35,850 nucleotides of DNA, taken from assembly GCA_028066335.1 (NCBI GenBank), contig JALCBQ010000015.1, positions 1 through 35,850 of the forward strand, written 5' to 3'. Origin of the DNA: Pirellulaceae bacterium. Lineage in GTDB: Bacteria; Planctomycetota; Planctomycetia; Pirellulales; Pirellulaceae. Both the position numbers and the translations under genes were made by a program. The notes beneath the pieces were generated by a model. That model was not told where the DNA came from, searched no databases, and worked only from the letters and a program-made list of their open reading frames with translations. Shown here in pieces: positions 1 to 35,850 of the stretch. The number at the start of each line of letters is the position of its first letter. Positions within the stretch are counted from its first letter, which is position 1.

Positions 1-459
1 ATCGACTACACGATGGTCAAAGACCCTGCATAGTGACAGTTTAGTTATCGAGACAACCTATGGCGTGTTTGAGACATGATCTCAACAGTTATTAGCAGCT
101 TTGGCCATCTTTCGAAGGTCCATTATCAGAATCTTTCAGAGTGGGATGAGTATATCGGGGCGTTGGCCGAGGGGCGGCTGCCACTGGGGCGTGCCCTAGA
201 GTTAAACAGTGAGCAACTCCTTATTCGAGAAATGATTTTGCAGTTAAAGAAAGGGACCCTTAGCTTCTCCTATTTTCAAGAGAAATTTGGCGTCTCTATC
301 TATCAGAAATGGAAAGACCAATGGGACGAGTATGCCAACGAAGGGTTTCTAACGATCGGACAAGATTCGATTGATTTAACTCGGAGTGGATATCTTCAGG
401 TCGATGGCCTATTACCACCATTTTTTGAGAAAAAGCATCAAGGGGTTCGCTATACCTAG
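1..459 (+). pseudogene. HemN-like radical SAM gene, 3' part with three in-frame stops
   Basis: Frame 1 from the window edge reads like the C-terminal third of an oxygen-independent coproporphyrinogen oxidase-like (HemN family) protein: YTMVKDPA, then YRDNLWR, SSFGH, VHYQN, LPLGRALEL, IREMILQLK and a C-terminal GVRYT. The frame is interrupted by TAG TGA at 31-36 and TGA at 70-72, exactly inside otherwise family-like sequence. From the ATG at 76 to the TAG at 457-459 it is open (127 codons) and holds the HemN C-terminal domain without the radical SAM barrel, which would lie upstream of the window. A second frame (2-79) is open across the stops but gives no family-like peptide. Either the gene is recently inactivated, the window edge carries base errors, or only the C-terminal domain is now translated from ATG 76. 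The family call is fairly sure; the cause of the stops is not. Confidence 0.6.
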
Positions 460-492
460 AGAGCCTTCTTTTGATTCCTAGATCATCCAGAG

Positions 493-1038
493 ATGATTCC
501 ACGGTGTTTCTTGGCCCCTGTTTCTGAGGCCTTATGTTTCCGGCGTCCTAGCAAGGATAGAAAATTGAGCCAAGAGTTAGAGTTTTTTATGGGAGAGTTT
601 CGATCGACCTATCCGACCGACCGATTCTATGCCAAAAACCATATGTGGGCGAGGACAGATTTGGAACTCTCGGAGAATGGGATATTTCGATTTGGCTTTA
701 GCGCTTATGCGGTTCGACTTCTCCAAGATGTCTATTTCCTCGAATGGAGCCATGACGAGGGAGCGACGTTGTCGGAAAAGCAAGAGTTTGGTTTTATTGA
801 GAGTAAAAAGGCCGAAAGTGATCTCTACGCACCGGCGAAAGGTCGCTTGATAAAACTTAACGAAGCTGTCTTGGAGGATCCTTCATTGATTAACGTCGAC
901 AAGTACGAGAATGGTTGGCTCTTTGAGATGGTCTTTGCAGAAGCTCCTACCTTTTTAACGCCGGATGAATACCTTGAGCATTTAAATGAAGTCTGGGAAG
1001 TTACCCAAAAAACAATCAAGGGGCAGGTCAACCAATAA
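493..1038 (+). CDS. Glycine cleavage H-like lipoyl carrier protein
   Basis: A lipoyl-domain protein of the GcvH family. The lipoyl-lysine segment ESKKAESDLYAPAKG is followed by NEAVLEDPSLIN and GWLFEM, the usual GcvH order; the lipoylated residue should be Lys106 counted from ATG 493. From ATG 493 the protein is 181 aa, longer than the usual 125-135 aa. ATG 589, giving 149 aa and starting just before the conserved FYAKNHMWA-type segment, is an attractive alternative start. Neither has a strong Shine-Dalgarno sequence. No P- or T-protein gene is nearby. It sits 34 bp after a HemN-like remnant and before a ferredoxin-like gene, so it may serve another lipoyl-dependent redox process rather than glycine cleavage; that is inference. 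Confidence 0.8.
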   Translation: MIPRCFLAPVSEALCFRRPSKDRKLSQELEFFMGEFRSTYPTDRFYAKNHMWARTDLELSENGIFRFGFSAYAVRLLQDVYFLEWSHDEGATLSEKQEFGFIESKKAESDLYAPAKGRLIKLNEAVLEDPSLINVDKYENGWLFEMVFAEAPTFLTPDEYLEHLNEVWEVTQKTIKGQVNQ

Positions 1039-1095
1039 TAGAAGATTCTGGTCGAGGCAATCGTAAACAAACCGACGATACTTTGTAGAAAAGGT

Positions 1096-1124
1096 TTGGT
1101 AGTTAGTAACGGGGCCTCTATAAT
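1096..1124 (+). promoter_or_regulatory. Predicted sigma70-type promoter for the 4Fe-4S protein
   Basis: TTGGTA (1096-1101), a 17-nt spacer and a perfect TATAAT (1119-1124). Transcription would start near 1131. That leaves almost no leader before the TTG at 1137 but about 69 nt before ATG 1200, which supports ATG 1200 as the start of the next gene. Confidence 0.55.
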
Positions 1125-1199
1125 GGGGTAGCTTTATTGCTCGTTTTCGGTGATGGATTTTTAATTTTTGGCCCTTTAAAGTCTCAACGGTTTTTATTT

Positions 1200-2399
1200 A
1201 TGGCAAGACGTCTTGCAGTCGTGCTTTCGCAAAGTCCGAGCCAAAACCCCAAAAAACGGCAACTAGAAGAAGATATCGTTACGACACTTCTTTTAGAATC
1301 GGGTATTGATGTAACGATTATTCCTAACCTTTACCATTTGACAGAGGATGGTACCGGGATGGTCGCGCTGCGTCAAATTCAGGGGGAGGTCGTCGTTTTA
1401 TCGTGGCTTTTTCCACGAGCAGCCCGTTGGACTCTGGATCGCAATGGGTTCAGAGGGCAGGAAGGGATCGTCTTGCTCACTGCTGATCTTGACGAAGAGG
1501 AAGAAGATCAACCAGAAGAAGAACCCGATGAAAAAAATCGGGTTCTCAGTCACGATGATTTACCAAAGAGAAAGATTTATTGCCTAGATCTACGTGTTTC
1601 AGAAAATCCCAACGACTACATCGACGAGATCAAAAGGATTTATGGTGAATTAACGACGACCGTTGTTTCGCTCGGTGGCTTTCCAGAGGGAGCGCCTTCT
1701 GCCCCCTCTGATTCGGTCGTTTCGGATACTTCTGAGAATAACAACTCATCTCCTAGCGGAGGTGGCTTGCCAATTCCCGACTTCTTTGGCTTTTCCAGCG
1801 AAGATAAAGGAGACCAGGCCAACTCCACCCCTCTCAACGGTTTGATGAATGGAGAGTCAACCAATGGCCACCATCTAAACGATAGCCATAAAAACGATCT
1901 GACAGAAAGAGAACCCGATCGAATTGACGAGTCGTCGGCACGACGGTGGTACCCGGTGATTGATTTCAGCCGGTGTACAAACTGTATGGAATGTATCGAC
2001 TTTTGTCTCTTTGGTGTTTACGGAGTCGATCCTGCCGAGACCATTTTAGTCGAGCAGCCCGACAACTGTCGCAAAGGGTGTCCTGCCTGTAGCCGGGTTT
2101 GCCCCGAGAACGCAATTATCTTTCCACTTCACAAAACACCGGCAATTGCTGGCTCTCCTGAGGTTGGTGCCAGTCTGAAAATCGACCTGTCGAAATTGTT
2201 TGGTGCTCCAAATGAAGAAAAGTCGGCCGCCGAACTGGCAGCTCTTGAACGTGATGAGCAACTCGTTGAGGCAGGCCGAAAGCCGGTCGGCCTTGATAAA
2301 AAAGAGCCCACCGCCCAAACAACCAAAGGTAGTCAAAATGGCAAGGAAAAAGATCGGTTCGATCATCTTTTAGAGGAACTCGATGAGTTCGATCTATAA
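1200..2399 (+). CDS. Two-cluster 4Fe-4S ferredoxin-like protein with acidic linker
   Basis: A 399-aa protein from ATG 1200 (an in-frame TTG at 1137 would add 21 residues but lies too close to the predicted promoter). Residues 1-95 form an alpha/beta-looking N-terminal domain without motifs I recognise. Then come an acidic stretch (DEEEEDQPEEEPDE, near residue 100) and a long Gly/Ser/Asn/Asp-rich linker. Residues 259-301 form a ferredoxin domain: C259-x2-C262-x2-C265-x3-C269 and C290-x3-C294-x2-C297-x3-C301. The second motif has three rather than two residues between its first cysteines. It should bind two 4Fe-4S clusters and carry electrons; the partner is unknown. The charged C-terminal 80 residues look disordered. 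It lies just after the GcvH-like gene in the same direction. Confidence 0.75.
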   Translation: MARRLAVVLSQSPSQNPKKRQLEEDIVTTLLLESGIDVTIIPNLYHLTEDGTGMVALRQIQGEVVVLSWLFPRAARWTLDRNGFRGQEGIVLLTADLDEEEEDQPEEEPDEKNRVLSHDDLPKRKIYCLDLRVSENPNDYIDEIKRIYGELTTTVVSLGGFPEGAPSAPSDSVVSDTSENNNSSPSGGGLPIPDFFGFSSEDKGDQANSTPLNGLMNGESTNGHHLNDSHKNDLTEREPDRIDESSARRWYPVIDFSRCTNCMECIDFCLFGVYGVDPAETILVEQPDNCRKGCPACSRVCPENAIIFPLHKTPAIAGSPEVGASLKIDLSKLFGAPNEEKSAAELAALERDEQLVEAGRKPVGLDKKEPTAQTTKGSQNGKEKDRFDHLLEELDEFDL

Positions 2400-2428
2400 G
2401 CGTTCGCCACCTCTTTGGTTATTCGATG

Positions 2429-2453
2429 GTTATAATTAGTAGGTAATTATAAC
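2429..2453. terminator. A/T stem-loop between convergent genes
   Basis: Perfect 9-bp inverted repeat GTTATAATT (2429-2437) and AATTATAAC (2445-2453) with a 7-nt loop. It overlaps the stop codon of the reverse-strand radical SAM gene and follows the ferredoxin-like gene. A weak bidirectional terminator is likely, although the stem has only A/T and G/T-rich content and no long U tract. Confidence 0.4.
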
Positions 2454-3796
2454 TTGATCTGGACAAGGTCGTCTGGTTTTTGGGGAGCAGAGGCAAACTC
2501 TTTTTCTCGATGGTCTTCCCAATTCGAAAGCTCGAAGTGTTTTTTGTAGACACCGTAGTCGTGGTAAGCGAACCATTTTGCTAAACGATAGGCCCAGCTC
2601 TTTTCAGGGATTTCATGTCCCGGGTTGTACTGCGAGCTTCTCTTTTCCATCGCTTTAAGTTCGGCCATTGCTTTTTTACGTGCCGTCGTATCTTGGGCGG
2701 TATGACGTTCAACAAGGTCTTCAAGAAGGTCAGGACGTTCCAAGACGATACAACCACGGGTAGACTCTGCGGCGACCTTTCGAAAATCGGTCAAGAAAGC
2801 CGATTCATTAAAGACCTCTTTGACTGGTCTCTCGTCGTAGATTGAATCTTTTGAAAACTGGATAATCGGGCACGGCTCGATATCGCCCCATGGACTAATG
2901 TGGTGAGTAAACCCTGTTGCTGCTGGACAGAGAGCTTTTCCCTGACTGTCATAATAAGCATCGACAAAGACGATCGGTTTTTTCACACGCATGTCGACCA
3001 CAAACTGCCGGGCCGTTAGTTGTTGTTCGGGGCTCAGGGCGAGCTCCTCACTTGGTTCGGGGCCGACAGGTCGGTAGATATGGTACCAAGTGTACATCAC
3101 TCCAAGATCGATAAGGGTATCGATCCATTCTTCTGTGAGAAGGTCATTGTAATTTGACTGGCATAGACTCGTGCAGACCCCAGTCATAACCTTGTTTTCA
3201 ATACAGTTTTTGATCCCCTGGAGTGACTTTCCATAGACCCCCTCTTTACCACGCCGGATGTCGCTAATAACTTCTGAGCCTTCGACCGAAATGAGGGGGG
3301 TGACATTTCCCATTTTTCGGATTCGTTTTGCAACTTTATCGGTAATAAAATGACCATTGGTAAAAACCTGAAAGTAGACATCGCGATGCTTTTCTAACAG
3401 ATCGAGCATTTGTGGATGCATGAAAGGCTCGCCACCGAGCAATCCAAAAAATGAATTACCCATCGCTTTTGCCTCGGTAATAAGGCGATCGAGAGCCTCA
3501 AACTCGATTTTTTCTTGTTTGGCAGCGACATCGACCCAACACCCTTGGCAACGCAAGTTGCAACTGTTAATGATCGAAATATAAAGATAAGGAGGGAAAA
3601 ACTCGCCTTTGCCGAGACGCTTTTTGTGTTTTTGAACGGAGCGTACCCCTTTTATTCCCATGTTCCAAAACAGCTTCCATAGCAGCCGTTTATCGGTTTC
3701 AAACAGCAGACGTTTGGTCATTCTCAAGTACATGGGGAGGTCTTTGCCTTTAGCATCAGGTTGAACGGATGTCTTTGGGAAGAACAGACTCTCCAT
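2447..3796 (-). CDS. Radical SAM protein with SPASM-like C-terminal region
   Basis: A 449-aa radical SAM enzyme. The 4Fe-4S/SAM motif is C79-x3-C83-x2-C86 (CNLRCQGCW), followed by the GGEPF motif (LLGGEPFMHP) and a TIM-barrel pattern. Further cysteines near residues 290-310 (ALCPAA, DIEPCPI) fit an auxiliary-cluster (SPASM/twitch-like) region. The C-terminal 100 residues are charged and partly aromatic. Substrate is unknown. It lies back to back with the squalene-hopene-cyclase-like gene. The hopanoid enzyme HpnH is also radical SAM, but the cysteine motif context here (CNLRCQGCWVDV) differs from the CNLxCxGCGKI I associate with HpnH, so I do not assign that name. ATG start at 3794-3796. Confidence 0.75.
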   Translation of the reverse strand: MESLFFPKTSVQPDAKGKDLPMYLRMTKRLLFETDKRLLWKLFWNMGIKGVRSVQKHKKRLGKGEFFPPYLYISIINSCNLRCQGCWVDVAAKQEKIEFEALDRLITEAKAMGNSFFGLLGGEPFMHPQMLDLLEKHRDVYFQVFTNGHFITDKVAKRIRKMGNVTPLISVEGSEVISDIRRGKEGVYGKSLQGIKNCIENKVMTGVCTSLCQSNYNDLLTEEWIDTLIDLGVMYTWYHIYRPVGPEPSEELALSPEQQLTARQFVVDMRVKKPIVFVDAYYDSQGKALCPAATGFTHHISPWGDIEPCPIIQFSKDSIYDERPVKEVFNESAFLTDFRKVAAESTRGCIVLERPDLLEDLVERHTAQDTTARKKAMAELKAMEKRSSQYNPGHEIPEKSWAYRLAKWFAYHDYGVYKKHFELSNWEDHREKEFASAPQKPDDLVQIKL

Positions 3797-3845
3797 TATA
3801 ACGTAAATAGAATTTGTCTACCAAAGGGTTCTTGGAGAAAAAAAC

Positions 3846-3874
3846 TCGACATTTCATTTTTAAAAGGTTAGAAT
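3846..3874 (+). promoter_or_regulatory. Predicted promoter for the isoprenoid block
   Basis: TCGACA (3846-3851), a 17-nt spacer and TAGAAT (3869-3874). Start expected near 3881, giving a leader of roughly 260 nt ahead of the cyclase gene. Confidence 0.45.
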
Positions 3875-3886
3875 GAACCAAAGTAT

Positions 3887-3910
3887 GGTAAGGGGAGGCC
3901 CCATTTTACC
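3887..3910 (+). other. Stem-loop at the 5' end of the cyclase leader
   Basis: GGTAAGGGG (3887-3895) pairs with CCCC (3899-3902) and TTACC (3906-3910); loop AGG and a 3-nt bulge ATT. It begins about 6 nt after the predicted start site. It might stabilise the mRNA 5' end or be a protein site; function is not known. Confidence 0.35.
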
Positions 3911-4142
3911 CTCAGGGGTCCTCTTTGCCACTTGCCTGCCCGTTTAGACAGGTCTATAGGACTTTATTGTCAAGGCCTGTTACCTACCCTCCTTCCGAAC
4001 TATTGGAGAACTGTTTGTTCCCTGTCGTACCTCCCAATGGCTCGGTTTCCTCAACTATGTTTCCTCTATTTTGCCCTTTTCGATTTTCATTGTCGTCTTG
4101 CGAATATCTACCGTTTCCAGATTTTTTTAATTCTCTCTCCTG

Positions 4143-6263
4143 ATGCCAAATTCACTTACCTACAACCGGCTTCTTTGCGCTTTGGAAAAAGTGAAGGGAT
4201 CGCTTTACGCCGAAAAATCGGAAGTAGAGGGTGGCGATAGAGGGGAATGTTGGCGGGGTGAACTTTCAAGCAGTCCGCTGTCAACGGCGACGGCAGTTAG
4301 TGCCCTATCGATGTATAGACTCAAGAAAGTGGCAACAACGATCAGTAAGGGGGAGAAAAGTTGCCAGGAAGAACAGTTCGACCTTATCGAAAAAGGGCTC
4401 AACTGGATTGTCAAAGAACAAAACGACGATGGAGGCTGGGGTGATACAAACAGGAGCCTCTCGAATATTTCAACGACGATGTTAGCCAAGGCCGCTTTTC
4501 ATCTCGGAGCAAAAGCGTTCGACTCTCCACTCGATCAATACCATAAAACTTTGGAAAACGCCGAAAGGTATATCTCAAAAGTAGGGGGTACCCAAGCGAT
4601 CAAAGAGCGCTACGGAAGTGATAAAACTTTTGCGGTACCGATCCTTATGAATTGTGCCTTGGCCGGTTTTGTCCCTTGGAAAGAGGTCGCTCCCTTACCT
4701 TTTGAGGCGGCTGCTTTTCCACCGTCGTTGTTCCGGTTTCTGGGACTGCCGGTCGTTAGCTATGCGATCCCGGCCCTTGTTGCTGTCGGTACGGTTAAAT
4801 TTCTCCATGATCGTCCACGAAATTGGTTTGTGCGAAAAACACGTGAAATCACCCTGAAAAGAAGCCTTGCGTCGCTTTGCCAAAAACAGCCAGAGAGTGG
4901 CGGTTTTTTAGAGGCAGCTCCTTTGACGGCCTTTGTTACGATGAGCCTTCTGGCCTCCTACGATAAGATTGATCATCCGGCAGCAAAAGAGTCGGCTAGG
5001 GAAGTCATCCAAAAAGGGGTCGAATTTTTGGTGCAAGGTGTCCGAAAGAGTGGGGCCTGGCCGATCGATACCGACCTGGCGATTTGGAATACCACGCTAG
5101 CGGTGAATGCTTTGGCGAATGTTCCTAGCGAACCGATTCCCGCGAAGGCCTTAACATTTGTCTTGCAAAACCAAGAAATCGACGATTTACAATCTGCCGG
5201 TTGGGGATGGACCGACCACCATGGCTCCTTGCCCGATGCCGACGATACCCCGGGGGCGTTATTGGCTCTTGCCGGATGTTATGAAAAATTAGAGGCCGAG
5301 CAGGAGGCCGTGAGTTATGAAGAGGGGGAGAAACAGGCGATCCTTCAATCGGCATCTCGAGGTGTTCAGTGGTTGCTCGGACTACAAAATCGAGACGGTG
5401 GCTGGCCGACATTTTGCCGAGGATGGACAAAACAAGAGTTCGATAAAAGTGGTGCAGATTTATCGGCACATACGATACGGGCACTTTTCCGGTGGAAGAA
5501 TTTCTTGCCGGTTCATCGACGCAAAATCGAGCGTGGTATTTCGAGAGGACTTGATTATTTAGCAAAGGTACAGGCAGAAGATGGGAGCTACTCCCCCTTG
5601 TGGTTTGGGAATCAGCACGAACCAGATGAAGAAAATCGAGTCTATGGAACGGCTAAGGTATGCCGAGCTTTTCTCGATCTTGGTTTGGTTGAGAATAGCT
5701 CGCTAAAACGAGGGGTCTTTTGGCTTTTGGAAAGACAAAATAGCGATGGGACATGGGGAGTCGCGTGGCAAGGAGGACGCTCGCCCCAGATTCCTCAAAA
5801 GGAGAAAGATTCCAAAAATCAATTGTTTTTAGGTAGTTTTGAAGAGACGGCCCTGGCGATTGAAACGTTATGTGATCCCTTGCTATTGGTTGATGAGCCG
5901 GTCGGGGCGGCTGTCGAGCAGGGTCTGGCCACCCTTGTGAAAATGATTGAGCAAAATGAATTTAAAGAGGCGTCGCCGATTGGTCTCTATTTTGCCAAAT
6001 TATGGTATTATGAACGACTCTATCCTTTGTTGTTTGGAACGGCCGCTTTAGGTCGTGGTGCGAACTTTTTTGAAAAACATCTCGGTAACAGCACCCAAAA
6101 GACTACTGTTGAAAAGAATAATACCACTATAGAGAAGAAGGATACCTCTTTTAAAGAGGATTTTGACGTTCCCCAAAGTGATCCTGAAAAGCCATTTCGG
6201 GATGTTTCCTCTCACCACGCTATTCCACGGACGAAGGCAACTTCTTCCAAGCAAGTGGTTTAA
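4143..6263 (+). CDS. shc: Squalene-hopene cyclase-like terpenoid cyclase
   Basis: A 706-aa class II terpenoid cyclase of the squalene-hopene cyclase family, which protonates and folds squalene into pentacyclic hopene or diplopterol at the membrane. The acid motif is D365-A-D367-D368-T (LPDADDTPGALLAL), matching the DxDD proton donor. QW-type repeats are visible: QNDDGGWG (about 93-100), QNRDGGW (415-421), QAEDGSY and QNSDGTWG. GGFLEAAPLTAF and GAWPIDTDLAIW are also typical of the family. It is slightly long because of a hydrophilic tail (about residues 640-706) rich in Thr/Lys/Asp. The polyprenyl-synthase fusion gene follows after 23 bp. Other triterpene cyclases (for example sporulene-type) remain possible, so substrate and product need experiment. 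Confidence 0.85.
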   Translation: MPNSLTYNRLLCALEKVKGSLYAEKSEVEGGDRGECWRGELSSSPLSTATAVSALSMYRLKKVATTISKGEKSCQEEQFDLIEKGLNWIVKEQNDDGGWGDTNRSLSNISTTMLAKAAFHLGAKAFDSPLDQYHKTLENAERYISKVGGTQAIKERYGSDKTFAVPILMNCALAGFVPWKEVAPLPFEAAAFPPSLFRFLGLPVVSYAIPALVAVGTVKFLHDRPRNWFVRKTREITLKRSLASLCQKQPESGGFLEAAPLTAFVTMSLLASYDKIDHPAAKESAREVIQKGVEFLVQGVRKSGAWPIDTDLAIWNTTLAVNALANVPSEPIPAKALTFVLQNQEIDDLQSAGWGWTDHHGSLPDADDTPGALLALAGCYEKLEAEQEAVSYEEGEKQAILQSASRGVQWLLGLQNRDGGWPTFCRGWTKQEFDKSGADLSAHTIRALFRWKNFLPVHRRKIERGISRGLDYLAKVQAEDGSYSPLWFGNQHEPDEENRVYGTAKVCRAFLDLGLVENSSLKRGVFWLLERQNSDGTWGVAWQGGRSPQIPQKEKDSKNQLFLGSFEETALAIETLCDPLLLVDEPVGAAVEQGLATLVKMIEQNEFKEASPIGLYFAKLWYYERLYPLLFGTAALGRGANFFEKHLGNSTQKTTVEKNNTTIEKKDTSFKEDFDVPQSDPEKPFRDVSSHHAIPRTKATSSKQVV

Positions 6264-6271
6264 TTACTTTT

Positions 6272-6279
6272 AAAAGGAA
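6272..6279 (+). promoter_or_regulatory. Shine-Dalgarno site selecting a TTG start
   Basis: AAAAGGAA lies 7 nt before TTG 6287. There is no ATG until much deeper in the frame, so this site decides the start of the DUF116-polyprenyl synthase gene. Confidence 0.6.
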
Positions 6280-6286
6280 CCGGCCG

Positions 6287-8269
6287 TTGTCTACCTTGCC
6301 AACGACAAATCGTGAGCTCTCGCCAAACTTGCCGAGTAAGAAAAAACTTTCTACAGCCGTTGCAGGAGAAGTTCCTGCCGGAGGGACGAAAGAGCCTTCA
6401 ACAGAGAGCTCGAGTCAATCATTGGAGCAACCTCCCAAGCGATCTCGGCGACGCAAAACAGCCCATTTGAAGCTTGTGCCAGAAACGAAAGAGTTCAGAG
6501 AGAACTTGCGCCAGAAATGTCGTGAAGTCGTTGATCGACTTGATAAATCAAACCCAATGACCAAAGATGAACTTGAAGCGTTATCGAGAGAGTTGCTAAC
6601 TCAAGAAGGGCTTGGGGAGGGGTATGTCGGATGGGTAATGGTTATTTTGGCCTCCGAGTTTTGGCACGATCAGGTCGCGCATGTTCCTCCTAGTCGACGC
6701 CTCTTTTTATTGCCCCATTGCCTAAAGCATGCCGAAGGTTGCCCGGCTGACTACGACGATTTTGGCCTCGATTGCGAGTCGTGTGGTGCGTGTAGTATTG
6801 CTGACTTTCGTGGAATGGCTGAAAAGATGGGCTATAAAGTCCTCGTTGCCGAAGGTTCTCCGATTGTTCTGAAAATTATCGTTAGTGGTCATGTCGATGC
6901 GATTGTCGGGGTTGCGTGCCTCAATGTATTGGAAAAGGCAATCGACAAAATTATGCTTGCTGGTATCCCGTGTTTGGCTGTTCCACTTCTGTCTGACGAC
7001 TGCCGGAATACTTCGGTCGACAACGATTGGGTTAACGAGGCGATCACTGTTAAACCCAAAGAGCCGGTCTCTTCTACTCGAAGCTATGTCCACCTTTTAC
7101 GGCTGGCACACGAAATTTTTCAGCCTCACGCATTAGAGACGCTATTGCCCCGTTTGCGAAAGAACTCGTCTAATGAAAGTCTACTAGCAGGGAACAACGG
7201 CTCTGACCGATCAGTGGTGAGCCCTATGGCAATGACAGAAGAGCTGGCCTATGATTTTTTAACCAAGGGAGGGAAGTACTCTCGCCCTTTTATAACACTT
7301 GCAGTCTATGATGCGCTAACAGGTGGAGAGGGAACAACAGCTCAAGGGGCAGCGTGGACCGAGACCGTAGGCGAAGGGATTAAGCGGGTCGCTATGGCTA
7401 TCGAGATTTTTCACAAAGCTTCACTCATCCATGACGATATCGAAGATAGTGACGAGTATCGGTATGGAGAGAAGTCGCTTCATGAGGTCCATGGGGTGCC
7501 GGCAGCGATTAATGTTGGCGATTATATGGTTGGCCTTGGTTATCGAGCGGTGAGTCAAAATATTGGCGAGCTTGGTGGTGAAGTAACAAGCCATGTTTTA
7601 GATTCGTTGGCACTTGCCCATCTGAAACTTTCAGAAGGGCAGGGGGCAGAACTCTTTTGGCGAGATGGTTTGCCCAAAGATCAGGGTGTGCTAACTCCAC
7701 TTGAGGCATTAAAAATCTATGCCCTTAAAACGGCACCTGCGTTTGAGGCGGCTCTTTTCTCCGGAGTCTATCTTTCTGGTGTTGATGTAAAACCACTTGA
7801 GAAGCCACTCAAACTTTTTGCCCGAAATATGGGTGTTGCCTTTCAGATTCTAAACGATCTCAAAGATTGGCAACAAGATGAAGGGAATAAGCTGAAGTCG
7901 GGGGGCGACCTGTTGGGGAAACGGCCAACAGTTTTGTGGGCTTTGGCATTAGAGGGCCTAGATGAGAAGGACAGGGAGGCTCTCATTGATCTTATGCACG
8001 ATGACACAAAAGAGGAAAGTTACCGTCTTCGTGAAATCGAACGATTTTATCGCCAGGCGAATGTTTTTAGCATAGCAGAACAACTGGTTGAAAAACACCG
8101 TACTAAGGCGGAAGAACTTGTTGAGTCGATAGAAAATGATCATTTATGTCGGCTGCTTGGCTACCTTTTAGATACCGTGTTGGAGCTCCCTGCTGCTTCG
8201 ACAGCAACGTTAGTTGAGCTTCGTTTACAAGGTTCTTCAGCGACTCATCTACCGATTGTTTCCAAGTAA
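6287..8269 (+). CDS. DUF116-polyprenyl diphosphate synthase fusion protein
   Basis: A 660-aa two-domain protein starting at TTG. Residues 1-100 are basic and low complexity. Residues about 110-275 match DUF116: a Cys-rich segment (HCLKHAEGCP, LDCESCGACS) and a Rossmann-like part (DAIVGVACLNVLEKA). Residues about 325-620 form a trans-isoprenyl diphosphate synthase: first Asp-rich motif D383-D384-I-E-D387 (HDDIEDSD), GKYSRPF binding segment, and second motif N523-D-L-K-D527 (QILNDLKDW), where Asn replaces the first Asp. The enzyme should condense isopentenyl diphosphate with an allylic diphosphate to supply the neighbouring cyclase or another prenyl pathway. The DUF116 half may bind metal or a cluster; its role is unknown. 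Domain calls are firm; chain length of the product cannot be read. Confidence 0.85.
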   Translation: MSTLPTTNRELSPNLPSKKKLSTAVAGEVPAGGTKEPSTESSSQSLEQPPKRSRRRKTAHLKLVPETKEFRENLRQKCREVVDRLDKSNPMTKDELEALSRELLTQEGLGEGYVGWVMVILASEFWHDQVAHVPPSRRLFLLPHCLKHAEGCPADYDDFGLDCESCGACSIADFRGMAEKMGYKVLVAEGSPIVLKIIVSGHVDAIVGVACLNVLEKAIDKIMLAGIPCLAVPLLSDDCRNTSVDNDWVNEAITVKPKEPVSSTRSYVHLLRLAHEIFQPHALETLLPRLRKNSSNESLLAGNNGSDRSVVSPMAMTEELAYDFLTKGGKYSRPFITLAVYDALTGGEGTTAQGAAWTETVGEGIKRVAMAIEIFHKASLIHDDIEDSDEYRYGEKSLHEVHGVPAAINVGDYMVGLGYRAVSQNIGELGGEVTSHVLDSLALAHLKLSEGQGAELFWRDGLPKDQGVLTPLEALKIYALKTAPAFEAALFSGVYLSGVDVKPLEKPLKLFARNMGVAFQILNDLKDWQQDEGNKLKSGGDLLGKRPTVLWALALEGLDEKDREALIDLMHDDTKEESYRLREIERFYRQANVFSIAEQLVEKHRTKAEELVESIENDHLCRLLGYLLDTVLELPAASTATLVELRLQGSSATHLPIVSK

Positions 8270-8335
8270 ATTCAAGGGTGACCTTCGTAAGAAGTCTCTC
8301 CTTTGTTGTTTTTCCCGCCTTAATTAGATCCTTCT

Positions 8336-8968
8336 ATGAATCGACCAGAGACGAGCCCGGACATTCATTCGTTAATCTCTTTGTTTTACCAACATCAGGA
8401 GGTGTTCGGTAAGACAACAGAGGTTCTGCCGGCTGAACTGCCTACCTATGCGAACTACTTGCTGAACCATCAGGGCCATATGACGGAAACGATGGAACGT
8501 TTTCATCGTGGGCCTGTCACTGTTGCTGTATTAGATCGTAATCATGAAGGAGAATCTTACCAGCGAAAGATTTTATTGGCTCGAAAAGAGGATAAAGGGG
8601 TTGTTCAGTTTGGCATTGTGCGCCTCTATTTGAAATACCTACCAGAAGATGTTCAAACGAAGATATTGGCTGAAGAGAGGCCACTTGGTCGCATATTGAT
8701 AGAGAACGAGGTTTTGCGCAAGGTTGAACTCACCTCACTTTGGAAAATTGAGCCAGGGGATGAGCTCCTCTCTCATTTTCAAAATTGTGGAGATAGAAAA
8801 GAGGCGAAAGAGAAGTCTTGGAATGAATTGACGACTCTCTATGGCCGAACGGCAATGATCTATTGTAATGGCGAACCAGCTATTGAGCTGCTAGAGATTG
8901 CCTCACCCTACTATCAAATCCTTGCCGGGAAAGACATCGGCGGGCAAAATAAAAATAGTGGCAAATAG
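8336..8968 (+). CDS. Chorismate-pyruvate-lyase (UbiC)-like protein
   Basis: A 210-aa protein resembling the chorismate lyase / UbiC-like fold family. Visible signals are GHMTETMERFHRGPVTVAVL (residues 47-66, with the Arg58 region that in UbiC holds the carboxylate), VQFGIVRL (90-97), PLGRILIENEVLRKVEL (116-132) and GRTAMIYCNGEPAIELLEI (170-188). UbiC removes pyruvate from chorismate to give 4-hydroxybenzoate; related proteins make 3-hydroxybenzoate or only bind ligands. Here it lies between the polyprenyl synthase and a flavin oxidoreductase, which would fit an aromatic head group joined to an isoprenoid chain, but no UbiA-type prenyltransferase is in the window. Family assignment is from pattern memory; catalytic activity is unproven. 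Confidence 0.6.
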   Translation: MNRPETSPDIHSLISLFYQHQEVFGKTTEVLPAELPTYANYLLNHQGHMTETMERFHRGPVTVAVLDRNHEGESYQRKILLARKEDKGVVQFGIVRLYLKYLPEDVQTKILAEERPLGRILIENEVLRKVELTSLWKIEPGDELLSHFQNCGDRKEAKEKSWNELTTLYGRTAMIYCNGEPAIELLEIASPYYQILAGKDIGGQNKNSGK

Positions 8969-9121
8969 GCTTAGGTTCGTGAAAATGAAAGGTGTTTTTA
9001 TCGTTTTGGTCATTTGAGCTATAAGTCAACCAGGAAGTTCAGTTGTTAAGACAAAAGGTAAGTCGAGAACCCACGAAATTATTTTAGAAATCATTGGCGC
9101 CGAAGGAGAGATGAAGATCGG

Positions 9122-10384
9122 ATGAGAGAAAACTACGATTGCGTTGTTGTCGGTGGTGGGCCAGGTGGTTGCTCGGCCGCAATTCTATTAGCCAAGTCTG
9201 GGCTATCTGTTTTGTTGGTCGAGAGAGAGGCGGTTCCCCGTTTTCATGTTGGTGAATCACTTATGCCAGAGACCTATTGGGTTTTTGAACGATTAGGTCT
9301 CCTAGAGAAAATGCGCAGTAGTGATTTCATCAAAAAAGAGTCAGTCCAGTTTGTCAGTTCGCGCGGGCGAGAGTCAGCTCCGTTTTTCTTTAAAGAACAT
9401 GACCCAAGAGAATGTTCACAAACCTGGCAAGTCGAACGGGATAAATTCGACGAAATGCTCTTTTTGCATGCTCAGGAAAAAGGGGCCGATTGTTACGACC
9501 AGACCCGTGTTCAAGAAGTCTATTTTGATGAAAAAGAGGATAGCAAAGAGGTTGTCAAAGGGGTCTTGGTAAAACAGAAGGGCAAAGACCCTAGGCGGAT
9601 CACAACAAAGGTCGTCGTCGATGCGACAGGGCAGTCGGCCTTTTTGGCGAATCGGTTCAAGCTGAAGGTTGACAATCCAGAGCTGCGAAATGGAGCGATT
9701 TGGAGTTACTTCCGGGGAGCGGTTCGTGATGAAGGGGCGAATGGTGGGGCGACGATTATCCTCCATACTACTGATAAAGATTCGTGGTTTTGGTTTATTC
9801 CCCTCTCCGATGATATTACAAGTATTGGAGTCGTTGGTGAGATCGACTATCTGACGAAGCGAGAAGGGAGCCCCGAAGAGGTCTTTTATGAGGAACTCGA
9901 AAAGTGCTCGAACCTGAAGGAAAGGCTAACCAATACTGAGGTCGTCGATCGTTTTCGTTTGACCAAAGAGTTCTCCTATACAACTACAAAGCATGCCGGG
10001 GATGGTTGGGTTTTGGTCGGTGATGCATTTGGTTTTTTGGATCCGGTCTATTCTTCGGGCGTCTACTTTGCATTAAAAATGGGTGAAATGGCCGCCGATG
10101 CCATTATTGAAGGGTTTGAAAAAAATGACCTCAGCGGTATGCAGCTAGGTCGTTGGGTAGATGAGTTTAAAGGGGGAATGCACTGGACAAAAAAACTGGT
10201 TGATGTTTTCTATAACACCGATTTCAGTTTTGGGAAATTCATGAAAGAACATTCAGAGCATCGGTCGAATTTGACCGACCTGCTCATTGGCCGGGCCTTT
10301 CATAATAGGGCAGGGGCAATCTTTACCGATTTGGATAAATGGCTCGTCGAGCAGAAATGTCAAAAGCAGAGTATGGATACCTAA
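9122..10384 (+). CDS. FAD-dependent oxidoreductase, halogenase / geranylgeranyl-reductase type
   Basis: A 420-aa flavoprotein. The N-terminal FAD motif is VVVGGGPGGCSAA (8-20) with VGESL at 43-47. A second FAD segment, VLVGDAFGFLDPVYSSG, is near residues 297-313. WFWFIPL near residue 222 recalls the WxWxIP motif of flavin-dependent halogenases, a family that merges with geranylgeranyl-reductase-like and epoxidase-like enzymes. It probably acts on a prenyl or aromatic substrate made by the neighbouring genes, saturating or oxidising it with reduced flavin. True halogenation cannot be claimed: the motif is shared with non-halogenating relatives. The start at ATG 9122 follows GGAGAG at about 9104-9109. 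About 150 bp of featureless DNA separates it from the UbiC-like gene. Confidence 0.75.
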   Translation: MRENYDCVVVGGGPGGCSAAILLAKSGLSVLLVEREAVPRFHVGESLMPETYWVFERLGLLEKMRSSDFIKKESVQFVSSRGRESAPFFFKEHDPRECSQTWQVERDKFDEMLFLHAQEKGADCYDQTRVQEVYFDEKEDSKEVVKGVLVKQKGKDPRRITTKVVVDATGQSAFLANRFKLKVDNPELRNGAIWSYFRGAVRDEGANGGATIILHTTDKDSWFWFIPLSDDITSIGVVGEIDYLTKREGSPEEVFYEELEKCSNLKERLTNTEVVDRFRLTKEFSYTTTKHAGDGWVLVGDAFGFLDPVYSSGVYFALKMGEMAADAIIEGFEKNDLSGMQLGRWVDEFKGGMHWTKKLVDVFYNTDFSFGKFMKEHSEHRSNLTDLLIGRAFHNRAGAIFTDLDKWLVEQKCQKQSMDT

Positions 10385-10579
10385 AAACACTCGCGAGTAT
10401 TAGTAGGTGAAGATAGAATCAAAGGTTTTTTATGTAAAAATACTGGTTATTCAATTTGAAATAGGGTAGACTGTTGGCCTTTCATCTCCTGCCGATTTTC
10501 CCTCTGATGTGTGGCAATCGGTCGGGATGAAGGTAATACTCCACATTTTCATTACATTCTTTCCTTTCCGAGTGAACTC

Positions 10580-10855
10580 ATGAATGGGAACCCCGCCACT
10601 TATGCGATTTGGCTTGCCGTCTTATTGATGATCGGGCTCCACCAAGATGTTTGGAACTGGGATAACGATCGCCTTGTCTTTGGGTTTATGCCCGTCGCTC
10701 TCTTTTATCATGCCTGTTTTTCTGTGGCAGCTGGTATTTTGTGGTTTTTAGCAACGGTCGTTGCTTGGCCAGAAGAATTAGAGGCCCTAGACGCGGAGGC
10801 GGATAGAAATTCGGGGATGGCTGAGGTAGGAACTGAGGGAGGAAAAGAGAGCTAA
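10580..10855 (+). CDS. DUF3311 small membrane protein
   Basis: A 91-aa protein from ATG 10580 (GTG 10511 is an in-frame alternative giving 114 aa). Two membrane segments are visible, AIWLAVLLMIGL and a C-terminal one around ALFYHACFSVAAGILWFLA, joined by HQDVWNWDNDRLVFGFMP, a typical DUF3311 signature. DUF3311 proteins usually sit directly before a sodium/solute symporter, as here: the TAA and the next ATG are separated by one base. It is likely a small accessory subunit of that transporter. The charged tail is acidic. Confidence 0.7.
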   Translation: MNGNPATYAIWLAVLLMIGLHQDVWNWDNDRLVFGFMPVALFYHACFSVAAGILWFLATVVAWPEELEALDAEADRNSGMAEVGTEGGKES

Positions 10856-10856
10856 A

Positions 10857-12920
10857 ATGATTCAAATTGGTATTATCTCAGTCTATTTGACATTGTTGCT
10901 GGGGCTCGGCCTTTTTACAAAGCGTCTCTTTCGAGGAACGAGTAAAGACTATCAGTTGGCTAGTAGTAGTATTGGCCCTTTTTTGTTGTTAATGTCGGTC
11001 TTTGGAACGACGATGACCGCCTTTGCATTGGTCGGTTCGACTGGTGAATCTTATAAAGAAGGGGTTGGCGTATACGGTTTGTTGGCCTCCAGTAGTGGCC
11101 TTATTCACTCCCTCTGCTTCTTTCTCATTGGAGTAAAAGTCTGGTCATTAGGGAAGAGACATGGTTATTCAACGCAGATTCAGCTTTTTCGAGACCGGTT
11201 GGAAAGTGACAAAATCGGGCTGATTCTTTTCCCGGTCCTTGTCGGATTAATTATTCCTTACCTTTTAATTGGTGTTATGTCCTCGGGTGCAGTGATCAAT
11301 GGTGTTACCGAAGGGGCATTTACAACGTGGTTTGCCACTTCAGATTACGGTGTGCCGACCTGGCTTGGGTCTTTGGTCGTTTGTGGAGTCGTTTTACTTT
11401 ATGTCTTCTACGGCGGTATGCGTGGGACTGCGTGGGCAAACGCTTTTCAAACGATGGTCTTTATGGTCTTGGGGGTTGTCACTTTTGTTTTTATCGCGAA
11501 TAAAATTGGTGAGGCAGCAAATCCAGATTCGTCCGGTTTTTTCGACAACCTTCGTGCGGCAAGTGAACAAGTTCTCGAAAAAAATCCCTCTCGTCTCAAA
11601 AGGACGACTGACGAAAAAGATGCCAATAAATATAAAGATCTCTACAAAAAATGGGAGACTCTTGCCCATTACAACTGGGCTGTTAAAAACAAGGGTCTGG
11701 TATTCACACCAGAACAGGCCGAGGCAGTCAAAAAAGCTCAAGAGAATTTTCCAAAGAAAACGGTTCCAAATTACGAGATGGTCGTCGCTGCTGGTTATGC
11801 GGCAGAAAATGGCCTCATTGACCTTACTGACGAAGAAAAAAGAATCGCTCTTTTCGTACAAGATGACCGGGCCTTTGATCCTGCGAAAGATCCCCTTGTT
11901 GATGGAGAGGGAACGCCGTTACCACTAGGGGCTTATCCTAGAATCCCGGGTATTGAAACGGAAAAATCGTTGAAAATTTTTGCCGACAGAATTGGCCATC
12001 CAGATGCGTTATTAGATGAAAACGACCCGGCCAAAGGGAAGAAATGGTCTCGAAAGCAGGCGGTGGGAATATACAAAGCAGGAAATTGGGCACCAGAAAA
12101 ACCACATCCGATTTCGCAGTTGAAATTTTTGACCTACTTTTTCATTCCCCTTTCGGTGGGAATGTTCCCTCACCTTTTCCAACACTGGCTTACGGCGAGG
12201 CGTGGCGGTAACTTCAAACTTGTGGTCGTTGCCCATCCGATCTTTATTATGATCGTTTGGGTTCCTTGTGTCTTAATTGGTGTTTGGGCGACGAGCGCGG
12301 TTATTGATGGTCGCCCCGTCATTCCACCACAGTTCCCACCGAACGTCGTTTTGGCAAAGTTGGTTAAAGACATGACAACCCCTGTCCTCGGTGGTTTTTT
12401 AACCGCTGGAATTCTCGCGGCGATCATGTCGTCCCTCGATAGCCAGTTTTTATGCATTGGAACGATCTTCACCAATGATATCGTTGTTCATTACTTTGGT
12501 GGACGAAAAATCTCTGATAAGCAAAAGCTTTGGTTAACTCGTAGCTTTATCATTGGTATTGTTATAATAACCTACCTCTTTTCATTGGCAGAGCCGAGGC
12601 GTGTCTTTCAAATGGGGGTATGGTGTTTTAGTGGTTTTTCGGCCCTTTTCCCCCTTGTCTTTGCTGCCCTGTATTGGCGTAAATTGACAAAAATGGGTGC
12701 CTATGCGGCCGTACTGGGGGCAATTACCAGCTGGTGCTACCTTTTCTACCAGTCTGATTTTGGGAACAATCCTCATTATGAAGTTGAACTGGCTCCGGGT
12801 TGGGGTGTTATGCCTGTTGTGGCAATGATTGCAACTTCGATCGTTTTGATGGTCGCCGTTTCGTTAGTTACCCGCCCCCCTTCAAAGGAGACTTTAGACA
12901 AGTTTTTCCCCAAGGGATAA
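10857..12920 (+). CDS. Sodium/solute symporter (SSS family) with long inserted loop
   Basis: A 687-aa inner-membrane transporter of the SSS family (sodium-coupled uptake of an organic solute). Many hydrophobic helices are seen from residue 1, including LLLMSVFGTTMTAFALVGST near residues 41-60 and LGGFLTAGILAAIMSSLDSQ near residue 510, the latter typical of SSS transporters. Between about residues 218 and 415 lies a hydrophilic, Lys/Glu/Pro-rich insert of almost 200 residues, much longer than the loop at this place in PutP or PanF relatives. Transport resumes with ISQLKFLTYFFIPLSVGMFPHLFQHWL. Translation is probably coupled to the DUF3311 gene (1-bp gap). The substrate cannot be read from sequence. 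Confidence 0.85.
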   Translation: MIQIGIISVYLTLLLGLGLFTKRLFRGTSKDYQLASSSIGPFLLLMSVFGTTMTAFALVGSTGESYKEGVGVYGLLASSSGLIHSLCFFLIGVKVWSLGKRHGYSTQIQLFRDRLESDKIGLILFPVLVGLIIPYLLIGVMSSGAVINGVTEGAFTTWFATSDYGVPTWLGSLVVCGVVLLYVFYGGMRGTAWANAFQTMVFMVLGVVTFVFIANKIGEAANPDSSGFFDNLRAASEQVLEKNPSRLKRTTDEKDANKYKDLYKKWETLAHYNWAVKNKGLVFTPEQAEAVKKAQENFPKKTVPNYEMVVAAGYAAENGLIDLTDEEKRIALFVQDDRAFDPAKDPLVDGEGTPLPLGAYPRIPGIETEKSLKIFADRIGHPDALLDENDPAKGKKWSRKQAVGIYKAGNWAPEKPHPISQLKFLTYFFIPLSVGMFPHLFQHWLTARRGGNFKLVVVAHPIFIMIVWVPCVLIGVWATSAVIDGRPVIPPQFPPNVVLAKLVKDMTTPVLGGFLTAGILAAIMSSLDSQFLCIGTIFTNDIVVHYFGGRKISDKQKLWLTRSFIIGIVIITYLFSLAEPRRVFQMGVWCFSGFSALFPLVFAALYWRKLTKMGAYAAVLGAITSWCYLFYQSDFGNNPHYEVELAPGWGVMPVVAMIATSIVLMVAVSLVTRPPSKETLDKFFPKG

Positions 12921-12961
12921 GGTTATTGGTGAATTTCTTTACCAAGAGAGAGAAAAACTTC

Positions 12962-12989
12962 TTGTCGGGGGGCAAAGTTCTGCTAGAAT
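12962..12989 (+). promoter_or_regulatory. Predicted promoter for rpsR
   Basis: TTGTCG (12962-12967), a 16-nt spacer and TAGAAT (12984-12989). Start near 12996, giving a leader of about 100 nt. I see no S6:S18-binding leader motif. Confidence 0.45.
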
Positions 12990-13095
12990 TTGTCGTTTGC
13001 CCTTCAGGGAAAGTTGGTTTTTTGATCCCTTTAATGGCAATTTAGAACGAAGTTCTCTAATTTAGTAAAAAAGATATTCGCTGAGACAGTCAAGT

Positions 13096-13371
13096 ATGAG
13101 AAAACCAAGTCAACGAAACACCCGTTTTCGAAAAAGAGCTAAGGCCAAAGTCCGACGTGCAAAACACGATCCTATCTTCATTGATGGTGAGCGTCCACGT
13201 CCTATGTATGTCGATTACAAAGATATCGATCTCCTCAAAAAATTGGTTAATCGACATGGCAAGATTGTCGGTCGTCGTAAAACTGGTTGTGGTGCTATTA
13301 GTCAACATGCCGTTTCATCAGCGATCAAGCGGGCCCGATTTATGGCCCTTCTGCCATACGTTGGTGAATAG
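13096..13371 (+). CDS. rpsR: Small-subunit ribosomal protein bS18
   Basis: A 91-aa basic protein. The C-terminal half carries the bS18 signature: [19 protein letters not shown], then [20 protein letters not shown] and [11 protein letters not shown]. bS18 binds 16S rRNA and bS6 on the platform of the 30S subunit. Usually rpsR sits with rpsF and rplI; here it is alone, with its own predicted promoter and downstream terminators. The stop region is tandemly repeated: GAATAGTTAA occurs at 13366-13375 and again at 13380-13389. Confidence 0.95.
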
Positions 13372-13390
13372 TTAAGAATGAATAGTTAAT

Positions 13391-13412
13391 AAAGGGCTTG
13401 GAATCCCTTTTC
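13391..13412 (+). terminator. Weak terminator-like hairpin after rpsR
   Basis: AAAGGG (13391-13396), an 8-nt loop and CCCTTT (13405-13410) followed by T. The stem is only 6 bp. Confidence 0.35.
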
Positions 13413-13540
13413 GGTGATTTTTCTGGCCATCATCTGCTAAAAAGCTCGGTTGCAGATCGCCATTTTTAGGAACGGTTAAACGGTCACCCTTTTATAAAGT
13501 GTTCGGCCGCATCTCCTGAAACCAACTAAATACAAAAATA

Positions 13541-13567
13541 AAAACCTGCTCTTAGAGCAGGTTTTTT
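13541..13567 (+). terminator. Rho-independent terminator
   Basis: Perfect 11-bp stem AAAACCTGCTC (13541-13551) and GAGCAGGTTTT (13555-13565) around loop TTA, with a run of T to 13567. It separates rpsR from the thioesterase gene. Confidence 0.85.
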
Positions 13568-13768
13568 TGTCGCTTTATCACTTGATCTCCTTCCCATGTT
13601 GGTTCTGACTGCTCTATTTTTTAGAGTAATACCGAGACGAGTTAGGTGACCTTTTCGAAAAAGGCTGGTTGTTTTTCCGGTCGATTATGTTCCAATAAAC
13701 GTAAGAAAAAGGGGCAATCGCTAGTTATTGCCTTTACTCCAATTGGTCTAGAATACAAAGCCATTATC

Positions 13769-14266
13769 GTGTCTGATACCTCAGTCGACTACCTGGTAAA
13801 ACGACGGGTTGAGTTTCGTGATACCGACGCAGCTGGAATTATGCATTTTTCGACCTTTTTTACTTATATGGAAGAGGTCGAACATGAGTTTTTACGTAGC
13901 CGAGGCCTGAGTGTTGTTCTTCCAGATAGAGATAGCGACGAAAGTCAAGAAGGGGCTAAAATCAGTTGGCCACGCGTTGCCGCAAAATGCGATTATCAAA
14001 GAGCGGCAAAGTTTGAAGAGATATTGGTTATTGAGATTTCTATTAAAAACATCGGCCGGACAAGTATTACCTACCAGTTCCAGTTTTTTGCAGAGAATGA
14101 GGGGGATCGTAAGGCAGATCAGAAAGAGCAGAAGGGTGGAGCAGAAGAACGGCCCCTGTTAGCGACGGGCGAGCTTACTGCTGTTTGTTGTCGGATTCTC
14201 CCCGGCAAGCGGCCACAAAAAATAACGATTCCAAAAGAGTTTAGAGAGAAGCTTTTAGGGAACTGA
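13769..14266 (+). CDS. Hotdog-fold acyl-CoA thioesterase (YbgC/4HBT-like)
   Basis: A hotdog thioesterase, 165 aa from GTG 13769. The family signature is VEFRDTDAAGIMHFSTFFTY, with the catalytic Asp in DTDAAG, followed by MEEVEHEFLRSRGL; the end of the domain includes the RTSITYQFQFF strand. It hydrolyses an acyl-CoA or acyl-ACP. The frame stays open upstream to GTG 13646 (206 aa), but the extra residues are basic and unlike the family. A possible -10 TAGAAT at 13749-13754 would place transcription just before 13769, so the shorter start is preferred. The gene ends in TGA, rare in this window. The next gene, a prenyltransferase-beta homologue, follows after 77 bp. Confidence 0.8.
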   Translation: MSDTSVDYLVKRRVEFRDTDAAGIMHFSTFFTYMEEVEHEFLRSRGLSVVLPDRDSDESQEGAKISWPRVAAKCDYQRAAKFEEILVIEISIKNIGRTSITYQFQFFAENEGDRKADQKEQKGGAEERPLLATGELTAVCCRILPGKRPQKITIPKEFREKLLGN

Positions 14267-14343
14267 TCCTCTTATTCTTTATGTTTGACGATGTTTACCA
14301 TTGCCATGGTGGCAGGTCATATTGAAATATTTATTGGTAAACG

Positions 14344-15294
14344 ATGTCTGGTTATCTTGCCCAACTTACGATTGAGCTTGCAACTGGTATCGAAGCGGTT
14401 CCGTTATCGTTTCGAAAGGTTCAGACAGATTTTTTCCTTTCGCGGCAAAATCAAGATGGAGCCTTTGTCGATCGGGAAGGGAAGGGCGATCTCTATTACA
14501 CCTCATTTGCTCTACGAGCCCTCGCCATTTTGGGAGAACTAGAGGGTGAAGTTGCTGAAAAGACCGCCTACTATTTACGAAGTTCTTTGGGCAAACAGAC
14601 ACATGTGGTCGACTTTTTTTCGTTGATTTATAGCGGTTTTTTATTGGAGGCCTCTTCAGGGATTGATGTCTTTTCAGGGGCAAAAAAAGGGTGGCAAACA
14701 GCGATTGCCACCTGGCTAGAGAATTTAAAACGGCCAGATGGCGGGTACGCCAAGGCGACCGTCGGATCGGCAGGGAGTACTTACCACACGTTTTTAGTTT
14801 TGCTTTGTCTTGAATTATTGAATCAACCCGTTCAAAACCCTCCGTCGATTTTAAAATTTTTAGAGGCTCAAGAAGATCCCTCAGGAGGCTATCGGGAAAT
14901 TCGTGTCAGTACCCGTGCAGGGACGAATCCAACTGCGGCGGCAATAGCGGTCTATGAGATGCTCTTTTCTCTTACGGGGCCGATCAAAACAAACACGGCG
15001 CAGTTTTTGTTAGAAATGGAGACGGACGAGGGGGGGCTTCGTGCCAATACAAGAATTCCAATCGCTGACTTGTTAAGTACGTTTACAGGGGCTTTGACCC
15101 TTGCACGGGTCGACGCATGGCATGAGCTTGAGGTCGATCGGTTAGAAGGATTTCTCAGCGACCTTGCTCAGCCTACAGGTGGATTTATTGCAGCACACTG
15201 GGATACAACAGAAGATGTCGAGTATTCTTTTTACGGGTTAGCGACGATGGCATTGATTGCTTATCAGCAGAACCGATCCTCGTCTCCTTCGTAG
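14344..15294 (+). CDS. Protein-prenyltransferase beta-subunit-like (alpha/alpha-toroid) protein
   Basis: A 316-aa protein of the terpenoid cyclase/prenyltransferase (alpha-alpha toroid) fold. Repeated helix-turn motifs carry Gly-rich turns: SRQNQDGAF, KRPDGGYA, DPSGGYRE, ETDEGGLRA and QPTGGFIA, as in farnesyl/geranylgeranyl transferase beta subunits. Near the C-terminus, D291-V-E293-Y-S-F aligns with the zinc-ligand segment D-x-C-Y-S of FTase/RabGGTase beta, but the Cys is Glu here, and the protein ends before the region of the third ligand (His). A canonical zinc-dependent cysteine prenyltransferase is therefore unlikely. It may bind or modify an isoprenoid related to the block at 4143-10384. 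Fold is well supported; function is open. Confidence 0.7.
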   Translation: MSGYLAQLTIELATGIEAVPLSFRKVQTDFFLSRQNQDGAFVDREGKGDLYYTSFALRALAILGELEGEVAEKTAYYLRSSLGKQTHVVDFFSLIYSGFLLEASSGIDVFSGAKKGWQTAIATWLENLKRPDGGYAKATVGSAGSTYHTFLVLLCLELLNQPVQNPPSILKFLEAQEDPSGGYREIRVSTRAGTNPTAAAIAVYEMLFSLTGPIKTNTAQFLLEMETDEGGLRANTRIPIADLLSTFTGALTLARVDAWHELEVDRLEGFLSDLAQPTGGFIAAHWDTTEDVEYSFYGLATMALIAYQQNRSSSPS

Positions 15295-15311
15295 CTCTCC
15301 GTTGAGAGTTC

Positions 15312-15339
15312 TTGGTTCTGGAAAATTGATTGATATAAT
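15312..15339 (+). promoter_or_regulatory. Predicted promoter for the ABC exporter genes
   Basis: TTGGTT (15312-15317), a 16-nt spacer and a perfect TATAAT (15334-15339), about 75 nt before the ATPase start codon. Confidence 0.55.
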
Positions 15340-15412
15340 AGGCGAACGTCGACAGCTGCCATGAATTTGGCGAGCCAAAACAATTTTTTTCTCTTTAACG
15401 AATTGTTGTGTA

Positions 15413-16102
15413 ATGACAACCTCTCTTTCAGCGACTGATCTTTGTAAAAGTTATCCTTTACCGGCTGGTGAACTTTCGATCCTAAAAGGGGCGAACTTGA
15501 GGCTCTCGTCGGGAGAAAACTGCGCAATTGTCGGGCCGAGTGGTTCAGGGAAAAGTACATTGCTACATCTTCTTGGTGGCCTAGATGAACCGACTTCGGG
15601 CGAGGTTTTACTGGATTCGGTAGATATCTATTCCTTGAGCGAGCGAGAAAAGGGCGATTTTCGTGGTCGTGAGATCGGTTTTATCTTTCAGGAACACCAT
15701 CTTTTGCCGCAGCTAAATGTTTTGGAAAATGTCCTTGTCCCGTTATTGGCGACAGAAAAAAATGCTAGCTCGTCGACCGATCGGGCAAAAACATTACTCG
15801 ATCGAGTCGGTCTTGGCGATCGCCTGGCCCACCGTCCGGCAGAGCTATCAGGAGGAGAACGTGAAAGGGTCGCTGTGGCTAGAGCGCTAATTCGATCGCC
15901 AAAATTGTTACTTGCTGATGAACCGACAGGAAACCTTGATCCTAAAAATGCGAGTATGGTTGGTGAGCTCCTTTTAAGTCTTCAAAAGGAGGAAAAGGCA
16001 ATACTAGTCGTTGTTACTCATAACCTCTCTTTAGCGAAAGAGCTCGATGCCGTTTATCGCCTTGATGAAGGGCAACTAACAAAGCAAGCTACATCGGTTT
16101 AG
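15413..16102 (+). CDS. ABC transporter ATPase, LolD/MacB type
   Basis: A 229-aa nucleotide-binding subunit. Walker A G41PSGSGKST49, Q-loop Q94, signature L146SGGE150, Walker B LLLADE (166-171) and the H-loop His204 are all intact. The ADEPTGNLD segment and overall length are typical of the LolD/FtsE/MacB group that powers FtsX-type permeases. The next gene, 74 bp on, is such a permease, so the two form one transporter that moves or extracts lipoprotein, lipid or peptide substrates rather than importing solutes. Cytoplasmic, membrane-associated. Confidence 0.9.
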   Translation: MTTSLSATDLCKSYPLPAGELSILKGANLRLSSGENCAIVGPSGSGKSTLLHLLGGLDEPTSGEVLLDSVDIYSLSEREKGDFRGREIGFIFQEHHLLPQLNVLENVLVPLLATEKNASSSTDRAKTLLDRVGLGDRLAHRPAELSGGERERVAVARALIRSPKLLLADEPTGNLDPKNASMVGELLLSLQKEEKAILVVVTHNLSLAKELDAVYRLDEGQLTKQATSV

Positions 16103-16176
16103 GGGGACGCCATAAACGTTTGCGATGTGTTTTATTATTTGTGTCGTTTTAAAGGTGGCCAACAGAAAGTAGTGTT

Positions 16177-19100
16177 ATGAATTTTTGGCGACTTGTTCTC
16201 AACAATTTTTATTACTATCGCCGCTTGTATTTCGGGGTCGTTTTAGCCGTTATGGTAACGACAGCAGTTTTAACGGGTGCCCTTCTGGTCGGTGATTCGG
16301 TACGTGGAAGTCTCCGAGAGCTTGCTCTTGATGGCCTTGGCGAGGTCGATACACTCTTTTTAGGATCTCACTTTTTTAGGGAAGAGGTTGCTGATGAAGT
16401 TACTACTCGTGAGGAAAATAGCCACCTTGTTGCAGAAGTAGAGCCGGTAATTCTTTTACCACGGGTAACGGTTATGGTTGCGGACAAAGATCTGTTGAAT
16501 CAAGAGTCCTCTGCCTCAAAGGAGAAAAGAAGTGAGCGTGGAGTAACCCTTTTTGGGGTTGGATCCAGTTTTTGGAAAAGTGCTCAAAACCAGTTGGAAA
16601 AGAAAGGGTTCTTTCCCGAAGGGGGGTTGCTTGAGAAGACAGAAAATTTAGAACAAGAAAGGATCGTTCTCAATCGTCCGTTAGCTGAAAAATTGGGCGT
16701 AACAGTAGGCCAGAAGGTCAGTGTCCATATTTCGTTTTCTAGCTCGGTCGCAGGAGATAGTCTGCTTGGGGCAAAAGAGATTGATACTTATGTTATGCAA
16801 GGGCTTACTGTCTCGGCGATTTTACCAGCAAAAGATATTGGTCGCTTTAGTCTTTCACCAACACAACAAGAACCGGTTAACGGGTATGTTTCCCTGACTA
16901 GCTTACAAGAGGCAATTGACCGAGAAGATAAAATCAATACCTTATTCGTCACTTTCAAAGATGGGGCTGACTTAACCGAAGTACCAAAACTTAGGCTAAA
17001 CCTCGCCGATCTTGGGATGAAATTGACAGAACATCGACTTGATTTTGAGGATAGCCGACAAGAAGTCGAAAAAAGTGTTCCATCAGCACAGACGATTTAC
17101 CATTATCAGCAACTTAGTACTGAATCAATGGTTTTTCCAGAATCGGTCGAGGATGCTCTAAATATAGCCGCCACAGATGAGAATCAACCGATTGCCTCCC
17201 CATTTTCGGTGGCGACTTATTTGGTAAATAAAATAGAGAAGATTACCACAGATAGAGACTCTAAACAGGAACAAGGGGCAGAAAAGAGGGGAATCACTGG
17301 CGACGAAAACCGTGGGCGGAGTATCCCTTATTCGACCGTTACTGGCATCGATTTTACACGGTCTCATTTTCATCAATTACGCGATTCGACTGGTGAGCTG
17401 ATTTCAGACCTTGCTAATGACGAGGTTGTCCTCAATAGCTGGGCAGCAAACGAGCTGGGTGCCGTTGTCGGTGATCGTGTTCACTTTTCCTATTTTTTGC
17501 CCGAAACCACTTATGGTCAGGCGGTTGAAGACAAGATCGAGCTGCGGGTTAAGGCGATCGTCGCTTTAACCGAACCCAGGCGGCCGATTCGCCGGCTCCG
17601 CCCGGCCCTCTTCGAGGCAAGGCCAACGACAGCAAACGATCCCCACTTTACACCCGTTGTTAAAGGGATTACCGACCAGGCGACGATTAGTACATGGAAT
17701 CCTCCTTTTCCTTTTGATCAATCGGCTATATTGCCAAGCGATGAGACCTATTGGGACAATCATCGGACGACACCCAAAGCTTTTGTTTCGCTCGATTTGG
17801 CTCAAAAGCTCTGGGGAAGTCGATTTGGAAGAACAACGACTTTCCGTTTTACCGTGAGAGAGAGAAATAGCGAGGAAAGTCGTTTCGATGGCAAGGAGCA
17901 AGCAGAGGGCGACATCAATCGTGATTATTTAGTTCAGAGGTTGGAAACGACTTTTGAGCCATTTTACGACGACCTTGGCTTTTCCTGGCATCCTATTCGT
18001 GCAAGCCGTCTTCTGGCCGCCCGTGGGACGACCGATTTTAATTTTCTCTTCATTGGGTTTAGTTCCTTTTTGGTCGTTGCATCTCTCTTTTTAACGTCAT
18101 TACTCTTTCAGCTCGGTTTAGAAGAGCGTCAAAAAGAGATCGGTATCCTCAAAACGTTCGGTTGGCAACGTGGCAAAATGGTCAGCCTCTATTTGGTCGA
18201 GGGGTTAGGTATTAGTAGCCTCGGTGCCGCCTTAGGATTGTTGTTAGGGATTGGGTACGGCTGGTTGATGCTTACAGGGTTAACCACTCTTTGGGTTGAG
18301 GCAATTTCAACCCCATTTTTAACGTTGCATGTAACGGCAACGAGTTTGTTTCTGGGCTTTGGGGTTAGTCTATTCATTTCGGTAGGCACCATTTATTTTT
18401 CAGTCCGAAAGGGTGAGAGGGCAAATATTGGGCCCCTTTTATGGGGCAAAGGGTTTGAAAGTCTTATTTTGAAGAAAAGGGGGCGGGGTACCAACACAAC
18501 GGTTTTATGGTCCGGAATCCTTGGGATTGTCGGTTGTAGTTGCTCGATTGCGGCGCTAAATTTTCGAGGTGAACTACAGGCTGGTCTCTTTTTTGGGGGA
18601 GGGGCGACTTTTCTGGCACTCTTTTTATATCTTTTTTCTGTTTGGCTCAAATGGGGTGGACGAAGGTTACGTCCAGTCGATTCGTTTGTGCTAACGATCA
18701 GACGACTCGCTTTTTATAATGTTCAGCGGAATCCAACCAGAAGTCTTCTTTCGGTCGGCCTTATTGCGAGTGCCGCCTTTTTAATTATTGCTATCGGGGC
18801 TTTTCGTTTAAAGCCGTCGGCGGAGGGGACGGGTGGCTTTACACTTATTGGTGAAAGCGATCAGCTGATTTTTGAAAATCTCAATGATCGAGATACTCGC
18901 GAGAAATTATTTGGTGGAGAAAGGGCAAAACAATTTGCCGATACCGAGTGTTTTTCTTTTCGGGTAAAAGGGGCGACCGACTCAAGTTGCCGGAATCTTT
19001 ATAAGACAAAAAGTACACGGGTTCTCGGTGTGACCGAGACTTTTATCGATTCATTTGACAATGAATTGGTCGAAAATTTTGCTTTTGCGGCCTCATCGGC

Positions 19101-19881
19101 AATGACCGAGGAGGAGTTGGCCAACCACTGGCGAACGTTACACCAGGAGAGTGCCGAAGAGGGGATTCCGGTTATTCTAGACAAAAATACGGCGATGTTT
19201 AGTCTCTCGCTTTTTCAAGGAATTGGCGAGACATTTACAAGAGAGTATGAGGGGAAAGAAGTGACCTTTCGTGTTGTTGGCCTTCTTTCCAATACCGTCC
19301 TTCAGGGGAGCCTGCTAATTTCCGAGAGAGATTTTCAACGAGAGTTTCCAGAGATCAGTGGCTATCGTTATTTTTTACTTTCGACCGAGAAAGGACAGGA
19401 GGCTTTGGTACAACACGAGTTCGAAGAATATTTTTCCGACTATGGGTTTCAAACATCTTCGACAGAAACAGTGTTACGAGAACTCATGGCGGTTCAGAAT
19501 ACTTATCTCAGTACTTTTCAAAGCTTGGGTGGTTTGGGTCTGTTGTTAGGAACGTTGGGCTTGGCCGTTGTACAAATGAGGAACCTTCACGAACGAAAGA
19601 GTGAGTTTGGCCTTTTGCGAGCCGTTGGCCTCTTTTCGGGACAGTTACAGAAATTGCTATTCTGGGAGACGATCTTTTTATTGTTTGGAGGGCTTGTTAT
19701 CGGGTTGGGCTGCGCTATGGTAACGGCCGTTCCACATATGATATTTGGTGATGCCCATTTCCCAACATTTGGCCTTTTTGTGATGTTCGCTGCAATCGGT
19801 TTTTGTGGCCTTGCTGCCAGTTACTTTGGGCTGAAAAAGGTAACCCGGGTTCCATTGTTAGATGCTTTACGAAATGAGTAA
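16177..19881 (+). CDS. Very large FtsX-type ABC permease
   Basis: A 1,234-aa permease. One membrane helix lies at about residues 18-42, followed by a very large extracytoplasmic region (about 45-615). Helices follow near 621-650, 676-698 and 720-745; FtsX-type core sequence EERQKEIGILKTFGWQRGKM lies between the first two. Further helices lie near 774-795, 800-825 and 855-877, then a second extracytoplasmic domain (about 880-1110) and three last helices with a second FtsX core (ERKSEFGLLRAVGLFSGQLQ). It thus has two FtsX/MacB-PCD units in one chain, like the fused permeases seen in large-genome bacteria, and pairs with the ATPase upstream. The substrate is unknown. Confidence 0.85.
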   Translation: MNFWRLVLNNFYYYRRLYFGVVLAVMVTTAVLTGALLVGDSVRGSLRELALDGLGEVDTLFLGSHFFREEVADEVTTREENSHLVAEVEPVILLPRVTVMVADKDLLNQESSASKEKRSERGVTLFGVGSSFWKSAQNQLEKKGFFPEGGLLEKTENLEQERIVLNRPLAEKLGVTVGQKVSVHISFSSSVAGDSLLGAKEIDTYVMQGLTVSAILPAKDIGRFSLSPTQQEPVNGYVSLTSLQEAIDREDKINTLFVTFKDGADLTEVPKLRLNLADLGMKLTEHRLDFEDSRQEVEKSVPSAQTIYHYQQLSTESMVFPESVEDALNIAATDENQPIASPFSVATYLVNKIEKITTDRDSKQEQGAEKRGITGDENRGRSIPYSTVTGIDFTRSHFHQLRDSTGELISDLANDEVVLNSWAANELGAVVGDRVHFSYFLPETTYGQAVEDKIELRVKAIVALTEPRRPIRRLRPALFEARPTTANDPHFTPVVKGITDQATISTWNPPFPFDQSAILPSDETYWDNHRTTPKAFVSLDLAQKLWGSRFGRTTTFRFTVRERNSEESRFDGKEQAEGDINRDYLVQRLETTFEPFYDDLGFSWHPIRASRLLAARGTTDFNFLFIGFSSFLVVASLFLTSLLFQLGLEERQKEIGILKTFGWQRGKMVSLYLVEGLGISSLGAALGLLLGIGYGWLMLTGLTTLWVEAISTPFLTLHVTATSLFLGFGVSLFISVGTIYFSVRKGERANIGPLLWGKGFESLILKKRGRGTNTTVLWSGILGIVGCSCSIAALNFRGELQAGLFFGGGATFLALFLYLFSVWLKWGGRRLRPVDSFVLTIRRLAFYNVQRNPTRSLLSVGLIASAAFLIIAIGAFRLKPSAEGTGGFTLIGESDQLIFENLNDRDTREKLFGGERAKQFADTECFSFRVKGATDSSCRNLYKTKSTRVLGVTETFIDSFDNELVENFAFAASSAMTEEELANHWRTLHQESAEEGIPVILDKNTAMFSLSLFQGIGETFTREYEGKEVTFRVVGLLSNTVLQGSLLISERDFQREFPEISGYRYFLLSTEKGQEALVQHEFEEYFSDYGFQTSSTETVLRELMAVQNTYLSTFQSLGGLGLLLGTLGLAVVQMRNLHERKSEFGLLRAVGLFSGQLQKLLFWETIFLLFGGLVIGLGCAMVTAVPHMIFGDAHFPTFGLFVMFAAIGFCGLAASYFGLKKVTRVPLLDALRNE

Positions 19882-19937
19882 CGTGTTGCACGAATCACAG
19901 ATCGTTATCCAGAAAAAGGGGGTGCCTTGATTAGTTC

Positions 19938-19966
19938 CTGACATTGGGCCCTCTTTTGTGTATAAT
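19938..19966 (+). promoter_or_regulatory. Predicted strong promoter for the DMT-like gene
   Basis: CTGACA (19938-19943), a 17-nt spacer and a perfect TATAAT (19961-19966). Start near 19973, leader about 70 nt. Confidence 0.65.
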
Positions 19967-20043
19967 GGACTCTCTTGCCATGTGGCCTGCCAGACTTTGC
20001 CCTCCTTTTATTCTAATTATCACAACAACCGGAGATATACCCG

Positions 20044-20640
20044 ATGAATGTCTATGTTTTGATGGGAGTTGCCCTTACTTTTTTATGTTGGGGTAGTTAC
20101 GGAACATTGCTTCATCATAGCCAAGACGGTTTCCAAGATAAATGGAAAGCGATCATCTGTGTCGGTGTCGCCTACTTTTTTGTCGCTATTTTGGTGCCGA
20201 TGTTAATTTTGCATTTTGATGGAAAGTTAACGACAGGCTGGACCACAGGAGGGATTGCATGGGGGCTATTGGCTGGGGGTATTGGTGCCTTGGGGGCCAT
20301 TGGGATCGTCTATGCGATGTCGCAAGGGGGCAAACCGATTTTGGTCATGCCAATGGTCTTTGGAATGGCACCGATTGTGAACACGTTTATTTCAATTTCG
20401 GTGAATAAGCAATGGGGAGATATTCGGTGGACCTTCTACTTAGGGATATGTCTTGTAATCGTTGGGGCAATCACTGCGATTCTTGAAGCGCCGAAAAAGA
20501 CCCCCAAGGTCGGCCCTCAAGGTCCCAAAGAGGCTTCTTCCAAAAACGGATCACCTCAGACGTCTTTATTATCAGAAGGTGGTGACCACCATGGTCTCCC
20601 TGACCAAAAATCTGAAACAGCCGGTTCTACTCAAGGATAA
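20044..20640 (+). CDS. DMT/EamA-like five-helix membrane protein
   Basis: A 198-aa membrane protein with five hydrophobic segments (about 3-21, 36-57, 73-93, 98-118, 130-148) and a hydrophilic Lys/Pro/Ser tail. The first helix (GVALTFLCWGSYG) and the pattern of Gly-rich helices recall half-size drug/metabolite (EamA-like) transporters, which act as dimers. GGAG at about 20031 precedes ATG 20044. A small helical protein gene follows 6 bp later and is probably cotranscribed. Substrate is unknown. Confidence 0.6.
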   Translation: MNVYVLMGVALTFLCWGSYGTLLHHSQDGFQDKWKAIICVGVAYFFVAILVPMLILHFDGKLTTGWTTGGIAWGLLAGGIGALGAIGIVYAMSQGGKPILVMPMVFGMAPIVNTFISISVNKQWGDIRWTFYLGICLVIVGAITAILEAPKKTPKVGPQGPKEASSKNGSPQTSLLSEGGDHHGLPDQKSETAGSTQG

Positions 20641-20646
20641 CAGACA

Positions 20647-21078
20647 ATGAATGGTGACAGGGATCCAGCTGCGCCCATACTCTCTCAAGAGAGAAAGATC
20701 GTCGAGGCACTCGACAATCAGCTTGCCCATGTTTGGATGGTTAGAACGTTTTTAAAACATTCAGAAGAGGCCGAAGAAGATGAGGAGCTACGATCTGTCT
20801 CACGAGATCTCTACGATGTTTGCCTTGCGGTCGGCCCTGCGTTGGCAACCAATGACGACAAGACTTATCTCCGCCAGATGAAAAAGAAATGGTCAAAACT
20901 TCGAAAGACGACCGAACTTTATCTAGAGATTCAGCCTGAAATTTCAGGCCACACAAATTTTAAAATGGCGGCCCGTTCGTTGGAGGTCGCTACTGGCAAT
21001 ATCGAAACATTGCTAGCAGAGGCTCGTTTGGCAAAATCGAAAACAATCTCTGGTAAGAGTAGCAACGCGAGTTCATAA
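20647..21078 (+). CDS. Conserved-looking helical protein of unknown function
   Basis: A 143-aa soluble protein that I cannot place in a named family. It is predicted to be mostly alpha-helical: DNQLAHVWMVRTFLKHSEEA, an acidic turn EEDEELRS, a helix YLRQMKKKWSKLRKTTELYL and a C-terminal helix with Ala/Leu. No signal peptide or cysteine motif. It starts 6 bp after the DMT-like gene, so the two are probably translated from one mRNA. The 3' end is 29 bp from the end of the convergent queE gene. Confidence 0.55.
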   Translation: MNGDRDPAAPILSQERKIVEALDNQLAHVWMVRTFLKHSEEAEEDEELRSVSRDLYDVCLAVGPALATNDDKTYLRQMKKKWSKLRKTTELYLEIQPEISGHTNFKMAARSLEVATGNIETLLAEARLAKSKTISGKSSNASS

Positions 21079-21107
21079 TTTTTTCGTCTGGGCCGCTGCC
21101 TTAGAAG

Positions 21108-21809
21108 TCAGGTTCCTCGAACGGTGCCATACCACTGGATATGTTTTCGGGGGCAGTAGTGGAATCCTTGTTGCAGGCAATAATCTTTGAGCCATTTTTC
21201 TCGAGCTTCGAGCTCTTGGGCCGTTCGTCCCTGGGGCATTAGCCAGATATTTTTCTCCTGAATATCGGGGAATTCTTCGAGGTAGTGTTCGATTTCGAGG
21301 CAGTCGCTTTTTTGATCAACGACAAATTTTAGCTGGTAACGGTATTGATTGATAAGCTGGTGGATTACTTTCGGGACATGGCGGTTTCGATGGTGGCGAG
21401 AATTCCATTTCGGATATTCGGTCACCGAAGGGGCTGAAGAGGCGAGCTTTGGGCTAATTGACATCAGGTCGCACGCAAGGGGAAGATAGAGCGTCCCAGC
21501 TGTTTCGATTGTAATATGTTTTCCTCGTAACCGAAGTTCATGGCATAAAGGGATCATCTCGGCAAAGAGCATCGGTTCTCCACCTGTAATTACAATATGA
21601 TCTGGAGCCTTCTTATCTACCGTATCTAGAATTTGATCAACAGACAGGTCGTCACCTTCTGGTTGCCATGAGGCATACGGCGTGTCGCAAAACCAACAAC
21701 GGAGGTTACAGCCCGAGGTACGTATAAAAGTACTCTCGATCCCCGTAAGGCGCCCCTCTCCTTGCCTGGAACTATAGATTTCACAAATTTTCACGAAAAC
21801 TGAATCCAA
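21108..21809 (-). CDS. queE: 7-carboxy-7-deazaguanine synthase
   Basis: A 233-aa radical SAM enzyme that turns 6-carboxytetrahydropterin into 7-carboxy-7-deazaguanine in queuosine synthesis. The cluster motif is C34-x3-C38-x2-C41 (CNLRCWFCDTPYA), preceded by the QueE hallmark SSRQGEGRLTGIESTFIR and followed by ITGGEPM and ISPKL. The TTG at 21807-21809 gives the full length; GTG at 21792-21794 is an in-frame alternative. The stop is TGA. queF is divergent 121 bp away, which supports the assignment. queC and queD are not in the window. Confidence 0.92.
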   Translation of the reverse strand: MDSVFVKICEIYSSRQGEGRLTGIESTFIRTSGCNLRCWFCDTPYASWQPEGDDLSVDQILDTVDKKAPDHIVITGGEPMLFAEMIPLCHELRLRGKHITIETAGTLYLPLACDLMSISPKLASSAPSVTEYPKWNSRHHRNRHVPKVIHQLINQYRYQLKFVVDQKSDCLEIEHYLEEFPDIQEKNIWLMPQGRTAQELEAREKWLKDYCLQQGFHYCPRKHIQWYGTVRGT

Positions 21810-21875
21810 AACTGGAGAAATGAGTAAACCCAGGTTGCTACCTGAAGAAAATAAAATATCCCCCTATTCAAATTT

Positions 21876-21905
21876 TTGAACAAGGGAACATAATAGGCTT
21901 AATAG
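21876..21905 (+). promoter_or_regulatory. Possible queF promoter over a palindrome
   Basis: TTGAAC (21876-21881), an 18-nt spacer and TAATAG (21900-21905). The -35 box lies in the palindrome TTCAAATTTTTGAA, which is flanked by CCCC and GGG. This could be an operator or a leader hairpin; no preQ1 riboswitch consensus is seen. Confidence 0.3.
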
Positions 21906-21930
21906 TTTAACCTACTTTGGAGAAGATGAC

Positions 21931-22311
21931 ATGCCAACTAAATTTATCGATCGGCTCGAAACCTTTGAAAATCAAAATCAAGAGCGGGATTATGAAATTG
22001 AAATCGTCTGTCCTGAGTTTACCTCGGTCTGTCCTAAAACGGGCCATCCCGATTTTGGAACATTGACTTTTTGCTACATCCCGAATGAAAAGTGTATTGA
22101 GCTAAAAAGTCTTAAATTTTATCTTCAACAGTTTCGCAATGAAGGTGTTTTCTACGAAAATCTTACGAATATGATTTTGGATGACTTTGTTGAGAAGGTT
22201 GAACCACGGTGGGTTGAGATTGAGGCTCACTTTACACCACGTGGTGGAATTTCTACGACAGTAACGGTCGATTTTTCTCAAGAGTATACCGAATCTAATG
22301 AAGAGTCCTAG
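21931..22311 (+). CDS. queF: NADPH-dependent 7-cyano-7-deazaguanine reductase
   Basis: A 126-aa type I (single-domain) QueF that reduces the nitrile preQ0 to the amine preQ1. The active-site segment PEFTSVCPKTGHPDFG puts the catalytic Cys34 and Asp41 seven residues apart, as in the known enzyme (Cys55/Asp62 in B. subtilis). ELKSLKFYLQQFRNEGVFYE matches the substrate-binding helix. GGAGAAG lies about 6 nt before the ATG. It is divergent from queE, the earlier pathway step. Confidence 0.95.
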   Translation: MPTKFIDRLETFENQNQERDYEIEIVCPEFTSVCPKTGHPDFGTLTFCYIPNEKCIELKSLKFYLQQFRNEGVFYENLTNMILDDFVEKVEPRWVEIEAHFTPRGGISTTVTVDFSQEYTESNEES

Positions 22312-22439
22312 AAATGAGGTTTCCAAAGCCCCAAATTAAGTTCAGTGTTTGTTAATGTATGGCCTAGGGTAGGACAAAGAGATGAGAGAAGTACCGTAGG
22401 CTGGCCAATAGAGGTTACCTTGGCCGAACAACACGATTA

Positions 22440-22480
22440 AAAAGGGGAAGCAAATGGTATTACCATTTGCTTCCCCTTTT
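22440..22480. terminator. Bidirectional terminator, perfect 20-bp stem
   Basis: Arms 22440-22459 and 22461-22480 are exact reverse complements (outer bases AAAAGGGG / CCCCTTTT), with a single central base, so the real loop is about 5 nt. It lies between the 3' ends of queF and the FHA gene and gives a U tract on either strand. Confidence 0.85.
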
Positions 22481-22519
22481 ACATTACTGACAGAAAGATG
22501 ACTAAAGATATTTGGAGGA

Positions 22520-24877
22520 TTAATTTTCTTCTGAATTCGAACCATTCATTGGGTCGGAACTTTTCGTTTCTTCAACACTTTCGTCCGAGGCGAGGTAGAG
22601 GACTGGCTGGTCTTCTTCGGTCTCTTCTTCTTTCCCGAATTCATCTTGAAGGTTACTCGGGAGGTTTTCGTTAAGGTCATTTTGTAGTGACGATTTTTTG
22701 GCAAGGTTTCTTGCCGAGAGTCCCCAGTAGAGAGTAATTGCTGCCGCTGTGGCAGCGGCGATAAGAGAAAGAAGGCCAAATTGAGAATGCCAGTAGAGCA
22801 GGGCTACTGTTGAAATGAGCCCAACAATGGCAACAAGATATTTCTGAAACGAGCGGTTTTGCCAACTACGTCGGTTATGGACATCAATTGCTGTTCTGCT
22901 TGAGGAGTTTGCCAGATCTCGCATGGCAGCAAGGTTGGACGTTTCCTCAGGAGCACTCGACTGAGGTTTGAATTCACCTTCTTTGAATTTCTTTGGTTTG
23001 GCTGGTTCTGGCGATTCATCTTTGAGAGCGCTTCGCATATCTTTTTCAGCGGCTCGAATAGCGGATGTCTGCTTCGAGTGAGCACTCTCCTGTTGGTCGG
23101 CCTCCTCATTCCCAGAACGGACACGGGCTAGAAGTTGACTCATATAATCTTCGATAGATGCATCTTTTGGCTCTTCCGTTTTTACCCCGTCGATGACTTC
23201 CGGGCTCTCTATCTCCTCGGAGGAGAGGTTCTCTAATTCAGAAAAAGGCTCTGCGGAAGAAAAGTCTTCGACAAGGAATGCTGAGCCATCAATTTTAGTT
23301 TCGGAGCAGAGCTCAGGCGCTGAACTGTTGTCTTCGTTGGGTTCATCGGGCAAGGTCGTTGTATTCTCGCGACGGTCATTACTTTCAACTTTTTGATAAA
23401 GTGAGTTCAAAAGGGAATCAAGTTCTTTTCCCTTCTCTTGATCTGTGGTTTCTTGTTCGGCGAGGGTATTTGTAGGCTCTTCTTGAAAGAGCTCCCCTTC
23501 TTTTGGAGGAGACTCTTCCTGGTGAGATGGTTCCGAGGAGAAGGCTGGTCCTTCTTCTTCAACGACGGCTTCACTCGGCTGAGACGGTTGCGGAGAGCCA
23601 GCCAGAGGGGCTTCCCGGGACTCTTCTGATTCACGAAGAAGGGGTTGTTCTTTTTGTTGCCAGGAGCTTTGTTGTTCCTTTAACTCTTTGTTTTGTCTGG
23701 TTAAAATTTGGTTCTCATGGGAGAGAGTATCAAGCTGCTCCTGGAGATTGTCAACAGTTACTGTGTCTTTGTAGAAGGCTTCGACCTCTTTGTTGAGGTC
23801 GTCGATCGTCTCCTCGGCAAATTGTAACTGCAGTGACAAATGGTCATTTTGCTCTTTGAAGTTTACCTCTTTCTGGTGCCAACCACTCTCCTTTTCTTGC
23901 CAGAGTGATTCCTTAGCAAGCCAAGCCTTTTCTCGCTCTTGAGAGAGTTTATCAAAGTGATCTTCAGCGGCCTTTATCTTGGCCTCTAGTTCTGGGGTGT
24001 CCTTTGTATCCGCCGGACTCTCGTGATGGCTGGCAGTCTCTTCATGGAGCAATTGCAGTTGATCCTGGACTTTACGGATTTCACACTCATGTGAAGCGAC
24101 CTTGGCCAATAATTCGTCGTGAAGCCGGTCGAGTTGGGCTTGGTGATTGTCCCGTTCGATCTTATTCTCTTGCGTGAGAGCTTTCATGTTTTCATTAGAC
24201 TCTCTGATTTTTTCGGCCAGTTTTTCTGTTTCAAGCTCGGCTGCTTGGCGGGCGTCCTCAAGCTTTTGTGTTTGAAGCTGGTAATACAGTGCCTCGTCTC
24301 GCCACTGTTTTTTAAGATACTGGTTTGTTTCTTGAAGCTCCCAAACTTGTTCCTCTTGAAGCTTGCCTTTTGATTGCAACTCTTTTATTTCTTCTTGATA
24401 GAAGAGGATCTCTTCATGGCCTTCCATTTTTGAGGTAGGTTCGTTTCGGGGTGTCCGAGAAATACCCTTTGGCGCAGCCGTTTCTGAATGGGCATGTGGT
24501 GCTTCTTCCCATAATTCTCTCTGATAAGGTTGCAACAAGAGGTGTGTCACTGCAAGATTGATTGATCCAAGAGTAAGGATGTCACCTTCCTGGAGGACCG
24601 CTTCGGAGAATGGGCTTCCGTTAAGCCAGCTTTCGCAGGAGAAAGCTTTAATAACTGTCTGGGCTTGGCTACGTAGTAAAACGGCGTGAAGGGGGGCTAT
24701 TTGTCGATCGACGAGGCGGAGATTGCACGAATCCGCTTTTCCTAGAAGGCACTTGGCGGGACGGATATGGATTTCTCGCCCATGGTGTTCGGAACCGATG
24801 ACCTTGAGGACCAACGAACCGACTGGTTGCTGGAGGAGTGATTTTGATTTTGGGTGATTTGTCGTGGGCCAAATCAT
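22520..24877 (-). CDS. FHA-domain coiled-coil protein with C-terminal membrane hairpin
   Basis: A 785-aa protein. Residues about 20-115 form an FHA domain: GREIHIRPAKCLLGKADSCN, then LRLVDRQIAPLHAVLL and SWLNGSP, which would bind phosphothreonine. Residues about 150-430 are a long Glu/Gln/Lys coiled coil (for example ETEKLAEKIRESNENMKALT). Residues about 430-660 are acidic, Ser/Pro/Glu-rich and probably disordered. Two adjacent membrane helices lie near 680-726, and the last 55 residues are again acidic. The FHA head should be cytosolic and the chain tethered by the C-terminal hairpin. It may act as a phospho-dependent scaffold. No Ser/Thr kinase is in the window. Confidence 0.8.
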   Translation of the reverse strand: MIWPTTNHPKSKSLLQQPVGSLVLKVIGSEHHGREIHIRPAKCLLGKADSCNLRLVDRQIAPLHAVLLRSQAQTVIKAFSCESWLNGSPFSEAVLQEGDILTLGSINLAVTHLLLQPYQRELWEEAPHAHSETAAPKGISRTPRNEPTSKMEGHEEILFYQEEIKELQSKGKLQEEQVWELQETNQYLKKQWRDEALYYQLQTQKLEDARQAAELETEKLAEKIRESNENMKALTQENKIERDNHQAQLDRLHDELLAKVASHECEIRKVQDQLQLLHEETASHHESPADTKDTPELEAKIKAAEDHFDKLSQEREKAWLAKESLWQEKESGWHQKEVNFKEQNDHLSLQLQFAEETIDDLNKEVEAFYKDTVTVDNLQEQLDTLSHENQILTRQNKELKEQQSSWQQKEQPLLRESEESREAPLAGSPQPSQPSEAVVEEEGPAFSSEPSHQEESPPKEGELFQEEPTNTLAEQETTDQEKGKELDSLLNSLYQKVESNDRRENTTTLPDEPNEDNSSAPELCSETKIDGSAFLVEDFSSAEPFSELENLSSEEIESPEVIDGVKTEEPKDASIEDYMSQLLARVRSGNEEADQQESAHSKQTSAIRAAEKDMRSALKDESPEPAKPKKFKEGEFKPQSSAPEETSNLAAMRDLANSSSRTAIDVHNRRSWQNRSFQKYLVAIVGLISTVALLYWHSQFGLLSLIAAATAAAITLYWGLSARNLAKKSSLQNDLNENLPSNLQDEFGKEEETEEDQPVLYLASDESVEETKSSDPMNGSNSEEN

Positions 24878-25438
24878 AGTGTCTCTTTCTCAGTGAAATT
24901 ATTTGGGGCAAATCATTGGGGTAGATAAGATAATGAGACAACGCAGCGTTTGGCAGTAGGCTCGCTACGAATAGAGTAATACCCCATGAATTAGCTTACA
25001 TTTAGGGTGCGGTCAAAGAGTTTCGTAGGAAAATGGACAAAATTGCCTAGTTTTCTAAATTTCCCCAATTGCTTGTAGGGGATTTTTCTGCAACAGGGGG
25101 GAGGGTGAGGGAAATTTCTCTGGTAATAGGGGAAAAGAGGAGCGTTTTCAAAATTATGAGGCAAAATGTCCTCTTGTTTTCTTTTTACAACACCAAAACA
25201 ACGGCATAAATTCGTGGCAGTAAAATCTCTAAGCCTATTTCATAAAAGGGTTTAGGGTAAATACCAGTGTCGGCATGAGGATTTCTTCAAAAAGCTAATA
25301 AAATAACCACTATTTTGGGGCGAATTACGTACTATAGTTTGTGTTAGCGGCAGCATGGCTATAATTGCCACAGTTTAAGGATTCGTTTCGGCTCCGGCTC
25401 TGACAATTTCATCTATTACATCGAAAGAGACGACTACC
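24878..25438. other. 561-bp divergent intergenic region
   Basis: No gene is seen. Visible elements are a promoter for the downstream zinc-finger gene (25338-25365), a guanine-rich run at 25096-25111 (G6, G3, G3) that might form a quadruplex with a later G4, and a weak hairpin with CCCC (25063-25066) and GGGG (25078-25081) followed by T5. A possible forward promoter TTGGCA (24950-24955), 16 nt, TAGAGT (24972-24977) precedes that hairpin, which could give an RNA of about 100 nt; the evidence is thin. Confidence 0.35.
25338..25365 (+). promoter_or_regulatory. Predicted promoter for the DksA/TraR-type gene
   Basis: Perfect TATAAT (25360-25365) with a poor -35 TTTGTG (25338-25343) at 16 nt. Leader about 67 nt. 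Confidence 0.5.
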
Positions 25439-25864
25439 ATGGGACGAAAAGAAGCGATCGCCAAAATGCAGGGCGTATTACGAAAGAGGCGAGAAAAAAT
25501 TCTCAAAGTACTCTCAGAAGATCTTAATGCGCTTACGCATTCGGATAGGGGTGGAGATTTTGCAGACAACGCCCATGGCATTAGTACTGAGGCGATCAGC
25601 TCCAAGCTTGCCGAGGCGGAGAGCCAGGAGCTTATTCAAATCGACAACGCATTAGAACAGATTCGTACGGGGCGCTATGGTTCATGTGAAGGTTGTAATG
25701 CAAATATACCAATGACCCGTTTGCAGGCTCTTCCCTATGCCATTTTTTGTATAAAATGTCAAGGAATCGTCGAGCAGGCGGGGGCTAATGTTGGGAACCG
25801 ATCGGACTGGTCTCACCTTTTTGACTTACCATTAGACGGTGATCGAATGGCCGGTACCCGCTAG
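25439..25864 (+). CDS. DksA/TraR-type C4 zinc-finger regulator
   Basis: A 141-aa protein. A helical, basic N-terminus (residues 1-32) leads to an acidic turn (GGDFADNA) and a second helix, then the four-cysteine zinc finger C83-x2-C86 and C104-x2-C107 with the family sequence GRYGSCEGCNANIP. DksA-type proteins reach the RNA polymerase secondary channel with the coiled-coil tip and adjust the response to starvation. The tip here has the Asp residues D40 and D43 but its match to the DxxDxA motif of true DksA is only partial, so a general DksA/TraR-type name is safer. It has its own promoter after a long gap. Confidence 0.8.
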   Translation: MGRKEAIAKMQGVLRKRREKILKVLSEDLNALTHSDRGGDFADNAHGISTEAISSKLAEAESQELIQIDNALEQIRTGRYGSCEGCNANIPMTRLQALPYAIFCIKCQGIVEQAGANVGNRSDWSHLFDLPLDGDRMAGTR

Positions 25865-26087
25865 GGGAGAGAGTCGTTACGGGTCTCGAAGTTTACGAGG
25901 CCAACAGGTTCACTCATAGATGGGTGGAATTTTCCGAAGGGGCAGCTGCCTTGGCTGTTGTTTCTAAAGGGTGCCATGGATTGGTGGTGTTAAGGCGTTT
26001 TCTTAGAGGAGATAAGAAAACCAGCCGGTAAGGGCTATAGAGGTCACTTACGAAGGATTTTCCAAGACTGACATATACCAGACAACC

Positions 26088-27350
26088 ATGAGCCACACCT
26101 TGCGAACCACAGTAGGAACCCCAGTACCGATGGACTTAACACGACAAAAGTCGAGCCTTTCGACTTTGAGTAGTACAATACTTCTACTTGGAATCTGTTT
26201 TGTTTTTCCTCCTAAAACTGAAACATGGGCTCAGGAGAAACAACAACTCCAAAAAGTTACACTTCATGAGGCGAGCCACCTTCTTTCCGATCGAGGATTA
26301 TCTGAAAATACCAGGACGACCCTTTCAGCTCGTTCGAATCTACATTCCGAAATTTTGGAAGAGGCCGCTTATCTTGAGCGACAAGGTAACCTGCTCAAAA
26401 AGGTAGTCCGTTTTGTAAAACCTTCGGTCATACATATTGAGGCTGTCAAAAAGGGAAAGACAGGTCGCTACGGGACCAATAAGCCTGTTGAAGAGACTGG
26501 CTCAGGGGTTATTGTAAGTTGGAACGAAAAGTTCTACGTTATTACAAATCGACATGTTATTCATAGTGCCGCTATTGGAAATATCAAGCTCCGTTTAGCA
26601 AGTGGAAAAGTCGCTTATCCTAAAAAAGTGTGGACCGATGAAGGGACTGATATTGCAGTGATGGAAGTTAGTGACACAACTCTGACCCCTGCGGTTATCG
26701 GCGATAGCAACGAGATGGAAATTGGTGATTTTGTCCTCGCTGTCGGTAGCCCTTTTGGCCTAAGCCACAGTGTCACTTATGGAATTATCAGTGCCAAAGG
26801 TCGGCGCGATCTCAAACTTGGAACGGCAAACGTACAGTATCAAGATTTTATGCAAACCGACGCCGCGATTAATCCTGGCAATAGTGGTGGCCCATTGCTT
26901 AACCTTAAAGGAGAGCTTATAGGAATCAACACTGCCATTGCGAGTAACTCGGGTGGAAGTGAAGGAATTGGTTTTACTATCCCTATAAATATGGCGATGT
27001 CTGTCGCTGGACAACTTATTGAGAAGGGCCATGTTGAACGGGCTTTTCTCGGTGTGCAGTTAGATTCTAAGTTTACTCCAGAGGTTGCAACCCGGATGGG
27101 TTTACCCCATTTCAAGGGTGCCCGTGTTTCAGGGGTCACTCCTGAATCTCCTGCCGAAAAAGCTGGGGTTCGCGTCGGTGATGTCGTTGTTCAGTTTGAA
27201 GAACGACAAGTCGAAGATGACAGCCACCTTGTTAATCTTGTTAGTGCCGCAAAGATTGGTCAAAAAGTCGAGCTTGGCGTTTATCGCGATGGCCAGCCAC
27301 TTCGGCTGATTCTTAGTGTTCAAAGCCGTAAGGCTTATGAGCAACGGTAA
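26088..27350 (+). CDS. HtrA/Deg-type serine protease with one PDZ domain
   Basis: A 420-aa exported protease. The signal peptide ends near residue 48 (LLLGICFVFPP...TWA/QE); ATG 26130 (Met15) is an alternative start that makes the signal more normal. The trypsin-like domain has a catalytic triad of His156 (ITNRHVIH), Asp188 (GTDIAVMEV) and Ser266 (NPGNSGGPL), all intact. One PDZ domain follows (about 315-410: FLGVQLDS, GARVSGVTPESPAEKAGVRVGDVVVQF). It should degrade or refold damaged envelope proteins. The stretch between signal and protease (about 49-105) is charged and helical. No Shine-Dalgarno sequence is obvious for either start. A strong terminator follows. Confidence 0.9.
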   Translation: MSHTLRTTVGTPVPMDLTRQKSSLSTLSSTILLLGICFVFPPKTETWAQEKQQLQKVTLHEASHLLSDRGLSENTRTTLSARSNLHSEILEEAAYLERQGNLLKKVVRFVKPSVIHIEAVKKGKTGRYGTNKPVEETGSGVIVSWNEKFYVITNRHVIHSAAIGNIKLRLASGKVAYPKKVWTDEGTDIAVMEVSDTTLTPAVIGDSNEMEIGDFVLAVGSPFGLSHSVTYGIISAKGRRDLKLGTANVQYQDFMQTDAAINPGNSGGPLLNLKGELIGINTAIASNSGGSEGIGFTIPINMAMSVAGQLIEKGHVERAFLGVQLDSKFTPEVATRMGLPHFKGARVSGVTPESPAEKAGVRVGDVVVQFEERQVEDDSHLVNLVSAAKIGQKVELGVYRDGQPLRLILSVQSRKAYEQR

Positions 27351-27401
27351 CCGTTTCTTCTGTGAATGCAGAGACGGTATGAGTAAAGAAAGCAAAGTAC
27401 C

Positions 27402-27447
27402 ATAGAAAAAGCTCTTGTCCATGTTTGAGGACAAGAGCTTTTTCTAT
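27402..27447. terminator. Bidirectional terminator, perfect 19-bp stem
   Basis: Arm 27402-27420 and arm 27429-27447 are exact reverse complements around an 8-nt loop (ATGTTTGA); each strand ends with a T-rich run (GCTTTTTCTAT). It separates the convergent htrA-type and nucleoside hydrolase genes. Confidence 0.85.
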
Positions 27448-27477
27448 TGAGTTGATAAACGGTTGATTTGCACAAAA

Positions 27478-28425
27478 CTAGCCAGTAACATGTTTGGTCG
27501 CTTCGACGAGGCGGTTATGGATCGACTCGATAATTTTTTCTGCTTTTACCTCTGTTGCGACTTCAATATTCGGTAGGGATATTCGGTTATGTCTACGGTC
27601 AAAAATAGTCGCCCCCTGTGTGATTTCACCGGCCGTTTCGACTTCAGCGACCATCTCTTTTGTTGTGAAAAGCTCGGGTTCTAAAAGGGCCATTGTGGCA
27701 ATCGTTGCATTGAGATAAACAGATTCCTGGCCTAATTCTTGACGGAAAGTTTTGTAGAGGTATGGGAGGATTTTATGCAGCAAAGAGCCGACCGAGGAGC
27801 CCTCTTTGGGGAGGTCGGTTAAAAAACTGTAATCAAAGGTAAGGCTCTCAGTGACGTCAAGAGGAAGTAAATACTTGGTCAGAGGAATACGGAAGATTTG
27901 GTGGGCAGCATCGGGGTCGCAGAAGATATTGAACTCGGAGCATGCTGTGATATTCCCGCCGAGGTTAACCGAGCCACCAGTAATATAGAGTGAATGAATC
28001 GCCATAGAAAGTTCAGGGTCGAGTTGAAAGGCGCGTGCAATATTTGTTAAAGGACCAAGGGTAAGAATCATTACCTCGTCGGGGGCGTTGTGGACTTCAT
28101 CACAGATAATTTTTTCAGAAGGGTGTTGTCGATGGAGCTCGGAAACAGGAAGGTTCGAGTTTCCCAGGCCATCCATACCTTGAAAACGAAAATTTCGAAA
28201 GCCCGAGTCATTTTGGGCTGCGCCGGCAACACCGATCCGTGGGATTCGTGGAGGGTCAAGAGCTTCGAGGATTGCCTGAACGTTTCGGCTGGCATGTTCA
28301 GAAGGTATGTTTCCACTCGTAGCAGTAATGCCAACGACATCAAGTTCGGGGGCAAAAAGTGCCAGGCAGAGGGCGACAGCCTCATCGATTCCAGGATTGC
28401 AGTCGATAATTACTTTGCGCGCCAT
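27478..28425 (-). CDS. Nucleoside hydrolase (IUNH family) with altered calcium motif
   Basis: A 315-aa protein of the inosine-uridine preferring nucleoside hydrolase family, which cleaves the N-glycosidic bond of ribonucleosides. Family segments are VIIDCNPGIDEAVAL (5-19), VVGITATSGN, MILTLGPLTNIARAF, ITGGSVN and SEFNIFCDPDAA. The N-terminal calcium/ribose motif is normally DxDPGxDD; here it is D8-C-N10-P-G-I-D14-E15, so two Asp are replaced by Asn and Glu. Calcium binding may survive, but specificity or activity could differ. AGAAAGG precedes the ATG. It is convergent with the HtrA gene and divergent from trpD. Confidence 0.8.
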   Translation of the reverse strand: MARKVIIDCNPGIDEAVALCLALFAPELDVVGITATSGNIPSEHASRNVQAILEALDPPRIPRIGVAGAAQNDSGFRNFRFQGMDGLGNSNLPVSELHRQHPSEKIICDEVHNAPDEVMILTLGPLTNIARAFQLDPELSMAIHSLYITGGSVNLGGNITACSEFNIFCDPDAAHQIFRIPLTKYLLPLDVTESLTFDYSFLTDLPKEGSSVGSLLHKILPYLYKTFRQELGQESVYLNATIATMALLEPELFTTKEMVAEVETAGEITQGATIFDRRHNRISLPNIEVATEVKAEKIIESIHNRLVEATKHVTG

Positions 28426-28615
28426 AACAAAACCTTTCTAAAGGGAAAATCCTTTTTGCCAAAATCTGGTACTTGGCTTTTTAGTATGATCTTTGAGAAT
28501 AAAGTAGTCGGGAACTGATCTTTACGAAAATTTGCCTTGTAGGCAGCTGGAACGGTTTCCCGTTTTGTTTAAAATAGGGGAGAGGGTGGATATTGGTAAG
28601 GGCTGTTTCTCGAAA

Positions 28616-28646
28616 AGACGGGCAGGCAGTCCCCAGCTGCCCGTCT
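28616..28646 (+). other. Stem-loop in the trpD leader
   Basis: Perfect 10-bp stem AGACGGGCAG (28616-28625) and CTGCCCGTCT (28637-28646) with an 11-nt loop. It ends 52 nt before the GTG start. On the plus strand no direct T tract follows; on the minus strand TTTTC follows, so it could also stop antisense transcription. Confidence 0.5.
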
Positions 28647-28698
28647 AGGATGAGCTATTTTTCTTCATTTGTCAAGTTTTTGTTTTTAGCAGGCTGAG

Positions 28699-29712
28699 GT
28701 GTACGTGTTAACAAAGGGTATTGAAAAGCTGAAAGGTGGGCTTGATCTCTCACGTTCAGAAATGGGGGCAATCATTGGGCAAATGATGTCAGGGGTGGCA
28801 TCCGAGACTGAAATGGGGTCGTTTTTGCTTGCGCTGCGGGAGAAAGGGGAGACGGTTGAAGAGCTTGCCGGTGCTGCCGAAGTATTACGTGCCAATATGA
28901 TTCCCATTCAACATTCGATCGCTGGAGCAGTCGATACGTGTGGTACTGGAGGCGATCATTCGGGGACATTTAACATTAGTACGGCGGCTGCCTTGGTGAC
29001 AGCGGGAGCTGGCGTGCCGGTCGCTAAACATGGGAATCGGAGTATTACCAGTAAATCGGGGTCGGCTGATGTCCTTGCCGAACTTGGAGTCGGTATTGAG
29101 GCGAGCCTTGAAGTGGTTGGGAAGTCCCTCGAAGAAGTTGGTATCTGTTTTTGTTTTGCACCACAACTTCATCCGTCGATGCGACACGTTGGACCGGTTC
29201 GTAGATCGCTCGGTGTTCCAACAATTTTTAATATGTTAGGCCCTCTGTGCAATCCAGCCTCGGCGCCGTTTCAAGTTTTGGGTGTTGCAAATGAAGATGC
29301 TCATGAAAAAATCGCCAAGGCGCTCCACCTTCTTGGGACAGAGAGGGCTGTCGTTGTCCGAGGAAAAGATGGCCTTGATGAGGTGACGATCGAAACGGAG
29401 ACCGATGTTTATCTTCTTGAAGGTGAGAGCTTCTCGAAAACGATTTGGAGTCCTCAAGACTTTGGTATTTTGGCTAGTAGTAAAGAGAGTCTCAAGGTCG
29501 AGTCTGCTCGTGAGAGTGCAGCCGTTATTCGTCAGGTTTTGTCTGGTGAAAAGGGACCGGCCAGAGACATTGTCGTCGTCAATGCAGCGGCGGCGATTTG
29601 GCTTGCTGAGAGGGCAACGTCTTTAGAAGATGGAGCAAAATTAGCGGCAGAAGCGATCGATTCGGGGGCTGCGACCGAGATTCTGGAAAAATTGATCGAA
29701 AAAACGGTCTAA
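28699..29712 (+). CDS. trpD: Anthranilate phosphoribosyltransferase
   Basis: A 337-aa enzyme for the second step of tryptophan synthesis, joining PRPP to anthranilate. The phosphate-binding segment C81GTGGDHSGTFNIST95 is present, as are KHGNRS (110-115), LGPLCNPA and GLDEVT, all in the usual order and at normal length. The GTG at 28699 follows AGG at 28691-28693; a second GTG is at 28705. It stands alone: no trpE, trpG or trpC is in the window, so tryptophan genes are scattered in this genome. A 10-bp stem-loop in the leader may be regulatory. Confidence 0.95.
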   Translation: MYVLTKGIEKLKGGLDLSRSEMGAIIGQMMSGVASETEMGSFLLALREKGETVEELAGAAEVLRANMIPIQHSIAGAVDTCGTGGDHSGTFNISTAAALVTAGAGVPVAKHGNRSITSKSGSADVLAELGVGIEASLEVVGKSLEEVGICFCFAPQLHPSMRHVGPVRRSLGVPTIFNMLGPLCNPASAPFQVLGVANEDAHEKIAKALHLLGTERAVVVRGKDGLDEVTIETETDVYLLEGESFSKTIWSPQDFGILASSKESLKVESARESAAVIRQVLSGEKGPARDIVVVNAAAAIWLAERATSLEDGAKLAAEAIDSGAATEILEKLIEKTV

Positions 29713-29745
29713 ATCGGAAGACAATCACCGAGAGAAGTCGTCTTC

Positions 29746-29765
29746 AGAGAGCCAAGGTCTCTTTT
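29746..29765 (+). terminator. Weak terminator-like hairpin after trpD
   Basis: AGAGA (29746-29750), a 7-nt loop and TCTCT (29758-29762) followed by TTT. A second imperfect hairpin, GAAGAC with GTCTTC, lies just before it. Confidence 0.3.
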
Positions 29766-29980
29766 AGCCCTTTCCAGAAACTAAAATTCTGCTATGCTTG
29801 AGCCTTCAATTTCAGCCTTAAATTTTGACAAGTAGTGAGGAAATTGGGAGTGGGGAGTTTTTTAAGAGCTCTTTCTTCAAGGGCCGACTCATAAGTGAGT
29901 TATCTTTCTCACCCACCTGTTGTCAACTATACATTCACTTTTAGTTAGTTTCTATTTTACTTAAAACCGAGAGAAGAAGA

Positions 29981-30079
29981 ATGACCAAGCCACGTAGAAA
30001 ACTAAAGAAGGCAAATCACGGTAGTCGACCGGCCAACGCTAAGGCCCGTAAAGCAAAACGAAAAGTTATCAAAACCTAA
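29981..30079 (+). CDS. 32-residue highly basic protein, ribosomal-protein-like
   Basis: ATG 29981 to TAA 30077-30079 encodes 32 residues, 15 of them Lys or Arg and none of them acidic. It begins MTKPRRKLKKANHGSRP and ends AKRKVIKT. A purine-rich Shine-Dalgarno region (GAGAGAAGAAG) lies directly before the ATG, and the gene has 268 bp of non-coding DNA before it and about 150 bp after it. Composition and size resemble tiny rRNA-binding proteins (bTHX, bL36 and similar), but I do not recognise it as one of these. It would bind rRNA or another nucleic acid. Codon choice (CGT, AAA, GCC mixed) is ordinary for the window. I believe it is translated; the role is inferred from composition only. Confidence 0.7.
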   Translation: MTKPRRKLKKANHGSRPANAKARKAKRKVIKT

Positions 30080-30217
30080 TGATTATTTGCCCAATTTTGG
30101 TATTGATGGCTTTAGGCGGTTATCGCTTCTGAGAAGCTTTCTGAGGTGGGCTTCTACTTGAGATTATTGGTTATCGTTGTTCAATTGTTATGCTTTTCTT
30201 TTTAAAAGTGTTTCGGT

Positions 30218-30224
30218 AGAGGAA
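30218..30224 (+). promoter_or_regulatory. Shine-Dalgarno site selecting a TTG start
   Basis: AGAGGAA lies 6 nt before TTG 30231 and favours it over the upstream TTG 30177 as the start of the FabZ-like gene. Confidence 0.55.
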
Positions 30225-30230
30225 TTTGTT

Positions 30231-30740
30231 TTGGCTTCTAAAGAACCCCTTATTGCTCTTGATAAAATTGACATGGAGAACCCGATTGCTGGCCCCGATG
30301 AGATCCGGCAACTGAATCTCCAACGATTCGAGATGGAACAACTCGACGCGATTGTCTATGCCGATATTGAGACCTACAGTTGTGCCGGCTATAAAGACCT
30401 GACAGAAAATGAGTTTTGGGTTCGTGGCCATATGCCGGGATCCCCCCTAATGCCCGGTGTTGTTATGGTTGAGGCGGCAGCGCAGCTAAGTAGCTATTTG
30501 ACTCTTCGTTATGACCTTCTTGGTGGTAACATGGTTGGCCTTGGTGGGCTTGAGGAAGTCCGTTTTCGAGGCCCTGTCTATCCTGGCAGTCGTCTGTTGA
30601 TTTTGTGCCAGATGTACAAAAGGAGGCCCAGGCGACTTGTAAGTAGCCGTTTTCAGGGTATCGTCGATGGAAAGATCGTTGTTGATGGAGTCATTAAGGG
30701 GGTCCCTTTGCCTGTTGCGGCTTCGAAGTTTAACGGATAG
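30231..30740 (+). CDS. FabZ/FabA-like 3-hydroxyacyl-ACP dehydratase
   Basis: A 169-aa hotdog dehydratase from TTG 30231 (an upstream TTG 30177 would give 187 aa without a ribosome site). The active-site segment is FWVRGHMPGSPLMPGVVMVEAAAQ, quoted here in parts: GHMPGSPLMPGV with the catalytic His67, then MVEAAAQLSSYL with the conserved Glu/Gln. Lengths and order match FabZ. It should remove water from beta-hydroxyacyl-ACP in fatty acid or polyketide synthesis. The 40-residue N-terminal extension (KIDMENPIAGPDEIRQLNLQ) is longer than in E. coli FabZ, which hints at a lineage-specific variant. No other fab genes are adjacent. Confidence 0.8.
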   Translation: MASKEPLIALDKIDMENPIAGPDEIRQLNLQRFEMEQLDAIVYADIETYSCAGYKDLTENEFWVRGHMPGSPLMPGVVMVEAAAQLSSYLTLRYDLLGGNMVGLGGLEEVRFRGPVYPGSRLLILCQMYKRRPRRLVSSRFQGIVDGKIVVDGVIKGVPLPVAASKFNG

Positions 30741-30743
30741 GTT

Positions 30744-30771
30744 TTGAGCACAAATCTAAAGATAGTATAGT
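30744..30771 (+). promoter_or_regulatory. Predicted promoter for trmB
   Basis: TTGAGC (30744-30749), a 16-nt spacer and TATAGT (30766-30771). Leader about 117 nt. Confidence 0.45.
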
Positions 30772-30894
30772 GGTAGATAGTCAAATCTATTTGCAGGTAA
30801 TGTAACAACAATATCGTGGGGCGTTTGTTTCTGTATCAAAGCCCTTTCGGCGACCAGCCCTTCTCTTTATTTGGCGTATTGACAGCACAGACTT

Positions 30895-31545
30895 ATGGGC
30901 CGACGAGCACTTCCCAAACTGAATCCTACTGTTGAATTCGATTCGTATCTTCACATTGTTAAAGAGTTGGAAGAAGGTTCGTCGCCAGAGACTTTCTTTA
31001 AGACTTCTAGACCAATCGAATTAGAAATTGGGTGTGGAAAAGGGCTTTTCCTCGCTGGTGTCACGGGCGAGAAACCAGAACATAATTTCTTAGGAATTGA
31101 GGTCTCTGCCAAATACGCCAGTTACTCAGCCTATCAACTTGCTAGACGAGAACGAGAGAATGGCCATATCCTTTCAGGCGATGCATTGGGTTACATGCGT
31201 GACCATGTGCTCGATCATTCCCTTACGGCGGTCCATATTTATTTCCCTGATCCTTGGTGGAAGGATCGTCATCGCAAGCGACGTGTCCTCAACGAGGTCT
31301 CGGCAAAAGATATTCAACGCGTTTTGATTCCGGGCGGAAAGTTGCATTTTTGGACAGATGTTCAAGAGTATTATGAATCGGCTCTTGAAATATTGGCTGC
31401 GTCGACGACGTTGTCGGCTCCTATTGATGTTGTTGAAAAGCCAGCTGAGCACGACCTTGACTACCGGACCCATTTCGAGCGGCGTACTCGGAAAAATGGC
31501 GAGCCAGTTTACCGTGCCCAGTTTGTTAAAGAAACGGCAGCCTAG
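30895..31545 (+). CDS. trmB: tRNA (guanine-N7)-methyltransferase
   Basis: A 216-aa SAM-dependent enzyme that makes m7G46 in the variable loop of tRNA. The SAM-binding motif is LEIGCGKGLFL (about 43-53), then FLGIEVS, and the diagnostic YFPDPWWKDRHRKRRV segment. GGKLHFWTDVQEY and the C-terminal THFERR element also fit TrmB. Length is normal. The start is ATG 30895 with no clear Shine-Dalgarno sequence. Confidence 0.95.
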   Translation: MGRRALPKLNPTVEFDSYLHIVKELEEGSSPETFFKTSRPIELEIGCGKGLFLAGVTGEKPEHNFLGIEVSAKYASYSAYQLARRERENGHILSGDALGYMRDHVLDHSLTAVHIYFPDPWWKDRHRKRRVLNEVSAKDIQRVLIPGGKLHFWTDVQEYYESALEILAASTTLSAPIDVVEKPAEHDLDYRTHFERRTRKNGEPVYRAQFVKETAA

Positions 31546-31735
31546 AGAGTTGTCCGTTTGTAGCCTCTTCCATTTCTGTCCTGCACTCTTCTTTTTGATA
31601 ATGGGCTCGTTGGAGGAATAGTCTCTTTTTGTCACCAATAGCCTAAGCGAGTGATGCTACTAAATTGGATGTTTTTCTCCGGTAAATTGAGAAAAGCAAC
31701 CGAGTAAGATTGCAAATTTGCAAAGAAGTGTCCAT

Positions 31736-31797
31736 AAAAAAACTCCCGGATCTAGTTCAATCCCAGGGGGGCTGAGGATGAAATAAATTTCCGGGAG
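31736..31797 (-). terminator. Terminator stem with T7 tail on the minus strand
   Basis: On the minus strand CTCCCGGA (31797-31790) pairs with TCCGGGAG (31750-31743), directly followed by T7 (31742-31736). An inner hairpin (ATCC and CAG at 31760-31766 with CTG and GGAT at 31772-31779, plus strand numbering, one bulged A) closes the large loop. Confidence 0.6.
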
Positions 31798-31968
31798 CGA
31801 TTGGACGGCGACGCTAACATGACATCCTGTCAAAAGCGTCGACTGGCAAAGCCTCACAAGTGAGACAACAGTAGCTTTCCTAGTGACTTGTTATAACATC
31901 CTTGTTTAAACTCACACTAGTGGCCGCAGAATAGACAAATTGTCTACCCCTATGCAGGCGTGGCCACT
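31736..31968 (-). ncRNA. Candidate free-standing structured RNA, about 233 nt
   Basis: The minus strand has a promoter (TTAACA, 18 nt, TATAAT; 32004-31975), an expected start near 31968, and a T7-tailed terminator ending at 31736. Five helices follow each other in between (plus coordinates): AGTGGCC 31919-31925 with GGCCACT 31962-31968, enclosing TAGACAA/TTGTCTA; CTAGTG 31880-31885 with CACTAG 31915-31920; GCTTTCC 31874-31880 with GGCAAAGC 31845-31852 (one bulge), enclosing CTCAC/GTGAG; CGACGCT 31809-31815 with AGCGTCG 31835-31841, enclosing TGACA/TGTCA; and the terminator stem. The first helix begins at the predicted start nucleotide. No family-like protein is encoded. It is not tmRNA, RNase P, SRP or 6S RNA by the features I know. 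Adjacent helices share one or two bases, so not all close at once. Confidence 0.6.
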
Positions 31969-31974
31969 GGCCAG

Positions 31975-32004
31975 ATTATATTGTTTCCAAAGAACAACTG
32001 TTAA
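31975..32004 (-). promoter_or_regulatory. Predicted promoter of the structured RNA
   Basis: Minus strand TTAACA (32004-31999), an 18-nt spacer and a perfect TATAAT (31980-31975). The start is expected near 31968, where the first helix of the RNA begins. Confidence 0.6.
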
Positions 32005-32406
32005 GTTTGTTTGCAAAATAAAGTGTTAGATTGCTAACTCGCTTAACAAGTGAGGAAGTAGAATATTGTATTTCGAATTATCAATCAAGGGCATTTTTCA
32101 AGTTCTTCAAAAGAAGTCAAAAAAAGACCTAAAATATCTAAAAGATGGCTCAAATAGTAATAGCAGTGCTAGCACTTTTTCTTTGTTCGTAATCGTCCAA
32201 AGGGCATAATAGTCTTGTATATTAGTATAAAACATTAGCTCCTGTTGGCGGCACTGCTGCCAGTGCAAGCAAAAAATTCCCAGTTGATTCATTGTGTACA
32301 TTCCTAAAAAAGGAAAGAAAGTCATATCTTTTGAGGAAAAAACATGGTTTAATGATGAAGTTCGTTTTTTGAATTTTAAATTTTTTGTTTTAAAAAGGAG
32401 CAAGGA
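32005..32406. other. A/T-rich leader region before the C25 peptidase
   Basis: About 400 bp without a supported gene. It contains the palindrome AGTGCTAGCACT (32165-32176) followed by T5, a hairpin GCACTG/CAGTGC (32251-32256 and 32261-32266, loop CTGC) and GTTAG/CTAAC near 32025-32038. AGCAGTGC (32162-32169) can pair with GCACTGCT (32251-32258), so alternative folds are possible. The ribosome site AAGGAG (32395-32400) lies 6 nt before ATG 32407. No clear promoter was found. Confidence 0.45.
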
Positions 32407-34002
32407 ATGGAAAAAGGAACTCAACCCTTTCTAGCGTTAGGGGTTTCGTTGGGTCTTCTTTTGTCGGGGCTTTTTGTTTCTCCGATGAAGGCTCACGAAT
32501 TGGTAGGGCACAATGCTGCTAATGGCGACGTCACTGAGAACAGTGTTACCGAAAAAAGTCGTGACAACAAAGCATCGACTGAGGCGGCCGTGTTGTTGAT
32601 TACTTCTAAGGAGCTCGCCGAGAGTTGGCAACCATTTGCCCATTGGAAAACTCTCGTCGGTAAAGCGACCAAAATCGTAACGGTCGAAGAGATCGAAAAG
32701 GGGTACGAAGGCAAAGATATCCAACAAAAAATCAAAGCCTGCGTTGCCGACCACACTAAAAACCATAAGACTAAATGGGTTATTCTAGGTGGTGACAGCC
32801 AGCCAGGTGCTGCCGGACATGTCCCCGATAGGGACACACCTCACCAGTCCCTTGGCTACAAAGATATTCCGACTGATATTTATTACATTTCGGAAAAAAG
32901 CTGGGATGCCAATAACGACGGTGTTTATGGTGAATTCTCAAAAGACAAAGACGAAATTTCTTACACTGGCCCTGCGACGATCGGACGTATTCCTGTACGA
33001 ACACCACAACAGGTCAAAGATTTTACCCAAAAGGTCATCAGCTACGAATCGAAGTATCCAACGGATAAGTTCGCAACCGATTTCGTTTATGTCAGTACCT
33101 TTCCTTCGGCAGATTACAAGTCGGATATGTTATGGGAAAAATATCTTTCCCCTTCATGGCCTGAAGGAAAAATCTACCGTTTTATGACAGGATCGACCCC
33201 GTGGGACAAAGAGAAAAAAGGTGATTACGACCTTACCCCTACGAATTGGGTTGAGCGAATTAACAAAAACACAGGTGGCAAGATGCACCTTCATGGGCAT
33301 GGTTTGCTACACCTTTGGCAGGCAGAAGGTCGTGAATCGATTACTGCAAAAACGATCGACGGGCTCAATAATGAGAATGCCTACCTCGTAATGACAACTG
33401 TAAGTTGTTTTACAGGAGAGTATGATTCCAAGCGAGACCCATGTATTGTTGAGTCCCTCTTGCGAGCACCAAATGCTGGAGCCGTCGTCGTTTGTGCCCC
33501 TTCACGACCTGGCGTTCCAATTTTTCACGGTCGTGGTGACCCACGTGATGGAAAAACGCAAGATGGAACGACCCGTACCTACACCCGTTTTTGGATCAAT
33601 GGCCTTACTCAGGGGATCACTACTGGTGAAGCTTTTGCATTGGCAAAGAAAGATCTAACTGAAGATGCCTTCAAAAATGCAGGTTACCATTGGTGCCAGT
33701 GCGAGCTGAACCTTTTGGGTGACCCGACCCTCGACATGCGTCCTTCCAAGGTTACAGACCTTAGTGTGGTGGCCGATGTTAACAAACAGAATGGAAAGTA
33801 TGTTGTCACTGCAGAAGTCGAATCAGGGGGGGCAGATTTAACGATCTGTGTCTGGAATGAAGGTGGCGACTATTTCGTCGGTAGCCCAGATGCTAGCGGA
33901 AAGTTTGAGTACGTTTTGCAAAATCCTGCTGTAGGGAAAGTTCATGTAACGGTAAGTGGGCCTAGTCGTAATACCGTTTCCTCTGTTCATGAGCTAAACT
34001 AG
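32407..34002 (+). CDS. Exported C25 (gingipain-like) cysteine peptidase
   Basis: A 531-aa secreted protein. The signal peptide is about residues 1-29 (hydrophobic FLALGVSLGLLLSGLFV, then KAHE). The caspase-like catalytic core carries a His in LHGHG (H298 most likely) followed by HLW, and the nucleophile C334 in TTVSCFTGEYD. DANNDGVYGE (167-176) looks like a calcium loop, and NLLGDPTLDM near residue 430 is a hallmark of C25 peptidases. A C-terminal Ig-like beta domain (about 445-531) follows. Gingipains have a pro-domain of about 200 residues; here only some 30 residues separate the signal from the core, so activation may differ. No type IX sorting domain is seen. A strong terminator follows. 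Confidence 0.8.
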   Translation: MEKGTQPFLALGVSLGLLLSGLFVSPMKAHELVGHNAANGDVTENSVTEKSRDNKASTEAAVLLITSKELAESWQPFAHWKTLVGKATKIVTVEEIEKGYEGKDIQQKIKACVADHTKNHKTKWVILGGDSQPGAAGHVPDRDTPHQSLGYKDIPTDIYYISEKSWDANNDGVYGEFSKDKDEISYTGPATIGRIPVRTPQQVKDFTQKVISYESKYPTDKFATDFVYVSTFPSADYKSDMLWEKYLSPSWPEGKIYRFMTGSTPWDKEKKGDYDLTPTNWVERINKNTGGKMHLHGHGLLHLWQAEGRESITAKTIDGLNNENAYLVMTTVSCFTGEYDSKRDPCIVESLLRAPNAGAVVVCAPSRPGVPIFHGRGDPRDGKTQDGTTRTYTRFWINGLTQGITTGEAFALAKKDLTEDAFKNAGYHWCQCELNLLGDPTLDMRPSKVTDLSVVADVNKQNGKYVVTAEVESGGADLTICVWNEGGDYFVGSPDASGKFEYVLQNPAVGKVHVTVSGPSRNTVSSVHELN

Positions 34003-34052
34003 ATTCTTCCAGGTAACGTGGTGTTTCTAGAAGATTTTCGAATATTGCTCAT

Positions 34053-34082
34053 AAAGGTCTCCTCAATCGGGAGACCTTTTTT
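34053..34082 (+). terminator. Rho-independent terminator after the C25 peptidase gene
   Basis: Perfect 10-bp stem AAAGGTCTCC (34053-34062) and GGAGACCTTT (34070-34079), a 7-nt loop, and T6 at 34077-34082. Confidence 0.9.
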
Positions 34083-34229
34083 CGTTAGGGTTCATGCTTT
34101 GTAAGGAGAGGGGCAAAATCCTCCTGAAAAGACTGAGGTTTGAGAATAACCCTATCTGTGGCAAAATAGTCTGCTACGAATGTTATTGATGAGCCAGGCG
34201 ACCTCTTTGCTGAAACTGTGGAACTACCT

Positions 34230-35666
34230 ATGTTCTTTGCCACGAACGAATATTGTCTAGGGCGGTATTTCCCAACGCCAGTTGACCTGAAAGAGGCAAA
34301 AGCCGGTTACTGCGAAAAGCTTGATATGCTCGACGATCGAATCGGTATTGTTACCTCGGCCGAACCTTGGTCGTACGAAGTTAAGATTCCAATCCTTTCT
34401 TTTGAAGAAGCTTACCGGAAAACTTACCTTGGTAGGAACCTCTACTTTCGTCGGAAATTTCGGGGTAACTTCTTAGGTAAAAAGGCGATTAATTTCCTTG
34501 GAAATCGTTACATGTCGACACCAATCGCCCTTGAAATCGATCTTGAGATTCAAGCAGGAGAGGTTGCCATTGCTACTTTAGAATGGAAAACAGGGGAAAT
34601 TCTCGACGAAACTTACTGTACAAAGCAGGGGAAGCAGACGATCCATCTCCTCTTGGACAAGTTAGAAAATATTGAGCAGCTTGTTGTCAGGAACTTATTA
34701 AATGGGAGACCTTCAGAGCTTTTTATTACTGACATTCGGGGGCGCTGGATCGTTCCAAAAAGGAGCTTCCTTCCAAAGGCATCACTTGGCAAGAAAATCC
34801 CTTTATTGCCGATGGCGAATTGGAATCGATTTTATAGCGATCGTTCCGAGACGTTTGAAGAGGAATTATTACGTTACTCGTACAACCAGTGGAAGGGACC
34901 ACAAATTCTTTCCTGGCTAAAAAAGTTCCGGGTCAATGGGTACCCTGAAAATGAAATCTCACGTGCCCTTTACTTGAGTGGCCTCTACGAGCCGAATTCG
35001 TTGTTGGCGTTAAAAGGTGTATTAAGAAAAGGTGATTGTTTTCTGGACATAGGGGCAAACATCGGACTCTATTCGCTTTTTGCTGCCAGTTGTGTCGGGA
35101 AAGAGGGGAGAGTTTTGGCATTCGAGCCGAGCCCAAGAGAGTTTAGCCGTCTGCAAGAAAATTTGAATTTAAACAGGAACCTGAAAATAGAACCCCTTCA
35201 ACATGCGGTTTCGAACAAATGTGGAAGGGGGCAAATGCTCATTAGCTCTGATTATCACAGTGGCCATAACACGATCGGCGACCATTTCTCCTACGACACG
35301 ACCGAAACGGTTGACAAAGTGGACGTTTCCCTGACAACCGTCGATCAGATTATTCAAGAAGAGCGATTGCAAAAAGTCGACTGCATCAAAGTCGATACAG
35401 AAGGTGGTGAATACAATGTTTTGTTAGGGGCAATGAATGTGCTTCGTCGCGATCGCCCCATTTTAATGTTAGAAGTTAGCGAAAACCATTTAGCGACGCA
35501 GGGCGGTTCTGTCGAAAAACTGCAACAGTTATTAACGACCTTGAATTACGACTGTTTTGGAGTCGACGAAGATTCAGCCGCTTTGGTTTCACTTGGAAAA
35601 TTGCCAACAGGTGATACCGAGAACGTTGTTATGATACCCTCAGAAAAAAATCCTGAGAAAAGCTAG
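34230..35666 (+). CDS. FkbM-family methyltransferase with extra N-terminal domain
   Basis: A 478-aa protein from ATG 34230 (GTG 34218 adds 4 residues). The C-terminal half is an FkbM-type SAM methyltransferase: motif I FLDIGANIGLYS (271-282), then VLAFEPSPREFSRLQENL, LTTVDQI, and VDCIKVDTEGGEYNVLLGA. Such enzymes methylate hydroxyls of glycans or secondary metabolites. The N-terminal 230 residues are beta-rich with many aromatic residues, contain no methyltransferase motif, and might bind a carbohydrate; I do not recognise them. It follows the C25 gene terminator by about 150 bp. Confidence 0.8.
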   Translation: MFFATNEYCLGRYFPTPVDLKEAKAGYCEKLDMLDDRIGIVTSAEPWSYEVKIPILSFEEAYRKTYLGRNLYFRRKFRGNFLGKKAINFLGNRYMSTPIALEIDLEIQAGEVAIATLEWKTGEILDETYCTKQGKQTIHLLLDKLENIEQLVVRNLLNGRPSELFITDIRGRWIVPKRSFLPKASLGKKIPLLPMANWNRFYSDRSETFEEELLRYSYNQWKGPQILSWLKKFRVNGYPENEISRALYLSGLYEPNSLLALKGVLRKGDCFLDIGANIGLYSLFAASCVGKEGRVLAFEPSPREFSRLQENLNLNRNLKIEPLQHAVSNKCGRGQMLISSDYHSGHNTIGDHFSYDTTETVDKVDVSLTTVDQIIQEERLQKVDCIKVDTEGGEYNVLLGAMNVLRRDRPILMLEVSENHLATQGGSVEKLQQLLTTLNYDCFGVDEDSAALVSLGKLPTGDTENVVMIPSEKNPEKS

Positions 35667-35717
35667 AGAACAAAATCGGACGTTGTAGAGGACATTCGGT
35701 TCAAAAAGGAGTAAACA

Positions 35718-35850
35718 ATGCCAATTCCAACCTCTTCGATTGCAGAGCATGAAGAGCACGATCGGCAACTTGAAGCCGATCTCGCTAATCCGTATGGTAT
35801 TTCAGAGCGTGGTTTCCACACCAAAAACCACCATAAAGATTTGCGTAACC
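35718..35850 (+). CDS. 5' end of an unidentified gene, cut by the window
   Basis: ATG 35718 follows AAGGAG (35706-35711) by 6 nt, an ideal ribosome site. The frame is open for 44 codons to the window edge. The visible N-terminus (MPIPTSSIAEHEEHDRQLEA, then PYGISERGFH) is charged and has no signal peptide. The gene lies 51 bp after the FkbM gene and may share its mRNA. The product cannot be named. Confidence 0.6.
   Translation, partial: MPIPTSSIAEHEEHDRQLEADLANPYGISERGFHTKNHHKDLRN

Follow-up and report, generated by a model that had tools for sequence, protein, structure and literature searches.

An uncatalogued RNA family of the Pirellulales with CsrA-type GGA hairpins and a conserved C-rich terminator loop

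The binding site recognised by CsrA/RsmE is an ANGGAN hexaloop presented in a hairpin. Selection by SELEX gave RUACARGGAUGU, and the repeats of CsrB contain CAGGA(U/A/C)G (PMC7652899); the motif has also been given as A(N)GGA (PMC10729762). A survey tied the sRNA antagonists of CsrA to the gammaproteobacterial BarA-UvrY system (PMC4682653). In that survey BarA-UvrY/sRNA control and FliW were strongly anti-correlated, with few if any species having both, and other phyla, the Planctomycetes being named among them, were proposed to use FliW. Some RNAs combine binding of CsrA with base pairing. McaS and GadY of Escherichia coli are base-pairing sRNAs with at least two GGA motifs that bind CsrA too, and CsrA promotes the pairing of SR1 with the ahrC mRNA in Bacillus subtilis (PMC7652899). 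The TwoAYGGAY motif, found in human gut metagenomes, Gammaproteobacteria and Clostridiales, is a probable RNA class that is not cis-regulatory (PMC2864571). Within the openly licensed papers searched, we found neither a planctomycete CsrA-binding sRNA nor a description of the RNA presented here. Control of CsrA by sRNA has thus far been described mainly in a different bacterial group, and the RNA family itself is uncatalogued.

The locus lies in a 35,850-nt stretch of DNA from a Pirellulaceae bacterium (contig JALCBQ010000015.1), the whole of which is termed the window below. A sequence-only reading had proposed a structured RNA, undescribed and possibly lineage-specific, with a promoter and a terminator of its own. 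This is supported: the RNA has no match in Rfam, is conserved and has covarying helices. On comparative grounds the gap holds a real, undescribed, order-wide family of regulatory RNA that is essentially single-copy.

The gene, its promoter and the fold of the RNA

The RNA is encoded on the minus strand, between trmB (PF02390; 30895–31545, plus strand) and a peptidase gene (32407–34002, plus strand). The gap had been described as otherwise empty. This was borne out, with just short open reading frames without support between the two genes, and the peptidase belongs to the C25 family (PF01364).

A near-consensus promoter had been proposed on the minus strand, and TTAACA-18-TATAAT is indeed present at 32004–31975, where it agrees with the consensus at 11 of 12 positions and is the top-scoring of 12 promoter-like sites in the 6 kb scanned. 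The homologues have the promoter consensus TTGACC-(17/18)-TATTCT-CCCGCC (n = 71 promoters). Its counterpart in the window is TTGATT-17-TATTCT at 32088–32060 (minus strand), a promoter that is kept in relatives. With a position weight matrix built from the 71 homologous promoters, the window being left out, TTGATT-17-TATTCT scores 13.9, the highest value on the minus strand, against −3.6 for TTAACA-18-TATAAT; the matrix is not fully specific, in that one unrelated plus-strand site scores 16.1. In the fold of the longer RNA the TTAACA element (the −35) forms part of an 8-bp stem (32049–32042 with 32005–31998). TTAACA-18-TATAAT is disfavoured as the main promoter by the family matrix; it is probably internal to the RNA, and a second start there is possible. 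From the sequence, the true promoter is probably TTGATT-17-TATTCT, with the RNA starting near 32053. The start and the 233-nt length first proposed (31736–31968) are probably wrong, the family promoter lying ~85 nt upstream and the RNA being ~318 nt long.

The predicted folding energy of the 233-nt stretch is −80.5 kcal/mol, compared with −63.1 kcal/mol (sd 4.4) for dinucleotide shuffles (z = −3.9; none of 200 as good), and the 319-nt form folds at −103.2 kcal/mol. A good fold is likewise obtained for the opposite strand (z = −3.1), so that the fold alone cannot decide the strand; this is decided by the promoter, the terminator and the strand of the motif.

All elements of the RNA lie on the minus strand. 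The probable full RNA (31736–32053) is delimited by the family promoter and the terminator, together with the fold of the 319-nt form. From its 5′ end it forms the stem P1 (31998–32049) in the minimum free energy fold, with TTGTTAAG paired to CTTAACAG. The hairpin P2 (31920–31967) has the family form GGUCUGCAYNGGA...CUGCGGACC and is supported by covariation in 26 RNAs. After this comes P3 (31880–31920; CTAGTG...CACTAG), which carries the CsrA-type loop AACAAGGATGTT at 31906–31895 and for which covariation, motif enrichment and the fold all argue. A small hairpin (GTCTCA/TGAGGC; 31851–31866) is present in the minimum free energy fold and lies outside the family consensus. P4 (31809–31841; CGACGCT...AGCGTCG), indicated by the fold and by motif enrichment, carries the second CsrA-type loop of the window RNA, TGACAGGATGTCA at 31832–31820, which is a variant with a 5-nt loop. 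The strand then passes through a linker, CCGTCCAATC (31799–31808), that is conserved in the alignment, into the GC-rich terminator hairpin P5 (31736–31798). This has the loop GCCCCCCTGGGA, with C6 at 31771–31766, and the T run after it extends to 31736; the hairpin is supported by the alignment, the covariance model and compensatory changes. Helices had been proposed to extend from the first transcribed nucleotide to a terminator and T run. The series of helices, the terminator and the T run stand, and the start probably does not.

Conservation and genomic setting of the family

BLASTN comparison of the stretch with 60 related genomes gave matches mostly to the last 75 nt (GTCCAATCGCTCCCGGAA...TCCTCAGCCCCCCTGGGA...CCGGGAG and the T run). 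A covariance model of the 3′ terminator hairpin (R1; 15 pairs, with 99% of cells paired) has exactly one match per genome in 55 of the 60 genomes. The order name Pirellulales is taken from the organisms among these genomes. The gene is present in Blastopirellula marina DSM 3645, Lacipirellula limnantheis, Adhaeretor mobilis and Bythopirellula polymerisocia. In a class-wide sample R1 has matches in 48 of the 49 Pirellulales genomes, by a count of the listing, and in many genomes of the group f21, which we infer to be the sister order Planctomycetales; matches in f112 and f115 are weaker, and f111, f113 and f114 are present only among the genomes listed without an R1 match. A few genomes of f21 and f112 have additional, weaker copies. 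Matches outside the class, in a sample of the phylum, are few, short (41–46 nt) and weak (E 1e-4 to 1e-3), and were judged to be chance C-rich terminators. A search of a plasmid collection gave no match to the RNA. Members of the family are ~110–430 nt long.

The helices show compensatory changes. Five cells with double changes occur in the terminator hairpin, against 0.8 after shuffling. The alignment of P2–P3 across 26 RNAs has 64 such cells in 18 of 24 pairs, where shuffles give 21.8 cells and 9.3 pairs (none of 500 as high), and sliding of the partner strands abolishes the pairing. Most of the 26 sequences were picked for the P3 loop motif, so that the stems of P2–P3, and not the loop, provide the independent test. 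Whether the linker CGUCCAAUCG pairs with a conserved strand further upstream was examined by eye; such pairing was inconsistent between species and was rejected.

The most conserved part of the RNA is the terminator hairpin with the linker that precedes it, and GCCCCCCTGGGA is invariant in 20 aligned sequences. In f21 several short forms, measuring ~110 nt from promoter to terminator, keep the C6 hairpin and the promoter and have no canonical GGA hairpins (loci L142–L144, L225, L227 and L235). Binding of CsrA is thus not a universal core of the family. The C6 hairpin may be the ancestral core, with CsrA sites gained, lost or moved.

The genes that flank the RNA mostly vary between loci, which fits a trans-acting RNA. 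A cis element tied to trmB was rejected: a search of 80 trmB loci for the 3′ hairpin produced two weak matches (E 0.02–0.06) and none that convinced. At eight loci, in Pirellulales and f21, the RNA is followed, tail-to-tail, by a glgC-type gene for ADP-glucose pyrophosphorylase (L116, at 428–1847 after the RNA start on the opposite strand, L138, L146, L147, L149, L156, L157 and L167). This common position supports orthology of the RNA across both orders and possibly reflects ancestral synteny. One cluster of GGDEF (diguanylate cyclase) proteins adjoins the RNA at L112, L117, L125, L128, L134, L160 and L165; in several Pirellulaceae loci, among those examined closely, the GGDEF gene runs in the same direction as the RNA and stops 50–120 nt before its first nucleotide. 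In E. coli, CsrA classically regulates both glycogen synthesis and c-di-GMP.

CsrA-type hairpins and the CsrA and FliW proteins

The hairpins of the family have A-N-GGA-N loops closed by C-G pairs on short and variable stems, for example GCACGGATGC, GACAAGGATGTC, CACACGGATGTG and GCATGGAAGC, and the loops agree with the recognition motif of CsrA/RsmE at every constrained position. Hairpins of this type (CA-N-GGA-N-G) occur 90 times in 72 RNAs, compared with 5.0 times in dinucleotide shuffles and twice in the reverse complements, and 82 of the 90 have the C-G closing pair. The RNAs contain 4.2 of them per kb, and the DNA on either side 0.35 per kb. GGA alone is only mildly enriched (318, compared with 264 in mononucleotide shuffles, maximum 286). 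In the strict form CANGGANG with a stem of at least 2 bp, the Pirellulales RNAs contain 87 hairpins, where shuffles give 4.4; 53 of 57 RNAs have at least one and 33 of 57 at least two. If the stem is required to be at least 3 bp, two or more sites are found in 22 of 57. The hairpins are located in the 5′ part of the Pirellulales RNAs. In f21, 11 of 15 RNAs have the strict form CANGGANG with a stem of at least 2 bp. The flanking stem sequences vary freely with pairing kept: five types of pair are found beside the closing pair, and there are 67 different 3-nt flank combinations among 102 hairpins.

CsrA (PF02599) is encoded in all 60 genomes, in 3–14 copies each, which for Pirellulales is an unusual expansion. 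The genome from which the window comes (2.9 Mb) has six csrA genes. Two of its CsrA proteins have ordinary sequences that begin with MLVLSR and have VHR close to the C terminus; the RNA-binding residues of E. coli CsrA at the corresponding places are L4 and R44 (PMC7652899). FliW was found in 36 of 40 genomes, with B. subtilis as the control for the search, and most genomes have both FliW and the RNA with CsrA-type hairpins.

It is quite probable, judged from the hairpins and the distribution of the protein, that the RNA binds CsrA. This reading is supported by the single-copy conservation, by the strand-specific enrichment of the hairpins, by CsrA being present in 60 of 60 genomes and by the identity of the motif with the published site. 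We lean, with rather less assurance, to the fuller description of a trans-acting regulatory RNA of the Pirellulales that binds CsrA.

Possible roles and relation to described RNAs

One or more CsrA dimers would grip the RNA by its exposed GGA loops, which in the window are those of P3 and P4. If the RNA were made in quantity, CsrA would be drawn off its mRNA targets in the manner of CsrB/RsmZ or McaS. Most homologues have CCCGCC immediately following the −10 box, and a GC-rich sequence at this place would be suited to control of RNA synthesis by growth rate or by the stringent response. That titration is the main role has a little under an even chance. FliW, as found in 36 of the 40 genomes, could be the sole antagonist of CsrA, and with 3–14 csrA genes per genome much RNA would be needed.

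A CsrA-assisted or CsrA-controlled base-pairing RNA is possible, if less probable. The RNA would then act mainly by pairing, with the C-rich loop GCCCCCCU as the seed, and CsrA on the 5′ hairpins would stabilise it, or control or help its pairing, as for SR1 and ahrC. In favour of this, no part of the RNA is more conserved than the C6 loop, which persists in the f21 short forms that lack canonical CsrA hairpins, and both CsrA-promoted pairing and CsrA-binding base-pairing RNAs are known (SR1, McaS and GadY; PMC7652899). However, this leaves the strong strand-specific enrichment of GGA hairpins with a mere supporting role. A scan for targets of the loop (CAGGGGGGC followed by ATG) gave more sites than the reversed control, but it is confounded by codon composition; it yielded no target and was not used. 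Titration is favoured over CsrA-assisted base pairing, the two not being separated. As in McaS, the C6 loop probably adds a second activity, either base pairing with G-rich mRNA or binding of a protein.

It is improbable that the C6 hairpin is a site for another protein, or a structural or stability element, with the GGA hairpins serving a different ligand and CsrA uninvolved. The near-invariance of loop and linker and the f21 short forms would be in keeping with this, but the loops agree with the CsrA motif at all constrained positions and CsrA is present in all the genomes.

A diverged housekeeping RNA (6S, tmRNA, RNase P or SRP) would also be single-copy and widely conserved; this is very unlikely. 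The sequence-only reading had recognised no known class, and Rfam agrees, giving nothing for the window stretch at a threshold as loose as E ≤ 10 and nothing for ten homologous loci at E ≤ 1, which for RNase P and SRP covers these loci only. The library was searched as a whole, and no family of the CsrB, CsrC, RsmY, RsmZ or TwoAYGGAY kind gave a match at these thresholds. Identity with tmRNA or 6S RNA is ruled out, both being separate genes on other contigs. The tmRNA of the same genome is on another contig (G000:C134), with none in the window (RF00023/ARAGORN), and the 6S matches (RF00013) in relatives are on other contigs than the RNA (G001:C129:24513-24705 and G009:C332:1266-1486). The 6S RNA of Pirellulales is diverged; only two of the 20 genomes have a match above the Rfam cut-off, and that of the window has no match. 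Promoter-like and terminator-like sites in the region are about as frequent as in shuffles (12 against 7.2 ± 2.6 and 7 against 7.4, respectively), but both the sequence and the structure of the RNA are kept in two orders, and its helices show compensatory changes; that the gap holds a chance fold, or no more than an ordinary terminator, is therefore negligible as an explanation.

Taken as a whole, the picture that we tentatively propose, as one that could well prove wrong in part, is of an order-wide RNA family of the Planctomycetota, present also in the sister order, that titrates CsrA alongside FliW and has a C6-hairpin core with an independent base-pairing or protein-binding function. If this is true, control of CsrA by RNA is not a gammaproteobacterial speciality. 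If CsrA is bound, such control either evolved independently or goes back further than had been assumed, and the RNA offers an entry point to post-transcriptional regulation in planctomycetes. In contrast to the survey (PMC4682653), the order-wide RNA with its CsrA-type hairpins shares genomes with FliW and with multiple copies of csrA. The C6-loop hairpin is a second element, conserved even more widely than the CsrA-type hairpins. The alignment and covariance model could seed an Rfam family.

Among described RNAs, the TwoAYGGAY motif is similar, by its name, in having GGA-containing hairpin loops; it differs in the taxa from which it is reported, and gives no Rfam match here. CsrB/CsrC and RsmX/Y/Z, the sponges of CsrA/RsmA in Gammaproteobacteria, are likewise intergenic with their own promoter and an intrinsic terminator, and likewise present GGA in hairpin loops that are closed by short variable stems and match the CsrA/RsmE site. 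The planctomycete RNA has no sequence or Rfam relation to them. It has one to three canonical sites, fewer than CsrB, and a terminator hairpin with a C6 loop, and it belongs to a different phylum whose genomes encode FliW too. With SR1, to which no sequence relation is known, the RNA shares a proposed involvement of CsrA and a host that encodes FliW as well. The RNA resembles McaS (likened by description) and GadY in combining few GGA sites with another conserved, possibly base-pairing element, which here is the C6 loop.
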